A stretch of 64,000 bases of DNA, taken from NCBI GenBank assembly GCA_021794475.1, contig JAJYQS010000097.1, forward strand, positions 1-64,000. Reading direction: 5' to 3'. This DNA is from a bacterium (GTDB taxonomy: Bacteria; SZUA-79; Acidulodesulfobacterales; Acidulodesulfobacteraceae). A model generated the notes under the pieces. The model did not search any database and was not told the DNA's origin. It saw nothing but the letters and a program-made list of their open reading frames with translations. Positions within the stretch are counted from its first letter, which is position 1; every line of letters begins with the position of its first letter. Made by a program: the position numbers and the translations under genes. Shown here in pieces: positions 1-64,000 of this stretch.

Positions 1-2
1 AC

Positions 3-2648
3 TGTACTAATTGTGCAGGTACTGTAGAAAAAAGCATAAAGAAGCTTCAAGGCATCGATAAAGTGACGGTTAACTTTGTCGGTGAGAGCGGCTCTGTCAT
101 TTATGACCCGTCCATAATTTCAAAAGACGATATCTTTAAAGCCGTTAAGAACGGCGGATATAAAGCAATAGATTTGAGCAGTGTCGATAATAGCGGTTCT
201 GCAAGTATACAAGACAACACGGGCAAGGGTCACGTAAATATTGGCACCGGTGAAAATCAAGCACACGGAATAAAAGCCGCAAACCATGAGTCTATAACTT
301 TAGGCGAGCAGCAAGACGCGCTAAATAATGTTCAGGCAGCGTTAAAAAATTTACACGGCTATAGCAAATTAAAATTTATATCTGCTCTGTTATATAGTGC
401 ATTATTTGGAAATATTCCCGATTGGAAAAAAGATTATTACTGGGTTGTTTTTACGTTTATTTTAGCCGTCCCCGTAGTTTTCCTTACTTATATGAAATTT
501 ATTGATGTTTTCGATATTTCAAATTTTTATAGGGCGCATACGGCTGCAGTTATTATCATATTATTTTTGATTGCGACGATTGTCCAGTTCAGCGCAGGTT
601 TTACATTTTATAAAGGAGCATACTATTCGCTTAAAAACGGTTCCTCCAATATGGATGTGCTCGTCTCCTTGGGAATTACAGCCGCATATTTCTATTCTGT
701 AGCTTCTGTTTTTTTGATTAGAGGCTCTCTGTATTTTGATACCGCAGTTCTGTTAATTCTTTTTATAAGATTCGGAAAACTTCTTGAAAAAATATCAAAA
801 GAAAAGGCTGCTTCTTCGCTTAAATCCCTTTTTAAACTTCAGGCTAATAAAGCAAATTTAATAGACAATAAAGGAAATATTGAAGAAATAGATGCTAAAG
901 ACGTAAAGACAGGCGATACGCTTCTTGTTAAAAAAGGAGAAAAAATACCTGTTGACGGGGAGATTATTGAAGGCGAAACATTGATTGACGAATCTATGCT
1001 CAGCGGAGAGCCTGTTCCTGTGGAAAAAAAGACAGGAGCTCAGGTTACAGGTTCAACAATTAACAGCGGAAACATTATAAAAATTAAAGCGGTGCAGGTG
1101 GGCGCAAATACTGTATTATCGCAAATTGTCAGACTGGTCGAAGATGCTCAGGCGGATAAAGCCCCTATTCAAAGGATAGCCGATAATGTAACAAATTATT
1201 TTGTACCTGTCGTAGTCATAATATCTCTTATAACTTTCATTTTATGGAAATTTGCTTTTCATGAAAGTCTTTTGTTTGCTATATCTGCCTCAATTGCCGT
1301 TCTCGTGATTGCGTGTCCATGCGCTATGGGTCTTGCAACGCCTATGGCTCTTATGATAGGAAGCGCAGTCGGACTTGAAAAAGGCATATTAATTAAAAAA
1401 TCTTCCGCACTTGAAGAATTGGCAAGGATTAATGCTGTCGTATTTGATAAAACGGGAACGGTAACCTATGGCAAGCCTGAAATAACGGACGTAATTCCAA
1501 TAGCCTCCGGCAATGTCAATCCTGCATCTTCTTCATCTCTTTCAGCCGCAGTGTACTCTGAAGATGAAATTTTGTCTATTGCCGCATTCGGCGAAAAATT
1601 TTCTTCTCACCCAATCGCAAAGGCTATAACAGAAAAATGGGAGAAGACTATTAAAAACGGCGGTAAAAATGTTAATAGATTTAATAAATCAAATAAGTTT
1701 AACCGGACGAATGATTTAATGAATGATTTGAACGGCGCGTTAATAGATAACGAAGTTCATGCTGACGGCATAAATAATTTTATAAAAAATTATAATTATA
1801 AAGAAATAGGCGGATACGGGTTAAGTTTTACATATAACGGGAATAATATATTAATCGGCAAAAAAGAACTCTTTGGCAATGCGGCTAAATATATAGACGG
1901 AAAATATACCGATAACGGCGGAAATAAAAGCGGAAATAAAAAAGATGCTGCGGAAATTGAAATAATAAACAGGGCAGAGTTTGAAGCATTAGAAAAAAAA
2001 TTAAGCTCGGACAGAAAAACTGTAATAGGCATCGCCGTTGATTCTAAAATAATCGGTATAATTGCTATGTCGGATAAAATAAAAGAGGATGCCGAAGAAA
2101 CCGTCGAAAAACTGAAAGCGATAGGGATAGATTCATACCTTCTGACGGGCGATAATTTAAAATCTGCTGAATTAACCGCTTCAAAAATTGGAATAAAATT
2201 TCAAAATATTATCGCAAATGTTTTACCGCAGGATAAATTAAAAGAAATAGAAAAACTTAAAAATAAAAATTTAAAAGTCGCAATGATAGGAGACGGTATT
2301 AACGATGCGCCGGCTCTTGCAGCAGCCGATGTAGGAATAGCTATCGGAAGCGGAACCGATGTGGCGCGTGAAACAGGTGATGTCGTTCTTGTAAAAAGCG
2401 ATATTAAAGACGTGTATAAAAGTATATCGTTGGGCAGAAAAACATTAAGCAAGATCAAACAGAATTTATTTTGGGCATTTTTTTTTAATGGATTAGGCAT
2501 TCCTTTTGCAGCCGGTATTTTTTATCATTTTACGGGATGGCTTCTTCCGCCGGCTATTGCCGGAGCCGCAATGGCTGTTTCAAGTATAACCGTATCTCTT
2601 AATTCTTTGCTGCTAAAGGGATATACAAAAAAAATGAATTTATTATAA
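3..2648 (+). CDS. copA: Cu+-exporting P1B-type ATPase, 5' end outside window
   Basis: Inner-membrane copper(I) efflux ATPase. The reading frame is open to the window edge: the first codons give a CTNC metal-binding motif of a heavy-metal-associated domain, so the GTG at 63 is not the start and the N-terminus is missing. Visible in order: HMA remnant, membrane helices, actuator SGEP motif, CPC metal site in ACPCAMGLATP (codons 1311-1343), phosphorylation motif DKTGT (1446-1460), HP motif in SSHPIAKA, and the hinge GDGINDAPAL. The last helices show FFFNGLG and AMAVSS, matching the copper-type NxxG and MxxSS signatures, although the usual Tyr before Asn is Phe. An Asn/Lys-rich insert lies between the HP motif and the rest of the nucleotide-binding domain. 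The gene ends one base before the convergent plsY stop, leaving no room for a terminator. Silver could also be a substrate. Confidence 0.93.
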   Translation, partial: CTNCAGTVEKSIKKLQGIDKVTVNFVGESGSVIYDPSIISKDDIFKAVKNGGYKAIDLSSVDNSGSASIQDNTGKGHVNIGTGENQAHGIKAANHESITLGEQQDALNNVQAALKNLHGYSKLKFISALLYSALFGNIPDWKKDYYWVVFTFILAVPVVFLTYMKFIDVFDISNFYRAHTAAVIIILFLIATIVQFSAGFTFYKGAYYSLKNGSSNMDVLVSLGITAAYFYSVASVFLIRGSLYFDTAVLLILFIRFGKLLEKISKEKAASSLKSLFKLQANKANLIDNKGNIEEIDAKDVKTGDTLLVKKGEKIPVDGEIIEGETLIDESMLSGEPVPVEKKTGAQVTGSTINSGNIIKIKAVQVGANTVLSQIVRLVEDAQADKAPIQRIADNVTNYFVPVVVIISLITFILWKFAFHESLLFAISASIAVLVIACPCAMGLATPMALMIGSAVGLEKGILIKKSSALEELARINAVVFDKTGTVTYGKPEITDVIPIASGNVNPASSSSLSAAVYSEDEILSIAAFGEKFSSHPIAKAITEKWEKTIKNGGKNVNRFNKSNKFNRTNDLMNDLNGALIDNEVHADGINNFIKNYNYKEIGGYGLSFTYNGNNILIGKKELFGNAAKYIDGKYTDNGGNKSGNKKDAAEIEIINRAEFEALEKKLSSDRKTVIGIAVDSKIIGIIAMSDKIKEDAEETVEKLKAIGIDSYLLTGDNLKSAELTASKIGIKFQNIIANVLPQDKLKEIEKLKNKNLKVAMIGDGINDAPALAAADVGIAIGSGTDVARETGDVVLVKSDIKDVYKSISLGRKTLSKIKQNLFWAFFFNGLGIPFAAGIFYHFTGWLLPPAIAGAAMAVSSITVSLNSLLLKGYTKKMNLL

Positions 2649-3269
2649 CTATAATTGTTTTTTTTTATTTATTTTATTTTCTGTGCCGCTCAAAAGTCTT
2701 GTGATATTTGGAATATGTTTAAATATTATCAATAAAGAAATAAAGCATGATGCAGTAAAGAAATCTATATTTCTTAAACTGTAAAAGACAAGGAATGGCA
2801 TAAAAAAAGCCGCCGTAATTGACGACAGAGAAACATATCTGCTTAAGAAGAGCATTACTATAAAGATCGCCAGCGCCAGCAGTACAGCCTCCGGCGATAC
2901 TGAGGCAAAGACGCCGAGAGCTGTTGCAACTCCCTTGCCGCCTTTAAATTTTATATAAATTGAATAACAGTGTCCGATTATAGGCGCAATCATTATAATA
3001 GACAGCATAAGAAACGAAAAATGAAAAAATTTATAATATTTAAAGGCGATATAAACGGGTATAAAGCCTTTTAGCGCATCCGCCGCCAAGGTTATTATAC
3101 CGTATTTTTTCCCGATTACCCTTGATACGTTGGTTGCCCCAAGATTTCCGCTGCCGGTTTTAGAAAGGTCAAATCCGCCGACTAATCTTGCTATTATCGC
3201 GGATGTCGGAAAACTCCCCAGCAGATATGTTATCAGAATGTAAATAATGCAAGTAAGTATATGATTCAT
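2649..3269 (-). CDS. plsY: Acyl-phosphate:glycerol-3-phosphate acyltransferase PlsY
   Basis: Integral membrane enzyme that transfers an acyl group from acyl-phosphate to glycerol-3-phosphate, the first step of phospholipid synthesis in most bacteria. The 206-residue protein has the expected length and several hydrophobic helices. Three family motifs are visible: GSFPTSAI near residue 18, SGNLGATNVSR near residue 40, and GHCYSIYIKFKGGKGVAT near residue 98, which contains the glycine-rich phosphate site. The gene converges on copA with no intergenic bases. Upstream, 197 bp separate its start from rdgB on the other strand, so a divergent promoter region is likely. Confidence 0.95.
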   Translation of the reverse strand: MNHILTCIIYILITYLLGSFPTSAIIARLVGGFDLSKTGSGNLGATNVSRVIGKKYGIITLAADALKGFIPVYIAFKYYKFFHFSFLMLSIIMIAPIIGHCYSIYIKFKGGKGVATALGVFASVSPEAVLLALAIFIVMLFLSRYVSLSSITAAFFMPFLVFYSLRNIDFFTASCFISLLIIFKHIPNITRLLSGTENKINKKKQL

Positions 3270-3450
3270 TTTGCCTAATGTTTTTATCTGTAAATGTGAT
3301 GTTGTTTATAGTAAAATATTACCATGAAATGATATTGCCGTACCTAATTAATGAATTAAGCTATTATATAATATTATTTTAAAATTATAAATAAATTATA
3401 TGCAGAATAAATAAACGGGTATCAAACTGAAAAATATTAAAAATAATCAG

Positions 3451-3456
3451 AGGAGG
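3451..3456 (+). promoter_or_regulatory. Shine-Dalgarno site that selects a TTG start for rdgB
   Basis: AGGAGG is a full anti-16S match lying 10 nt before a TTG codon at 3467. No in-frame ATG gives a better N-terminus, and the conserved GTGNKHKFQE motif follows directly, so TTG is the likely initiator. Confidence 0.75.
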
Positions 3457-3466
3457 CTGTAATACA

Positions 3467-4162
3467 TTGAATATTCTTATAGGAACGGGCAATAAGCATA
3501 AATTTCAAGAAATTTCATTTATTATGAAAGACTGCCATGATGTTAGGCTTACTTACGCCGATGCTCTGTTTGGTCCGAAAAATATTGTCGAAGACGGATT
3601 AACCTATAAAGATAATGCCTTAATAAAGGCGGAAGCATATTATGCTCTGCTAAAAAATAACGTTCAAAACAACGGCAATAATAATATAGACTACATTATA
3701 TCCGAAGATACGGGATTGGAAGTTAAATGCCTTAATAATGAGCCCGGATTATATACGGCGAGATATTCTGAACTGGATGGCGCCGCCGCCGCAACAGTTC
3801 CGGCAAATGTAAACGGCAAAGACAATATTGTGGATATCAGGATTAATAATATTAATAAACTTCTAAATAAGATGAAAGCTAATAAGAAGGACTGTATTGA
3901 CGGCAGGGAAGCCAAATTTGTCTGCTGGGCATGTTTATATGACGTAAGGAATGGGAAGCACAATTTCTTCTATGGCGAATTGAACGGCTCAATTACGGAA
4001 AGTCTCGCCGGTGCAGCGGGATTTGGATACGACCCCGTATTTTATGTTCCTGAGTTTAATAAAACCCTTGCAGAGCTTAGCGAAGAAATAAAAAATAAAA
4101 TATCCCACAGAGCAACTGCTATTAACAAAGTAATAGATTTTATCAATCTTAATAATAAATAA
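3467..4162 (+). CDS. rdgB: XTP/dITP diphosphatase (HAM1/RdgB family)
   Basis: House-cleaning pyrophosphatase that hydrolyses XTP, dITP and ITP to monophosphates, keeping deaminated purines out of nucleic acids. Family motifs: GTGNKHKFQE at residues 6-15 (nucleotide site), EDTGLEV around residue 85 followed by PGLYTARYS, and FGYDPVFYVPE near residue 185 with ISHRATA near the end. At 231 residues it is about 30 longer than usual because of two Asn/Lys-rich loops (near residues 66-75 and 120-140). Translation starts at TTG behind a perfect AGGAGG. It stands alone between divergent plsY and a convergent lipoprotein gene. Confidence 0.94.
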   Translation: MNILIGTGNKHKFQEISFIMKDCHDVRLTYADALFGPKNIVEDGLTYKDNALIKAEAYYALLKNNVQNNGNNNIDYIISEDTGLEVKCLNNEPGLYTARYSELDGAAAATVPANVNGKDNIVDIRINNINKLLNKMKANKKDCIDGREAKFVCWACLYDVRNGKHNFFYGELNGSITESLAGAAGFGYDPVFYVPEFNKTLAELSEEIKNKISHRATAINKVIDFINLNNK

Positions 4163-4261
4163 CAGCTCAGTAACAAATCATAGCAAATTCAACCATCATT
4201 GCGTATTGCCGGCTGCTGTTTATTAAAGAATATTTTTTAACTAAACAAATGAATATTAGTG

Positions 4262-4981
4262 TTAACGGACTTTGTATATCATAGAACTTAAGGCGCTTAA
4301 TCCGTTGTTAATTTTTAATGTTGCCTGATAAACATACACGCCCGGTTTGGTAGCAGGCGGTATCTTAACGTTCAGTTCCGTTTTGTACTTTCCTTCCCTG
4401 CTTATACTGGTCGTAGAAACATGATTGTAATAAATCTTTCCGTTTATACCCTCAAGCAGTCTGTCTTCTGTAATAGCAGAATTTTGTATACTTGTTCTGG
4501 TTCCCAGAACATTGTATGACATAATTAATTTTATTGTTTTACCAGGTGTTATTGTTTCAGGATGTATTGCAATTTTTAAGTTAGAAACCAAAACCCCTTT
4601 TATCTGTTTAAAATTAAATTTAAAATTACTTGACGGGTCGTATATAGCTTCGTTGCTGGCAAGCTGATAAGGGAGATTAAGCATTGAAAGCCCCCTTATG
4701 TTTCCTTCTCTTGTGACTACATATTTTCCGGTTGCATATCCCACGCCGTACCCGATTGACAGTCCGGCTGCGGTACCTATTATTGCGCCTATAGGTCCGC
4801 CCGTTAATGCTCCTATAACGAAGCCTGTTCCCGCTCCGAATATTGCGCCCGTAGTACCGCTTGCTGCGGTGGCTCTTGAGGTTGCGCATCCGCTAAGAGA
4901 AGATGACACAATGAAGATAGATAAAATTAAAATTATTATTACAGAAGATTTTTTTTTATAGTTTATATCTTTAAAATTCAT
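4262..4981 (-). CDS. Glycine-zipper outer-membrane lipoprotein, function unknown
   Basis: I do not recognise a specific function. The 239-residue protein begins with a lipoprotein signal: a Lys-rich start, a hydrophobic core and lipobox LSGC (Cys about residue 32). Next comes a Gly/Ala-rich stretch (about residues 42-88) with repeated GxxxG spacing (GAIFGAGTGF, GALTGGPIGAIIG), typical of glycine-zipper membrane segments. Residues 125-239 look like a beta-sandwich: a segment with PETITPGKTIKLIMSYNV and then VKIPPATKPGVYVYQATLKI resembles domains that regulate or display ligands in the periplasm. SlyB-like lipoproteins share the first part but not the C-terminal domain. A Shine-Dalgarno AGAGGCG lies just upstream of the ATG. 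Confidence 0.8.
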   Translation of the reverse strand: MNFKDINYKKKSSVIIILILSIFIVSSSLSGCATSRATAASGTTGAIFGAGTGFVIGALTGGPIGAIIGTAAGLSIGYGVGYATGKYVVTREGNIRGLSMLNLPYQLASNEAIYDPSSNFKFNFKQIKGVLVSNLKIAIHPETITPGKTIKLIMSYNVLGTRTSIQNSAITEDRLLEGINGKIYYNHVSTTSISREGKYKTELNVKIPPATKPGVYVYQATLKINNGLSALSSMIYKVR

Positions 4982-5310
4982 TTCAGCGCCTCTTGAATAT
5001 GCTAAACTTATTAATATTTAATAATTAAATAACTGCTCAATAATAACAAATTATTATTATGATAATGCATAATAGCATAAAATGCAAGAGCTGAATCGTA
5101 TTTTTATACTAAATATATTTATATCTTCGTTTATTTTATTTAGATTTTTTCACTAAGTTTAAGAAGATAAAACCGAGAGATATAGCTCTTTTTATCTGAT
5201 ATATAAATGAATTTTGTTTTTTTATATCTTTTTTAGTGAATCTGAACTTTGGTTTTATCTTATTTTCATTATTATCTGTCATTTTTTCGCCTTTTTAAAT
5301 TTTGATTTTT
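4982..5310. other. Intergenic stretch between lipoprotein gene and sqr 3' end
   Basis: AT-rich, about 330 bp. It holds the lipoprotein ribosome-binding site and a candidate minus-strand promoter. No convincing gene, structured RNA or terminator was seen; a T-rich run near 5215-5300 follows the sqr stop in the sense of the plus strand only. Confidence 0.5.
5059..5087 (-). promoter_or_regulatory. Candidate sigma70 promoter of the glycine-zipper lipoprotein
   Basis: Read on the minus strand, TTGCAT (-35 like, 3/6) is followed after 17 nt by TATCAT (-10 like, 5/6), ending about 77 bp before the ATG. Spacing is ideal, but in AT-rich DNA such matches can be chance. Confidence 0.35.
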
Positions 5311-6891
5311 TCATGGAATTATTTTCCAGCCCGGTTTTGCCTGAAGTTTATATAAAAATGAATAATGAAGACCTACTTTATACCAGCCGCCGGCTTTCCC
5401 AACTTCTGCCACGGAATAGTCAAGATTTCTTCCGTACTCCGGATATTCTTTTCTGTTTCTTGCCACAGGGTATACAGCTATGGTTCCGGCAAGTCCGTTA
5501 AAAAATCCTTCTTTCATTGAAGCGACGCAAAGCCCGGGAGTATCTGCCATAGACGCATTGTGCGACGGTTCTTTGCCTTCGACCATATCCGCTATATTTA
5601 ACGCTGCAGCCTTACCCGATAATTCAGCCGTGTATCCGGTTCTTGGAGGCGCAGGGCTTATTGTTGTACCGTTAGGACTTTTGTTTGGTTTAGATAAAGG
5701 TCCGGGAGGGGCAAAGTTAATTCCTGCCGCAAAAATATTCTTATATAATTGAGTCTGATATGTTTTTGGCCAGTCCGGACCGTCTAATTCTTCATAAGAT
5801 TTTCCGTACGCAGCGTCAACTTTTATGAATCCTGCAGGATTGCAAATCTTTTCTTTTATATCTTCCCCGTTTTTTCCTATCCATTTTATAGAATTTCCTG
5901 TAAAAGGAGGAAGGAGCATAGCAAAATTGCAGTCCAGTTCTTTGAACTCGCCGTCTATATTTTCAGTGTATATTTTTTTATCATCTATTTTATGCACATG
6001 ACTTCTTATCTGATATTTAATATCGCAATAATTAAATACCCCTTCAGCCATCATCTCCGAAGTATATATTAAGGATTCTTTCCTTACTTCAACGCCGTCC
6101 ATACCGAAATCGCCAAGTTTGGGCTCGTTTGAAAGCCATGTTATTTCTGCCCTGTCCCTCAGTTTTCTTTCAACAAGGTCATAATGAATATTTGCGATAT
6201 ATTCAAAAGCGGCTCCTTGGCATGTCGCAGTTCCGTGTCCTGTCCCGACAAAAATTTTAGCCTTATCGCCCTTTTTCATTCTTTCAATTAATGCAAGATA
6301 GTTTTTTGCGGTATCCATTGCGTGATGCGGAGTGCAGATTGAATTATTATAACCGAATTCAGGATTTAAATTTTCGGTAGCTTCAAAATTTAGTTTAGGA
6401 CCCGTAGCCATAAGCAAAAAATCATATTCTATTTTATTTTGATTTGCCTCGCCGATATTCGCAGAATTAATATTATTCGGCTTGTTTATATTTGCGTTTT
6501 CATTGTAAGCCTTGCCGTTAGTTGAATGTTGTTTCCCGTTTGCGTTTTCAGAGAGCATTTTGCCGCTATGCTTATTATTAAGGTTTTTGACATCGGAATC
6601 AATATCCGAAGGCTCGATGATGACGAAATTATTATCGGGATGAACTTCTTTTATAAACGCATGTTTAAAGTTAATATTTACTTTATCGTATATTTTTTTC
6701 AAATTAAATTGAGTCTTCTCCGCTTTCATTTTATTAACCCCTACCCATACTAAAGAAGGCAGGTAATTAAATGTTGTGTTAGGCGTGATTACCGTTATTT
6801 CATGTGTCCCTTTATTTTTTAAAATATCATTAAGAATCAAGGCGCCGTAATGTCCGGCAAAGCCGCTTCCGGCAATTAAAATTTTAGCCAT
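5311..6891 (-). CDS. sqr: Sulfide:quinone oxidoreductase
   Basis: Membrane-associated flavoprotein that oxidises sulfide to zero-valent sulfur or polysulfide and reduces quinone. The FAD-binding Rossmann motif AGSGFAGHYGA starts at residue 7, and a second dinucleotide motif VGTGHGTATCQGAAFE is near residue 215. Three cysteines sit where I expect the redox-active trio of the Acidithiobacillus-type enzyme: C186 (NNSICTPHHA), C224 (GTATCQGAA) and C455 (TPGLCVASM). The C-terminal PPRTGYTAELSGKAA matches the family PKTGxMxE segment, and the Tyr/Trp/Lys-rich tail suits monotopic membrane contact. An Asn-rich insert fills residues 98-152, making the protein longer (526) than the usual 400-450. It has its own upstream region, divergent from rlmD. 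Related NDH-2 or flavocytochrome c flavoproteins are less likely because of the cysteine pattern. Confidence 0.87.
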   Translation of the reverse strand: MAKILIAGSGFAGHYGALILNDILKNKGTHEITVITPNTTFNYLPSLVWVGVNKMKAEKTQFNLKKIYDKVNINFKHAFIKEVHPDNNFVIIEPSDIDSDVKNLNNKHSGKMLSENANGKQHSTNGKAYNENANINKPNNINSANIGEANQNKIEYDFLLMATGPKLNFEATENLNPEFGYNNSICTPHHAMDTAKNYLALIERMKKGDKAKIFVGTGHGTATCQGAAFEYIANIHYDLVERKLRDRAEITWLSNEPKLGDFGMDGVEVRKESLIYTSEMMAEGVFNYCDIKYQIRSHVHKIDDKKIYTENIDGEFKELDCNFAMLLPPFTGNSIKWIGKNGEDIKEKICNPAGFIKVDAAYGKSYEELDGPDWPKTYQTQLYKNIFAAGINFAPPGPLSKPNKSPNGTTISPAPPRTGYTAELSGKAAALNIADMVEGKEPSHNASMADTPGLCVASMKEGFFNGLAGTIAVYPVARNRKEYPEYGRNLDYSVAEVGKAGGWYKVGLHYSFLYKLQAKPGWKIIP

Positions 6892-6969
6892 TTTTATTAT
6901 CTCCTCCTAAAAATTTAAATTTACACCTATTTTCGTAATTAATCAACATTATAATTATAACATTTTTAT

Positions 6970-7007
6970 ATATAAATATATATATAAAAATATATATATA
7001 TTTATAT
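6970..7007. repeat. Perfect 17-bp AT-only inverted repeat between sqr and rlmD
   Basis: The arm at 6970-6986 is an exact reverse complement of 6991-7007 with an AAAA loop. It contains only A and T and lies in the 217-bp divergent promoter region. It could extrude as a cruciform, bind an AT-specific protein, or simply be a slippage product of an AT-repeat tract. Confidence 0.6.
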
Positions 7008-7108
7008 TATTTGTATAACGGTTATGCAAATTATAATTTTGCCGCTTGGTTTTTTTAATAATTAAACTTATAATAAAGCTATAAAAACTAACGAAAATAA
7101 TAAAGCTA

Positions 7109-8728
7109 ATGAAAAAAGACAATAAAAAAAATGATGCGGCAGCAATACTTGAAATAGTCGGATTGGCATATAACGGCTATGGAGTAGGTAAAGAGCAGGA
7201 TAAATGCAGCGACAAGATAACATTTGTCGACCATGCCTGCCCGGGCGATATAGCGGAAGTTGTTATTTACGAAGAGCATAAACGGTACGGTTTTGGAAAG
7301 ATTAATAAAATTGTTAGCCCTTCCGCTTTTCGTGTAAAACCTGTATGCCGGTATTTTACGCTCTGCGGCGGATGCAATTATCTTAATATATCTTATGAAA
7401 CAGAAGTTTACTGGAAGAAAAAAATATTTGCAGATAATTTTGCGAAAGCCGGATTGTCTATCGATAATAATAAGCTGTATGAAACAATAGACATAATAAA
7501 ATCTGAAAATGTTTTGCATTACAGACAAAAAATAAGTTTAAAAGTTCATTCGGACGAAGCCATAGGATTATTTAAAAAGAATTCTCATTGCGTCGTAGAC
7601 ATAGATTACTGCTATCTTGCAAGCGGCAGTATAAATACAATGATAGAAACGCTCAGGAACTTTTTTCTTAAAAACAATAAAAGTCTGCTGAAAAAGATTA
7701 AATCAATAATTTTAACCGACGTAGAAGCGCGAAGCGCAATATTGCAATTAAAAGAAGAATTTTCGGGGAAAGAAAAAAAATTATTATCAAATCTGGATAT
7801 AACTAAAATTTATATAGAATTCAACGGAAAAAAAGAAAAGATAGAAAAAAAAATAGACACGCAGGAAATAAGAAAAACTATGAAAATAAAAGAAGATATT
7901 ACCGGCGGCGCAGAAGCCGAAGACGCAGAAGAGGCTAAAGACGCCGCCGATGATGATATTTATATTAGTGCTGATATAAAAGAAATTAACGCAGGGCGCA
8001 GACAAATTTGCAGCAATAATTATTTTGACGCTGCCTACGATTATTTTACGTTGTCCGGTATTAAATTTGCTTACGAATCTTTTTCGTTTATTCAGGTGAA
8101 TAAAAAACAAAACGAAAATTTAATAAATCTTATAATAAAATATTTGACCGATTATCAAACTAAGCGCTGCGGCATACTAAACAAGGATAATTTTTTATTT
8201 GATAAAGCGCTTGACCTGTTTTGCGGCTATGGAAATTTAACATTCTTTGCCTTGCCGTTTGTTTCGCAAATGACGGGGGTAGAATCTAATATTTATTCGA
8301 TAGAACTTGCAAATCAAAACATAATATTGAATAATAATTTGATTGAACGGATTGAACGCTGCATACCCGACAGATATAAAAAGCACAGTTATAAAAAGCA
8401 GCCGTTTATCTCATTTATCAATGAAGATGTTGAAAAATTTTTAATAAATGCGGTGAAAAATAATTCAAGTTATGATTTAATAATGATAGACCCGCCAAGG
8501 GCTGGTATCAAAGGTTTAGTGGGCTATATAGCAGAGTTGAATCCTAAATTGGTTATTTATCTTTCATGCGACCATATGACATTATTGCGGGATTTAAAGG
8601 AATTTGTTCAGGAAGGCTATTTTATAGATGACATAAAACTGATAGATATGTTTCCGCGTACTTATCATACTGAATCTTTAGTTTTTTTAAAAAATGAAAA
8701 AATAATTAATAAGAATAAATCAAATTAA
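7109..8728 (+). CDS. rlmD: 23S rRNA (uracil-5-)-methyltransferase, RlmD/RumA type
   Basis: SAM-dependent RNA m5U methyltransferase with a [4Fe-4S] cluster. The N-terminal TRAM-like OB domain (LAYNGYGVGK ... HACPGD) occupies residues 14-70. Cluster cysteines are C80, C86, C89 (CRYFTLCGGC) and C168. The Rossmann methyltransferase region begins at LDLFCGYGNLTF near residue 371. The late motifs IDPPRAG and the nucleophile motif SCDHMTLLRD are present; Asp/His replaces the usual Asn-Pro after the catalytic Cys. A long Lys/Glu and Ala/Asp-rich insert (about residues 214-300) explains the 539-residue length against about 430-460 in the family. RlmC, RlmD and TrmA are hard to separate from sequence alone; RlmD is the best match because of the TRAM domain and cluster. 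Confidence 0.85.
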   Translation: MKKDNKKNDAAAILEIVGLAYNGYGVGKEQDKCSDKITFVDHACPGDIAEVVIYEEHKRYGFGKINKIVSPSAFRVKPVCRYFTLCGGCNYLNISYETEVYWKKKIFADNFAKAGLSIDNNKLYETIDIIKSENVLHYRQKISLKVHSDEAIGLFKKNSHCVVDIDYCYLASGSINTMIETLRNFFLKNNKSLLKKIKSIILTDVEARSAILQLKEEFSGKEKKLLSNLDITKIYIEFNGKKEKIEKKIDTQEIRKTMKIKEDITGGAEAEDAEEAKDAADDDIYISADIKEINAGRRQICSNNYFDAAYDYFTLSGIKFAYESFSFIQVNKKQNENLINLIIKYLTDYQTKRCGILNKDNFLFDKALDLFCGYGNLTFFALPFVSQMTGVESNIYSIELANQNIILNNNLIERIERCIPDRYKKHSYKKQPFISFINEDVEKFLINAVKNNSSYDLIMIDPPRAGIKGLVGYIAELNPKLVIYLSCDHMTLLRDLKEFVQEGYFIDDIKLIDMFPRTYHTESLVFLKNEKIINKNKSN

Positions 8729-8746
8729 TCTAATCTACTAATTATT

Positions 8747-8771
8747 CATAATGCTTACATTGAGTATTATG
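8747..8771. promoter_or_regulatory. Hairpin or operator-like inverted repeat before the epimerase gene
   Basis: CATAATGC and GTATTATG form an 8-bp imperfect inverted repeat (one wobble) with a 9-nt loop, ending 4 nt before the CGGAGGG ribosome-binding site of the next gene. It may be a regulatory hairpin or protein site; function is not shown. Confidence 0.25.
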
Positions 8772-8785
8772 TCCGGAGGGTTTGC

Positions 8786-9709
8786 ATGAAAATATTAATA
8801 ACAGGCGGGGCCGGGTTTATCGGGAGTAATGTAGCCGATATGCTTATTGCAAAAAAACATGATGCAGTCATAATAGATAATCTTTCAAGCGGTTTTGAAT
8901 ATAATGTAAATAAGGAAGCAAAATTAATAAAAGCCGATATTACCGATTTTGATAAAATTGAAAAAATATTCAATGAAGAAAAACCGGAAATAATATACCA
9001 TTTTGCAGCGCAGATTGACGTCAGAAAATCAGTTTCCGACCCGATATTTGACGCTAAGACAAATATTATGGCGACGCTTAATCTGATTAAACTTTCTAAT
9101 GATTTTAAAATCAAAAAATTTATATTTTCTTCAACCGGCGGCGCTATTTACGGCGATACCGACGACAGACCGACCAAAGAAGAACATTCGGAATGGCCGT
9201 TATCTCCTTACGGTATTGCAAAGCTTGCGACCGATAAATTTCTAAATTTTTATTATGAAATATTCGGTTTAAAATATGTTTCGCTGCGTTACGGCAATGT
9301 GTACGGTCCAAGGCAGAATCCATACGGCGAAGCAGGTGTTGTAGCCATATTTTTAAATAAGATGCTTAAGAACGAACAGCCGATTATTAACGGCGACGGC
9401 AAGCAGACAAGGGATTATACGTATATTGACGATGTAGTAAAAGCAAATATCCTCGCACTTGAAAATATAGATAAAATCGGCATATATAACGTAGGTACAT
9501 CGATAGAAATCAGCGTTAACGATTTATTTACAGAAATTAATAAAAATTTTGGCGGCAAGTTTAAAGAAATCCATGGTCCAGCTAAACTCGGAGAACAGAA
9601 AACAAGCTGCTTAAATTATGAAAAAATAAAAAAAGATATGGGTTTTGAGCCGGAGATTAATTTTAGCGAAGGCATAAAAAAAACTTATGAGTGGTTTAAA
9701 AACCTATAA
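8786..9709 (+). CDS. NAD-dependent sugar-nucleotide epimerase, GalE-like
   Basis: Extended short-chain dehydrogenase acting on nucleotide sugars, probably UDP-glucose/UDP-galactose interconversion for envelope glycans. Seen: Rossmann motif GGAGFIGSN at residues 7-15, an acidic residue at the end of beta-2 (IIDNLSSG) indicating NAD, catalytic SSTGG-AIYG and YGIAK (YxxxK) near residue 149, and RYGNVYGPRQNPYGEAG, which is common in GalE-type enzymes. The length of 307 is typical. A strong CGGAGGG site precedes the ATG. Substrate specificity (UDP-Glc, UDP-GlcNAc or other) cannot be read from these motifs, so no symbol is given. Confidence 0.88.
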   Translation: MKILITGGAGFIGSNVADMLIAKKHDAVIIDNLSSGFEYNVNKEAKLIKADITDFDKIEKIFNEEKPEIIYHFAAQIDVRKSVSDPIFDAKTNIMATLNLIKLSNDFKIKKFIFSSTGGAIYGDTDDRPTKEEHSEWPLSPYGIAKLATDKFLNFYYEIFGLKYVSLRYGNVYGPRQNPYGEAGVVAIFLNKMLKNEQPIINGDGKQTRDYTYIDDVVKANILALENIDKIGIYNVGTSIEISVNDLFTEINKNFGGKFKEIHGPAKLGEQKTSCLNYEKIKKDMGFEPEINFSEGIKKTYEWFKNL

Positions 9710-9764
9710 TTTTATGGCATAAAACAATATAATATAAAATAATTAATATAAAAAAATATAAATT

Positions 9765-10985
9765 ATGACCAAAAATGAACGCAAAACGACATTTCTTTTA
9801 AGTTTATCACATTTTTTCTGCCATGTTGCAATACTGACGTTTCCGGCAATATTGATTCTTTTGAAGGCGAAATTTCATGTAAATTTTGCAACGCTCGGTA
9901 TAGTTGCAGGCGTGTACCTGTTCCTGTTCGGCGCAGGCTCTCTGCCGATCGGCTTTATCGCAGACAGGATGAATAAAAATTTACTGCTCAGGATTTATCT
10001 GCTCGGTATGTCGTTAAGCGCATTTTTGGCGGCTTTATCCGGAAATTTTTATATTTTCGCTATTTTTATTATATTAATGGGATTAGTCGGAAGTATTTAT
10101 CATCCTGTAGGATTAAGCATTATGTCTTTTGTAAAAACGGATAAACTGAGAGGTTTTGCCATTCACGGGATAGCCGGAACTTTAGGCGTAGCTTTAAGCG
10201 CAGCATTTGCGGGATTTTTAGGCTATTATTTCGGATATAATGCGCCTTATTTAATATTAGGTTTGATTTTTTTATCTATTTTTGTTTATTCTTTTTTTGT
10301 CAAAATTGAAAACAATAAAATAAACAATACAAAAGCAGCTCATACAAAAGAAGACAAGATACAAAACGAAAACATTAAATCTTTTTTTAATGACTTTTTT
10401 CACAGAAATATAGCATTTATTTTTATAGTTGAATTTTTAAACGGTTTCGTTTTTCAGGGAGTGTTCTCTTTTCTGCCCGCTTATACAGGGATGAAGCTGA
10501 AAAATTTTTTATTTTTTCATAATCAGACCGTTGCGGCAGGCAGTTTTTATGTGACTATAGCGCTGCTGGTCGGCGTTTTATTTCAATATTCAAGCACCTA
10601 TATTACAAAAAGATATAAGCCGAACAGCATATTTTCCGTTTTAATATTAATATCCGGTCTATTTATATTAATATCCGGTTTTTCAGCGGGGTTTATTCTA
10701 TTTTTTTCTATACTGCTGTATTCCGCCTTCAGTTTCTCAATGAACCCTATCTCAAATCTTCTAATCAGCAGGAATGCAAAAGAATATTACAGGTCGGCGG
10801 CTTACGGGATATTCTTTTTTGCCGGATTCGGCATAGGTTCTGTTGCGGCGCCTATAGGAGGTTTTATAGCCAGCAGTTTTAAATTAAGCGATACGTTTAT
10901 ATTTTATGGAATTATAGCCCTGATTTCTTTTACGATATCTCTATTTATAACTAATTATAACGTTGGCGATGCTGCGGCGGAATAA
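9765..10985 (+). CDS. Major facilitator superfamily transporter
   Basis: Inner-membrane carrier with about 12 hydrophobic helices in 406 residues, interrupted by a charged cytoplasmic loop near residues 182-205 (KIENNKINNTKAAHTKEDK). The loop 2-3 signature is GFIADRMNKN, a variant of GxxxDRxxR. The segment GSIYHPVGLSIMS, with His-Pro in helix 4-5, recalls the fosmidomycin-resistance-like subgroup of MFS efflux proteins. Substrate unknown. It lies 6 bp before the Na+/H+ antiporter gene and upstream of the formate dehydrogenase genes, so co-transcription is likely, but a role in formate transport is only a guess. Confidence 0.85.
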   Translation: MTKNERKTTFLLSLSHFFCHVAILTFPAILILLKAKFHVNFATLGIVAGVYLFLFGAGSLPIGFIADRMNKNLLLRIYLLGMSLSAFLAALSGNFYIFAIFIILMGLVGSIYHPVGLSIMSFVKTDKLRGFAIHGIAGTLGVALSAAFAGFLGYYFGYNAPYLILGLIFLSIFVYSFFVKIENNKINNTKAAHTKEDKIQNENIKSFFNDFFHRNIAFIFIVEFLNGFVFQGVFSFLPAYTGMKLKNFLFFHNQTVAAGSFYVTIALLVGVLFQYSSTYITKRYKPNSIFSVLILISGLFILISGFSAGFILFFSILLYSAFSFSMNPISNLLISRNAKEYYRSAAYGIFFFAGFGIGSVAAPIGGFIASSFKLSDTFIFYGIIALISFTISLFITNYNVGDAAAE

Positions 10986-10991
10986 AATATT

Positions 10992-12311
10992 ATGCATGGA
11001 AGCCATTACATAGTTATTACGGCAATTGTTCTGCTTTCTATTGCCTCAATAGGCGGAATTTTAACTAACTACTTTAAAATTCCGTACACATCTATGCTTG
11101 TTATTATCGGTCTCATTGTAGGTATTTTCCATATTTTTCCCAATTTAAAAATAACCCCGACCTTGATTTATTATGTTTTTCTTCCGATTATTATTTTTGA
11201 AGGGGCGGTTAATATAAAGATTGCTCCATTAATGTCAAACGCCGTTCCTATTGGTATATTGTCTATTTTCGGCACTATCGTTTCAGCAGTTTTTATAGGT
11301 ATAGTTTTTCATTTTATTCTGGATTTTCCGTTAAAACAGGCTTTAATATTCGGGGCTATAATTACTCCTACCGACCCTATTTCAATACTTGCATTATTAA
11401 AAAATAGCGCAAAAAAAAATTCCGGCGTCGGCGATTATAACGGCGATAACAACGATGGCATTAAAACGGTGCTTGAAGGAGAAAGTCTTTTTAACGACGG
11501 AATAAGTCTCGTGCTGTTTGAAGTTTTTTTAGGGTTAAATTTTCACAATGCGGGATTGATTTTTTTAAAAGGCGATATTTTAAATATATTTAAATATATT
11601 TTCGGAATAATCGGCATATCAGCGCTTAAGTTTTTATATGAAGCGCTTGGAGGTTCAATACTTGGTGTTGCACTTGGCTATGCAGTATCTTTTTTACTGT
11701 CTCTTACGGTAGATTATTTAACGGAAATAATGATATCCCTTCTGCTTGCTTATGTATCTTTGATATTCGCATATTATTTGCATGTTTCTTTTATAATGGC
11801 TATAATATTTAGTGGCATAGTATTGGCAAACTTCGGATTTGAGAAAAAAGTATCAAGTAAAGCGGTGGAAGTATTTCCTGTGATTATTGAATATTTAGCT
11901 TTTATTATTAATTCAGTCCTCTTTCTTATTATAGGGATAGAGATTAATTTGTTTAAAATTTTAAACTTATGGATTATTTCAATTTTCTTAATATTTCTTG
12001 TTATACTGTCAAGGTTTATAGCGGTGTACCTGTTTGCTCCGCTAAGCGATAAAATTGTTAATAAGCTTAGACATAAAATTAAGACATTTTCGCAGAGTAT
12101 AAATTTAAATAAGCGGTATAAAAGATTTCTTGTATTTGGAGGACTGAGGGGTGCATTGCCTATTGCTATGGCATTGTCTCTGCCTTTAGATTTGCATATG
12201 AGGTCTAAAATAATAACATATGTTTTTATTTCGGTTCTTTTTTCGTTAACCGTGCAGGCAATAATTTTCGATATTTTTTCGAAAAAAAAATTAAAAAAGG
12301 TTAAAGTGTAG
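10992..12311 (+). CDS. CPA1-family Na+(K+)/H+ antiporter
   Basis: Membrane cation/proton exchanger of the NhaP/NHE type. The 439-residue protein has 12-13 hydrophobic segments. Signature residues: FEGAVNIKI in helix 3, TPTDPISILALL (the unwound TP motif plus Asp) near residue 131, EGESLFNDGISLVLF with the ND ion-binding pair near residue 164, and GGLRGALPIAMALSLP near residue 388. It probably serves pH or sodium homeostasis. It starts 6 bp after the MFS gene stop and ends 48 bp before the formate dehydrogenase beta gene. Confidence 0.92.
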   Translation: MHGSHYIVITAIVLLSIASIGGILTNYFKIPYTSMLVIIGLIVGIFHIFPNLKITPTLIYYVFLPIIIFEGAVNIKIAPLMSNAVPIGILSIFGTIVSAVFIGIVFHFILDFPLKQALIFGAIITPTDPISILALLKNSAKKNSGVGDYNGDNNDGIKTVLEGESLFNDGISLVLFEVFLGLNFHNAGLIFLKGDILNIFKYIFGIIGISALKFLYEALGGSILGVALGYAVSFLLSLTVDYLTEIMISLLLAYVSLIFAYYLHVSFIMAIIFSGIVLANFGFEKKVSSKAVEVFPVIIEYLAFIINSVLFLIIGIEINLFKILNLWIISIFLIFLVILSRFIAVYLFAPLSDKIVNKLRHKIKTFSQSINLNKRYKRFLVFGGLRGALPIAMALSLPLDLHMRSKIITYVFISVLFSLTVQAIIFDIFSKKKLKKVKV

Positions 12312-12359
12312 CTGACCCGATTACAGGCTAAATTACACAATTACGGGAATTCAATTTAG

Positions 12360-14327
12360 ATGGAAAAAATAAAAAAATATAAGACGGCCGGTCTCCTTTT
12401 AGATAGGCTGCATATTGTACAAAATGCGCATGGCTTTATAGACGAACAATCCATAGAGCTTATTGCAGACGAATTAAATATGTCAAAAGCGGAAGTTTAC
12501 GGCGCAGCAACATATTACAAAGATTTTATTGTACAGCGGAACGACATCAAAAATAACAATATTAAAAACAATGTCAATTTATCAGAAAATAACCATAAAG
12601 CGAGCGATAATAAACTTAGTGTTGCAAACGACGATGTTTTTTCTAAAACAAAATTTGTTTTCAAGAGGGCAGGAAAAGTAAATCCGCTCTCATTAGACGA
12701 TTATAAAAATCAGCATGGATTTAAAGGGCTTGAAAATGCGTTATCTTTAATTAATCCAATCATATTTTCCGGCGGCAAGTCCTCCGTCAGCTCGGCTGTG
12801 AATACTGGAAGCGATAAAAATACGAAAATTATCATCGATATTTTAAAAAAATCAGGCTTAAAAGGCAGGGGTGGCGCAGGTTTTCCGGTGGGCATAAAAT
12901 GGGAAACTGTTCTTAATACAAATACAGTCGGAATGAAAGAATCAGAATACAATGATACAAAATGCAATATAAATCTTAATCTTAATCTTAATAATATAGA
13001 TAATACAGAGAATAAAGTAAATAATAATAGAAAAGTTCATAATGATATAAATGATAACAATGAGATATATTATAACGGTGTAAATATTAACGATAATCTC
13101 TTAAATGAAAAAGGAAAACAAGAGATAGGAAACAGAGAGGCAGAATACAGCGAAAAATACATAGTGTGCAACGGAGACGAGGGCGACGAAGGTGCGTTTG
13201 CCGACAGATTAATTCTTGAGTATGACCCATTTATGCTTATAGAAGGTATGCTTATAGCTGCGGTCACAATTTGCGCAGAATACGGTTTTATTTACATCAG
13301 GTCAGATTACAAAAACGGTATTGAAAAATTGCAGAATGCTATAGATTTATGCTATAAGTCAAATTATCTCGGTAAGAATATTTTAAATACCGGATGCAAT
13401 TTTGATTTAAAAATAATAGCAGGAGGCGGAAATTATGTTTGCGGCGAAGAGACGGCACTTTTGGAAAGCATTGAAAATAGAAGGGGCATGGTAAGAGTCC
13501 GCCCGCCTGTTCCGGCTGTTTCAGGTCTTTACGGTAAACCTACTATCTTAAATAATGTAACGACTTTTGCGTCGGTTGCGTATATTTTCGGCGAGTTTAA
13601 TATTAATCTTGATTTAAGCGTAAATTTAATTGGTACTGCAGATGAAGAAGATGAAAATAAAGAAGAAAATAAATATAAATATAAAGACAAAGAGAAAGGT
13701 GATAAAGACATAAAGTTTAATGATAAGCCGGATTTGAAATATTTGGATAAATTAAATGTTCCGAAAGTACCTTTTCCGTTTCAGCTGTCTGGAGCAGTGA
13801 AATTTCCCGGTCTTTACGAATTAGACAACGATATATCGTTGAAAGAATTGCTATATGATTTCGGCGGAGGGCCTCTGCAGGATAATATGCAATTTAAAGC
13901 AGTACAGATAGGCGGACCGCTGGGCGCCTTTTTCCCGTTGTATGGCGGTTATGCCGGCGAATTTTTAAATATTAAACTTACATATGAAGATGTAGCGAAA
14001 AAGGCAGGAATGCTTGGGCATGGCGGCATAGTAGTCTATGCGGAAGATGCGGATATAAAGGATATTTTAAATAAAACGTTAGATTTTTGCATTGAGGAAT
14101 CGTGCGGAAAATGTGCGCCCTGCAGAATCGGTTCTGTCAGATTAAAAGAATTGTTTGAAAGAATATTCAAGTCGAATCGTAATGATAATATTAAAAACGA
14201 TAATCTTAATGTAATTTATGAAATTCTTGAAACTATGAAATATTTATCTCTATGCGGATTGGGAAGCGGAATAACTTTGCCGGTAGAAAGCCTTTTGAAA
14301 TATTTCGGCGATGAAATATTTATTTAA
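12360..14327 (+). CDS. fdsB: NAD-dependent formate dehydrogenase beta subunit (NuoF-like, with NuoE-like N-terminus)
   Basis: Diaphorase subunit passing electrons from the catalytic subunit through an iron-sulfur cluster and FMN to NAD+. Residues 1-58 resemble the helical start of NuoE (IVQNAHGFIDEQSIELIADEL), but the following thioredoxin-like region has no cysteines, so its [2Fe-2S] cluster is absent. The NuoF part shows GRGGAGFPVGIKW (169-181), NGDEGDEGAFADR (271-283, the FdsB/HoxF style of the FMN/NADH site), CGEETALLESIENRRG, and [4Fe-4S] ligands C582, C585, C588 and C632. Low-complexity Asn-rich inserts occupy about 62-92 and 186-264, and a charged one about 430-460. The partner alpha gene follows after 175 bp. 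A HoxF-type hydrogenase diaphorase is the alternative, but the neighbour decides for formate dehydrogenase. Confidence 0.88.
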   Translation: MEKIKKYKTAGLLLDRLHIVQNAHGFIDEQSIELIADELNMSKAEVYGAATYYKDFIVQRNDIKNNNIKNNVNLSENNHKASDNKLSVANDDVFSKTKFVFKRAGKVNPLSLDDYKNQHGFKGLENALSLINPIIFSGGKSSVSSAVNTGSDKNTKIIIDILKKSGLKGRGGAGFPVGIKWETVLNTNTVGMKESEYNDTKCNINLNLNLNNIDNTENKVNNNRKVHNDINDNNEIYYNGVNINDNLLNEKGKQEIGNREAEYSEKYIVCNGDEGDEGAFADRLILEYDPFMLIEGMLIAAVTICAEYGFIYIRSDYKNGIEKLQNAIDLCYKSNYLGKNILNTGCNFDLKIIAGGGNYVCGEETALLESIENRRGMVRVRPPVPAVSGLYGKPTILNNVTTFASVAYIFGEFNINLDLSVNLIGTADEEDENKEENKYKYKDKEKGDKDIKFNDKPDLKYLDKLNVPKVPFPFQLSGAVKFPGLYELDNDISLKELLYDFGGGPLQDNMQFKAVQIGGPLGAFFPLYGGYAGEFLNIKLTYEDVAKKAGMLGHGGIVVYAEDADIKDILNKTLDFCIEESCGKCAPCRIGSVRLKELFERIFKSNRNDNIKNDNLNVIYEILETMKYLSLCGLGSGITLPVESLLKYFGDEIFI

Positions 14328-14341
14328 TTTATTTATCTATT

Positions 14342-14377
14342 AAATTAAATAAAATAAATAAATTAAATAAAATAAAT
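14342..14377 (+). repeat. Perfect 18-bp tandem duplication upstream of fdsA
   Basis: AAATTAAATAAAATAAAT occurs twice back to back in the 175-bp gap between the two formate dehydrogenase genes. It contains only A and T. Confidence 0.75.
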
Positions 14378-14414
14378 AAAAATTTATAAATATTTTTAAA
14401 TATTCGGAGCTGTT

Positions 14415-14486
14415 ATGTATATTTTATTTTATTTAACGTATTTAATGTTATTTCTTCTTAATTTGGGAAACAAACATATAAACTGA
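14415..14486 (+). other. Possible 23-residue hydrophobic leader peptide
   Basis: A short open frame (starts MYILFYLTYLML, ends NKHIN) with GGAG five bases before its ATG sits just upstream of fdsA. It could be a leader or chance in AT-rich DNA; there is no homology evidence. Confidence 0.2.
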
Positions 14487-14502
14487 ATAATATAGGCATG
14501 AT

Positions 14503-17500
14503 ATGATAACTATAGAAATAGACGGCAATATAATTGATGCGGAAGAAGGCGCAATTCTTCTTGACGCTGCAAATAAAGCGGGAATTGCAATACCGTCGCT
14601 GTGCGCCTCAAAAAATCTTTTACCTTACGGGGCATGCAGAATGTGCGCCGTTGAAGCGGAAGGTAAAAAAGGTTATATATATGCATGCTCCACGCATATT
14701 GTCGAAGGTATGAAAATAAAGACATATTCGGAAAAACTTTTTGCTCTAAAACGTACATTAATTGAACTTTATCTTTCCGATCACCCTAATGACTGCCTTA
14801 CGTGTCCGCAGAATTTAGATTGCGAATTGCAGAAATGGGCTGCCTATTTCGGGGTTAGAAAAATACGATATAGGGGTAAAAGTCATTTGCTGAGCGAGAT
14901 TGACGAATCAAATCCTTATTTCAGATTTGACCCTTCAAGATGTATTGTCTGCGCAAGGTGCGTAAGGGCCTGCGGCGAAATTCAGGGCAATTTTGCATTG
15001 ACTATTACAGGAAGAGGGTTCGATTCTATTATAAAATCCGTTAAAAGAGGTGCAAATAATCTAAATTTGCCGGCAATTAATAAAATTAATAAAGGTTTTA
15101 TCGTCGGTAATAATAAAAATAATAAAATAAACAGTGCGGTAAAAAGCAATGTTGATACAAATTTCGGCGGTGATAATGAGAATACGGATAAAGCAGATAA
15201 TTTTATAAATTCCGAGTGTGTTTCTTGCGGAGCTTGCGTAAAAGAATGTCCCACAGCGGCATTGACGGAAAACAATTTATTCGAATCAGGAAAAGCTTTT
15301 TCAAAAATAAAGACAACCTGCGCATATTGCGGAGTGGGATGTTCGTTTGAGGTTCAATATAAAGGCGATAATATAATAAGGATGATTCCCGTTGACGACA
15401 GTCTGTCAAATTACGGTCATTCCTGTATCAAGGGGCGTTTTGCATGGGGTTATGTTAAAAGCAAAGATAGACTGACGAAGCCGCTTTTGAGAAATAATTT
15501 AAATGAAGAATTTAGAGAAGTTTCATGGGAAGAAGCCTATAGCTATATTGCTGAAAAATTTATAGAACTGCAGTATAAATACGGCATTAAATCAATTGGA
15601 GCTATAAGTTCTTCAAGATGCACAAACGAAGAAAATTATTTAATGCAAAAAATGGTCAGAACCGTTTTTAAAAATAATAATATCGATACTTGCGCAAGGG
15701 TCTGCCACCAGCCTACCGGATATGCGCTTGGCGTCGCTTTCGGCGCAGGCGCAGGGACTCAGGATTTAAGTTCTATGTTTAGTTCAGATTTAATTATGCT
15801 CATAGGAGCAAATCCCACGGAAGCTCATCCTGTAGTCGGCGCATTTATAAGAAAAATGGCTAGAAAAGGAACTGATTTAATTGTTATAGACCCGCGTATA
15901 ACGGAAGCTGCAAGATCTGCGAACGTGCAGGCAAAATTTCATTTAAGACCGAAACCGGGAACAAATGTAGCTCTTTTAAATGCTTTTGCTTACACGATAA
16001 TTAAAGAAGGACTTTTAAAACATGATTTTATTAAAGCTAGGTGCAATATTGAAAGTTTTAATTTATGGGAGAAATTTATTTTAAACGATGATAATTCCCT
16101 TGAAGCGGCGGAAGTTATAACGGGAGTTCCCGCTAATGAAATTAAAGAGGCGGCGATGCTATACGCAAGAGCTAAAAATGCCTCAATATTTTACGGACTC
16201 GGCGTAACGGAACATTTGCAGGGTTCAAGCGGCGTACTTGCGATAGCCAATCTTGCAATGCTGACTGGCAATATCGGCAGAAAGGGCGTCGGGGTTAGTC
16301 CTTTAAGAGGGCAGAATAATGTACAGGGAGCTGCCGATATGGGAGCAGAACCGGCTACCCTGCCAGGCTATCGTCATATATCGGATGACAGAGCCAGAGA
16401 GTTATTTGAAAAAGAATGGAAAGTAAAATTGGATAGCGAACCCGGCATGAGGCTTCCCGATATGCTCAGGAATGCTTTAGCCGGAAGATTTAAGGGGCTT
16501 TATATCTTTGGTGAAGATATTGTTCAGACCGACCCTGATTCTAATCGTATAATAGAATCTTTAAAGTCTATGGATTTAGTTGTAGTGCACGACTTATTTA
16601 AGACCGTCACTTCAGAATATGCTCATGTGATACTTCCCGGTTCATCATTTCTTGAAAAAGACGGAACGTTCACAAACTGGGAAAGAAGAATCCAGAGAGT
16701 CAGAAAGGTGCTTGAACCTGCTGCAGGAAAACAGGACTGGCAGATTATTGAAGATTTAAGCAGGTATTTAACAGAGCATGGCGGCAAATACAAATATGAA
16801 TCGGGTAATTTAGCGGCTGCTTTTGTAAAATCTGATACTAAATCTGCGAAGGCTGCGGCAGAAGAAGATAACAGGCAGACGCCGCTGTCTGCAGCCGACA
16901 ATAAGAGCTTCGGTAATCATAAGGCAGATTTAGATTATACGCATCCTTCTGAAGTTATGGATGAAATAGCAAGACTTACGCCGTCTTTTGCATTGGTGAG
17001 TTATAAAAAATTAGATAATAAGCCTTATTCCATTCAATGGCCCTGCAATGAAAATGCCCCGAACGGAACAGATATTTTACATAAAGACGCTTTTATCGGA
17101 CAGAAAGGAAGATTTCTCATTACATCTTTTGCGGGGTCTAAAGACCGCACCGACAGGCAGTATCCTTTTATTCTTACAACAGTCAGAAATTTGTTTCAGT
17201 ATAATTCTGCAAACAATACGAGGCGCACCGAAAACAATTTATGGTATTGCGAAGATTATTTAGAGATAAGCAAAGAAGATGTGGAAACATTAAATATAGA
17301 AAACGGCGAAACTGTTCTAATTGAAAGCAGGAAAGGAAAAATTAATTTGACGGCAAATATAAGCCGCAGAGTTATGAAAGGCGTGGTTGCAACGACGTTT
17401 CATTTCCCTGAATTAAAAACCAATGTATTAACCAGCGATTACTCGGACTGGTCAACTGAAACTCCTGAATATAAAGTAACGGCTGTTAATATTAAAAAAA

Positions 17501-17727
17501 TTGAAATCGCCAAAAGCGCTAAAAAAGAATCAAGTGTATCCGCAGACGCAGATTATAGGCAAACTGAAACATACGATGAAGAAGCTGCAAGAATGTTTAA
17601 TGATCTGACTAAAACTTTCGAAGCTTACGACCGTGAAACGGCGGATAGAGAAATAGCTGCACACATAAAAAAATACTGGGAAAAAGAGCTAATCGAAAGA
17701 CTTATTAAATTAAAATTGCTAAATTAA
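14503..17727 (+). CDS. fdsA: NAD-dependent formate dehydrogenase catalytic subunit, Mo/W-bis-MGD, with FdsD-like C-terminal tail
   Basis: Oxidises formate to CO2 (or the reverse) and feeds electrons to the NuoF-like partner. Order of domains: NuoG-like [2Fe-2S] ferredoxin (C34, C45, C48, C62); His-Cys [4Fe-4S] (H94, C98, C101, C107); two-cluster ferredoxin (C147, C150, C153, C157 and C239, C242, C245, C249) split by an Asn-rich insert at 182-236; molybdopterin domain with [4Fe-4S] C273, C276, C280, C308. The active-site pair is C401-H402 in ARVCHQPTGYAL; the codon is TGC, so this is a cysteine rather than selenocysteine enzyme. The dinucleotide-binding C-domain includes TTVRNLFQYNS. The last ~49 residues (FNDLTKTFEAYDRE ... 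REIAAHIKKYWE) resemble the separate FdsD subunit. Soluble, cytoplasmic. Confidence 0.92.
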   Translation: MITIEIDGNIIDAEEGAILLDAANKAGIAIPSLCASKNLLPYGACRMCAVEAEGKKGYIYACSTHIVEGMKIKTYSEKLFALKRTLIELYLSDHPNDCLTCPQNLDCELQKWAAYFGVRKIRYRGKSHLLSEIDESNPYFRFDPSRCIVCARCVRACGEIQGNFALTITGRGFDSIIKSVKRGANNLNLPAINKINKGFIVGNNKNNKINSAVKSNVDTNFGGDNENTDKADNFINSECVSCGACVKECPTAALTENNLFESGKAFSKIKTTCAYCGVGCSFEVQYKGDNIIRMIPVDDSLSNYGHSCIKGRFAWGYVKSKDRLTKPLLRNNLNEEFREVSWEEAYSYIAEKFIELQYKYGIKSIGAISSSRCTNEENYLMQKMVRTVFKNNNIDTCARVCHQPTGYALGVAFGAGAGTQDLSSMFSSDLIMLIGANPTEAHPVVGAFIRKMARKGTDLIVIDPRITEAARSANVQAKFHLRPKPGTNVALLNAFAYTIIKEGLLKHDFIKARCNIESFNLWEKFILNDDNSLEAAEVITGVPANEIKEAAMLYARAKNASIFYGLGVTEHLQGSSGVLAIANLAMLTGNIGRKGVGVSPLRGQNNVQGAADMGAEPATLPGYRHISDDRARELFEKEWKVKLDSEPGMRLPDMLRNALAGRFKGLYIFGEDIVQTDPDSNRIIESLKSMDLVVVHDLFKTVTSEYAHVILPGSSFLEKDGTFTNWERRIQRVRKVLEPAAGKQDWQIIEDLSRYLTEHGGKYKYESGNLAAAFVKSDTKSAKAAAEEDNRQTPLSAADNKSFGNHKADLDYTHPSEVMDEIARLTPSFALVSYKKLDNKPYSIQWPCNENAPNGTDILHKDAFIGQKGRFLITSFAGSKDRTDRQYPFILTTVRNLFQYNSANNTRRTENNLWYCEDYLEISKEDVETLNIENGETVLIESRKGKINLTANISRRVMKGVVATTFHFPELKTNVLTSDYSDWSTETPEYKVTAVNIKKIEIAKSAKKESSVSADADYRQTETYDEEAARMFNDLTKTFEAYDRETADREIAAHIKKYWEKELIERLIKLKLLN

Positions 17728-17773
17728 AAATAATTTAAATAATTTCTTGCTCTAATTTCCACCAATCTTTAAT

Positions 17774-18265
17774 TTAATAAAATACAGGTTTTATTGTTTT
17801 TGCTATTAATTCGCCTGCCGTATTTTTAGATGCCGTTATATTTACGGTCTGTCCTTTTTTGTAGTCGGAACAAGAGGCTGCCTTCAAATTAACTCCGACG
17901 CCGCCATAGCATACCGTTGAACTGTTTATTTCAAAAAGCAGAGGTGTTGTTCTGCCTGATAATTTTAATGCCGAATTATTTATAGTAATGATTGTCCCTG
18001 TATAAAAAAGAGTATTTTTATGGAATAATGGAAGCGGACCGACAATATGAGGCGCAGCGGCTTCAGAGTTAGACAAAAACAATGATGATGCCGCCGCAAA
18101 AAGAAATGCGAGAAGTATTAAGAAGACGGATGCAGGTTTAATTTTATTTAATATAAAATCTTTAATGCCGGATTTATTATTATTAAAATTTTTTATGTTT
18201 TTCGTATTATTATTATGTCTGTCATTTTTATTGTTTTGAATATTTTTTATTTTTATTATACGCAT
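17774..18265 (-). CDS. Small exported two-cysteine protein associated with pilY1 (left copy)
   Basis: Function unknown. A strong AAGGAG lies 8 nt before the ATG, so the unusual N-terminus is real: about 43 Asn/Lys-rich residues, then a hydrophobic segment (residues 45-67) ending in SEAAA, probably a signal peptide or anchor. The mature part of about 95 residues reads as beta strands: LFYTGTIITINNSALKL, INSSTVC, a second Cys in AASCSDYKKGQ, then GELIAKTIKPVFY. It is clearly related to the protein at 29353-29748 (shared pattern: G-I-I-x-I-N, INSST-x-C, D/S-C, LIA-x-x-I-x-x-x-F). The pattern recalls DUF5666-like small beta domains, but with an added Cys pair that could form a disulfide. It follows the left pilY1 gene by 162 bp on the same strand. 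Confidence 0.75.
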   Translation of the reverse strand: MRIIKIKNIQNNKNDRHNNNTKNIKNFNNNKSGIKDFILNKIKPASVFLILLAFLFAAASSLFLSNSEAAAPHIVGPLPLFHKNTLFYTGTIITINNSALKLSGRTTPLLFEINSSTVCYGGVGVNLKAASCSDYKKGQTVNITASKNTAGELIAKTIKPVFY

Positions 18266-18427
18266 TGAAACATCTCCTTACTGATTTAATTTAACAATAA
18301 ATTAATCATATGTATTTATTGTAGTCATATTTATATTATAAAATGATTCGCTTTAGCTGAACATACATAATATATCTGCATAACTGTATATTAGTATATA
18401 ATTTTTTATATATAAGTCATATAATTT

Positions 18428-21400
18428 TTAAGGTTCTTCAAACCATGAAGTAGGAGTCACCTTAGACGGCAGCGCCGGTATCTGCTGTCTGAAAACTTTG
18501 CCGGTCGATGTAGTTACGCCAAGATAATTATTAGCTATAGTAGGCGCAGATGCAACGCCTGAACCCACAACCGTTGATTGAACAGCGCCGCTGGACGCGG
18601 TTGCATTATTTATTATCGAAATAGTTCCGGAAGTTGAAACCAATATTGTGCCGCCGCCGTTAAGATAGCTTAAAGCGTACAGCCTTGACGTTCCGTAACC
18701 GCAGGCGTCCTGAACGGATGATGGAGTAAATGTCGTGAAATAAACTATGCCGTCGTAAACCGACGGCGCCGATGTCACTTTTTCTCCCTGAGATAACGTT
18801 ATATACCACCCGTCCGCCGCTTGAACATTTGATAAATTCGTAGTAGAACCGCTCACGCCGGTCTGATTGTAAAGATCCGATTCGTTGATTGGACCGCTTG
18901 CAGGACAAGTTAACGGACCGCCTATTCGTGAAGTACTGGCATTAATTGCTATAAATTCATTATTTCTCGATGTGTTTACTTCATTTAAATCTTCCCTGTT
19001 TCCGGTGCCGAAAAAGATCCAGAAGTTGCCTAACGTATCTGTTGCAGCTGCCGGTGAAAAGAAAATGTTTAACGGATCGGCGGTTGAAGCATTAGAATCA
19101 AAAACCCTGCAGGCATCCCAATTTGATGTGCCGTTAGACTTATAAGGCGATGTATCGTCAGGTATATCGACCGACCATAATTGACCGCCTAAATCCCCGG
19201 CATAAAAACCTTCGGTTCTAAAATTCTGGCTTAATACCGGCGTAATTGAAGACGGTATAGAATATTTCATATTTGAATCATTTGACGAACTAAATTCCCA
19301 TAAAATCTGCTTGTCAACATAGTTAGGAGCGGCAGACGTTCCGGTATTTACGGGATTCGGTTCTGCATACAGCGCATAAAGCGCATCTCCTAAGCTGTTG
19401 TTCGACGAATACCCTCCGCCTATAAAAGCGGTGTAAGTTTTTATATATTGCGGAGGCAATAACGGACTTGCGGGGTCTGGATTATTGCCGCAAGCCCCCA
19501 CTTCTCCGTTTGTTTTTGAATAGTCCGGATTTGGCAGACATACATAAGATATATAAGGCTTAGACCAAGTATTACCCATTGAACTGTCGGTAATATTCCA
19601 TAACGGATCGGGGTAAGACGAAAGATTTGAAGGATTGGTAACCCCCAATGCATAATAATATGTTCCGCCGTTTCTTTCGCCGCCTATTAAAACAGAGTGC
19701 CAGCTGTTCTGCAGACTGTTTTGGTTTATAGAATATTCTGAGCTGCTGACCGGATTAATTTCGGGAGATTCAACAGTTTCCGCTCCTCCGCTCACATAAT
19801 CGGGAAATATATTGTTAAAGAAAACGTCCGATGCATCCGGCGTAGAATCGACGAATTCTGGAAAATTTAGCGCTGTTCCTACCCCTATCGAACTGTCGTA
19901 CCATGAGGTTACTTTTGGCAGCAGATTTGGAGGAATATAACCGAAAGCTTCCGTACCTAAAACTTCCGTACCTGTTCCGTAATTGTAAGAATTAGTCGTA
20001 CTGTCCCATATTGCGGCGTTAAAGGCATGAAGCATACCGTCGTTAGCGCCTACGTAAAGCACCTCGTTCCTTGGTTTTGTGACAGTGTAATACTGTTTAA
20101 ACGTCTGATAAGATTTGCTTGAATACGGAAAAGGCGGCGGACCGACCAAAACCGGATTAGAATGGAATATAGCGCCTAGCTTCCAGTTATCAGTGGATGA
20201 ATCAGGGTTTAAAACAAAATTTAAAATATCCGACGCGCAAGCCGATGCCGATGTTGAACATGGACAGATTGTACCGTAGTAATCAGGGCTTGTACTGTCG
20301 GAGCTTATATTAAGCATACTGTCTAAATTGCTGTTGCCGCTGCTTGTACTTACGGGATTTATGTCAATTGTTTGCTGTTCTCCCGTGGAAGGATTTAAAT
20401 AAGACGTTAAAACGGTCCTCGAAGTTGGCGATTCTGTTTTAAGGAGACCCCCTGCCCCGTTTCCGTCATCCCAGTAAGAGTCGCTGGTAATTATCTGCCC
20501 GTTTGCTCCTACAGCCGGACCGTAAGGACCGACAAGCTCGTCTTGGGCATTTAAACCGAAAAGATAAATATTACCTTCGCCCCAAAGCGGCTGGTTTAAA
20601 GATTTGAAATTTGTGTAATATACATACTGTTGATTAGATGTTTCATTTACGACGGGAGACGTAAAAGAAGCGGTTTGTTTTTCAATCTGATTAAATATTG
20701 TTGTCAGAGAAGACTGCAGCTCGTTTAAGTTGTATGCAAGGTAAACAGTGCCGGACAAAGTAAGAGGATTTGCCGGAGAAGCAAGAGAATTTGACAGAAG
20801 AATCTCGTTAGAATCAGGATAAACGGCTGTAATCGTTGCGCACTGAAATCCGTCTGCATAAGAACCGCTGTCGTTATTATTGGTTTCGCAATCTGAAGAC
20901 TGCCAGCCGTTATCGGAGATTGTATCTCCTATCTGCACGCCGTTAGTTGTTCCGAACAGCGACGGAGGAATCTGCAGGAGCGTTCCGGCAGTATTTTCTG
21001 CCGTAGCGGAAATATTAGGTATCCCGTTAAGATATACGGGATTATTTATTGTACCCGGATTAATTCCTACGCCTGCGTTTGCGACCTCCTGAATATATGT
21101 TCCGCTGCCTACGTTATTTGCATAACCGAATCCGATAATAAAAAGTTCTATGGGATACGAGGAGTCTAAATTGTATAAGTCGTAAACCTCCTGAGGGGTT
21201 TCGGAAGACGGAATGCCGTTTGGAGAATTTCCGCCGTTCACGCATAACCTGCTGCCGTAATTACTGTTGTCTGTGTAAATATTAAGAGGAGAAGACGGAA
21301 CGTCGAGCGGTGACCAATCACAGCCGTCGTTGGCTTCGCCGTCCGTTATAATTATAGAAAAATTTCTTCTGCATGCTTTTGCGGAATCCGCCTGCAGCGA

Positions 21401-22540
21401 ATTTTGAAAATATCCGTACATATCGGCAACGGAATCTGCCGTCGGCGTTCCGCCTCCCGCTTTTAATCCGGAAATAACATTTCCGTCGGGGTCAAGAGCG
21501 TTGCTGCCGTAAATAGGGGCTTTCCACAGAAGCCAGTTTATTGCGTTAGACGCTATTTTAGCCGGTTCAAAATAAGGGTCTGTACTGTTTGTCGTGTTCG
21601 CTCCCGCAGGTACCGTGTCGGTATTATTTAAAGGATTTAAAGTACCGTCGGTGCTTAAAGGCACGTAAACTACCCAAGGGCTTGCCCATGTTATAGAAGG
21701 CTCTCCTTCCGGCGCCTCGCCGCTGTAATCGTAAGAAATAAAATAATATGTAGTTCCGTTATCGTTAATCGTATTGGGACATCCGGCATAACCGTTTATA
21801 GAAACAGACTGCCATCCATAATTATAGCCATAATTTAAATAATTGTTTAAAGTGAGTATATAATTATTTCCCGAACCGCCGTAATAAAACAGTGCGAAAG
21901 GATAATTCGGATTATTATAGTAATCCAATCTGCCGGTTTCGTTCGGCGTGCCGTCGGCCGTAGTACCCAGTACGGCATAATACGGCGCATCAGCAGTATT
22001 CTGAAACGACTCATCATCAGAATAAACGCACATATTTTCTCGTCCGCCCGGAGTTATAGTCTGAGTCTGGTGATTTAGAGTCCCGAAAATCTGCTGGAAT
22101 GAAGCAAATGCAAAATTTAAATTTGAAAATTCCGGACTGTTTACTATATTGCTTATAGCCAATTTTGCGTTATATATTTTTGAAAACATAGAATTTGAAC
22201 CCGGCGCCCAAACATATGAAAACTGCTCATTAGTGTGATTAGCATTCCACGTTCTTGCCCAGCTTTCAGGTCTGTCATATCCGCTCGATGATGAATTTTT
22301 CCAATAAACGTCTTTATTCCACATCATCGAACCGGATGTGTCTAAAAATATCATTACATTCGGGTTATTAACATTTGTAAGAAACGATGTGTCGGAAGCG
22401 TAAGCCGGACTTAAGCCGTACATTCCGGTAACAGCGGCGCCTATAATTATGGTAATTATAAAAAGAAAAAGTATTAAAACGTTTCTGTATATCAATTTGA
22501 GCATTAACATCCTAAAGCCGTATATTATTTTTTGTTGCAT
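18428..22540 (-). CDS. pilY1: PilY1-like type IV pilus tip adhesin with intact vWA MIDAS (left copy)
   Basis: Large secreted protein (1370 residues) of the PilY1 family, which caps type IV pili and can sense surfaces. Signal peptide to about residue 48 (SPAYA|SDTS). The von Willebrand A domain carries DTSGS (67-71), a Thr-bearing loop GGGTPTADS (362-370) and IITDGEAND (397-405), so all three metal-ion-dependent adhesion site elements are present. The C-terminal half is the PilY1 beta-propeller with VGANDGMLHAFNA and LIGGERNGGTYYYALGVTNP. Several Cys residues suggest disulfides. AGGGAG precedes the ATG by 9 nt. It is divergent from pilV-pilW-pilX-pilY1 and strongly similar to the right copy in the propeller. 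Confidence 0.92.
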   Translation of the reverse strand: MQQKIIYGFRMLMLKLIYRNVLILFLFIITIIIGAAVTGMYGLSPAYASDTSFLTNVNNPNVMIFLDTSGSMMWNKDVYWKNSSSSGYDRPESWARTWNANHTNEQFSYVWAPGSNSMFSKIYNAKLAISNIVNSPEFSNLNFAFASFQQIFGTLNHQTQTITPGGRENMCVYSDDESFQNTADAPYYAVLGTTADGTPNETGRLDYYNNPNYPFALFYYGGSGNNYILTLNNYLNYGYNYGWQSVSINGYAGCPNTINDNGTTYYFISYDYSGEAPEGEPSITWASPWVVYVPLSTDGTLNPLNNTDTVPAGANTTNSTDPYFEPAKIASNAINWLLWKAPIYGSNALDPDGNVISGLKAGGGTPTADSVADMYGYFQNSLQADSAKACRRNFSIIITDGEANDGCDWSPLDVPSSPLNIYTDNSNYGSRLCVNGGNSPNGIPSSETPQEVYDLYNLDSSYPIELFIIGFGYANNVGSGTYIQEVANAGVGINPGTINNPVYLNGIPNISATAENTAGTLLQIPPSLFGTTNGVQIGDTISDNGWQSSDCETNNNDSGSYADGFQCATITAVYPDSNEILLSNSLASPANPLTLSGTVYLAYNLNELQSSLTTIFNQIEKQTASFTSPVVNETSNQQYVYYTNFKSLNQPLWGEGNIYLFGLNAQDELVGPYGPAVGANGQIITSDSYWDDGNGAGGLLKTESPTSRTVLTSYLNPSTGEQQTIDINPVSTSSGNSNLDSMLNISSDSTSPDYYGTICPCSTSASACASDILNFVLNPDSSTDNWKLGAIFHSNPVLVGPPPFPYSSKSYQTFKQYYTVTKPRNEVLYVGANDGMLHAFNAAIWDSTTNSYNYGTGTEVLGTEAFGYIPPNLLPKVTSWYDSSIGVGTALNFPEFVDSTPDASDVFFNNIFPDYVSGGAETVESPEINPVSSSEYSINQNSLQNSWHSVLIGGERNGGTYYYALGVTNPSNLSSYPDPLWNITDSSMGNTWSKPYISYVCLPNPDYSKTNGEVGACGNNPDPASPLLPPQYIKTYTAFIGGGYSSNNSLGDALYALYAEPNPVNTGTSAAPNYVDKQILWEFSSSNDSNMKYSIPSSITPVLSQNFRTEGFYAGDLGGQLWSVDIPDDTSPYKSNGTSNWDACRVFDSNASTADPLNIFFSPAAATDTLGNFWIFFGTGNREDLNEVNTSRNNEFIAINASTSRIGGPLTCPASGPINESDLYNQTGVSGSTTNLSNVQAADGWYITLSQGEKVTSAPSVYDGIVYFTTFTPSSVQDACGYGTSRLYALSYLNGGGTILVSTSGTISIINNATASSGAVQSTVVGSGVASAPTIANNYLGVTTSTGKVFRQQIPALPSKVTPTSWFEEP

Positions 22541-22780
22541 AATAGCGCACTCCCTACGCCTCGTATACTATCGTACTTTTAAGTTATCATACTTCTAAAT
22601 TTATTGATTGCCTAATAACTAATACTTAAAATAACCTAATGAAATATTAATAAAATATAAATATTCCAAATATTAAAAATAAAAATGTATATCATATATA
22701 TTTTAGAGCCATATTGCACTGCGCCGCATATTTATATAATATATATAATATATTTACACTGTATTATATTATTGTATTAT

Positions 22781-22817
22781 ATCATAAATTGCAGTATGCA
22801 ATTGTTTAATTTATGAT
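22781..22817. repeat. Inverted repeat in the pilY1/pilV divergent region
   Basis: ATCATAAATT (22781-22790) is perfectly complementary to AATTTATGAT (22808-22817); a second palindrome TTGCA-GTA-TGCAA overlaps the left arm. A run of six T follows the right arm. It could be an operator for the divergent pair or a weak terminator of a leader transcript. Confidence 0.45.
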
Positions 22818-22910
22818 TTTTTACTGACGATTATGACATAACATAAATTTTAAAATAATTGAACTGATTTAGCGGATTACGTTATTTGTATATGTATATT
22901 GTAAAATTAC

Positions 22911-22939
22911 TTGACGGCTTACAATGTTTAAGGTAATAT
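22911..22939 (+). promoter_or_regulatory. Candidate sigma70 promoter of pilV-pilW-pilX-pilY1
   Basis: TTGACG, 17-nt spacer, TAATAT: a 5/6 match to -35 and 4/6 to -10 with ideal spacing, about 80 bp before the pilV ATG. No sigma54-type GG/GC element was noticed. Confidence 0.4.
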
Positions 22940-23021
22940 GTATTATATTGGTAAATATAAGTTAAAGTAGTAATGTATTTAAAATTATCTAAATTAAATA
23001 TTACAATATTTTTAATGAACC

Positions 23022-23513
23022 ATGATAAACAATAATGCCGGAGAATCGCTTCTTGAAGTTATGATCGCAATGCTAATATTGACTTTTGCTTTTCTGGGCG
23101 TTATGGCTCTGTCGATTTCTCTGCTTGACAACAACAGTCTTGCCGGTAAGACAAATTTTGCGACTAATATAGCTCAAATGGAAGTCAGCCAGCTGAATTG
23201 TCTCGGAGTTACAAATGTCACAAGGGATTTTGGAGTTCCTAGTACATACTCTTACACAGTTTCGCCTGTTATTTTGACTCCGGATACAAGAAACACAATA
23301 AAAGCGTGTATAAATCCCGCACTGGCGGTTGGAGGTCCTCAGCCGGCGGGTTTATTGTCAGCAGGTGGCATCGGTATTACTAATACATATTTGGTTACTA
23401 TAACTTTGGCTGCAAATCCTAATGCTAATACTACCGGCGCTGTTGATGCCACGGTTGATGTTTCGTGGGACAGCGGACACCATGTTATAGTAATGGACGA
23501 CATTATCGCATAA
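23022..23513 (+). CDS. pilV: Type IV pilus minor pilin PilV
   Basis: Minor pilin that helps prime pilus assembly and present the tip adhesin. Type III prepilin leader of only seven residues: cleavage expected after G7, giving E-S-L-L-E with the conserved Glu at +5, followed by a hydrophobic helix (VMIAMLILTFAFLGVMAL). The rest of the 163 residues is a small globular domain with two cysteines (QLNCLG, KACINP). First gene of a run pilV-pilW-pilX-pilY1 on the plus strand. The name rests on motif, size and position; sequence identity with PilV of other groups is weak by eye. Confidence 0.82.
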   Translation: MINNNAGESLLEVMIAMLILTFAFLGVMALSISLLDNNSLAGKTNFATNIAQMEVSQLNCLGVTNVTRDFGVPSTYSYTVSPVILTPDTRNTIKACINPALAVGGPQPAGLLSAGGIGITNTYLVTITLAANPNANTTGAVDATVDVSWDSGHHVIVMDDIIA

Positions 23514-23663
23514 TACTACTGCGCCTACATATAATTGTTATTATTATTTTTTAATCAGGCGGATTTTATTTTATTAGAGTTTGTAATATATTTTTATTAT
23601 AATTTAATTTTAATTTATATGTAAATTTAGCTACTTATAGTATTTATATTAGGATAAACATTT

Positions 23664-24788
23664 ATGCTAAAAAAAGGCTTATTAAAAAATAGAATTCGGA
23701 AATTCCGTACATCATTTGAAAGCAGCCGCATTTTAAACAATGACGGGTTGACATTAATAGAATTGATTATATCGCTGGTAATATCTCTAATAGTTGTCGG
23801 AGCCGCTTATTTTATACTATTAAATCAGTCCGGCGTGTTTAGAACTACCAGAGCCGTGTCTAAGGAACAGCAGCGGCTCTTAATCTCATATAATGCCGTT
23901 AAATATTCTTTAAGAATGGCAGGTTTTGATTACGGGCAAAATTATTTTAATCAATCAGGGGCTGTGCCGCCGGTACAGACGATGCAGGCAAATTATCCTA
24001 ATAATCCTTACGAACTCTTAGTTAGCTACGGAACGGTAGTTGACGGAGCAAATCCGTGTATTCTGACAGGTGTTGCGAATCCAAATGGAGCAGGTCCATC
24101 TTCAGAATTTACTCCTTCAAGCTCCTGTAATATTGCAGATTTTCATAAATATGAAATTTTGAATATTATTAATCCGGTTGCCAATGCGTCAGGAAATGTA
24201 CCTGCCCCTCCGATAACACTATGTATAACGCATATTACGGCCGGCAAGATTCAGGTGAATCCGGGAGCAGGCGGAGTGTGCCCCGCTAATCCAGTGTCGC
24301 CGAAAGATATTAGCAGCGGGCAGGTTTCGGCGATACAGCAGGTTCTGTATTATTGGGGCAGCGCGAATTATAATTTTAATCCGCCGTGGAATCAACCCGG
24401 GAATTTATACGAATGTCAGGTTAATCCAGCCGTGACAGAGCCGGGACAGTATTCTCCCGCTACTGTGACGACATATAGCGCACCCCAATGCGTACCAGAT
24501 ACCACAATATTACTAGACGGATATATAAATAATTTCAGCGTTGTGCCTGTCGCGGGGAATGTTAACACTTCCTATAGCGTGCCGCAGCCCTACCTCTACA
24601 TTTTATCGCTGACCGGGGAATCAGACGTCGCCCTGTCAGATTCCCCTGCTTACAGCATTCATGTTCCTTACAATGCTAATGCGGCAGGCGCAGCCGCTAA
24701 AGGTCAGGCAGGTCAGGTCGTAGGAAATAATATATTAGCAGATTTCAGTTCTAATGTTTTTTTGAGGAATGTCTATTATGGAAGTTAA
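23664..24788 (+). CDS. pilW: Type IV pilus minor pilin PilW
   Basis: Large minor pilin (374 residues). The leader ends at G28 (LNNDG|LTLIE) with Glu at +5 and a long hydrophobic helix LIISLVISLIVVGAAYFILL. The body is rich in Pro, Asn and Gly and holds pairs of cysteines (NPCILTG, SSCNIADF, GVCPANP, YECQVNP, PQCVPD), as expected for exported disulfide-bonded pilins. A weak AGGA lies upstream of the ATG, and 150 bp separate it from pilV. Its 3' end overlaps the pilX start by 11 bp, which suggests translational coupling. Confidence 0.84.
   Translation: MLKKGLLKNRIRKFRTSFESSRILNNDGLTLIELIISLVISLIVVGAAYFILLNQSGVFRTTRAVSKEQQRLLISYNAVKYSLRMAGFDYGQNYFNQSGAVPPVQTMQANYPNNPYELLVSYGTVVDGANPCILTGVANPNGAGPSSEFTPSSSCNIADFHKYEILNIINPVANASGNVPAPPITLCITHITAGKIQVNPGAGGVCPANPVSPKDISSGQVSAIQQVLYYWGSANYNFNPPWNQPGNLYECQVNPAVTEPGQYSPATVTTYSAPQCVPDTTILLDGYINNFSVVPVAGNVNTSYSVPQPYLYILSLTGESDVALSDSPAYSIHVPYNANAAGAAAKGQAGQVVGNNILADFSSNVFLRNVYYGS
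24764..24768 (+). promoter_or_regulatory. Ribosome-binding site that decides the pilX start
   Basis: GAGGA lies directly against an ATG at 24769 but nine bases before the ATG at 24778. Spacing therefore favours the second ATG (protein begins MEVKITSK). Confidence 0.65.
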
Positions 24789-25320
24789 AATCACATCAAA
24801 ATACCATGGAATTAAAAACAGCGACGGCGTAGCTTTGATTACTGTTTTGCTGATGATAGTCATACTAAGTATTATCGCAGCTGTTGCTATTGGAACATCA
24901 GGATCTGATATTATAAGCGCCGGTAAGAATTCAATAACCGTTTATACTTTCAATACCGCAAATTCAGGCATGGATATGGTGTTATCGCAGATTGGCACTT
25001 ATCAGGGCACAAACAATGGGGTTGGTATGCCAACCTCGGGACTTTTTTATTATACTGTTGACAATAACAATACTGTACAGACAGGACCTAATTTTGTTGA
25101 ACTTAATACGTCAAATATAAATCCCTCAGTTTCAAATATTTTGACTGATTTTAGCGGACAAATCGGTTTTGAGTATAGCGGGACATATGGTCCTATGCCA
25201 GGGTACGGTTCAAATTATTATTTTTACAAAGGACAGATAAATGTTATAGCTCAGAAAGGTTCAAACACAGCGAAGTCTGGAATGACGTTTGATTATGGTC
25301 CGAATAAATTGGGCTACTAA
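24778..25320 (+). CDS. pilX: Type IV pilus minor pilin PilX
   Basis: PilX/GspK-type minor pilin, 180 residues. Prepilin motif SDG|VALITVLLMIVILSI with cleavage after G17; as in other PilX proteins Glu is missing at +5. The helix continues with AAVAIGTSGSDIISAGKN, then a small Gly/Tyr-rich domain without cysteines. The second in-frame ATG is chosen because its distance to GAGGA is correct. It overlaps pilW and is followed after 122 bp by the right-hand pilY1, fitting the PilV-W-X-Y tip complex. Confidence 0.83.
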   Translation: MEVKITSKYHGIKNSDGVALITVLLMIVILSIIAAVAIGTSGSDIISAGKNSITVYTFNTANSGMDMVLSQIGTYQGTNNGVGMPTSGLFYYTVDNNNTVQTGPNFVELNTSNINPSVSNILTDFSGQIGFEYSGTYGPMPGYGSNYYFYKGQINVIAQKGSNTAKSGMTFDYGPNKLGY

Positions 25321-25442
25321 ATTTTATAACATGAATTTTAAGAAAATAAGTAAAAGACAAGTAAACATATAATTTAAATATTGCATGGGGCGCAAAAATT
25401 ATATTCAAAAATATAATATTTTAATAGCGGGAGTAAAACAAG

Positions 25443-28400
25443 ATGAAGATAGTCTTGACTTATAAAAAAATTTATTTATTTATTATTTTTATTGCTTTAA
25501 GTTATTTTATTTTTATGCCGAATGTCTATGCCGGCGACTCTTCGCTGCTAACTAATACAAACAATCCTAATGTTCTAATATTCCTTGACACCTCAGGCTC
25601 TATGAATTTAAATGAAGGCGTGCACTGGGACAACACTTCTTCCGGAAAAACCGGATATGACAGCCCCGAGGGCTGGGCAGGCGGTAATTTACTTAATATA
25701 ACTACGGCATCTCCATTTCCGACGTTTACATTTGCTCCGGGCGGAAACAGCGTTTTTTCAATGTTGTATAATGCTAAAGCGGCTATATCTGATATCGTCG
25801 GCGACCCTTCTTTTTCTAATGTTAATTTTGCGTTCGCCACATTTGACCAGGAGCCTTATATACCTATTATGGGTCCTATACGCAACATTATGGCTAGTCT
25901 TACTCCTGAATGCACATATACCGACGATCCGACGTTTACTAATCCGCCCACGGCTTTATATAATCCAGAGAATTTTGGCGGAGACGGTATTCCGGATGAA
26001 ACGGGAGATTTTTATACAAATTTTAATATATTAGGCGTAAGCATACCTGCACTTAACCTGAATTATCCGTTTATGACTTTTACAACGCTTGATCTTGAGT
26101 CTTTGGGATTGCCGGTTAACGGCTGCCCAAACAGTTTTGATCTTATACCATTTATCGGTCCTAAAGAATATTTGATGTCATATGATTATTCTTCAATTTA
26201 TAACCAGTTTTTCAGTCTTTTCGGATTAATTAATCTTCCTTGGAATTTATATGTTCCTACGACAACCGATAATAATTTAAATATTCTTACTAATGAAACA
26301 GTAACGTCTAACCCGAATAATACCGACGACCCTTATTTCGACCCGGCAGATATTGCCGGACCGGCTATCAATTATGTTTTGTGGAAAGCTCATATTTACC
26401 CAGATTTAGATAATCCTGCCGGAAATCCGGTAAGCGGTTTGAAGGCGGGCGGACTTAATGTTATGAATCAGATGGTCGGACATATGCAAAGCTATTTCAG
26501 AAATTCGCTAATTGCCGACAGCGGAGCGTCATGCCGCAGAAATTATTCCATTATTATAACTAACGGTTCTTTTACCGGTTTTAACGGCGGTCAGACGCCG
26601 TCAAAAATTTACCAGTTATATAAAGACATAGATCCGGCGCACCCTATCGAAACATTTATGATCGGATTCGGCTATCCGTCAGGTTTGCTTGCGCCTAATT
26701 ATATCCAGCTTGCGGCAAATGCCGGCGCAGGTATTAATCCTAGTACGAACCCTAACGGTATTATATTTTCCGCAACGTTAAACAATTCAAAATTATTAGT
26801 TCTGCCGTCTGCCGCTTTTGCTTCAATAGGCGGCGTACTGCTGGGCGACACCGTTTCCGATAATAAGTACACAAGTTTGGAATGCGAGGCCAATAATTAT
26901 ACAGGTGTTTATACGGACGGTTCTGATTGCGCAACTATTGTCGGAATATATCCTAATTCGCAGGAGATATTGCTGTCTAATTCACTTGCATCAAGTTTTA
27001 ACGGCGGCAACGTAACCGTTTCCGGAACAGTTTATCTGCCTTATAACCAGCTGGAATTACGTAATTCACTGGGTAAAATATTCAATCTTATAGAATCCGG
27101 AACGGTGGCCTCTTTTACTTCTCCTGTAATTCATGATGTTTACGGTTCCAACAACGATGTATATTATTCCAATTTGACCGCATATACGCAGCCGTTATGG
27201 GGTGAAGGAAATATTTTTCTCTTTAAATTAAATAATCAAGGACAATTGATAGGTCGTGACGGCTCCGCAGTAAATTCGTACGGACAGATAATTACCAGCG
27301 ACTCTTACTGGGATAGCGGAGCCGGAGCCGGCGGAGAACTGCAGACAGAATCGGGTTCGCACAGAAAGGTATTAACGTCGTATATAAGCCAGTCAACCGG
27401 CGGGCAGCAGTCTATTGATATAAATCCTGTAAGCACTAGCAGTTCTAATGCAAATCTGGATACAATGCTTGATATAAATTCGAATAGTTCAAGCCAGAAT
27501 TATTATGGAACAGTATGTCCAGGTTCAGCTTCTGCCGCCGCCTGCGCAACAGATATTTTAAATTTTGTTTTAGATCCGGATTCTTCCACGGATCACTGGA
27601 AGCTGGGCGCAATATTTCATTCTGACCCTGTTTTAGTAGGTCCGCCGCCTTTCCCTTATACCAGTCCATCGTATATCAGTTTTAAACAGCTATATGCGGA
27701 GCGTAATCAGGTATTGCTGGTTGGGGCAAACGACGGCATGCTTCACGGGTTCGATGCCGGCAGTTGGGACAGTTTAACTGATTCATATACAAATGGTACG
27801 GGCGCGGAACTTTTCGGATATATTCCGCCTAATTTGCTTCCTAAAATAACCGATTGGTATGACAGTTCAATCGGAATCAGGACATTAATTTTTCCGGAAT
27901 TCGTGGATTCCACGCCGGCGGTGGGAGACGTATATTTTAATGATGTATTTAACGGGCAGGTTAATCACATTAATACTGCGACAAATCCTGATTCTATAGA
28001 CCAGTGGCATACGGAATTGATATCAGGTGAGAGAAACGGCGGGAATTATTATTTTGCGTTGGGTGTTACTAATCCTTCTGACTTAAATAATCCAAACAAT
28101 CCATATCCGGACCCGCTTTGGAATATCACGGACGGCTCCTCAACAGCGCCCATGGGTAATACATGGTCGAAACCGGTAATATCATATGTATGCATGCCCA
28201 ATCCTTACTATTCATCTAAGTCTAAAAATTCAGAAGCAGGTGTTTGTCAGAATGATGCAAATCCGGCGCCTCCGCTGTTAGTACCGCAATATGTTAAAAC
28301 CTACCTCGGTTTTATAGGCGGAGGATATGCCGCTGAAGGTTCTACGGATGATACAGGAGCTGCCGTGTATGCTTTATATGCTGAACCTAATCCTGTAAAA

Positions 28401-29243
28401 AATAATTCAGGAGGCTATACTGACAATCAGATATTATGGAAATTTGATAGCTCAAACGATTCAAATATGACATTTCCGATACCGTCTGCAATTTCGCCTG
28501 TTCTCAGCCAGAATTTCAGAATGGAAGCATTTTATGCTGGTGATCTTGGAGGACAGATGTGGGCTTTTAATCTGCCTGATGACTCCTCTGCGTCAAATTG
28601 GAAAGGCTGCCGACTATTTGATTCAAATGAAACAGACCCTGCGTTAAATATTTACTTTCCGCCGACTCTTTCGTATGCCGCTTCAGGTAATTTATGGGTA
28701 TATTTCGGAACGGGCGACAGGGAAAATTTAACCGCATCTAATGCAAGAGATAATGAATTTATAGCTATTAATACCGGTTTAACCGCAGTCGGGGAATGTC
28801 CTTCGGGCGGACCGTTAAATGAATCGGATTTAGTAAATGCTACCGGAACAAGCGGTATTGGAACCGTAAGCGGAAACGGGTGGTATATTAAATTGTCAAC
28901 CGGAGAAAAGGTGGTGTCATCCCCGGTTGTATATAATAATATAGTATATTTCACAACATTTACGCCTCAGGGCGGCAGTTCGTGCGGATACGGGACTGCA
29001 AAACTTTATGCAGTGTATTATCTTGACGGGGGTGGTATGATTTCAACATCCGTATCGATTTCTAACAGTTCAGCATCATCTTCTAACGGTCAATCAATTA
29101 CTATAGGCGGCGGTGTGCCGTCCGCCCCTGAAATTTCCGGTAATAATTTAATCGTAACGACATCTACGGGAAAAGTTTTTACGAAAAAGATACCGGGTTC
29201 GCCCCAAATAATACCGACTTCATGGTTTCACACAAGAAACTGA
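25443..29243 (+). CDS. pilY1: PilY1-like pilus tip protein with degenerate MIDAS (right copy)
   Basis: 1266-residue paralogue of the left pilY1. Signal peptide ends at about residue 30 (NVYA|GDSS). DTSGS (49-53) of the von Willebrand A metal site is kept, but the Thr loop has become KAGGLNVMNQM (335-345), and the Asp loop reads IITNGSFTG with N374 in place of Asp; the segment after it is also shorter than in the left copy. The beta-propeller half is closely similar (VGANDGMLHGFDAG, WKLGAIFHSDPVLVGPPPFP). GGGAG is about 10 nt before the ATG. It lies downstream of pilX in the same orientation, so this copy is the one encoded with minor pilins. Confidence 0.92.
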   Translation: MKIVLTYKKIYLFIIFIALSYFIFMPNVYAGDSSLLTNTNNPNVLIFLDTSGSMNLNEGVHWDNTSSGKTGYDSPEGWAGGNLLNITTASPFPTFTFAPGGNSVFSMLYNAKAAISDIVGDPSFSNVNFAFATFDQEPYIPIMGPIRNIMASLTPECTYTDDPTFTNPPTALYNPENFGGDGIPDETGDFYTNFNILGVSIPALNLNYPFMTFTTLDLESLGLPVNGCPNSFDLIPFIGPKEYLMSYDYSSIYNQFFSLFGLINLPWNLYVPTTTDNNLNILTNETVTSNPNNTDDPYFDPADIAGPAINYVLWKAHIYPDLDNPAGNPVSGLKAGGLNVMNQMVGHMQSYFRNSLIADSGASCRRNYSIIITNGSFTGFNGGQTPSKIYQLYKDIDPAHPIETFMIGFGYPSGLLAPNYIQLAANAGAGINPSTNPNGIIFSATLNNSKLLVLPSAAFASIGGVLLGDTVSDNKYTSLECEANNYTGVYTDGSDCATIVGIYPNSQEILLSNSLASSFNGGNVTVSGTVYLPYNQLELRNSLGKIFNLIESGTVASFTSPVIHDVYGSNNDVYYSNLTAYTQPLWGEGNIFLFKLNNQGQLIGRDGSAVNSYGQIITSDSYWDSGAGAGGELQTESGSHRKVLTSYISQSTGGQQSIDINPVSTSSSNANLDTMLDINSNSSSQNYYGTVCPGSASAAACATDILNFVLDPDSSTDHWKLGAIFHSDPVLVGPPPFPYTSPSYISFKQLYAERNQVLLVGANDGMLHGFDAGSWDSLTDSYTNGTGAELFGYIPPNLLPKITDWYDSSIGIRTLIFPEFVDSTPAVGDVYFNDVFNGQVNHINTATNPDSIDQWHTELISGERNGGNYYFALGVTNPSDLNNPNNPYPDPLWNITDGSSTAPMGNTWSKPVISYVCMPNPYYSSKSKNSEAGVCQNDANPAPPLLVPQYVKTYLGFIGGGYAAEGSTDDTGAAVYALYAEPNPVKNNSGGYTDNQILWKFDSSNDSNMTFPIPSAISPVLSQNFRMEAFYAGDLGGQMWAFNLPDDSSASNWKGCRLFDSNETDPALNIYFPPTLSYAASGNLWVYFGTGDRENLTASNARDNEFIAINTGLTAVGECPSGGPLNESDLVNATGTSGIGTVSGNGWYIKLSTGEKVVSSPVVYNNIVYFTTFTPQGGSSCGYGTAKLYAVYYLDGGGMISTSVSISNSSASSSNGQSITIGGGVPSAPEISGNNLIVTTSTGKVFTKKIPGSPQIIPTSWFHTRN

Positions 29244-29352
29244 GTAATTTTTATATAAAATATGGGCTCAGGGCATTCTATGGAATCCGGGTCCATAACA
29301 GTATAAATAAATATATTATTGCATATAGCAAACAAAAACCTAGGAGCATAAA

Positions 29353-29748
29353 ATGATTAGTCAAATTGATTTTATGAGTTTATTGAAAAAGATTAAAATA
29401 TTTTCCGCGGTAACTTTTGCTTTATTATTATTAGTGATTATTAGCAATACCCGTCCTGCATATGCAGCATCTAAAAATACAAATATAGGCGTTTTAAAAA
29501 AATTAAAGCCTAAACAGACTTATTTTTTTTCCGGGATTATAACTAAAATAAATGCCGATTCGATAACATTATATGGCGGATTGACTATTGCTATCAATTC
29601 TTCGACTATATGCAAGACCTACAAGCTTAAAAATGGTTCCACAGGTGATTGTTCCATGCTTTTTAGGAATAAAGAAACTGTTGGAGTTGTTGCATTTAAA
29701 AACAATGGAAAATTAATAGCCGCAGAAATCAGACAGATGTTTTTCTAA
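29353..29748 (+). CDS. Small exported two-cysteine protein associated with pilY1 (right copy)
   Basis: Paralogue of the protein encoded at 17774-18265; function unknown. 131 residues: a signal peptide with hydrophobic residues 17-30 ending ARPAYA-like (TRPAYAASK), then about 95 residues of beta-rich sequence with FFSGIITKINADSITLYGG, INSSTICK, a second Cys in TGDCSML, and KLIAAEIRQMFF at the end. AGGAG precedes the ATG. It follows the right pilY1 by 109 bp, mirroring the other copy. Periplasmic or secreted; a chaperone or partner of PilY1 is a reasonable guess only. Confidence 0.76.
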   Translation: MISQIDFMSLLKKIKIFSAVTFALLLLVIISNTRPAYAASKNTNIGVLKKLKPKQTYFFSGIITKINADSITLYGGLTIAINSSTICKTYKLKNGSTGDCSMLFRNKETVGVVAFKNNGKLIAAEIRQMFF

Positions 29749-29867
29749 TATTTAATTTTGACTTCAAAATATTGGTCTTATAGCACGGCTATATTTTATT
29801 GCCGGTATTAGTACGCAGGTTTGAGCGGTAAAATGAAAAATATTTTTGCAAAACAGAGTGTTGATGT

Positions 29868-31133
29868 TTACACGGATACTATATTATTTTTGCCGTGTTT
29901 TTTCGCTGCATAAAGACATTTATCCAACCTATCCTGCAGCGATTGTTTAGTATCCTGTTCTTTTGTTGAAGTTACGCCGAAACTGCATGTAATTTTATTT
30001 CCGGATATGAATGTGTAGTTATCCAATAACCGTTGAAGTCTTTCGGAAAGTTCAACGGCATGTTTGACAGGCGACGCCGGACATATTATTATAAATTCGT
30101 CGCCGCCGTATCTTGTCAGTAAATCTGTTGTCCTTAAATTCTGCTTTATTAAATCAACCAATTCTTTTAAAATAGAGTCGCCTGCAAGATGACCTGAATT
30201 GTCATTTATTATTTTAAAATTATCTATATCGAACATAATAGCAGACGATACTACGTTAAATTTTTTATGATTAAAAATAATATTATTAATTTCCGCATCC
30301 AGTTTTCTTCTGTTGTAAGTATTTGTTAATCCGTCTATTTCAGATAATTTTTGATAATCTTCTTTTTCTTTGATAAGAGACTGTTCCTTTAAAATATCTG
30401 TGGTAACGTCGGTAAAAATACCAAGCCCTGCCCAGCCGCCGCCGTAATATACGGTAGTGGTATAAATATCGCCGTATATAGTTGTTCCGTCTTTTTTTCT
30501 TCCTTTTAAAATATATCTGGAATTAAATTTTTCACCATGGATCCTTTTTATTATTGAACTTTTTAATAAACTAATAGTTTCCTCGCTTTCTTCCATGACG
30601 TCGTTTATATACATGTTATAAAATATCTCTTTAGGATAACCGAATGCATCGGACATTGCCGAATTTACATAAATAAACTTTTCTTTGTATATAACCACGG
30701 GCGTTGGTATTTTATCAATAAGCATTTCAAATACAGACTGCTCTTTATCTAAGTCGCTTTTTAAATATAACAGTTCCGTAATATCAATAAAATTAATTGC
30801 ATTAACCTTTTTGCCGGCATAATTAATCGAGAATAGAGATAAATAAAGAAAAACATCGCGGTTGTTTTTTGATTCAATTTTAACAATTGTTGGTTTATTT
30901 TGAAGTTTATCGCCTGTTTTTTCGAATTCTATCAATTGTAGTATTGTATTTTTATCTTTGCTGTTTTTAAAGATATCTAAGAAATGTTTATTGCGCATCT
31001 CTTTAATTGAATAGCCCAAGATTTTTTCAGCTGCGGTGTTGCAGTATAAATATTTGTCGTCAAACATTGCAAAGCCGGAAATTAAATTATTGACAACATA
31101 TAAAATATTTTCATCAAATTCGAAATTATTCAT
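29868..31133 (-). CDS. Diguanylate cyclase with two PAS domains
   Basis: Cytoplasmic sensor-output protein making cyclic di-GMP. The ATG at 31133 is preferred to one eight codons upstream because GGGG lies six bases before it and the first has no ribosome site; this gives 421 residues. PAS 1 covers about 10-115, PAS 2 about 125-250 (VVIYKEKFIYVNSAMSDAFGY). The GGDEF domain starts near 260 (EIDGLTNTYNRRKLD) and has an intact RYGGDEF catalytic loop; the inhibitory site RTTD lies exactly five residues before GGDEF, so product feedback is likely. No membrane helix is seen. It converges on the right pilus-tip cassette, 119 bp away. Confidence 0.92.
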   Translation of the reverse strand: MNNFEFDENILYVVNNLISGFAMFDDKYLYCNTAAEKILGYSIKEMRNKHFLDIFKNSKDKNTILQLIEFEKTGDKLQNKPTIVKIESKNNRDVFLYLSLFSINYAGKKVNAINFIDITELLYLKSDLDKEQSVFEMLIDKIPTPVVIYKEKFIYVNSAMSDAFGYPKEIFYNMYINDVMEESEETISLLKSSIIKRIHGEKFNSRYILKGRKKDGTTIYGDIYTTTVYYGGGWAGLGIFTDVTTDILKEQSLIKEKEDYQKLSEIDGLTNTYNRRKLDAEINNIIFNHKKFNVVSSAIMFDIDNFKIINDNSGHLAGDSILKELVDLIKQNLRTTDLLTRYGGDEFIIICPASPVKHAVELSERLQRLLDNYTFISGNKITCSFGVTSTKEQDTKQSLQDRLDKCLYAAKKHGKNNIVSV

Positions 31134-31568
31134 ATTGCCCCTATATATAACATACATGAATTTATATTTATATAATGATACAATATTATATATTGCACAA
31201 ATTATTAATTATACTATAATAATATAATTCTTAGCAGAGGTCAAATTTTATAAGTTTATTTACTGCGACTTAGTTTATATATTTTATTGGCATATAAATT
31301 TCACATATTAATGTATGGCAAGAGTTGATAATTTAATATATGGTATATATAATAATAGTTTAAAGGTTTATAATTTTATAATTAAAATATAAAACAGATT
31401 GCGATGTAATTTATTGAAGTATTTTGATTATAAATTTCCGGTTGCATTTTATGTATATATCTTATATTATAAATTAACGAGGATTGGAATTTACGGAAAA
31501 TAGAAATAAACTCTCCGGTTGTTTTGCATTTTAAATTTAGATATGTTTGATTTAATTAGTAAAAAAAA
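31134..31568. other. AT-rich intergenic stretch between the diguanylate cyclase and a lipoprotein gene
   Basis: About 435 bp, divergent orientation, so promoters for both neighbours are expected here. I see no gene, hairpin or repeat that stands out from the AT-rich background. Confidence 0.5.
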
Positions 31569-31820
31569 ATGAATATAAAAAATATTTGCGGCAAATTGTA
31601 TAAAGCCAATAAGTTTAACAAATTAGCTATTTTTGCATTCGTATGCGGCGGAATGCTTCTGCTTTCAGGCTGCGCCGGAACAAACAGACAGTTAGAGAAA
31701 GAACATATAATGAACAACGGCTGTTTTATTACGTGCAGAAATAATATTGCAGCCAAACATAAGACACCGGATATAGCGTCTTTCACGCGCAAAAACAATA
31801 AAATACAAATAATCGGATAA
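31569..31820 (+). CDS. Small lipoprotein, function unknown
   Basis: 83 residues. N-terminal Lys-rich segment, hydrophobic core (LAIFAFVCGGMLLL) and lipobox LLSGC, with Cys about residue 35 as the lipidation site. The mature part of about 48 residues is charged and has two further cysteines (NNGCFITCRNN). No family recognised. The start has no clear ribosome-binding site, but the lipobox makes coding likely. It ends 30 bp before a tRNA gene. Confidence 0.6.
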   Translation: MNIKNICGKLYKANKFNKLAIFAFVCGGMLLLSGCAGTNRQLEKEHIMNNGCFITCRNNIAAKHKTPDIASFTRKNNKIQIIG

Positions 31821-31850
31821 AAAAATAATTAATTAAATAAATAAATAACA

Positions 31851-31925
31851 GGCCCCATAGTCTAGCGGTCAGGACGTTGCCCTCTCAAGGCAGTAACACG
31901 GGTTCAAATCCCGTTGGGGCTACCA
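31851..31925 (+). tRNA. tRNA-Glu (anticodon CTC)
   Basis: A cloverleaf can be drawn: acceptor GGCCCCA with TGGGGCT (first pair a G-U wobble, common in bacterial tRNA-Glu), D arm with TAGCGGTCAGGAC, anticodon stem TTGCC/GGCAG around loop CTCTCAA giving anticodon CTC (reads GAG), T arm ACGGGTTCAAATCCCGT, discriminator A and an encoded CCA end. It lies just upstream of the K+ channel gene on the same strand. Confidence 0.95.
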
Positions 31926-31945
31926 ATTTTGTCAAATTTTGCTAT

Positions 31946-32935
31946 ATGTTCACCGTATTATTCAACTTATACCGCAAGTTTAATATTATTACGCTGAAAC
32001 ACCGCTCCGAACTTCTGAGAATACTAATTATTTTATTAGCCATACTTCTTATTTTCGCTTTTCTGTTCAGCCACTATGAAAAAATTTCATATTTTAAAGC
32101 TTTTTACTGGGCGGTAACTACCGCATCCACCGTCGGCTACGGCGACGTAGTTCCGACTAATAATATCGGAAGAGTTATAGCAATGGGTTTGATGCTGATA
32201 GGCATCGGTATGCTGGGTGTTTTTTTAGCAACCCTTTCTTCAATTATGTTTGAGTTTAGACTCGGGAGGATTTTTGGAACTATGGAAAGCCATTTTGTCG
32301 AAAAGCATGTTGTTATACTCGGATACAGCAATTTAATAAGGCAGTCTTTAGACGATATATTAGAAGAAAAGGATAATATAACGTTAGTTGCCGATATTGA
32401 AAAGTCTCCGTCGAACGCCCTTAATTTTGTTTTTATCAAAGGAGATATAACGGAAGGCAAAAATATTGAAAAAGCTAAAATAGACAAGGCTAAACTCTGT
32501 ATAATCTCAGATGACGACGATTCTAAGACTTTAATATCCGCAATAACGGTAAGAACTAAATATAAAGATGTTTATATTATCGCTCTAGTCGTCAAGAAAG
32601 AAACGGCAAAAGCCCTGAAAGAAATAGGGGTTAACGAGGTATTCGCAACAGGTTCTTTTTCAAGCAGACTGCTTGTTAAATCCGTAAAAATAAGGGGAGC
32701 GTCAAATTTTTTCAGCCAGCTGATGAACGAAGATTTTGAAGAAGGTTTAATCGAAAAAAATATCCCATCCGGCATAATCGGCAAGTCATTTCATGATGCG
32801 CTGCTTTTTGTAAAAGAAACGACGGACGAACTTTTTGTAGGGGTAAAAAGAGACGGTAAAATGATAGTAAATCCGGACGGGAAAACTTTTATTCTTGATA
32901 AAAACGATATGATGCTTCTTATAGGCAAAAAATAG
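31946..32935 (+). CDS. Two-helix potassium channel with RCK (TrkA-N/TrkA-C) domain
   Basis: Ligand-gated K+ channel subunit of the MthK type, expected to work as a tetramer. An open frame begins inside the tRNA, but those codons are tRNA sequence; the ATG 21 bp after the tRNA gives a clean N-terminus (329 residues). Helix 1 is LLRILIILLAILLIFAFLF, the selectivity filter is TVGYGD at 62-67, helix 2 follows. RCK N-lobe starts at HVVILGYSNL: the usual GxGxxG is reduced to GYSNLI, so the nucleotide or ligand may differ. C-terminal TrkA-C-like lobe ends NDMMLLIGKK. No ribosome-binding site was seen. Confidence 0.9.
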   Translation: MFTVLFNLYRKFNIITLKHRSELLRILIILLAILLIFAFLFSHYEKISYFKAFYWAVTTASTVGYGDVVPTNNIGRVIAMGLMLIGIGMLGVFLATLSSIMFEFRLGRIFGTMESHFVEKHVVILGYSNLIRQSLDDILEEKDNITLVADIEKSPSNALNFVFIKGDITEGKNIEKAKIDKAKLCIISDDDDSKTLISAITVRTKYKDVYIIALVVKKETAKALKEIGVNEVFATGSFSSRLLVKSVKIRGASNFFSQLMNEDFEEGLIEKNIPSGIIGKSFHDALLFVKETTDELFVGVKRDGKMIVNPDGKTFILDKNDMMLLIGKK

Positions 32936-33049
32936 CCGGCGGCAATTATTGATGCGCAACCCTGATTTTATACTTTTTTTTTAGGTACTAAAATGCTAAT
33001 ATAAATAACATAAAAACTTTATAACTTCATGATATGGGGCGGTACAGGT

Positions 33050-34186
33050 ATGAAATTTAAATTAATTCCTGCAATTTTTTTAATATTATTCATATTAATC
33101 CTGAATTTTTTTTATTTAAGTTTGAATATCAGCAATTCTTTTGCTTCTGCTTCGGATTCTAAAATCCCTGCCGCATTGAAGCATTCTAATCTTTCGGTTC
33201 GTTCGAATATTCGTCCGCATGCAAAAAGTAAAAAAGGCTATGTGAAAATCTTTAAAGGCGTCAGCAGTCCAATGGCAATAGCCGTCGGCGGAAACGGCGA
33301 TATTTTTATTGCAGGCGATAAGGGCAGAGGCGAAATAGCCGAATTTGATGCCGAAGGAAACAGGATAAAGACCTTTCGCAGAGGAATTTATAAACCATGG
33401 GATATTGCAATAGATAAAGCCGGAGATATTTTAATAGCAAACGACGGAACTTATAAAAATAAAAATGGAATAAAATCAAAAGGCTTTATTACCGAACTGA
33501 ATCCTTCCGGAAAAATTATTTTCAAAACATCCGCCGGCGTTGATTATCCTTACGCCGTCGCAATAAGCAAAAACGGTGAAATCGCTGCCGCAAATTACGG
33601 GAACGGTTTTGACGGTTCTATAAGCATTTATTCCGGAAAAGGAAGATTGCTGCATAAATTCGGGCATGGAATACAGAATCCTTACTCCATTGTTTTTTCA
33701 AAATCCGGTTTAATCTACGCTGCTAACTTTAACGAAGGCAGCATAGTGTGTTTGTCTTCTTCAGGAAAAGTGCTGTGGTCTGCGCAGAAAAAGGTAAGCT
33801 ATCCGTATGCCGTAGCTATAGGAACTAACGGCAATTTATGGGTATTAAACGACGGAAACGGCGGCAGTCTTTCCAAATTTTCGCCTGAAGGTAAACTGCT
33901 CAAGCATATTAACGGTCCCGTCAGCTATCCGTACGGAGAAGCTATTGACGAAAAAGGGAATATTTTTATCGCAAATTTTAACAGCAACAGCGTTTCTGAA
34001 TTTTCTTCGCGGGGTAAATTTTTAGGGTATGCCTCAAAAATAAACAGACCGATAGGCATAATTATAGATAAAAAAGGTGATATATGGGCTGCGGACGGAA
34101 ACGGCGATCTGACCAAAATTGAAAACGTAGCGGCAGGCGGAGAATATTTTCAATTCGATAAAAAAGGATTCCCATATGGCAGGTAA
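33050..34186 (+). CDS. Exported beta-propeller protein (NHL/Vgb-like repeats)
   Basis: 378 residues from the ATG with GGGG ten bases upstream; an ATG seven codons earlier is less well placed. Signal peptide or anchor LIPAIFLILFILILNFFYLSL. The rest is made of about six repeats of some 40 residues with a shared core such as YPYAVAI-x-x-x-G-x-I/L-x-x-A-N (SYPYAVAIGTNG, SYPYGEAIDEKG, DYPYAVAISKNG, NPYSIVFSKSG), typical of NHL or streptogramin-lyase-type propellers. Function unknown; likely periplasmic or surface. Its last 11 bp overlap the ClC gene, so the two are probably translated together. Confidence 0.82.
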   Translation: MKFKLIPAIFLILFILILNFFYLSLNISNSFASASDSKIPAALKHSNLSVRSNIRPHAKSKKGYVKIFKGVSSPMAIAVGGNGDIFIAGDKGRGEIAEFDAEGNRIKTFRRGIYKPWDIAIDKAGDILIANDGTYKNKNGIKSKGFITELNPSGKIIFKTSAGVDYPYAVAISKNGEIAAANYGNGFDGSISIYSGKGRLLHKFGHGIQNPYSIVFSKSGLIYAANFNEGSIVCLSSSGKVLWSAQKKVSYPYAVAIGTNGNLWVLNDGNGGSLSKFSPEGKLLKHINGPVSYPYGEAIDEKGNIFIANFNSNSVSEFSSRGKFLGYASKINRPIGIIIDKKGDIWAADGNGDLTKIENVAAGGEYFQFDKKGFPYGR

Positions 34187-36023
34187 AAAGAGAAAGGGTG
34201 TTACAGGCATCATGAGAAGACCGCTGCTTAATATTAAGAGATACATGATAAAGTTTCAGGATAACAGATTCATGTATTTTTCACGCTGGCTTTTTTTTGG
34301 ATTGCTGATAGGTATTGTTGCCGGCGTCGGAGCAATTATTTTCAACGCTCTCATAAGATTGTTCAGATTTATATTTCAAAATACCCTCGAGGGATATTAC
34401 TCTCCTCGTCCGGAATTAATGGGACATACGGGAGCGCCTCCCCATGTTGTTCTGGTTCACTGGCTGTTTCTGCTCATTCCTGCGGTAGGCGGACTTTTTT
34501 CAGGACTTTTAGTTTATACTTTTGCACCTGAAGCAGAGGGTCACGGCACAGACGCCGCTATTGACGCGTTTCATAATAAAGAGGGTTTTATAAGGGGCAG
34601 GGTACCTATAATTAAAACCTTAGCTTCGGCAATCACATTAGGTTCAGGAGGTTCGGGAGGCAGAGAAGGACCGGTTGCGCAGATAGGCGCCGGATTCGGT
34701 TCGGTTCTTGCAACGTTTCTGGGTCTTCCTGTTCCTGAAAGAAGAAAAATGCTTGTTGCCGGCATAGGAGCGGGCATAGGAGCAATATTTAAATCTCCGC
34801 TTGCAGGAGCGATGTTCGGCGTCGAAGTTCTGTATTCCGACATGGACTTTGAAAGCGGCTCGCTTATGCTTGCTATAGTTTCTTCAATAATTGCCTACTC
34901 TGTTTATGCATACTTTTATGCAGGTTTTAAACCGGTCGTGCTTGTTCCGATGTTCACATATACGCGGCCTGTGACGCTGTTTTTTTACGCTATTATGGGT
35001 TTTGCTCTTGCATTCATAGGTCAGTTTTATATCAGATTTTTTTACGGCGTACATAGTTTTTTTGAAAAAATAAAAATCAAACCGCATTTTAAACCTATGA
35101 TAGGCGGTCTGATTGTCGGCGTTATAGCTTATTTTCTTCCGGAAATTATGGGCGTCGGCTATGGATGGCTTCAGCTTGCCGTTTTAGGAAAAATAAGCCT
35201 TATAATGCTTATTATGATAGGTTTGTTTAAAATTATAGCAACGTCTTTTACTATCAGTTCAGGAGGTTCAGCCGGTGTTTACGCCCCTTCTCTTATAATA
35301 GGAGGAATGTTCGGCGGAGCATTCGGAATTATATTTCATATGCTTTTACCTCATGTTATTCTGCAGTCGGATATTGCGCCGTTTGTTCTTATAGGGATGG
35401 GAGGTTTTTTTGCCGGCGTTGCCAAAACGCCTATTTCTTCCCTTCTAATGGTATCTGAAATGACCGGAAGCTATGGTCTTTTACCTCCGCTGATGCTTGT
35501 TAACGCCATTACTTTCATAGTCAGCGGAAAAAGGAGCATATATTCTAAACAGAAAAAAAACAGAATGGATTCGCCTGCGCACTCAAAGGATTATCTCATC
35601 GAACCGCTTAAAAAATATTCCGTAAAAGATATAATGAAGGATGAGAATTTTGCCAAGCCTATAAAACCTGAAGCCACTCTGTATGAGATGATTACAGTTT
35701 TTTTTAATTCTAATTTTACAATACATCCGGTAGTTGATGCGGACGGAAGAATTATAGGATTTATAAAATATGCCACAATAAAAAATATGATGATGAATAC
35801 GCCTGACGATGAAAGGGTTGCCAGAGATATAATGGAAACGAAAAAAATTCCTAAAATAAAAATAACTGAAACCCTTGACGTTGTCGTGCATAATTTTTTT
35901 AGAAAAAAGACCGATGAACTTTTTGTAGTAGAAGGAAAAACCGAAAAATACAGGGCTATAATTAGGAAAAGAGATGTTCTTGTAGTAATTAATAATGCGG
36001 AAAATATTTTTAAGAACAGCTAA
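34176..36023 (+). CDS. ClC-family chloride channel or Cl-/H+ antiporter with CBS pair
   Basis: 615-residue membrane protein. The chloride-site motifs are GSGGSGGREGP (156-166) with gating Glu at 164, and SAGVYAPSLIIGG in the second half, the counterpart of GxFxP. The central Ser of the usual GSGIP is retained as GSGGS. Two CBS domains fill about residues 475-610 (VKDIMKDENFAKPI, ARDIMETKKIPKI), which usually bind adenine nucleotides. In bacteria such proteins often support acid resistance. Translation probably couples to the upstream propeller gene through an 11-bp overlap. Confidence 0.92.
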   Translation: MAGKKRKGVTGIMRRPLLNIKRYMIKFQDNRFMYFSRWLFFGLLIGIVAGVGAIIFNALIRLFRFIFQNTLEGYYSPRPELMGHTGAPPHVVLVHWLFLLIPAVGGLFSGLLVYTFAPEAEGHGTDAAIDAFHNKEGFIRGRVPIIKTLASAITLGSGGSGGREGPVAQIGAGFGSVLATFLGLPVPERRKMLVAGIGAGIGAIFKSPLAGAMFGVEVLYSDMDFESGSLMLAIVSSIIAYSVYAYFYAGFKPVVLVPMFTYTRPVTLFFYAIMGFALAFIGQFYIRFFYGVHSFFEKIKIKPHFKPMIGGLIVGVIAYFLPEIMGVGYGWLQLAVLGKISLIMLIMIGLFKIIATSFTISSGGSAGVYAPSLIIGGMFGGAFGIIFHMLLPHVILQSDIAPFVLIGMGGFFAGVAKTPISSLLMVSEMTGSYGLLPPLMLVNAITFIVSGKRSIYSKQKKNRMDSPAHSKDYLIEPLKKYSVKDIMKDENFAKPIKPEATLYEMITVFFNSNFTIHPVVDADGRIIGFIKYATIKNMMMNTPDDERVARDIMETKKIPKIKITETLDVVVHNFFRKKTDELFVVEGKTEKYRAIIRKRDVLVVINNAENIFKNS

Positions 36024-36067
36024 AATTATGATTGCAAAAAATATTAATCAGACGACGACTGTCAACC

Positions 36068-36089
36068 GCCTGCGGATAAATCCGCAGGC
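36068..36089 (+). terminator. Terminator-like hairpin after the ClC gene
   Basis: GCCTGCGGA (36068-36076) and TCCGCAGGC (36081-36089) form a perfect GC-rich 9-bp stem with a TAAA loop, about 45 bp after the stop. There is no clean T run (TTGT only), so it may attenuate rather than fully stop transcription into the next gene. Confidence 0.55.
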
Positions 36090-36122
36090 TTGTAAAAGCC
36101 GGTTAATAAGGGAGTATTAATT

Positions 36123-37169
36123 ATGACGGCGACTATGAAAGAAGCGCTTTATTATAGCAATGACGACATAAGAATTATTGAAAAACCTATACCTGAAATA
36201 AATGACGATGAAATATTGTTAAAGGTTGAAGCTGCCGGCATCTGCGGAAGCGATGTCATAGAATGGTATAGACGCGATAAAGTTCCTCTGGTTCTCGGTC
36301 ATGAGGTTTCAGGCACTATTGTAGAAGCAGGCGCGAATGTGGAAAAATTTAAAATAGGCGACAGAGTAGTCGCGGCGCATCATGTTCCGTGTAATACCTG
36401 CAAGTACTGTTTAAGCGGACATCAAACCGTTTGCGATACGCTAAGGAGCACAAATTTTTATCCGGGCGGCTTTGCTCAATATTTAAGACTTCCTGAAATT
36501 AACGTTAAAAACGGACTTTATTTATTGCCCGACTCTGTCAGTTTCGAGGAAGGAACTTTCGTTGAACCTTTGGCGTGCTGCGTCAGAGCTCAGAGGCTTG
36601 CAGGCGTCAAACCGGCTCAAACGGTTGCCGTTATAGGAAGCGGGCTGGCAGGGCTTCTGCATATAAATCTTTTGAGGGCGTCCGGAGCGACGACTATTAT
36701 AGCAACGGATATTAACGATTTCAGGCTTTCCGCAGCAAAGAAATTCGGCGCAGATTATACTTTAAACGCAAAAGAAAACGTTCCTGAAGCAATTAAAGAC
36801 ATAAACGGCGGAGTTCTTGCAGACACGGTAATTATTTCGGCAGGAGCAAACAGCGCAATAGAACAGGGGCTTAAATCCGTAAGAAGAGGCGGTACGGTGC
36901 TATTTTTTTCCGCCGCCGAAGATGGAGCAAAACTTCCGCTGTCGATAAATGAAATATTCTGGAGAACGGAAGTAAGCTTGCTCAGCTCTTATGCAGGTTC
37001 CATTGCCGACCATATTAATGCTCTTGAACTCATAAGAACAAAAAGGGTAAATATAAAAGATATGATTACTGATGTATTGCCGCTTGCACAGATATCGCAG
37101 GGATTCAAGCTTACCGCAGAAGCCGGCAGCTCTCTTAAAATTATTATAAAACCGAATACGGCTTTATAA
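36123..37169 (+). CDS. Zinc-dependent alcohol dehydrogenase, medium-chain family
   Basis: NAD(H)-dependent MDR enzyme, 348 residues. Catalytic zinc residues: Cys in GICGSDV (residue about 41) and GHEVSG (His about 60-65). Structural zinc cysteines in VPCNTCKYCLSGHQTVC. Rossmann motif VIGSGLAGL, and an acidic ATDIND at the end of beta-2 favouring NAD. The closest groups by these motifs are threonine/sorbitol dehydrogenase-like proteins; the substrate cannot be set. GGGAG precedes the ATG. It stands as a single gene between a hairpin and a bidirectional terminator. Confidence 0.88.
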   Translation: MTATMKEALYYSNDDIRIIEKPIPEINDDEILLKVEAAGICGSDVIEWYRRDKVPLVLGHEVSGTIVEAGANVEKFKIGDRVVAAHHVPCNTCKYCLSGHQTVCDTLRSTNFYPGGFAQYLRLPEINVKNGLYLLPDSVSFEEGTFVEPLACCVRAQRLAGVKPAQTVAVIGSGLAGLLHINLLRASGATTIIATDINDFRLSAAKKFGADYTLNAKENVPEAIKDINGGVLADTVIISAGANSAIEQGLKSVRRGGTVLFFSAAEDGAKLPLSINEIFWRTEVSLLSSYAGSIADHINALELIRTKRVNIKDMITDVLPLAQISQGFKLTAEAGSSLKIIIKPNTAL

Positions 37170-37210
37170 AATATTTATTATAGCATTTTAATTAAGTTAT
37201 ATTATAAATA

Positions 37211-37230
37211 CTCCGTCCGTAAGGACGGAG
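37211..37230. terminator. Bidirectional terminator between adh-like gene and usp
   Basis: CTCCGTCC-GTAA-GGACGGAG: a perfect 8-bp GC-rich stem with a GNRA-type loop in the 85 bp between two convergent genes. Flanks are A/T-rich on both sides, suiting both directions. Confidence 0.7.
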
Positions 37231-37254
37231 ATAAATTATTAATTAGAGATTAGC

Positions 37255-37689
37255 CTACTGTTTTCTAAATAAAAGCACAGGCAATGAGGAATGCCGCACT
37301 AGAGATTCTGCCACTGAGCCTAAAAGCACTCTGGAAAGACCTGTTCTTCCGTGGGTTCCCATTACTATTAATTCGTAGTTTTCATTTTTTGCTTTTTCAA
37401 GGACAACATCCTGAGGCACGCCGTGAGTCAAAACGGTATTGACTACAACGCCTTTAGACACGGCGATTTCATCTAATTTTTTCAATAGTCCCTTTTCTTC
37501 TTCCGCTAATGTTTCGTAAATATCAACCGAACCGAAAGATAAATCCCCTGCATTTTGCATAAGATTGATATCTAAAACATGTATAAAAGTAATTGTGGAT
37601 TTCAACTGCTCTGCGAGTTCAATTGCGTTATTAGATGCATTAAGCGAGGTTTCGCTAAAATCAACCGGGCATAGAATTTTCTTAAACAT
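37255..37689 (-). CDS. Universal stress protein, UspA family
   Basis: 144-residue single-domain Usp, usually a cytoplasmic homodimer. The ATP-binding signature G-x2-G-x9-G-S is present as GTHGRTGLSRVLLGSVAE, with LVRHSSLPVLLF after it. N-terminus ILCPVDFSETS is typical. A strong AGGAGG lies five bases before the ATG. It probably responds to starvation or energy stress; the specific role is unknown. Confidence 0.93.
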   Translation of the reverse strand: MFKKILCPVDFSETSLNASNNAIELAEQLKSTITFIHVLDINLMQNAGDLSFGSVDIYETLAEEEKGLLKKLDEIAVSKGVVVNTVLTHGVPQDVVLEKAKNENYELIVMGTHGRTGLSRVLLGSVAESLVRHSSLPVLLFRKQ

Positions 37690-38047
37690 TTTTCCTCCTG
37701 ATTAATAAATGAATTTGATACGGCTATTTAGTTTTATTTTAAATAATTATTATGTTTAAATAATTGTTATGGTATATGTATTTAATTTGTTTTGCTTAGT
37801 TTAATTTTTTTTTAATTTTAGCCTAAATTCAGGATGCAATTTTTTTTATATATTTTTATATATTATATATCATATTATTATAATAAATTGTATATTTTTA
37901 TTTTTTTTATTATAATTGTTACTTTATTATTTATTGTTTCAACCGGTATAAATTTTTAAAATATAAGCAAAATATAAAATTTAATTTTAATTATGGGGGC
38001 GTTTTAGTTTAAGCCGGTATGTTTAAACGGACGGATGTAAATTATAT
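37690..38047. other. Intergenic divergent region between usp and uppP
   Basis: About 358 bp of very AT-rich DNA with long T and TA runs (37800-37920). It contains the usp ribosome-binding site and one candidate promoter for uppP. No gene or RNA structure recognised. Confidence 0.5.
37934..37962 (+). promoter_or_regulatory. Candidate promoter of uppP
   Basis: TTGTTT, 17-nt spacer, TAAAAT (5/6 to -10) about 85 bp before the ATG. Moderate match in AT-rich DNA. Confidence 0.3.
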
Positions 38048-38896
38048 ATGATTAGTCTTTCTATTTTTCAGGGCATTATTCTTGCCGTAATTCAAGGCAT
38101 CAGCGAACTTTTTCCTATTTCAAGTCTGGCTCAGGGAGTAATAATACCCACGCTGTTTGGATGGCATATAAATAGACAGGCTGAAGGCTTTTTGCCTTTT
38201 CTCGTTGTTCTGCATCTTGGCACCGCCCTGGCCCTTATAGTATATTTTTACAAAGATTGGATTAGTTTGTTTAAGGGTTTTTTCAAAGGGGTGGCTGAAA
38301 GGAATATTAATATAAATGAAGATTCTAAGACCTTGTATCTATTAGCATTAGCCACAATTCCGGCAGGTATTTTAGGTTTAATTTTTGTCCATAAACTTAA
38401 GAAATTATTCGGTTTTACAGATATAGCAGCTTTTTTTCTAATAATAAACGGTATTATTTTGTATCTCGGCGAAAAAAGAAGGAGAAAGCAGGGTATAGCT
38501 AAAATAGCTGATATGACGGTATATATGGCGCTTATAATAGGTTTTTTTCAATCTTTTGCACTGATTCCAGGAATATCCCGTTCTGCCATAACTATGGTTG
38601 CCGCTTTATACCTCGGTTTTAAACATGAATCTGCCGCAAAATTCTCGTTTCTTCTGGCTACGCCTATTATATTTGCCGCTGGACTTTTAGAGGTTCCGAA
38701 AATGCTTAAGCTGCATCTTGCCAATTTTGATGCAATAGCTGTTATAAGCGGCATTGTTGCAGGTGTTGTGGCATATTTTAGCATATGGTTTTTAATGAAA
38801 TATTTTCATAAATATGAGGTTAACGCGCTTTATCCGTTTGCGTTTTATTGCATTTTATTTGGCTCTTTTGTTCTGGTATACAGAATTGTTTTTTAA
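38048..38896 (+). CDS. uppP: Undecaprenyl-diphosphatase UppP/BacA
   Basis: Integral membrane phosphatase recycling undecaprenyl diphosphate to the monophosphate carrier used for peptidoglycan and LPS. 282 residues with about eight helices. Motif 1 is QGISELFPISSLAQG: the QGxxE part is present, but the His that normally follows the SSxx turn is Gln. Motif 2 is PGISRSAIT with the conserved Arg. The family also confers bacitracin tolerance. The His change is worth checking; the rest of the sequence is convincing. Confidence 0.9.
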   Translation: MISLSIFQGIILAVIQGISELFPISSLAQGVIIPTLFGWHINRQAEGFLPFLVVLHLGTALALIVYFYKDWISLFKGFFKGVAERNININEDSKTLYLLALATIPAGILGLIFVHKLKKLFGFTDIAAFFLIINGIILYLGEKRRRKQGIAKIADMTVYMALIIGFFQSFALIPGISRSAITMVAALYLGFKHESAAKFSFLLATPIIFAAGLLEVPKMLKLHLANFDAIAVISGIVAGVVAYFSIWFLMKYFHKYEVNALYPFAFYCILFGSFVLVYRIVF

Positions 38897-38990
38897 AAAA
38901 TTATTGAAAATTTATGATTTTTAAATCTGTTTTTTAAATTTAATTTTATAATAAATATTTATAAAATTGCGGATATTTAATTATTATTTG

Positions 38991-38999
38991 TGATATAAT
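38991..38999 (+). promoter_or_regulatory. Extended -10 element before xerC
   Basis: TGATATAAT combines TG-N with TATAAT about 100 bp before the xerC ATG. No good -35 at the right distance, which extended -10 promoters can tolerate. Confidence 0.35.
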
Positions 39000-39095
39000 T
39001 TCAGTTTAAAGTTTTTGAATAATTACGTTTGTTTAATTATTTTATTTATTCTAAGACCTCTTTTATTCGCTTTTTATTTAATAATTTCTTTAATT

Positions 39096-40136
39096 ATGGA
39101 AAAGCAGCCGGATTATATAGCAGAGTTTGAAAATTATTTGCGGCTTGATAAAAATTATTCTATAAATACGGTAATGGCATATTCTTCAGATGTGAAGGAA
39201 TTATTTATATATTTAAAAAGCGTTTCCGATATCAGAAAGAAAGATTACAGACACAATAACGGCGATTGCGATAACAATAATAAAAAAAATACGGATAATA
39301 TAACTATAAACCGCGATGATGATTATTATAATAATAATGAGATAGATATTAAAGAAATTGCCGAGATAGACATAAGAGGATATTTAAGCAAAGAATACGA
39401 TAAGGTTAAAAAAGTAAGCCTTGCAAGAAAAATAGAATCTATTAAGGCTTTTTTTAATTTTCTTGAAAAGAGACATATCATAGATAAAAACCCGGTTTTT
39501 TTATTAGAACTTCCAAAAATAGAAAAAAAATTACCCTTTTTTTTAACCGTAAATGAAGCAAGATTTCTGTTAGATAATTACAGGTCTTTATCTTTCGAAA
39601 AAAAAGGCGTAAAATATGAGTTTGAAATCTTGAGAAATGATTTAATATTAGAATTTCTTTACGGGAGCGGTTTAAGAGTCAGTGAAATAATTTTTGTAAA
39701 GTATAAAGATTTAGCTCTCAACGAAGGTTATGTCAAGGTTTTAGGCAAAGGTTCAAAAGAGAGAATAATACCTTTAACCATTCAAACCGTTAATAAAATT
39801 CAAAAATGGAAAAACTATATCGGCGCTCATATTGCTAATTTAAATTTTAAAAGCGAATTTTTGATTATTAATAAAAAAGGAAATCATCTGACACGCAGAA
39901 CTGTTCATAGAATAGTTCATGAATCTATGCTTATAACAGGTCAATTTAAAAATATATCACCGCACAGTTTAAGGCATTCTTTCGCTACGCATCTGCTCGA
40001 TAACGGCGCAGATTTGCGTTCTATTCAGGATATGCTCGGACATTCTAATCTTTCGACGACTGAAAAATATACTCATTTGAGTTTGAAGAAATTATTAGAC
40101 GTTTACAAGCAATCACATCCGCATGCGGTTAAATAG
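39096..40136 (+). CDS. xerC: Tyrosine recombinase XerC/XerD
   Basis: Site-specific recombinase resolving chromosome dimers at dif. The ATG giving MEKQPDYIAEF matches family starts; a TTG 27 codons upstream would add a spurious hydrophobic segment. N-terminal SAM-like DNA-binding domain is interrupted by an Asn/Asp-rich insert (about residues 45-85). Catalytic residues: Arg in GSGLRVSEI, Lys in GKGSKERIIPL, HSLRHSFATHLL, GHSNLSTTEKYTH with the nucleophilic Tyr. Downstream hslV and hslU follow the known xerC-hslVU arrangement, which argues against a phage integrase. Confidence 0.9.
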   Translation: MEKQPDYIAEFENYLRLDKNYSINTVMAYSSDVKELFIYLKSVSDIRKKDYRHNNGDCDNNNKKNTDNITINRDDDYYNNNEIDIKEIAEIDIRGYLSKEYDKVKKVSLARKIESIKAFFNFLEKRHIIDKNPVFLLELPKIEKKLPFFLTVNEARFLLDNYRSLSFEKKGVKYEFEILRNDLILEFLYGSGLRVSEIIFVKYKDLALNEGYVKVLGKGSKERIIPLTIQTVNKIQKWKNYIGAHIANLNFKSEFLIINKKGNHLTRRTVHRIVHESMLITGQFKNISPHSLRHSFATHLLDNGADLRSIQDMLGHSNLSTTEKYTHLSLKKLLDVYKQSHPHAVK

Positions 40137-40169
40137 TTTATTATCTAACTTAAGGAGAATTAATATACA

Positions 40170-40730
40170 ATGGCAAATAATAACAATGAAGGCATAAAAC
40201 TTTTAGGTACAACTATAATAGGCGTCAGAAGAAACGGTCACATAGCCGTCGCGGGGGACGGGCAGGTTACATTAGGCAATACCGTTATGAAAAATACTGC
40301 AAAAAAGGTCAGAAGGCTTTACGATGACAAAGTAATAACAGGTTTTGCCGGTGCGACGGCAGATGCCTTCACTCTTTTTGAAAAAATGGAAGAAAAACTT
40401 GCAAAATTTAACGGTAATGTAAGAAGAGCAAGCGTTGAACTCGCTAAAGACTGGAGAACCGATAAGATTTTACGCAGGCTTGAAGCTATGCTTATCATTG
40501 CCGATGCCAAGGATTTATTTATAATCTCCGGAGCGGGGGATGTTATAGAACCTGATGAAAACGAAAATGTTCTTTCTATCGGTTCAGGCGGACCTTATGC
40601 TATGGCGTGCGCCCTTGCTTTGATGGAAAATACGGAAATGGAAGCAAAAGAAATAGCGGAATATTCAATAAAAATAGCTTCAAGGATATGTATCTATACC
40701 AACAATAATATTATAGTAGAAGCAATATAA
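40170..40730 (+). CDS. hslV: ATP-dependent protease peptidase subunit HslV
   Basis: Proteasome-like threonine protease of the HslUV (ClpQY) complex. After a 13-residue propeptide ([13 protein letters not shown]) the mature enzyme would begin at T14 with [10 protein letters not shown], aligning with the usual TTIVSVRR start. Further family motifs: [48 protein letters not shown]. 186 residues. AAGGAG is upstream. It precedes hslU by 60 bp. Confidence 0.96.
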
Positions 40731-40790
40731 ACGCAAATCAAACAATATTATTACAATTTAAAACTTAACGGCGAGGAGAAATAATCTAAT

Positions 40791-42158
40791 ATGGCTGGGA
40801 AAATAGATTTTTTAACACCTAAAGAAATAGTGAAAGAACTGAATAAATACGTTATAGGTCAGGATAAAGCCAAAAGGGCTGTTGCTATAGCCCTAAGGAC
40901 CCGTTTTAGAAGAAACACCGTGCCGGCAGATATAATGGATGATATAGTGCCTAAAAATATTTTATTAATTGGACCGACCGGAGTAGGCAAAACTGAAATA
41001 GCACGGAGAATAGCTAAACTCTCGGACTCTCCTTTTATTAAAGTGGAAGCTTCTAAATTCACTGAAGTAGGATATATGGGCAGAGACGTAGAAGCGATGA
41101 TAAGAGACCTGACGGAAATTTCTATTATGAGCGAAAAAACAAAAGAAATGGACAATGTTATTGAAAAAGCTCAGGAAAACGCTGAGGAGATGCTGCTGGA
41201 TTTATTAGTTCCGCCGCCGCCTAAGGTGTCCAAAAAAAATGCGGCAGAAATTCCTGCCGACACGCATGCACATACAAGAGAAAAATTCAGAAAAATGTTT
41301 AAAGAAGGCAAGCTTGACGGCAGAACCGTCGAAATGGAGGTCAAATCATCTAACAGGCAGCCATTTCCGGTTATAGAGGTTTTTTCCGGTCAGGCAGGGT
41401 TTGACGATATAGGACAGGATTTAAAAGAAATGTTTTCTGGCATGTTTCCTAAGCAAAAAAAACTTGAAAAAGTCGGAGTTTCCGAAGCGTATGAAATACT
41501 GATACGTGAAGAAAGCGAAAGACTTGTAGATATAGATAAAGTAATTAAAAATGCAATAGAAAAGTTAGAAAATTCAGGATTAGTTTTTATAGATGAAATT
41601 GATAAAATTGCTTCGCGTGAAAAATCGTATGGACCGGACATTTCGAGAGAAGGAGTCCAAAGGGATTTACTCCCTATTATAGAAGGTTCAAATGTAATGA
41701 CCAAATACGGAGTCGTCAAAACAGACCATATATTATTCATAGCGGCAGGAGCTTTTCATGTATCCAAACCGTCTGACCTCATACCCGAATTGCAGGGCAG
41801 ATTTCCTATACGCGTTGAAATGGAATCATTGAGCAAAAATGACTTTGTACGAATCTTGAAAGAGCCTAAAAATGCATTAATAAAACAATACCATGAGCTT
41901 TTAAAAACTGAAAAGGTAAATTTAGATTTTACGGAAGACGGCATAGAACGTATTGCCGAGATAGCCGAAGAAGTCAATCTTAAAACTGAAAATATCGGCG
42001 CAAGGAGGCTTCAGACGATATTAGAAAAAGCGATGGAAGATATATCATTTGACGCGCCGTATAAAACTGCCAAAAAATTTATTATTGACGCAAAATATAT
42101 TGATTCCAAATTAAAAGATATAGTTAAAGACGAAGACCTTGCAAGATATATTTTATAA
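40791..42158 (+). CDS. hslU: HslUV protease ATPase subunit HslU
   Basis: AAA+ unfoldase that feeds HslV. 455 residues. Walker A GPTGVGKT (61-68), [10 protein letters not shown] pore loop (GYVG class) near residue 90, I domain from about 110-240, Walker [12 protein letters not shown] near 265, and sensor-2 [10 protein letters not shown] near 405. The C-terminal tail EDLARYIL is the conserved segment inserted into HslV to activate it. GGCGAGGAG lies before the ATG. Confidence 0.97.
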
Positions 42159-42184
42159 TTGTTTGTCGCAAATATAAAAAAATT

Positions 42185-43033
42185 ATGGAAGAATATATAA
42201 AAAAAGCAAAAACACTTCTCGAGGCATTGCCGTATATTCAGGAATTTTATTCAAAAACATTTGTAATAAAATTCGGCGGTTCTATCGCTGCTTCCAATGA
42301 GCTCAAAGAAAATTTCGTAATGGATATAATATTGCTGAAATTAGTAGGAATTAATATTGTTGTTGTGCACGGCGGGGGCAAAGATATTGACAATCTTTTA
42401 ACCCGTCTCGGCATAAAGAGCAATTATCACAACGGGTTTCGTTTAACGGATGCCGGAACTATGGAAGTCGTAGAAATGGTTTTATCGGGCAAAATTAATA
42501 AAGACCTTGTTGCCTTAATAGGCAAATTCGGCGGAAAAGCCTGTGGAATATCGGGAAAAGACGGAAATTTGATTATTGCAGAAAGAATTAAAAATGAATA
42601 TGTAGATTTGGGAAGCGTAGGCATCGTGAAAAAAATCAACAAAGAAATATTAGAAACATTGGATAAATCATTTATTCCGGTCATAGCTCCCGTCAGCATG
42701 GATGAATCCGGTATTACGTTAAATATTAATGCCGATGTAGCGGCTTCCGCCATTGCTTCAGAACTGAAAGCGGAAAAACTTATCATGCTTTCCGACCAGG
42801 ACGGGCTTTTAAACGGCGAAGGAAAACTTATAGAATCCGCAAAAGAAAAAGATATTGAAAAAATGCTAAAAAATGGGATAATATACGGAGGCATGATACC
42901 TAAGGTAAATTCATGCATAAACGCCGTAAAAAACGGAGTTAAAAAAGTTCATATAATTAACGGTTCTGTTCCCCATGCCGTTTTATTAGAGATATTTACC
43001 AAAAAAGGCATAGGCACGCAGATAACGCTTTAA
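42185..43033 (+). CDS. argB: Acetylglutamate kinase
   Basis: Second step of arginine synthesis: phosphorylates N-acetylglutamate. Seen: FVIKFGGS (27-34), VVHGGGKDIDNLL, NGFRLTD, and a C-terminal KVHIINGSVPHAVLLEIF. The N-terminal helix YIKKAKTLLEALPYIQEF is the extension typical of hexameric, arginine-inhibited enzymes, so feedback control is likely. 282 residues. First gene of argB-argD-argF-argG-argH; argC and argJ/argA are not in the window. Confidence 0.96.
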   Translation: MEEYIKKAKTLLEALPYIQEFYSKTFVIKFGGSIAASNELKENFVMDIILLKLVGINIVVVHGGGKDIDNLLTRLGIKSNYHNGFRLTDAGTMEVVEMVLSGKINKDLVALIGKFGGKACGISGKDGNLIIAERIKNEYVDLGSVGIVKKINKEILETLDKSFIPVIAPVSMDESGITLNINADVAASAIASELKAEKLIMLSDQDGLLNGEGKLIESAKEKDIEKMLKNGIIYGGMIPKVNSCINAVKNGVKKVHIINGSVPHAVLLEIFTKKGIGTQITL

Positions 43034-43101
43034 AATGCAAGAAAAAAAGAATATCTGTACTCACTTAAAAATAATTTTAGGATTTTAGGGGTTATAATAA
43101 A

Positions 43102-44301
43102 ATGAACACAAAAGAACTTACTGCTAAATATATAATGAATACCTATTCGAGATTTGACCTTGAATTGACGAAAGGTAGCGGGACAGAACTTTTTGATGAA
43201 AAAGGAAAAGGATATATTGATTTTGCAGCCGGTATTGCAGTAAATAATCTCGGGTATAATAATGAATTTATTAATAATGCCGTTATAGCCCAGTTAAAAA
43301 AATTAATTCATGTCTCAAATTATTTTTATACGGAGCCGCAGGCTTTATTGGCGCAAAAATTAGTAGAAAATTCATTTGCGTCTAAAGTATTTTTTTGCAA
43401 TAGCGGCGCCGAAAGTATTGAAGGGGCTATCAAGCTGGCAAGAAGCTATTCCGGTAAAATTTCAAAAAGGGGCTATAAAATAATCAGCATGAATAATTCT
43501 TTTCACGGCAGAACTTTCGGAGCGCTTGCGGCGACAGGACAGGAAAAATACCGCAAAGGTTTTGAACCGCTTTTGCCCGGCTTCGATTACGCTGATTATA
43601 ATGATATAAAGCAGATAGAAAATCTTATAGACGGCAATAATGATTACTGCGCAATATTGCTTGAACCGGTGCAGGGAGAAGGCGGAGTAAATATAGCATC
43701 GCGCGATTATATTAAAAAAATCAGAGAAATTACCGAAAAAAATAATATGATGCTGATATTTGACGAAGTGCAGGCGGGACTCGGAAGAACAGGGAAGCTT
43801 TTTGCATATATGAATTTTGATGTGGAACCGGATATTATGACTTTGGCAAAACCGCTTGCAGGGGGCTTGCCAATCGGCGCAGTGCTCGCAACACAGAAAG
43901 CGGCGGACGCATTTGAACCCGGAAACCACGCTTCTACATTCGGCGGCGGACCGTTAGTCTGTTCTGCGGCTAATGCCTTTATAGATGAAATTTTAAAAAA
44001 AGATTTTCTTAAAAATGTTACAGAAAAAGGTTTGTATTTGAAGGAAAAGCTGATTAAGCTGAAAGAAAAATTTTCAGGCAAAATTAAAGAGATACGTTCA
44101 ATAGGTCTTATAAGCGCAATCGAATTTTATGACATAAAATCAAAGGATATGGCTATAAAATTGATAAATATGGGATTTCTTACGACCACTGTGCAGGAAA
44201 AAGCCATCAGATTAACGCCTCCTTTAATTATAGGCATAAAAGAAATTGATTTAATCTGCAGCGCTATAGATGAAATTTTAAGTTCTGAAATATTTAACTA
44301 A
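43102..44301 (+). CDS. argD: Acetylornithine aminotransferase
   Basis: PLP-dependent class III aminotransferase for arginine (and perhaps lysine) synthesis. 399 residues. Motifs: FCNSGAESIEGAIKLAR, SFHGRTFGALAATGQ, LEPVQGEGGVN, IFDEVQAGLGRTGK, and the PLP Lys in TLAKPLAGGLPIGAV. Sits between argB and argF with short gaps. Confidence 0.95.
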   Translation: MNTKELTAKYIMNTYSRFDLELTKGSGTELFDEKGKGYIDFAAGIAVNNLGYNNEFINNAVIAQLKKLIHVSNYFYTEPQALLAQKLVENSFASKVFFCNSGAESIEGAIKLARSYSGKISKRGYKIISMNNSFHGRTFGALAATGQEKYRKGFEPLLPGFDYADYNDIKQIENLIDGNNDYCAILLEPVQGEGGVNIASRDYIKKIREITEKNNMMLIFDEVQAGLGRTGKLFAYMNFDVEPDIMTLAKPLAGGLPIGAVLATQKAADAFEPGNHASTFGGGPLVCSAANAFIDEILKKDFLKNVTEKGLYLKEKLIKLKEKFSGKIKEIRSIGLISAIEFYDIKSKDMAIKLINMGFLTTTVQEKAIRLTPPLIIGIKEIDLICSAIDEILSSEIFN

Positions 44302-44368
44302 TATTTAACTAATATAAAGATAAGCAAACAGAATAAAGCCGACAAATTGAACAGGAATATAAAATAAA

Positions 44369-45277
44369 ATGAATAAAATAAAAAATTTTCTTTCCGTATT
44401 AGATTTAACCGAAGAAGAAATTTATTCCATTTTTGAACGGGCGTCATATTTTAAAAAAAATAGACTGAATAATAGCAATAAACCGCTCACCGACAAAAAA
44501 ATAGGTATGATATTTGAAAAATCTTCTACAAGAACAAGGGTGTCTTTTGAGGTAGGTATTATAGAACTGGGCGGCTCGCCTCTGTTTATGTCTTCCAGAG
44601 ACATGCAGCTCGGAAGAGGGGAGCCGGTAAAAGATACGGCAAGGGTGCTTGCCAGATATTTAGACGGTGTTATTATCAGAACCTTTGGACAGGATAGAAT
44701 AAAAGAGTTTGCCGATTTTTTTGAAAAACCGGTAATAAACGGTTTGACGGATATGTATCATCCTGCGCAAATTTTAGCGGATTTATTTACGGTTTATGAA
44801 ATTAAAAATGATATAAAAGAAATTAAAGTAGTTTATTTAGGCGATCCGAATAATATGTCCAATTCATGGATAAATCTTCAGGCGATTATGGGTTTTAAGC
44901 TTGTTCTCGCTATTCCTGAGGGTTTTAAGGTTAATAAAAATGTTGCCGATAATTCTAAAAAATACGGCGGTTCTTTTGAAATAATCCATAACAAATTAAT
45001 AGCTTCAGAAGATGCCGATGTTGTCACTACCGATGTTTTTATAAGTATGGGACAGGATAACGACGATATAAAAATACAGAAGCTTAAGCCTTATATTATC
45101 GATAAACCGGTTATAGACAGCGCAAAGCGCGATGTTATTCTTCTTCATTGTCTGCCTGCCCACAGAGGCGAGGAGATATCGGAAGAAGTATTTGAAAGTT
45201 TTTCAAAAAATATTTTTGATGAGGCTGAAAACAGGCTGCATGTTCAAAAAGCAATAATGGAAAAGATATTTGTATAA
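44369..45277 (+). CDS. argF: Ornithine carbamoyltransferase
   Basis: Makes citrulline from ornithine and carbamoyl phosphate. 302 residues. Carbamoyl-phosphate site EKSSTRTRVSFE, HPAQILADLFT, DPNNMSNSW, and the ornithine motif HCLPAHRGEE with catalytic Cys. Normal anabolic length; gap of 67 bp from argD. Confidence 0.96.
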   Translation: MNKIKNFLSVLDLTEEEIYSIFERASYFKKNRLNNSNKPLTDKKIGMIFEKSSTRTRVSFEVGIIELGGSPLFMSSRDMQLGRGEPVKDTARVLARYLDGVIIRTFGQDRIKEFADFFEKPVINGLTDMYHPAQILADLFTVYEIKNDIKEIKVVYLGDPNNMSNSWINLQAIMGFKLVLAIPEGFKVNKNVADNSKKYGGSFEIIHNKLIASEDADVVTTDVFISMGQDNDDIKIQKLKPYIIDKPVIDSAKRDVILLHCLPAHRGEEISEEVFESFSKNIFDEAENRLHVQKAIMEKIFV

Positions 45278-45341
45278 TTTTAAACATTTATTTATTTATT
45301 TGACAGGTTATAACTTTAATTAATTAATCAGGGAATAAAAA

Positions 45342-46541
45342 ATGGCGGAAAATACCGGAAAAACAAAAATTGTTCTTGCATATTCGGGCGGTCTGGATAC
45401 TTCGGTTATATTAAAATGGCTCATTAATACTTATAATGCTGATGTGACAGCATACTGCTCCGATGTAGGACAGAAGGAAGATTTAAATGCCGTTAGAGAA
45501 AAAGCATTTAAGACAGGCGCGGCAGAAGTAGTCATAGAAGACTTAAGGGAAGAATTTGCTTTAAATTATATTTTTCCGGCTTTAAGAGGCAATGCTTTAT
45601 ATGAAGGCATATATCTGCTCGGTACGTCAATTGCAAGACCTTTAATCGCAAAGAGACAGATTGAGCTGGCTTCTCAAACCGGAGCCGAATACGTTGCACA
45701 CGGGGCTACCGGAAAAGGCAACGACCAGGTTCGTTTCGAACTTGCCTATGCCGCAGTCAATCCTAAAATTAAAGTTATCGCTCCATGGAGAATATGGGAT
45801 ATAGCGTCAAGAACGGAACTTATAGACTATGCCTCTAAAAACGGTATTGCCGTTCCCGTCACAAAAGAGAAACCTTATTCAAGCGACAGAAATCTTTTTC
45901 ATATAAGCTATGAGGGCGGCATACTGGAGGATTTAAATAATGTGCCGGATGAAAGCATGTTTGAAATTACCGTTTCGCCGGCAAATGCCCCGGACAAATC
46001 CGAAAAAGTCGAGATTTCTTATGAAAACGGAAACCCTGTATATTTAAACGGCAGCAAAGAGACCCCGTTCAATATTATAGAAAAACTGAATATAATTGCG
46101 GGAAGAAACGGCATAGGAAGGGCGGACGTTGTAGAAACAAGGATTACAGGAATGAAATCAAGAGGAATATACGAAACTCCGGCAGGAACGCTGCTGCAAT
46201 TTACTCATAGAGCGCTGGAAGCAATAACATTAACAGGCGAGGAAATAGAATTAAAAGACAGTCTCCTGCCAAAATATTCAAAATTAATTTATGAAGGCAG
46301 CTGGTTCAGCCCAGAGTTTAGCGCATTGCAGAGTATGATTGATTCAACGCAGAAAAATGTCCGAGGCAGCATTGGCATAGAATTATATAAAGGCAATATA
46401 AAAATATTATATAGAAAGTCTGATAAAAGTCTGTATTCGGAATCCATTGTTACATTTGAAGACGACAAGGGTTCTTATTCTCAAAAAGATGCAACAGGTT
46501 TTATTAATTTAAAAGCGTTAAGATTTAAGCTTAGAAAATAA
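45342..46541 (+). CDS. argG: Argininosuccinate synthase
   Basis: ATP-dependent condensation of citrulline and aspartate. 399 residues. P-loop-like AYSGGLDTSVILKWL at residue 13, EYVAHGATGKGNDQVRFE, and YSSDRNLFHISYEGG are typical of the prokaryotic type 1 enzyme. In series with argF and argH. Confidence 0.97.
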   Translation: MAENTGKTKIVLAYSGGLDTSVILKWLINTYNADVTAYCSDVGQKEDLNAVREKAFKTGAAEVVIEDLREEFALNYIFPALRGNALYEGIYLLGTSIARPLIAKRQIELASQTGAEYVAHGATGKGNDQVRFELAYAAVNPKIKVIAPWRIWDIASRTELIDYASKNGIAVPVTKEKPYSSDRNLFHISYEGGILEDLNNVPDESMFEITVSPANAPDKSEKVEISYENGNPVYLNGSKETPFNIIEKLNIIAGRNGIGRADVVETRITGMKSRGIYETPAGTLLQFTHRALEAITLTGEEIELKDSLLPKYSKLIYEGSWFSPEFSALQSMIDSTQKNVRGSIGIELYKGNIKILYRKSDKSLYSESIVTFEDDKGSYSQKDATGFINLKALRFKLRK

Positions 46542-46601
46542 ATAAATAAATTATTTTTAATTGAACTAAAATATAATATAACGGTATAAAAATTATATAA
46601 A

Positions 46602-48041
46602 ATGTCAGCAAAAAGAGCAAATAAAGCAAACGGAAAGGGTAACGAAAATTTTGTCCGCGGGAGATTTAAAGAAGATATTTCCGACTTAACTGCCGATTTC
46701 ACCGCTTCTTTAGACATAGATAAAAAATTTGCGGAATTCGACATAGAAGGCAGTTTTGCACACCTTGAAGCGTTGTTCAAGGCAGGGCTTGTTACGGAAG
46801 ATGAAAAAAATAAAATTAAAGAAGGGCTTTCCGTTATAAGCGAAGAACTGAAATCAAACAAATTTAAATTTGACAAAAGATATGAAGATATTCATATTAA
46901 TATTGAAAAGAGACTCATTGAACTTACAGGCAGCGCAGGCGAAAAACTGCATACCGGCAGGTCCAGAAATGACCAGGTTTCATTAGATTTCAGGCTCTAT
47001 GTTAAAAACGAAATAAAAAAGATAGCGGATGTGCTTATCGGTTTAAGAAGCGAACTTATAAAAAAAGCAAAAGACAATGTTGAAACTTTTTTGCCCGGTT
47101 ATACGCATATGCAGCATGCACAGCCTGTTTCATTAGCGCATCACCTGCTGGCTTATTATGAAATGTTCACCAGAGATTTTATTAAACTAAAAAATACATA
47201 TATTTCGGCAGATTCAATGACCCTCGGCAGCGGAGCTCTTGCAGGCGTCGATTTTAATATAGACAGGGAATTAGAGGCGGAAATACTCGGTTTTGGAAAA
47301 ATATCCAGAAACAGCATAGATTCAGTTTCAGATAGAGATTTTGCCATTGAATTTAATTTTGTTTTATCAATGATATCGCTGCATCTTTCAAGATTTTGCG
47401 AAGAGTTGATATTATGGAATTCGCAGGAATTTAATTTTGTAGATATTAAAGATGAATTTACTACAGGTTCAAGCATTATGCCGCAAAAGAAAAATCCCGA
47501 TGTTTTAGAACTTATAAGGGGAAAAACAGGTTCCGTAATATCAGGGTTAGTCTCTCTTTTTATAATGATGAAATCTTTGCCCCTTGCTTATAACAGGGAC
47601 ATGCAGGAGGACAAAAAGCCTGTCATGGAAAGCTCTGAAACTATTTATAAATCACTGGAAATATTCAAGGAAATAATCGGAACGCTTGAATTTAAAAAAA
47701 GCAATATGCGGTTGCAGCTTAACGATGATGAAATATATGCGACCGATATGGCCAGCTATCTTGTCAATAAAGGTCTGCCTTTTAGAAAATCTCATGAAAT
47801 AATCGGCAATGCCGTGAGCTATTCTAAAGCTCACAATGTAAAATTATCAGAAATTACGATTAATGATTACAAAAAATTTTCCGAACTTTTCGAAAATGAT
47901 ATTTACGTTTTATTTGATGCCGGACATTCGGTAAACAGTAAAAAAACTTACGGCAGCACGTCATTAGCCCGAATAATGAAGATAATACCTGATTACGACG
48001 ATGAAATTAAAAGAGATAAAGACGATGAAATATTTTTATAA
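46602..48041 (+). CDS. argH: Argininosuccinate lyase
   Basis: Last step of arginine synthesis, releasing fumarate. 479 residues. Superfamily signature GSSIMPQKKNPDVLELIRGKTG near residue 287, plus LHTGRSRNDQV and TGYTHMQHAQP-like PGYTHMQHAQPVS. The C-terminal ~25 residues are charged. End of the arg run. Confidence 0.97.
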   Translation: MSAKRANKANGKGNENFVRGRFKEDISDLTADFTASLDIDKKFAEFDIEGSFAHLEALFKAGLVTEDEKNKIKEGLSVISEELKSNKFKFDKRYEDIHINIEKRLIELTGSAGEKLHTGRSRNDQVSLDFRLYVKNEIKKIADVLIGLRSELIKKAKDNVETFLPGYTHMQHAQPVSLAHHLLAYYEMFTRDFIKLKNTYISADSMTLGSGALAGVDFNIDRELEAEILGFGKISRNSIDSVSDRDFAIEFNFVLSMISLHLSRFCEELILWNSQEFNFVDIKDEFTTGSSIMPQKKNPDVLELIRGKTGSVISGLVSLFIMMKSLPLAYNRDMQEDKKPVMESSETIYKSLEIFKEIIGTLEFKKSNMRLQLNDDEIYATDMASYLVNKGLPFRKSHEIIGNAVSYSKAHNVKLSEITINDYKKFSELFENDIYVLFDAGHSVNSKKTYGSTSLARIMKIIPDYDDEIKRDKDDEIFL

Positions 48042-48100
48042 AGTTATAAAGAGCCCTGCAAATAGGTTAAATAAGTTATGTTATATATGTTATATTGCGT

Positions 48101-48595
48101 ATGCTATTAATTAATCTTCCTAAAAAGAATCATTTTATTTTGTCCGGTTTATTAGCTATATTTATTGCTCTGTTTGTTCTAATTTTATCCGGATGCGCAA
48201 AGACTGGGTATCCGCAGGCACCTACTATTCAGCCCCCTTACGCTCCGCATATAATTTCAATCAAAAAAAAAGCAGATAGTCTTACCGTTATTTATAAATA
48301 TAAATTTAATACCGGGAACATCAAAGAATTTTTAATATATGAAAAAAGTTTTAAAAAGAAAACAAAAAAAAATTTATCATGTTCTCAGGTAAAACTTACC
48401 GCAATACAAAATTTAAAGTTTGCCGAAAAATTTAGATTAAATAAAGCAGGAAACCGCAACCTGAATCTATTTTTTTATAAAATAAATAAATCTGCGCTAA
48501 AAAGAGGCTATTATTATATCTTTTGCGTAAAAAGCAAAAATTATTTTAACATTAATTCTTCCTTTTCAAATTTTCTTGCTTTACATATTAATTGA
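48101..48595 (+). CDS. Putative lipoprotein between argH and the propeller gene
   Basis: 164 residues. Hydrophobic segment (LSGLLAIFIALFVLIL) ending in lipobox LSGC, then a Pro-rich GYPQAPTIQPPYAPHI and a Lys-rich body with two cysteines (LSCSQV, YIFCVKS). No family recognised. A lipoprotein (LptM-like) gene between argH and lysA is known in other proteobacteria, but this protein is much longer. The ATG at 48101 is preferred to a TTG two codons earlier. Confidence 0.65.
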   Translation: MLLINLPKKNHFILSGLLAIFIALFVLILSGCAKTGYPQAPTIQPPYAPHIISIKKKADSLTVIYKYKFNTGNIKEFLIYEKSFKKKTKKNLSCSQVKLTAIQNLKFAEKFRLNKAGNRNLNLFFYKINKSALKRGYYYIFCVKSKNYFNINSSFSNFLALHIN

Positions 48596-48684
48596 TTAAT
48601 GATAAGAATAATAAATTAAATTTTTATCTTATATAATACAATATATTTTATAATCAGAATGTAATTTAATGCGGAGGCAAGTTT

Positions 48685-49677
48685 ATGGCCTTTAAAGAAA
48701 AAGTAAGTAAAATAGTTTTTATTTTAAGTCTGGCAGTAATTATTATTCTTGCAGTTCTTGTTTTTCAAAAGAAATTTATAAAAAACTTTCAAAAAGCGCC
48801 GTTTTCAATAAAATTAATCAGAATAATCGGAAATAAATATGGCTTAAAAGGTCCTGCCGATGTATTTTTTCAGGGCAGCAGGATTATTTATATTGTAGAT
48901 TCCGGCAATTCCAGAATTTTGAAGTTTAATATTCAGGGAAAATACATAAGACAATGGGGATTGCAGGGAGGCGCAGCGGGTGAATTTATGGTGCCTCTTT
49001 ACGGCACCGTTTATCAGCCTGCCAATGAGAAACCTGACATTTATATTGTAGATTCCGGCAATTCTAGAATTCAGGTTTTTACTCCTGAAGGAAACTTCAT
49101 AAAAGAATTCGGCAAGTCTAAAAACGTCAAGAAAATGCTTGTCGAACCGACATACGCCGGTTTTGCCAACGGCAAAATTTATGTTGCAAATTCTGGCGAT
49201 AACGATATCTTAATTTATTTCAAAGACGGTCAGTTTTATGAAAAGAAAGACCCGAAAAATAAAGCTAAACATAATATTTTAAAAAAACCGGTCAGTATGG
49301 CATTTTCTAAAAAATATATATATGTTTCTGATTACAAACTTTCAAAGATATTAGTCTTCGATAAAGAATTTAATTTACTTGGCACTATCGGAACAAAAGG
49401 CGAAAACGGGCATAAACTTTTTCATCCTGTCGGTATAGTTTATAAAAACGGTTATTTATTTGTTGCAAATTACGGAAGAAGCATAATAACTGTTTTTAAA
49501 CTTTCTAAAGGGTTTAACGTTATTAAATCATATAATTTCGGAACTCCAGGGACCGGCGGCAGAAATTTTAATCATGAGTCGAATATTTCAATATCTAAAA
49601 ACGGAAAATATCTTGCGGCAGCCGACACTAATAACAACAGGATAATTTTGTACAGAGTTTTGGGATTGAATAAATAA
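48685..49677 (+). CDS. Membrane-anchored NHL-repeat beta-propeller protein
   Basis: 330 residues. One N-terminal helix (IVFILSLAVIIILAVLVF) followed by about six NHL repeats: IVDSGNSRILKFNIQGKYI, VDSGNSRIQVFTPEGNFI, YVANSGDNDILIYF, YVSDYKLSKILVF, FVANYGRSIITVF, AADTNNNRIILY. Probably faces the periplasm. GCGGAGG is nine bases before the ATG. Role unknown; related in fold but not closely in sequence to the exported propeller at 33050. Confidence 0.82.
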   Translation: MAFKEKVSKIVFILSLAVIIILAVLVFQKKFIKNFQKAPFSIKLIRIIGNKYGLKGPADVFFQGSRIIYIVDSGNSRILKFNIQGKYIRQWGLQGGAAGEFMVPLYGTVYQPANEKPDIYIVDSGNSRIQVFTPEGNFIKEFGKSKNVKKMLVEPTYAGFANGKIYVANSGDNDILIYFKDGQFYEKKDPKNKAKHNILKKPVSMAFSKKYIYVSDYKLSKILVFDKEFNLLGTIGTKGENGHKLFHPVGIVYKNGYLFVANYGRSIITVFKLSKGFNVIKSYNFGTPGTGGRNFNHESNISISKNGKYLAAADTNNNRIILYRVLGLNK

Positions 49678-49775
49678 CTAAGTTTAAATAATTTAATAAA
49701 AATAATTTAAAATAGAATAATTGATAGAATAATTAAGTTAAATAGATTAACTAAAAAGTAGCAAAAATAAACTTT

Positions 49776-50873
49776 ATGAAAACGGATGTGCTGATTGTAG
49801 GAGCAGGACCTGCCGGAAGCGCTTGCGCCTATGAATTATCGAAGCGCGGCGTCGGCAATATGCTTATAGAGAGAAAGGCAAAACCCGGAACGCCGGTTCA
49901 ATGCGCTGAGTTTATTCCTGTTAATATAAATCAATATATAGATTTAACGGATAAGCCGGAAGCAGTCTGCCAGAATGTCGAATATATGGAAGTAGATACT
50001 GGAAAAGAGAATTATAAATTTGACGGCAGAGGCTATATATTAAACAGAGAAATTTTTGATTATTACATTGCCATGCTCGCGGTTGAAAAAGGAACAGAAT
50101 TAATAACTAATACTTTTGCGCAGACGGTGATAGAAAATGAAAATAAATTAATTGCAAGAGATAAAATAAGCAATAATATAATAGAAATAAATTATAAATA
50201 TCTTGTAATTGCAGCCGGAGCAAAAAATTTCATAGATTTTAGCGCTCAAAAGCGCAATGCCCGATATATTTGCAATGAAGTTTATATACACGGTATTCAG
50301 ATTAAAACCAAACTCCTGAAGCGTTTAAATTCCGCTATGATTTATTTCAGGAATTACATTCCTTATGGTTACGGCTGGGTTTTTCCTAAACTTGATTTTG
50401 CAAATGTCGGAATAGGCATAGAACAAAATAGTCATAATGATATAAATTTAAGGCAATCCTTTGCTCTTTTTTTAAGCGAAATGAAGCAGAAGGGTATTAT
50501 AGGCGGGGAAGTAATATCAAAAACCTCCGGGTTAATACCAATTTCAGCTCTTAATGAAACGGTATGCGGAAATATTGCATATTGCGGGGATGCTGCAGGA
50601 CTTACCCATCCTATAACGGGTGCGGGTAATTTAAGCGCCGTTATTTCAGGAACATTGACCGGAGAATTTATATATGAAAGTTTGAAAACAGGAAATAATT
50701 TGCTGGCAGATTATAAAGAAGAGCTTTTTTCTATTTTTCAAAAACCGTTGTTAAAAGCCAAAACAAAAAGGAATAATTTTTATATAAAAAAATACGAACA
50801 ATTAAGTCCGGAAGAACTTGACAGCATAGTAAGACAATCGTGGCCTTCCTTTGCAGGATATCATGCTATATAA
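49776..50873 (+). CDS. Geranylgeranyl reductase family flavoprotein
   Basis: FAD-dependent reductase of isoprenoid double bonds. 365 residues. FAD motif VGAGPAGSACAYELSKRG at residue 8, CAEF (the conserved Cys region of the family) near 44, the YxWxFP substrate motif as GYGWVFPK near 205, and CGDAAGLTHPITGAGN near 270. Family members saturate archaeal lipids, chlorophyll phytyl chains or menaquinone side chains; in a bacterium with quinone-linked sqr, menaquinone side-chain reduction is one possibility, but this is inference. Confidence 0.83.
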   Translation: MKTDVLIVGAGPAGSACAYELSKRGVGNMLIERKAKPGTPVQCAEFIPVNINQYIDLTDKPEAVCQNVEYMEVDTGKENYKFDGRGYILNREIFDYYIAMLAVEKGTELITNTFAQTVIENENKLIARDKISNNIIEINYKYLVIAAGAKNFIDFSAQKRNARYICNEVYIHGIQIKTKLLKRLNSAMIYFRNYIPYGYGWVFPKLDFANVGIGIEQNSHNDINLRQSFALFLSEMKQKGIIGGEVISKTSGLIPISALNETVCGNIAYCGDAAGLTHPITGAGNLSAVISGTLTGEFIYESLKTGNNLLADYKEELFSIFQKPLLKAKTKRNNFYIKKYEQLSPEELDSIVRQSWPSFAGYHAI

Positions 50874-51247
50874 AATATAAAATGCTTCGATGCAGTTTAA
50901 TGCAGAGATTTACATACCTCCTTTGCTGAAACAAGGGTTTTACGGCAATTTTCGGTAACTGATAATAATATAATAATATTATATGCCGTTTCTATTGTTT
51001 TTTTGGATTGTTTTTAAACGATAAAACTTATTTATATTCAAATACTCTTATAATATATCTTTAGCATCTTCAATACTCAAATGATATTATAATATATCTT
51101 TAACATCATTTTTGATATATAATAATAGTATAATGTTAGTTTTAATTTATCAACATATTAATCATATTAATCAATTCATATGTTTTATTGTTAATGAATT
51201 TTAAGATTGGTTTTATTATTAATAAAAATAAGGAGGTTTAAATTAAA
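50874..51247. other. Intergenic stretch before the RpiB-like gene
   Basis: 374 bp, AT-rich. Contains an imperfect direct repeat with 39-bp period (51048-51110) and the AAGGAGG site of the next gene. A transcription start for the downstream gene probably lies here, but no clear -35/-10 pair was seen. Confidence 0.5.
51048..51110 (+). repeat. Imperfect direct repeat, 39-bp period
   Basis: TTATAATATATCTTTAGCAT at 51048 recurs as TTATAATATATCTTTAACAT at 51087, differing at one base of 20. Two copies only. Confidence 0.6.
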
Positions 51248-51760
51248 ATGGCTTCCCAGATGCATTTGCAGGATTTTGTCAATGTTGACGACAGGGATGC
51301 GAAGAAAGCGCTTAAAGTCGGCATATTTTCAGATAAAGATAGTTTTTTCTTTAAAGAAAAAATAGGAATATTTCTCGATACCCAATGGACAAGTCTTTAT
51401 GATTTAGGTCCTTCAAGGGTGGACCAGCATAAAGATATTTTTAAAATGGCCGGTAAAATGGCTGAAGCCATATCGGCTGGAAGATTAGAATACGGCATAG
51501 TGCTGTTAAATGAAAATTATGAAGTCATGAATGTTATATTTAATAAATATAAAAATATAAGGGCTATTTTTGCAGTCAGCGAAGATTATATAATAAATTC
51601 AAGAAAGCAGTTTAACGCTAATGTCCTGATTGTTAAAAACAATGGCATTACAATAGACACAAGGGGTTCAGAAAAAGAAGTCAAATTGTTTTTAACTACG
51701 GAATTTGACGATGAAAACGATGCGCTTTTAAAATTGGTTAGTGATACTGAAAATAAATAA
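51248..51760 (+). CDS. RpiB/LacAB-like protein lacking catalytic residues
   Basis: 170 residues, with a strong AAGGAGG before the ATG. Its order of elements follows ribose-5-phosphate isomerase B: KVGIFSDKDSFFFKEKIGIFL for the usual GSDHAGxxLK start, YDLGPSR for the VxDxG segment, MAGKMAEAISAGRLEYGIVLL for the AxxVAxAVxxGxxxxGIxxC helix, FNANVLIV for the xxANVLxLG strand, and FLTTEFDDENDAL for the FLxTxFEGGRH end. The active-site Cys loop (CGTG) is replaced by NENYE and the phosphate-binding His-Ala-Gly by Lys-Asp-Ser. I therefore call it a probable non-catalytic homologue; role unknown. It precedes radA by 62 bp. Confidence 0.62.
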   Translation: MASQMHLQDFVNVDDRDAKKALKVGIFSDKDSFFFKEKIGIFLDTQWTSLYDLGPSRVDQHKDIFKMAGKMAEAISAGRLEYGIVLLNENYEVMNVIFNKYKNIRAIFAVSEDYIINSRKQFNANVLIVKNNGITIDTRGSEKEVKLFLTTEFDDENDALLKLVSDTENK

Positions 51761-51822
51761 ATAAATCTTGGAAAAGAAATCTAATAAATAAATAAAATAA
51801 AATAAAATATTTTAAATAATTA

Positions 51823-53175
51823 ATGTATCAATGTTCTGTTTGCGGCGCTCAATCAATAAAATGGGTAGGTAAATGTTCCGAATGCCATAATTTTAATACT
51901 ATGGCGGAGGTTTCCGAACAGACTTCTTCCGAGAAGAAAGCTAAATGCGGATATGAAAAAGCGCCTGCGGTCATTGCGGTATCTGCTGCATCTGCACCGC
52001 TTCAGGAATCGCATGAAAGAATAGCCACCGGAATTAAAGAATTTGACCTTGCGGTAGGCTCGGGCGTAGTAGATGCCCAAAGTATATTGATAGGCGGTGA
52101 GCCCGGCATCGGCAAATCTACGTTAATGCTTCAGATATCAAGCCGGTTATCCCAAGAAGGTTTAAAGATTTTATATATCTCAACTGAAGAATCTATAAGC
52201 CAGCTTCTTTCACGCGCCAAAAGATTAAAAACGGTTTCTCCAAATATGTTTTTGCTTGCCATTAACGAAATCGGCGAGATTTTATATATTATTAATAATA
52301 ATGATTATGATTTTATCGTTATTGATTCAATACAGAGGGTTACTTCTCCTGAATCTGACAAAGCGTACGGAAGCCCAAATTCTTTAAGGCAAATTTCACA
52401 CGAAATTATAACAGCTTGTCTTGAAAAAGGATGCGGTGTTTTTTTAGTCGGACATGTCACCAAAGAAGGTTTATTCGCAGGACCTAAAACATTAGAACAT
52501 ATAGTGGATACTGTTTTATATTTCGATTCAAACAAGAGTGATTCCTATCGTGTTTTGAGATGCTACAAAAACAGATTTGGTTCCACTAATGAAATAGGTA
52601 TTTTTGAAATGACGGAAAACGGACTTTCCGGCGTTAAAAACCCCTCAGGATATTTTATTAATCAAAGGCAGGAAGGCTCAACAGGCTCAGTAATTTCAGC
52701 ATGTCTTGAAGGCAGCAGGTCATTGCTTGTAGAGGTGCAGGCCCTTATAGTTCATTCTTATATGCCTGTGCCTAAAAGAGTTTGTCTTGGAATAGACAGC
52801 GGAAGGGTGTCTATTATTGCCGCTGTTTTAGAAAAGAAAGAGGGTATTAAACTTTCCTCTAAAGAAATATATATTAAAATAGCCGGCGGTTTAAGCATAC
52901 AGGAACCGTCAATAGATTTGCCGCTTGCTCTTGCTATTATTTCAAGCTATAATGAAAAACCTCTTCCTTCCAACTTTATTGCTTTTGGTGAAATAGGACT
53001 TACCGGAGAAATAAGAGGAGTAAATAATCCTTCTTCAAGGGTCAGAGAAGCTAAAAATTTAGGATTTACCGATGTTATTTTGCCTGATGTAAATATGAAA
53101 GAAGTTCAAATAATAAAAAATGTTAATTTTCATCCTGTTTCAAAATTAAAAAAAATCATTGAATATTTGACTTAA
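51823..53175 (+). CDS. radA: DNA repair protein RadA
   Basis: RecA-like ATPase that promotes branch migration in recombination. 450 residues. N-terminal zinc finger CSVCGAQSIKWVGKCSEC (residues 4-21), Walker A GGEPGIGKSTLM near 91, the RadA-specific YKNRFGS motif near 248, and a Lon-protease-like C-terminal domain (GLTGEIRGV ... DVILPDVN). Complete and typical. Confidence 0.96.
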   Translation: MYQCSVCGAQSIKWVGKCSECHNFNTMAEVSEQTSSEKKAKCGYEKAPAVIAVSAASAPLQESHERIATGIKEFDLAVGSGVVDAQSILIGGEPGIGKSTLMLQISSRLSQEGLKILYISTEESISQLLSRAKRLKTVSPNMFLLAINEIGEILYIINNNDYDFIVIDSIQRVTSPESDKAYGSPNSLRQISHEIITACLEKGCGVFLVGHVTKEGLFAGPKTLEHIVDTVLYFDSNKSDSYRVLRCYKNRFGSTNEIGIFEMTENGLSGVKNPSGYFINQRQEGSTGSVISACLEGSRSLLVEVQALIVHSYMPVPKRVCLGIDSGRVSIIAAVLEKKEGIKLSSKEIYIKIAGGLSIQEPSIDLPLALAIISSYNEKPLPSNFIAFGEIGLTGEIRGVNNPSSRVREAKNLGFTDVILPDVNMKEVQIIKNVNFHPVSKLKKIIEYLT

Positions 53176-53254
53176 GTAAAATAAAATAGTAAGCATTTGA
53201 ATGTCAAATATTATGTATGCATAATGATATGAAAATAAGATAAGCCGAAGATAA

Positions 53255-53332
53255 AGTAATTAAATAAAGTAGTTAGGTCAAGTAATGAAATAAAGTGATT
53301 AGAAAAAGTAATGGGATAAAATAAATAAAAAT
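53255..53332 (+). repeat. Three imperfect 26-bp tandem repeats before the polyprenyl synthase gene
   Basis: Each unit begins AGTAAT (53255, 53281, 53307) and contains AATAAAGT or a near form; unit 1 and 2 are the most alike, unit 3 is diverged. They lie in the 220-bp gap after radA. Confidence 0.65.
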
Positions 53333-53406
53333 AATTTGCAGTCAATTAGCATTTGAGATTTAATAATATTATAAATACTTAAATATTAAAAATAAAGGTG
53401 GCCGAT

Positions 53407-54378
53407 TTGTTTGACATTAATTTTATTGAAGATGACCTGAGCAAAGTAGAAAAGCAATTTGATATTTATTTAATGTCGGAGACCCCGCTAATAAATAAAG
53501 TTGCAAAATATGTTATATCAAGCGGCGGTAAAAGGATAAGGCCCGCTTTAGTTATATTATCGGCAAAGTTATGCGGCTATACGGGAGAAGACCATATACT
53601 GCTTGCGACTATCATAGAATTTATTCACACTGCGACGCTTCTTCACGATGATGTTGTTGACAGCGCTCTTTTAAGAAGAGGACAAAGTTCGGCTAATATA
53701 GTTTTTGGAAATGAAGCATCCGTCCTGGTAGGCGATTATTTATTTGCTAAATCTTTTGAGATACTTTCAAAAATAAATAATCTTAAAATAATATCTGCGT
53801 ACGCGAATGCAACTACATTAATGGCTGAAGGGGAAGTGAAAGAATTAGTTAAAACGGCGGATATTAATACTACCGAAGATGAATATTTAGATATAATTAT
53901 AAAAAAAACTGCGGTTCTTTTCGCATGCGCTTCACAGGCAGGAGCTATTATATCAGGCAGGGACGCAGAACCTGAATACGAACAAAATCTTTACGATTAT
54001 GGTTTAAATATAGGTATAGCGTTCCAGTTAATGGACGACACATTAGATTATACTTCAAAAAATGAAGCGTTTGGAAAATATATAGGCAACGACCTGAAAG
54101 AAGGCAAAATTACGCTGCCCGTCATTCATACGCTTGAACGATGCGATGCTCAAGAGAAAGAGGATTTTAAAGAAATAATATTCAAAAAAAAGATTACAAA
54201 AAATGATTTAAAAAATGTTTTAGAACTTATAAATAAATACAATTCTATTGAATATACTATAGAAAAAGCTAATGAATCTATAGAAAAAGCAAAATATAAT
54301 TTGAGAAAATTCGACAATTCAATAGTCAAAGAAAGCTTAATGGGTCTTGCAGATTATGTTGTAGAAAGAAAATTATAA
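53407..54378 (+). CDS. ispB: Trans-polyprenyl diphosphate synthase (quinone side chain)
   Basis: Makes the long prenyl diphosphate for menaquinone or ubiquinone. 323 residues. First Asp-rich motif LLHDDVVDSALLRRG near residue 80 and second motif LMDDTLDY near 209; GGKRIRPAL near 45. The TTG at 53407 is chosen because AGGTGG lies five bases before it; the GTG three codons upstream overlaps that site. Chain length cannot be read reliably. The context with a GGR-type reductase nearby fits isoprenoid quinone metabolism. Confidence 0.88.
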   Translation: MFDINFIEDDLSKVEKQFDIYLMSETPLINKVAKYVISSGGKRIRPALVILSAKLCGYTGEDHILLATIIEFIHTATLLHDDVVDSALLRRGQSSANIVFGNEASVLVGDYLFAKSFEILSKINNLKIISAYANATTLMAEGEVKELVKTADINTTEDEYLDIIIKKTAVLFACASQAGAIISGRDAEPEYEQNLYDYGLNIGIAFQLMDDTLDYTSKNEAFGKYIGNDLKEGKITLPVIHTLERCDAQEKEDFKEIIFKKKITKNDLKNVLELINKYNSIEYTIEKANESIEKAKYNLRKFDNSIVKESLMGLADYVVERKL

Positions 54379-54445
54379 TTTGTCGGAGTACTGCAAAAAA
54401 TTTAATTAATGATTAACCTATAGAAAAAGGAAATTATTTAATAAG

Positions 54446-55702
54446 ATGAATGATTTTATTTTTAAAGACAATGAGCTTTATTGCGAATCCGTTTCCGTAA
54501 AAAAAATAGCAGAGGAAGTAGGAACCCCTTTTTATTTATATTCTTTAGCTACCGTAAAAAGACATTTTAAAGCTTTTAACGAAAGTTCTAAAGTCATGGA
54601 TTCAATCGTATGCTTTAGCGTTAAGGCTAATTCCAATATAGCTATTTTAAATGTTTTATTTAAATTAGGCTGGGGAGCCGATATAGTATCCGGCGGAGAA
54701 TTGTATAGATCTATAAAAGCCGGCGTTAATACGTCAAAGGTTGTCTATTCCGGTGTAGGAAAAACTGAGGCTGAAATAGAATTTGCATTAAATTCCAATA
54801 TTTTAATGTTTAACGTTGAATCTATGTCTGAGCTGTATCTCATAAATAAAATAGCGGGAAATATGGGTAAAAAGGCGAGAATTTCTTTTAGGGTTAATCC
54901 TGACGTAGACCCAAAAACGCATCCTTATATATCTACCGGTATGAAAAAAAATAAATTTGGAATCAATATTAAACATGCGCTGGATAGTTATGACGAAGCC
55001 GGAAAATTAAATAATATTGAAGTTATCGGTCTTGATTGTCATATAGGTTCTCAATTAACTGAGATTGCACCGTTTAACGATGCGGTAAAAATTATTAAAG
55101 ATTTGCTGTTAAAATTAAATAAAAGGGGTTTCGATATACGATATTTAGACCTTGGCGGCGGACTCGGTATAACTTACGAAAACGAAATGCCGCCTCACCC
55201 GTCCACATATATGAATTCAATTAAAGAAATTCTTAAAGGCTACAACGGTAAAGTTGTTTTCGAGCCTGGCAGGGTTATTATAGGCAATAGCGGAGCATTT
55301 ATAACAAAAGTTATATACAATAAAAGCACAGGACATAAAAATTTCATAATAGTAGACGGGGGAATGAATGACTTGATACGTCCGGCTCTATACGAAGCTT
55401 ATCATGAAATAGTCCCGGTAATTAAAAAGACGGGTTCTAAGATAAAAGCCGATATCGTCGGTCCTATATGCGAATCGGCAGATTTTCTAGGAAAAGAAAG
55501 AACTTTTCATTCTATTGACGAAGGTGATTACTTAGCCGTCCTTAGCGCAGGAGCATACGGATTTTCTATGTCGTCTAATTATAACTCGCGTCCGCGGGCT
55601 GCAGAGATTTTGGTTGACGGCGATAAATTTTATACCGTAAGAGAGCGCGAAAAATATGAAGATTTAATAGAAAAAGAAAATATTCCCGATTTAAAATTAT
55701 AA
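54446..55702 (+). CDS. lysA: Diaminopimelate decarboxylase
   Basis: Last step of lysine synthesis, PLP-dependent decarboxylation of meso-diaminopimelate. 418 residues. PLP Lys in CFSVKANSN near residue 55, GLDCHIGSQ near 193, GGGLGI near 228, EPGRVIIGNSG near 270, and the CESADFLG motif with the active-site Cys near 333. First gene of lysA-dapA-dapB-pyrG. Confidence 0.95.
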   Translation: MNDFIFKDNELYCESVSVKKIAEEVGTPFYLYSLATVKRHFKAFNESSKVMDSIVCFSVKANSNIAILNVLFKLGWGADIVSGGELYRSIKAGVNTSKVVYSGVGKTEAEIEFALNSNILMFNVESMSELYLINKIAGNMGKKARISFRVNPDVDPKTHPYISTGMKKNKFGINIKHALDSYDEAGKLNNIEVIGLDCHIGSQLTEIAPFNDAVKIIKDLLLKLNKRGFDIRYLDLGGGLGITYENEMPPHPSTYMNSIKEILKGYNGKVVFEPGRVIIGNSGAFITKVIYNKSTGHKNFIIVDGGMNDLIRPALYEAYHEIVPVIKKTGSKIKADIVGPICESADFLGKERTFHSIDEGDYLAVLSAGAYGFSMSSNYNSRPRAAEILVDGDKFYTVREREKYEDLIEKENIPDLKL

Positions 55703-55714
55703 ATTTTATTTATT

Positions 55715-55748
55715 GTATTGCGTATTGCGTATTGCCGTGTATTGCGTG
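55715..55748 (+). repeat. GTATTGC tandem heptamers in the lysA-dapA gap
   Basis: Three perfect GTATTGC copies (55715-55735), then CGT and a fourth copy. Short simple repeat, probably slippage-derived. Confidence 0.75.
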
Positions 55749-55811
55749 TTAATTTTACTGTATTTAATCATATTATATATTATGTGTTATACGCTTTGCT
55801 TTATTTTTTTT

Positions 55812-55838
55812 GTATGTTTTGTATGTTTTATATGTTTT
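55812..55838 (+). repeat. GTATGTTTT tandem nonamers before dapA
   Basis: Two perfect and one near copy (A for the first G) of a 9-bp unit, ending 34 bp before the dapA ATG. As an in-frame tandem repeat it would give a repeated YVL peptide if translation began upstream, which is not expected. Confidence 0.7.
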
Positions 55839-55872
55839 GTTGGATAAATTAATTAAAATGGGGGATGAAAAT

Positions 55873-56745
55873 ATGTTTAAAGGAGTTTATACTGCCATCG
55901 TAACACCTTTTAAAGCAGATAAAATAGATGATGATTCACTCCAAAAATTAATTGAATTTCAAATAGAAAATGGCGTGGACGGCATAGTTGCATGCGGAAG
56001 TACAGGAGAATCCGCAACGCTTTCATTTGAGGAGCATATCAGAGTTATCGAACTTGCTGCACAATTTGCTTCAGGACGTATTAAAGTTCTTGCAGGAACC
56101 GGTTCCAATAATACCCATGAAGCGATAGAACTCGTTAAAGAAGCAGAGAAATTACATATAGACGGACATTTGCAAATCACTCCGTATTATAATAAACCTA
56201 CGCAGGAAGGTCTTTATCTTCATTTCAGGAAGATATCTGAAAATGCAAAATTGCCCATAATTCTATATAATGTTCCGACGAGAACATCCGTCAATATGTT
56301 ACCGGAAACTGTTTTACGGCTTTCGAAAATTGATAATATAAAGGGAATTAAAGAGGCAAGCGGATCGATAGAGCAGGCTGCGACAATTTTAAGGGACGCG
56401 CCCGAAGATTTTTATTTATTATCCGGCGATGATGCCATGACGCTTCCTATAATTGCAATTGGCGGTCACGGTGTAATATCCACCGTTTCAAATATTGCTC
56501 CAAAAGATATGTCGCTTATGACGGATTATTGTTTTAAAGGCGACTATAAAAGCGCAAGAAAATTAAATTTTAAATTATTGCCTTTAATACACGCTATGTT
56601 TATAGAAACCAATCCTATTCCTGTTAAAAAAGCTTTAAATATTATGGGGTTTATCGAAAATGAAATAAGATTGCCGTTATCGGAGCCTTCAGGTTCGACT
56701 ATTGAGAAGATCAATAAGGCGCTAAAGGATTACGGTATAGTTTAA
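55873..56745 (+). CDS. dapA: 4-hydroxy-tetrahydrodipicolinate synthase
   Basis: Condenses pyruvate and aspartate semialdehyde, entry of the lysine/DAP pathway. The ATG giving MFKGVYTAIVTPF yields the family length of 290 residues and has GGGGGATG just upstream; longer starts would only add repeat-encoded residues. Motifs: GSTGESATLS near 42, YNVPTRTSVN with the catalytic Tyr near 131, and the Schiff-base Lys in KGIKEASG near 160. Confidence 0.95.
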   Translation: MFKGVYTAIVTPFKADKIDDDSLQKLIEFQIENGVDGIVACGSTGESATLSFEEHIRVIELAAQFASGRIKVLAGTGSNNTHEAIELVKEAEKLHIDGHLQITPYYNKPTQEGLYLHFRKISENAKLPIILYNVPTRTSVNMLPETVLRLSKIDNIKGIKEASGSIEQAATILRDAPEDFYLLSGDDAMTLPIIAIGGHGVISTVSNIAPKDMSLMTDYCFKGDYKSARKLNFKLLPLIHAMFIETNPIPVKKALNIMGFIENEIRLPLSEPSGSTIEKINKALKDYGIV

Positions 56746-56810
56746 TTAGTTCGGATAAAACAATGAGATAATCAGGATAATAAATATAATATTAAAAAAG
56801 GTTGAAACTA

Positions 56811-57656
56811 ATGGATAAGACAGCGGTAATAGTATGCGGCAGCAGCGGAAAGATGGGGCAGTCTATAATTTCCCTGCTTAAAGACGAGCAGTATCAAGAC
56901 CTTATACTAATTGGCGGGGTTGATATTAATAACTCAGAAAATATAACTAAAGAATCGATAAACCTTAAAGACATAGAAGATAAGAAAATCTCTTTCGGAA
57001 AGTTTGTCACATTAAAAGAAGCGCTGCATTTTACATCTTCCGTAAAAAATAAGGTTATCATTGATTTTACTTCAAGGCAGTCTTCGCTGATTCATGCCGA
57101 AGAGGCTATGCTTTACAGCGTTCCTATAGTCATAGGCTCAACAGGATTCAACGATGAAGATATCGCTAAAATAACCGGCTTTGCAAAGCATATGCCTGTA
57201 GTATTATCGGGAAACATGAGCTTAGGAATCAATGTTTTGCTTAATACCGTTTATGATATTTCTAAATATCTTGGCAAAGATTATGATTGCGAAATAATAG
57301 AAATGCATCACAGACATAAAAAAGACGCCCCCAGCGGAACTGCGTTAATGCTTGCTAACGCAGTTGCAGAAGAAAGAAAGCTCGACCTTAAAGAATCAGC
57401 AGTATATGGAAGATGCGGAGAAATTGGCGAAAGACTTGAAAATGAAATCGGTATATCTTCGGTAAGGGCAGGCGATATTATCGGCGAACACAAAGTAATC
57501 TTTGCAGGTAACGATGAAGTTATAGAGATAACTCATAAAGCAATATCAAGGAATAATTTTGCAAAAGGCGCAATTAAAGCAGCTTTATGGCTAAAAGATA
57601 AAAAAATGGGATTTTATGATATGAGAGACGTATTAGGTTTAGAAAAACACTTATGA
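56811..57656 (+). CDS. dapB: 4-hydroxy-tetrahydrodipicolinate reductase
   Basis: NAD(P)H-dependent second step of the DAP branch. 281 residues from the ATG that has AAAGG nine bases upstream. Dinucleotide motif [11 protein letters not shown] at residue 7, [13 protein letters not shown] near 137, and the catalytic segment [16 protein letters not shown] near 161. Its last four bases overlap the pyrG start (ATGA), so translation is coupled. Confidence 0.95.
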
Positions 57657-59338
57657 ACAGCAAAACAAAATATATATTTGTGACAGGAGGCGTTGTTTCA
57701 AGTCTCGGAAAAGGCATAGCTTCGTCTTCCATAGGCGCTCTTTTAGAAGCAAGGGGACTGAGTATTACTATACAGAAGCTTGACCCGTACATAAACGTTG
57801 ACCCGGGCACAATGAATCCGTTTCAGCATGGAGAAGTTTTTGTAACGGATGACGGAGCTGAAACTGACCTTGATTTAGGTCATTATGAAAGATTTACGTC
57901 ACTGTCTTTAACCAAAATTAACAATTTTACCAGCGGTCAGGTATATGACGCAGTAATAAATAATGAGAGAAAAGGGATTTATCTCGGAAAAACAGTACAG
58001 GTTATCCCGCATATTACAGACCAGATTAAAAAAAATATTATTAAAGTTTCTGAAAAAAAAGATGTTGCAATAATAGAAATAGGCGGAACGGTAGGCGATA
58101 TTGAAAGCCTTCCCTTTCTTGAAGCTATAAGGCAATTTAAATTAGATAAAGGCAGAGAAAATGTTCTTTATATACATCTTACCCTTGTTCCGTATATCAG
58201 TACCGCCGACGAGCTAAAAACTAAACCTACCCAACATTCCGTGAAAGAACTCAGAGCAATAGGGATAGAGCCTAATATAATAATATGCAGGGCGGACAGA
58301 CTGCTTCCGGATGATATCAGAGCTAAAATTGCCTTATTTTGCAATGTAGAACAAGATGCAGTTATTACGGCAAAAGATGAAAAAAGTATTTACGATGTTC
58401 CCTTAAGTTTACACAAAGAAAGACTTGACGCAAAAATTATCGAATATTTAAATATATGGGCAAAGTCGCCGGATTTAAGCGCATGGTCAAAAATTTCTAA
58501 CGGGTTTAAAAATGTTAAAGGCTCTGTGCAGATAGGCATCATCGGTAAATATGTCGACCTGAAAGAATCTTATAAAAGTTTAAATGAAAGCCTTATCCAC
58601 GGCGGTCTTGCCAACAATGTCTCGGTAGATATTATGTATTTTAATTCAGAAGATTTTGAAGGCGATGCGGATAAAGTCAAAGAATCTCTTAATAAATTAT
58701 CCTGCTGCGGAGGCATTCTTGTACCCGGAGGGTTCGGCTCAAGAGGTATTGCCGGGATGGTCAACGCTATAACATACGCAAGGCAGAACGATATTCCGTA
58801 TTTTGGCATCTGTCTCGGGATGCAGCTTATGACTGTTGAATATGCCAGAAATGTTTTAGGTCTTGACGATGCGGATTCTTTAGAGTTTAATGAAAATACG
58901 CCTAATCCTGTTATCAGTTTAATGGAAAATCAGAAAAATATAGGCAAAATGGGCGGTACTATGCGTCTTGGCGCTTACCCGTGCGTTCTTAAGAAAAATA
59001 CGCTTGCCTATAATATTTATTATAAAAACTCCAAAAAAACAAATAGCGAAAACAACAAGAATCTTGTAAAGACAAACCTTGACGGTTCAGTTTATATTTC
59101 TGAAAGACATAGGCACAGGTTTGAGTTTAATAATAGATACAAAGATATATTTAATGACGGAAAATTTGTATTCTCAGGACTTTCTCCGGACGGCAGATTA
59201 GTTGAAATATGTGAATTAGCAGACCGCAAGTGGTTTTTAGGCTGCCAATTTCATCCTGAGTTTAAATCATCACCATTGTCGCCGCATCCATTGTTTAAAG
59301 AATTTGTGGCAGTAGCTGTTAAATATAAAAAGAAATAA
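57653..59338 (+). CDS. pyrG: CTP synthase
   Basis: Amidates UTP to CTP with glutamine or ammonia; CTP is also needed for CMP-Kdo and phospholipid synthesis. 561 residues. N-terminal synthetase domain [18 protein letters not shown] and [21 protein letters not shown]-terminal class I amidotransferase with nucleophile Cys in [10 protein letters not shown] and catalytic His/Glu in [12 protein letters not shown] Lys/Asn-rich loop (near residues 460-475) is inserted in the amidotransferase domain. Four-base overlap with dapB. Confidence 0.97.
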
Positions 59339-59423
59339 AATATACAGTATAACTCAGTCAAAGTAATAAAATGTAATGTAATGTAAACGAACAATATTAT
59401 ATTGTATCTTTAGCATAATTATT

Positions 59424-60281
59424 ATGAATTTATCAGAAAAAGAAAACGCATTCACAAAAAATGATTTAAGAGAACATCTCGGACTTAAAAATTCTAATAG
59501 CGCTTACCCGCTTATTATTGCAGGACCTTGCGTAATAGAAAGTTTTGAACTGGTTGACCAGTGCGCTTCTTTTTTAAAAAATCTTTCAGAAGATATGTGT
59601 TTTAATTTGATATTCAAAGCGTCTTACGATAAAGCGAATAGGACTTCCATAGATTCTTTCAGAGGTCCCGGCGTCGATAAGGGGATTGAAATTCTTGCAG
59701 AAATTAAAAATAAATATAATCTTCCTATACTTACAGATGTGCATAGAATTTCAGAAATAGAAAAATTAAAAAATACGGTTGATATCATTCAAATACCGGC
59801 GTTTTTATCCCGTCAGACGGATTTGATAGTCGAGTCTGCTAAAACAGATAGAATAATTAATATAAAAAAAGGCCAATTTTTAGCGCCATGGGATATGGCA
59901 AATGTTATTGATAAAATTAGAAGTACCGGAAATAATAAAATATTAATTACAGAACGGGGTGTTAGCTTTGGATATAATAATCTCGTTGTAGATTTCAGGT
60001 CTATCATTATAATGAAAGAGTTTGGAGTGCCTGTTGTCTACGATGCTACGCACAGCGTTCAGCTGCCCGGAGGTTCCGGTTCATGTTCCGGCGGCGACAG
60101 AAAATATGTAATACCGCTCGCAAAAGCCGCAGCTGCTTTAGGTTCAGATCTTTTGTTTTTTGAAGTCCACCCTAATCCTCCGGAAGCAAAAAGCGATTCT
60201 GCCAATTCTTTATATTTGTCCTCTTTAAAAGATGGTTTAAAGTCTATTTTTGCAATTGCAGCAGTTGAGGATAATATTTAG
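59424..60281 (+). CDS. kdsA: 3-deoxy-8-phosphooctulonate synthase
   Basis: Condenses arabinose-5-phosphate with phosphoenolpyruvate to Kdo-8-phosphate for LPS. 285 residues. IAGPCVIES near residue 32: Cys in this position is the mark of the metal-dependent class (the metal-free class has Asn). FKASYDKANRTS near 73 and EVHPNPPEAKSDSAN near the end, with Asn/Pro changes against the usual HPDPxxALSDG. First Kdo gene after pyrG. Confidence 0.94.
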   Translation: MNLSEKENAFTKNDLREHLGLKNSNSAYPLIIAGPCVIESFELVDQCASFLKNLSEDMCFNLIFKASYDKANRTSIDSFRGPGVDKGIEILAEIKNKYNLPILTDVHRISEIEKLKNTVDIIQIPAFLSRQTDLIVESAKTDRIINIKKGQFLAPWDMANVIDKIRSTGNNKILITERGVSFGYNNLVVDFRSIIIMKEFGVPVVYDATHSVQLPGGSGSCSGGDRKYVIPLAKAAAALGSDLLFFEVHPNPPEAKSDSANSLYLSSLKDGLKSIFAIAAVEDNI

Positions 60282-60352
60282 CTAAACTGTCTGTTTTTCG
60301 CAAAAATTTTGATATTATATAATATTATCTCATATATTAAACATCTTATATT

Positions 60353-61390
60353 ATGGAAAAATTAAATCTGAATAAATTAAATAATGAATTAGATAAACCG
60401 GATAACAGATTTATGGATGCTGAAATTATAGCTACTGCTTCAGAGGTTCTTAAAATAGAGGCAGATTCTATTGTTAATCTTATCGGCAGGCTCGACGCCG
60501 ATTTTCAAAAAGCTGTCGATTATCTTTATAATATTAAAGGAAAAGTTGTGCTTACCGGCATGGGAAAGTCAGGCATAATTGCCAGAAAAATTTCTTCCAC
60601 GCTTGCCAGTACCGGTACTCCGTCCTTTTTTATGCATCCTGCCGAAGCCTCTCACGGAGATCTTGGTATGATAGCTTCTGATGATGCAGTTATTGCATTA
60701 TCTTATAGCGGATATACAAAAGAACTTATTTCTATATTGCCTGTGATTAAGCTTGTAGGGGCAGGCATAATATCTTTTTGCGGAAATAAAACTTCTCCGC
60801 TTTTTGAACTTTCAGATTATTTTTTTGATGTTTCAGTTGATAAAGAGGCATGTCCGTACAATATCGCTCCTACAGCAAGTACGGCGGCGCAGCTTGCAAT
60901 AGGCGACGCTCTTGCAATGTGTCTGCTAAAGAAAAGAAATTTTCTTGAAGAAGATTTTGCAAGACTGCATCCGGGCGGCTCAATCGGTAAAAAGTTTTTA
61001 AAAGTTAAAGACATAATGCACACAGGAGACGGCATTCCATTAGTAAAAGAAACAAGCCGGCTTAATGAAACAATTATGGAAATGACATCGAAAAGGCTTG
61101 GTTTGACAGGCGTGGTTGATTCCTCAGGTAACTTAAAAGGCATAATTGTTGACGGTGATTTAAGAAGAGCTATGCTCGCCAAAGAAGATGTGTTAAATAA
61201 ATCTGCGGCAGAAATAATGACTCCGGAGCCGAAAGTTATACTTGAAGATGCACTGCTATCAAGTGCTTTAAAAAAAATGGAAGATTTAAAAATTACGGCT
61301 CTTTTTGCAATAGAAGCCGAAAAAGAAATGAAACCTGCGGGGGTAATACACATACATGATATTATTAAAGCAGGTATCACGTCGTATTAA
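60353..61390 (+). CDS. kdsD: Arabinose-5-phosphate isomerase
   Basis: Makes D-arabinose-5-phosphate from ribulose-5-phosphate for kdsA. 345 residues, with about 20 more Asn/Lys-rich residues at the N-terminus than usual. SIS domain: GMGKSGIIARKISSTLASTG near 64, HPAEASHGDLG near 92, SYSGYTKEL near 121. LHPGGSIGKKF is conserved before two CBS domains (VKDIMHTGDGIPLV, AAEIMTPEPKVI). Confidence 0.94.
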   Translation: MEKLNLNKLNNELDKPDNRFMDAEIIATASEVLKIEADSIVNLIGRLDADFQKAVDYLYNIKGKVVLTGMGKSGIIARKISSTLASTGTPSFFMHPAEASHGDLGMIASDDAVIALSYSGYTKELISILPVIKLVGAGIISFCGNKTSPLFELSDYFFDVSVDKEACPYNIAPTASTAAQLAIGDALAMCLLKKRNFLEEDFARLHPGGSIGKKFLKVKDIMHTGDGIPLVKETSRLNETIMEMTSKRLGLTGVVDSSGNLKGIIVDGDLRRAMLAKEDVLNKSAAEIMTPEPKVILEDALLSSALKKMEDLKITALFAIEAEKEMKPAGVIHIHDIIKAGITSY

Positions 61391-61499
61391 AAACAGCTTA
61401 ATAGCAATTAATGGCAGTTCATAGCAAAATTATCAAAAAAATTATAAAATAAATTGCTAATTATTTAATTATAATTCAGCGTAACTTAACGCAGGTCAT

Positions 61500-62030
61500 A
61501 TGAAAAATTTAAATAACGTTAATTATTCCGATATTAAAATTTTAATTTTTGATATTGACGGCATATTAACGGATGGCAAAATATATATGTCGGAATCGGG
61601 GGAAGAAACAAAATGTTTTTTTGCTCATGATGGAACAGGTATAAGGTTGGCAAAAAAATTCGGTATTCTGGTAGGATTTATATCGGCAAGAAAAAGCCGT
61701 GCGGCAAAAAAAAGAAGTGAGGAATTAGGCATTGATTTCTATGTGGAAGGGTGCGTCGATAAATTCAAAAGTTTGCAAAACATTTTAAATGATTATAATT
61801 TAAATTTTCAGAATGTTTTTTATATGGGTGATGATATAGTAGATATCGAACTTTTAAAATGCGCAGCTCTTTCCGCAAGCGTTCCAGAAGCTCCTGCTTA
61901 TGTGAAAAACTTTGCTTCCATAACGGCAAAAAATCGTGGAGGGCAGGGTGCCGTCAGGGAAATGATAGATTTTATTCTCGAAAAAAAAGGTTTGTTAGCT
62001 CAATTACTAAAAGAATTTGAGCATAAATAA
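61500..62030 (+). CDS. kdsC: 3-deoxy-8-phosphooctulonate phosphatase
   Basis: HAD-family phosphatase releasing Kdo from Kdo-8-phosphate. 176 residues, the family size. Motif I FDIDGILTDGKIYMSESGEE near residue 18, HDGTGIRLAKKFGI, SARKSRAAKKR, GDDIVDIELLK (motif III/IV). GCAGGT precedes the ATG. Confidence 0.94.
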   Translation: MKNLNNVNYSDIKILIFDIDGILTDGKIYMSESGEETKCFFAHDGTGIRLAKKFGILVGFISARKSRAAKKRSEELGIDFYVEGCVDKFKSLQNILNDYNLNFQNVFYMGDDIVDIELLKCAALSASVPEAPAYVKNFASITAKNRGGQGAVREMIDFILEKKGLLAQLLKEFEHK

Positions 62031-62063
62031 TTTAGCTTGTATCACTGAAAAATAGGGCGGTTA

Positions 62064-62186
62064 ATGGTGTTTTTAATATTAAATAATAATTTGAACAGTA
62101 ACGATTTAATAGGCATTTCTCTCAGCAGCAATAATTTGACCAATATTGCTCTTAGCAATAACGATTTGATTAACAATAATGATTAA
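62064..62186 (+). CDS. Possible 40-residue repeat peptide between kdsC and lptC
   Basis: A 40-codon frame beginning MVFLILNNNL with AGGGCGG just before its ATG. It contains repeated NNL/ND-L units (LNSNDL, SSNNLTNIAL, SNNDLINNND), reminiscent of one or two turns of a leucine-rich or pentapeptide coil. Its stop overlaps the lptC start in the sequence ATGATTAA, so translation could couple the two. May be a leader peptide or a remnant; unproven. Confidence 0.35.
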   Translation: MVFLILNNNLNSNDLIGISLSSNNLTNIALSNNDLINNND

Positions 62187-62751
62187 AAATATCAATGTAA
62201 TAAAAAAAATTTCTTTATTTATAGGTATTTTTTTTATAATAGTTCTTGCATTTTTTTTAATTCTCCATTATGTAAATATAAAAAAAAAATCATTTTTACA
62301 AATAAAAATTTCTAAAAATTACATAAAATTAAAAAAAATAAATTATAAATTTTTTAAACATGGCAAATTAGCGTATGAGATATTTGCAAAAAGTTTAAAA
62401 TATTTAACCCCAAAAAAAAATATAATTAAACTAAAAGGCGTAAAGGCTGTCATATTTAATTCGGTAAATAAACCGGAATATACTATCACCGGTAATTCAG
62501 GCAGACTTAATATTAAAACTAAAAATGTAGTATTTTCAGGCAATGTTTTAGTTAAAAGCGTCAAAGGTTCTTATCTTGCGACCGATTTGCTTTATTATTT
62601 TAGTTTAAAGCAAAAAATTGTAGCACCGAACGGCATCAAGTTGTCAGGCAAAAAATATTTTATTACCGGCAAAGAATTAACGATGTATCTTAAAAAAAAT
62701 ATTTTTGTTATAGGTAAAGATGTAAATTTTAATGCAGAAATGATAAAATAG
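62179..62751 (+). CDS. lptC: LPS export protein LptC
   Basis: Bitopic inner-membrane protein linking LptBFG to periplasmic LptA. 190 residues. N-terminal helix ISLFIGIFFIIVLAFFLIL, then an OstA-type beta-jellyroll (IKLKGVKAVIF, YTITGNSGRLNIKTKNVVFSGNVLVKS in two parts). Very Lys-rich, as are its neighbours. Position between kdsC and lptA supports the call. Confidence 0.85.
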   Translation: MIKNINVIKKISLFIGIFFIIVLAFFLILHYVNIKKKSFLQIKISKNYIKLKKINYKFFKHGKLAYEIFAKSLKYLTPKKNIIKLKGVKAVIFNSVNKPEYTITGNSGRLNIKTKNVVFSGNVLVKSVKGSYLATDLLYYFSLKQKIVAPNGIKLSGKKYFITGKELTMYLKKNIFVIGKDVNFNAEMIK

Positions 62752-62810
62752 ACTTATAGCTGCAATATTTATTAAAGTTTAAAGAAAAATTACGGAGAAT
62801 ATATTAATAT

Positions 62811-63566
62811 ATGAAAATTTTTGAAAGCGGAAGCGGTTCGGCACATCGATTGAGAGATAATAATAACAATAGCAATAATATTTATAATTATAATAAAATT
62901 AATATCAATAACAAAAAAGCTCATAGCGGGCGGCAATGTCTGCTAAAATCAGTATACCGCAAACCGTCACGGACACGAATACAAATACTAAGCATATTAA
63001 GAGTTTGTGCAGCAGCAGCTATGCTGTATTTGCTGCCGTTAAATATTTTTTTGTGCGCAAATTATACATATGCTGCCGGTATTGCCGTTCCGGTTAAAAA
63101 TGACATGAAAATTTCAAAAACTAAAATTCATATTACATCAAATTCTCTTGTGGTAAACAATAAAAAAAAAATTGCTATTTTTTCAGGCAAAGTGATAGCC
63201 ATTAAAAAAAACCTTAAAATATTTTCGCACATTCTTAAGGTTTTATATAACAAAAAAAATAAAATTAAGCAGCTGATAGCCATTGGTAATGTCCATATTA
63301 TTAAAGGCGGCGATAATATTACTGGCAATAAAGCGGTATTTAATAATACCTCCAAAACAGTGATTGTAACCGGACATCCGTACGCTTGGTCAGGAAAAAA
63401 TAAGATTACCGGAAAAATAATAGAAATGAACCTTGCTACCGGAATTTCAAAAATATTGTCAGGGCGGGGACAGCGGGTTAATGCGGTTATTTATTCGAAA
63501 AAATCTTTAATTATTAAAAAAAATAAATCGAAGAAAATAAGAAAACAAAGCAAAATAAAGAAATAA
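62811..63566 (+). CDS. lptA: LPS transport periplasmic protein LptA
   Basis: Periplasmic bridge protein carrying LPS between membranes. 251 residues, with a long Asn/Lys-rich and Arg-rich N-terminus (1-60) before the hydrophobic export segment ILRVCAAAAMLYLLPLNIFL ending ANYTYA. OstA-like domain: ITSNSLVVNNKKKIAIFSGK, AIGNVHIIKGGDNITGNKAVF, and GHPYAWSGKNKITGKIIEM. GGAGA lies upstream. A Lys-rich tail follows the domain. Confidence 0.87.
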   Translation: MKIFESGSGSAHRLRDNNNNSNNIYNYNKININNKKAHSGRQCLLKSVYRKPSRTRIQILSILRVCAAAAMLYLLPLNIFLCANYTYAAGIAVPVKNDMKISKTKIHITSNSLVVNNKKKIAIFSGKVIAIKKNLKIFSHILKVLYNKKNKIKQLIAIGNVHIIKGGDNITGNKAVFNNTSKTVIVTGHPYAWSGKNKITGKIIEMNLATGISKILSGRGQRVNAVIYSKKSLIIKKNKSKKIRKQSKIKK

Positions 63567-63603
63567 ATTAAATTATATAAAAATTAAGTCAATAGTCAGA
63601 AAA

Positions 63604-63694
63604 GGAAAAGGTGTCAGATTTTATTTTTTTGCATATGAAGTATCCAATTTGCAAAAAAAATATTTGCAAAAAAAATTAATCTGACACCTTTTCC
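63604..63694. mobile_element. 91-bp palindromic MITE/REP-like element between lptA and lptB
   Basis: Arms at 63604-63620 and 63678-63694 are perfect reverse complements over 17 bp (GGAAAAGGTGTCAGATT). The arms extend inward with two mismatches. Inside is a 15-bp tandem duplication (ATTTGCAAAAAAAAT, 63647 and 63662). GGTGTCAGA ends recall REP-associated or IS200-like palindromes. No transposase gene is near. Confidence 0.6.
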
Positions 63695-63757
63695 GATTAA
63701 AAATTTAACAGAAAACATTTAATTTAACGTTTAATCATTTAAATAAATAAATACAAA

Positions 63758-64000
63758 TTGTTAAAAGCAGCCAACTTAATAAAAACATTTAAAAAAAGAA
63801 CCGTTGTAAACAATATAACGCTTGAAATAAATGTAGGCGAAATAACCGGTTTATTGGGTCCTAACGGTGCCGGCAAAACAACTACGTTTAATATGATTTC
63901 CGGAACTATAAAACCTAATAAAGGAAGTATATTTATTAACGGCATTAATATTACTAAAGAGCCTATGTATAAAAGGGCAAGACTAGGCATCAGCTATTTA
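63758..64000 (+). CDS. lptB: LPS export ATP-binding protein LptB, 3' end outside window
   Basis: Cytoplasmic ABC ATPase driving LPS extraction by LptFG. Only about 81 codons are inside the window. Starts LKAANLIKTFKKRTVVNN, Walker A GPNGAGKTT with the family-typical phrase GEITGLLGPNGAGK, then RARLGISYL at the window edge, as in LptB. No in-frame ATG lies between the upstream stop and this region, so TTG is the likely start; no ribosome site is visible. The palindromic element lies 63 bp upstream. Confidence 0.9.
   Translation, partial: MLKAANLIKTFKKRTVVNNITLEINVGEITGLLGPNGAGKTTTFNMISGTIKPNKGSIFINGINITKEPMYKRARLGISYL

Follow-up and report, generated by a model that had tools for sequence, protein, structure and literature searches.

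The 64,000-nucleotide stretch analysed here (the window) comes from an uncultured acid-mine-drainage bacterium of the Ca. Acidulodesulfobacterales (PMC6776010) and contains two pilY1 genes in mirrored arms, which point away from a 481-bp AT-rich divergent intergenic region (22541..23021, 21% GC). The left arm, on the minus strand, consists of PilY1-L (18428..22540) and, downstream of it, the gene of a small protein predicted to be exported, small-L (17774..18265). The right arm, on the plus strand, begins with genes for minor pilins resembling PilV (23022..23513), PilW (23664..24788) and PilX (24769..25320), and continues with PilY1-R (25443..29243) and small-R (29353..29748). The PilV-like and PilW-like ORFs carry the N-methylation motif, and the PilX-like product has a weak PilX_N match. 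A sigma70-like element, TTGACG-17-TAATAT, lies in the divergent gap on the plus strand (22911-22939). Beyond the right arm, on the minus strand, follows a PAS/GGDEF-like gene (29868-31157) that reads as a diguanylate cyclase type. All seven ORFs of the two arms are intact, and they bear out the first-pass annotation, which had described two cassettes of pilY1 plus a small-protein gene diverging from a shared gap, with pilV-pilW-pilX in the right arm only; PilY1-R has minor pilin genes in its operon and PilY1-L has none. Neither pilY1 nor the small gene occurs in further copies in the 1.83-Mb assembly, which is 92%-complete and consists of 111 contigs, with the locus on a single 109-kb contig; the mirrored junctions therefore rest on a fragmented assembly. 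Seven T2SSE-family ATPase matches in the genome, two of them side by side on contig C47, make a type IV pilus motor plausible.

The two PilY1 proteins are 51% identical from end to end, and both pass the PF05567 cut-off of 28.1 bits (31.7 and 31.6). PilY1-L combines an N-terminal vWA-type module, in which the MIDAS is complete (DTSGS, GGGT, TDG), with the C-terminal PilY1 propeller. In PilY1-R the DTSGS remains, but both the Thr of the loop and the Asp of TDG are missing (GGLN for GGGT, ITNG for ITDG), a degeneration that sets it apart from the other full-length DTSGSM-type PilY1s of the family. Because of these two lost positions, the two tips probably differ in what they bind. The canonical calcium-binding loop D-x-[DN]-x-[DN]-G was not found in either protein; this loop, a common rather than universal feature of PilY1s, occurs in 1 of 22 PilY1s from the window's taxonomic family (L071-L090), compared with 61 of 70 from Gammaproteobacteria.

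The related genomes G002-G005 have a single copy, to which PilY1-L and small-L are orthologous (94% identity to G003), and PilY1-L is under purifying selection, with a dN/dS of 0.17 relative to G003. PilY1-R forms a long branch that is sister to the genus copies, and no ortholog of it was found among 30 family genomes. A recent local duplication of the cassette is ruled out by the dS of about 2.7 between the two copies, by the long branch of PilY1-R and by the orthology of the left copy to those of the genus. Likewise, the low dN/dS and the intact ORFs rule out that PilY1-L is a decaying relic.

The mirrored layout was seen in the window genome only; its relatives carry a single cassette. Compared with G005, the segment 22898..25364, which holds pilV-pilW-pilX together with the promoter-like element and lies on the plus strand of the window, is inverted, and an extra segment extending from the inverted block to 31358 contains PilY1-R, small-R and the GGDEF-type gene. 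In G005 the block runs into the PilY1-L ortholog, with the same promoter-like element upstream of pilV; in G002 and G003 another pilVWX occupies this slot, and the flanks on either side are nearly identical. The flip and the extra segment relative to G005, along with the different pilVWX of G002 and G003, therefore identify the locus as a hypervariable cassette site. On our reading, the left pair is the vertically inherited copy of the genus and the right pair a divergent second tip module, found together with the GGDEF-type gene. With the shared pilVWX block flipped, PilY1-L is left without minor pilins in its own operon, and yet selection maintains it. The GGDEF-like gene is absent from G005, G002 and G003 and shares the extra segment with PilY1-R and small-R; in Pseudomonas, PilY1 is linked to signalling by c-di-GMP.

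Mirrored arms could also be an artefact, if assembly or binning had merged two strains, and the 111 contigs, the single cassette of the relatives and a PilY1-R that has no ortholog in 30 genomes would all fit such an origin. We consider it improbable, as the locus sits on one long contig whose flanks are 92-97% identical to G003 and whose pilVWX block is 86% identical to G005, and as every ORF is intact and dN/dS is low. It is very unlikely that the block acts as an invertible switch which would put the minor pilins now with PilY1-L, now with PilY1-R, even though in G005 it lies in the opposite orientation, promoter-like element included, and reads into the PilY1-L ortholog. At the boundaries of the block the longest exact inverted match is 9 bp, compared with 9.8 bp expected by chance, so that a reversible switch is not indicated; G005 has no PilY1-R to alternate with; and no dedicated invertase was found, the sole window recombinase noticed (38994) reading in sequence like a housekeeping XerC beside hslVU. 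Consequently, the earlier suggestion that the organism swaps its tip adhesins stands on the evolutionary scale, where relatives differ by exchanged cassettes, and is not supported as a description of a switch.

The small proteins encoded at the outer end of each arm are related to each other. They align in blastp (E=8e-10, 37% over 82 aa) and share the features to which the first-pass annotation had drawn attention: INSST-[VI]-C, a second Cys and LIA-x-x-I. Their resemblance exceeds what chance would give: a profile of the family matches them with E values of 2e-37 and 1e-42, both proteins being rows of that profile. All 15 of 15 family small proteins match DUF5666 (PF18914), and in 13 relatives' genomes the curated cut-off of 27 bits is exceeded; small-R falls just below it (24.4) and small-L well below (15.3). 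Elsewhere in the family genomes, away from the small gene, no DUF5666 was found. Neither window protein contains CxxCH or a cytochrome Pfam match. In one relative, G006, the small protein is followed downstream by another copy of itself, truncated at the N-terminus (L076 4977-5246 and 6167-6637).

Each of the two proteins has a hydrophobic N-terminal helix, by which export is predicted, followed by a domain of 75-80 residues. AlphaFold2 predicts for both a confident small beta barrel after the helix, with a core pLDDT above 90. Among the best matches of the small-R model to PDB folds are CusF and the crystal structure of P. aeruginosa PilY2 (3TDQ), with a probability of 1.00 and TM scores by target of 0.64-0.69; the small-L model finds generic OB folds, and PilY2 (3TDQ) is not in its top 50. 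A PDB sequence search with the A4 profile gave no match. Two cysteines are invariant in the 15-row family alignment; about 10-30 residues separate them, and there is no CxxC. The likeliest role for the pair is a single structural disulfide within the loop that precedes the C-terminal hairpin; in small-R this disulfide would join C87 and C100.

The association of the small gene with pilY1 extends beyond the window genome. A profile built from the two window proteins detected relatives in 20 of 61 genomes, all of which belong to the window's own taxonomic family. The 15-row profile, searched against 386 genomes, gave 22 matches in 20 family genomes, every one of which (22 of 22) adjoins pilY1, and, elsewhere, two more that are weak. 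Neither outcome that the first-pass annotation had named as refuting (matches mostly away from pilus genes, or a pair that fails to align) occurred, which supports its view of the small protein as a dedicated PilY1 neighbour. PilY1 is present in 24 of 30 family genomes, and in 20 of these 24 the small gene lies directly downstream, usually in the order pilV-pilW-pilX-pilY1-small on a single strand; G008, G021, G022 and G023 have PilY1 without it. These four PilY1s imply that the small protein is not universally required.

Presence or absence of the small gene follows the type of PilY1. It accompanies 17 of 17 full-length PilY1s with the N-terminal motif LD[TS]SGSM, both window copies counted, and 0 of 4 with LDNSQSM (Fisher p 2e-4, kinship ignored). 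The association recurs in the Gammaproteobacteria, a group independent of the acidophile family, where a DDSGS-type PilY1 was found at 25 of 30 loci with the small protein PilY2 and at 2 of 19 loci negative for it (p 6e-7, kinship ignored); the 19 negative loci had been picked before the N-termini were read. A natural experiment is provided by G021 and G026, whose DNA is 92% identical over the ssb-pilV stretch, 97% in pilX and 88-96% in the downstream flank. Their PilY1s are 65% identical at the C-terminus and show no alignment at the N-terminus, and the small gene goes with the N-terminus: it is absent from G021 (DNSQSM-type) and present in G026. Between this one pair of relatives, PilY1 and the small gene have been exchanged as a unit. 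The tip-adhesin exchange is clean in the comparison of the loci L086 and L090 of close relatives, which have near-identical minor pilins and flanks and unrelated PilY1 N-terminal halves. In the plasmid collection there were just 3 PilY1 matches, all weak.

The precedent for a small exported protein whose gene immediately follows pilY1 within a minor-pilin operon is PilY2 (PA4555; PF14481; 3TDQ) of Gammaproteobacteria, including Pseudomonas, so the belief of the first-pass annotation that no pilY1-linked family of this kind had been described needs revision: PilY2 occupies the same slot, probably with the same fold, and DUF5666 is the superfamily. A non-pilin known since 1996, PilY2 is absent from Neisseria (PMC10191384) and, according to secondary accounts of the work of Alm et al. 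(1996), is needed for piliation of P. aeruginosa (PMC2680260, PMC10191384). The literature searched contained no mechanism for PilY2 and nothing useful on the function of DUF5666.

Reading downstream of about 70 gammaproteobacterial pilY1 genes yielded 30 small exported proteins, many of them encoded between pilY1 and pilE. Since 16 of the 21 that were aligned match Pfam Fimbrial_PilY2 (PF14481) and their profile finds 3TDQ by sequence (E 2.4e-5), these are PilY2. Profiles of the mature domains of the acidophile small proteins and of PilY2 align in hhalign with 83% probability and a score of 29.2, compared with 8.7+-1.7 (maximum 15.1) for 200 column shuffles and at most 17.5 when real, unrelated segments were used (62 comparisons); with the signal regions included (A4 vs A3), the probability is 91.6%. 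The Pfam PilY2 model (PF14481) matches neither the window small proteins nor any relative's small protein, and we therefore do not file the acidophile proteins as PF14481 members. That they are homologous to PilY2 is probable but falls short of proof, because OB folds are common and small-L finds generic ones.

Besides its place in the operon, the small family shares with PilY2 an OB-like fold, as far as the models tell, a profile-profile probability of 83-92% and the tracking of one PilY1 N-terminal class. Unlike PilY2, it belongs to a different phylum, has two invariant cysteines, a pair that the PilY2 counterparts do not possess, is not followed by pilE in the family loci read, and has a partner PilY1 that carries DTSGSM instead of DDSGS and is without the usual calcium motif. 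The topology is the same as in DUF5666, although outside the window's taxonomic family DUF5666 is mostly found away from pilY1 and is often repeated in long proteins. The pilY1-downstream slot is not new, and PilY2 and DUF5666 limit the novelty of the family; what is new is the PilY1-class-specific pairing and its modular exchange. Taken together, the acidophile small proteins are of the DUF5666 type, sit in the same place as PilY2 and probably work like it.

Weighing this evidence, we lean towards a reading in which each arm supplies PilY1, the tip adhesin of a type IVa pilus, together with a periplasmic accessory specific to its PilY1 class, likely a folding or stability partner and the counterpart of PilY2. 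The small protein would be secreted together with PilY1 and would act in the periplasm on PilY1s carrying a particular N-terminal vWA-type module; we direct the proposed role at this module because it distinguishes the PilY1s that have a partner from those that have none. There it may help PilY1 to fold, to stay stable or to dock onto the minor pilins before the pilus extends. The model for such a role is TfcP of Myxococcus xanthus, a periplasmic accessory protein that is specific to PilY1.1, stabilises it and is not part of the pilus (PMC8833165). Like the small gene, tfcP lies in the cluster of one PilY1 and serves that type only; unlike the small protein, TfcP is a cytochrome c, is encoded upstream of pilY1.1 and has no sequence relation to the small family. 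TfcP works through calcium binding by PilY1, a route that is less likely here, given a canonical calcium loop in 1 of 22 family PilY1s and in neither window copy. Myxococcota also have several PilY1s per genome, differing mainly in the N-terminal module, within multiple minor-pilin/PilY1 clusters (PMC13190605), whereas the two window copies form a mirror image at a single locus, with one pilVWX set for both.

The small protein might instead belong stably to the structure of the tip, capping or wedging the vWA domain of PilY1 or the minor pilins, and leave the cell on the pilus. Its strict place after pilY1, its class-specific pairing and its predicted compact OB barrel, a fold that could equally suit a structural subunit, would agree with this; we nevertheless regard it as less likely, as TfcP, the one characterised accessory of such a kind, was not found in purified pili (PMC8833165) and four family PilY1s exist without the small protein. 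Little credence can be given to a CusF-type metal- or ligand-binding OB protein that would load or sense metal for the PilY1 MIDAS. CusF is indeed the top fold match, single members match it weakly in sequence and PilY1-L has kept its MIDAS, but the family alignment has no conserved Met/His/Trp set, neither window small protein has the Met-rich loop seen in some members, and PilY1-R has lost two MIDAS positions while its small protein was kept. Finally, the small protein can hardly be the disulfide or redox helper that had been proposed for it, since despite the two invariant cysteines, and the 12-26 cysteines of full-length PilY1s on which such a helper might act, it has widely spaced cysteines in place of a CxxC and a predicted OB rather than thioredoxin fold, and the PilY2 counterparts have no cysteine pair. 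Overall, the observations of the first-pass annotation are confirmed and its interpretation is supported in part.

For the favoured reading, an accessory matched to a PilY1 class, the wider interest lies in the finding that, in two groups of bacteria unrelated to each other, PilY2-type proteins track a single N-terminal class of PilY1. This tracking of one tip-adhesin type makes the job of PilY2 testable: the class association and the natural swap pair lead to the hypothesis that PilY2 serves the vWA module of PilY1, which, if true, would account for the need for PilY2 in some species but not in others. We further speculate, more doubtfully, that PilY2 and the DUF5666 small proteins might form one ancient superfamily of class-specific periplasmic OB-fold partners, each matched to a vWA module so that adhesin and partner are exchanged together, and that the window might hold two modules competing for one set of minor pilins.

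Small proteins of comparable kinds were also seen elsewhere. About nine DUF5666 repeats occur in long proteins (L226, L227) of genomes in which PilY1 gave no match at the threshold applied (G243, G102). Outside the family, DUF5666 adjoins PilY1 in 1 of 39 genomes that have the domain, G059, as a weak match; it is an exported DUF5666-like protein encoded directly downstream of PilY1 (L128 3740-4561). Small pilY1 neighbours in other phyla, scanned against Pfam, gave no confident family. In several other lineages small signal-peptide proteins with OB-like sequence patterns, none with a confident Pfam family, adjoin pilY1, downstream of it in L122, L125, L130 and L143 and upstream in L129 and L139.
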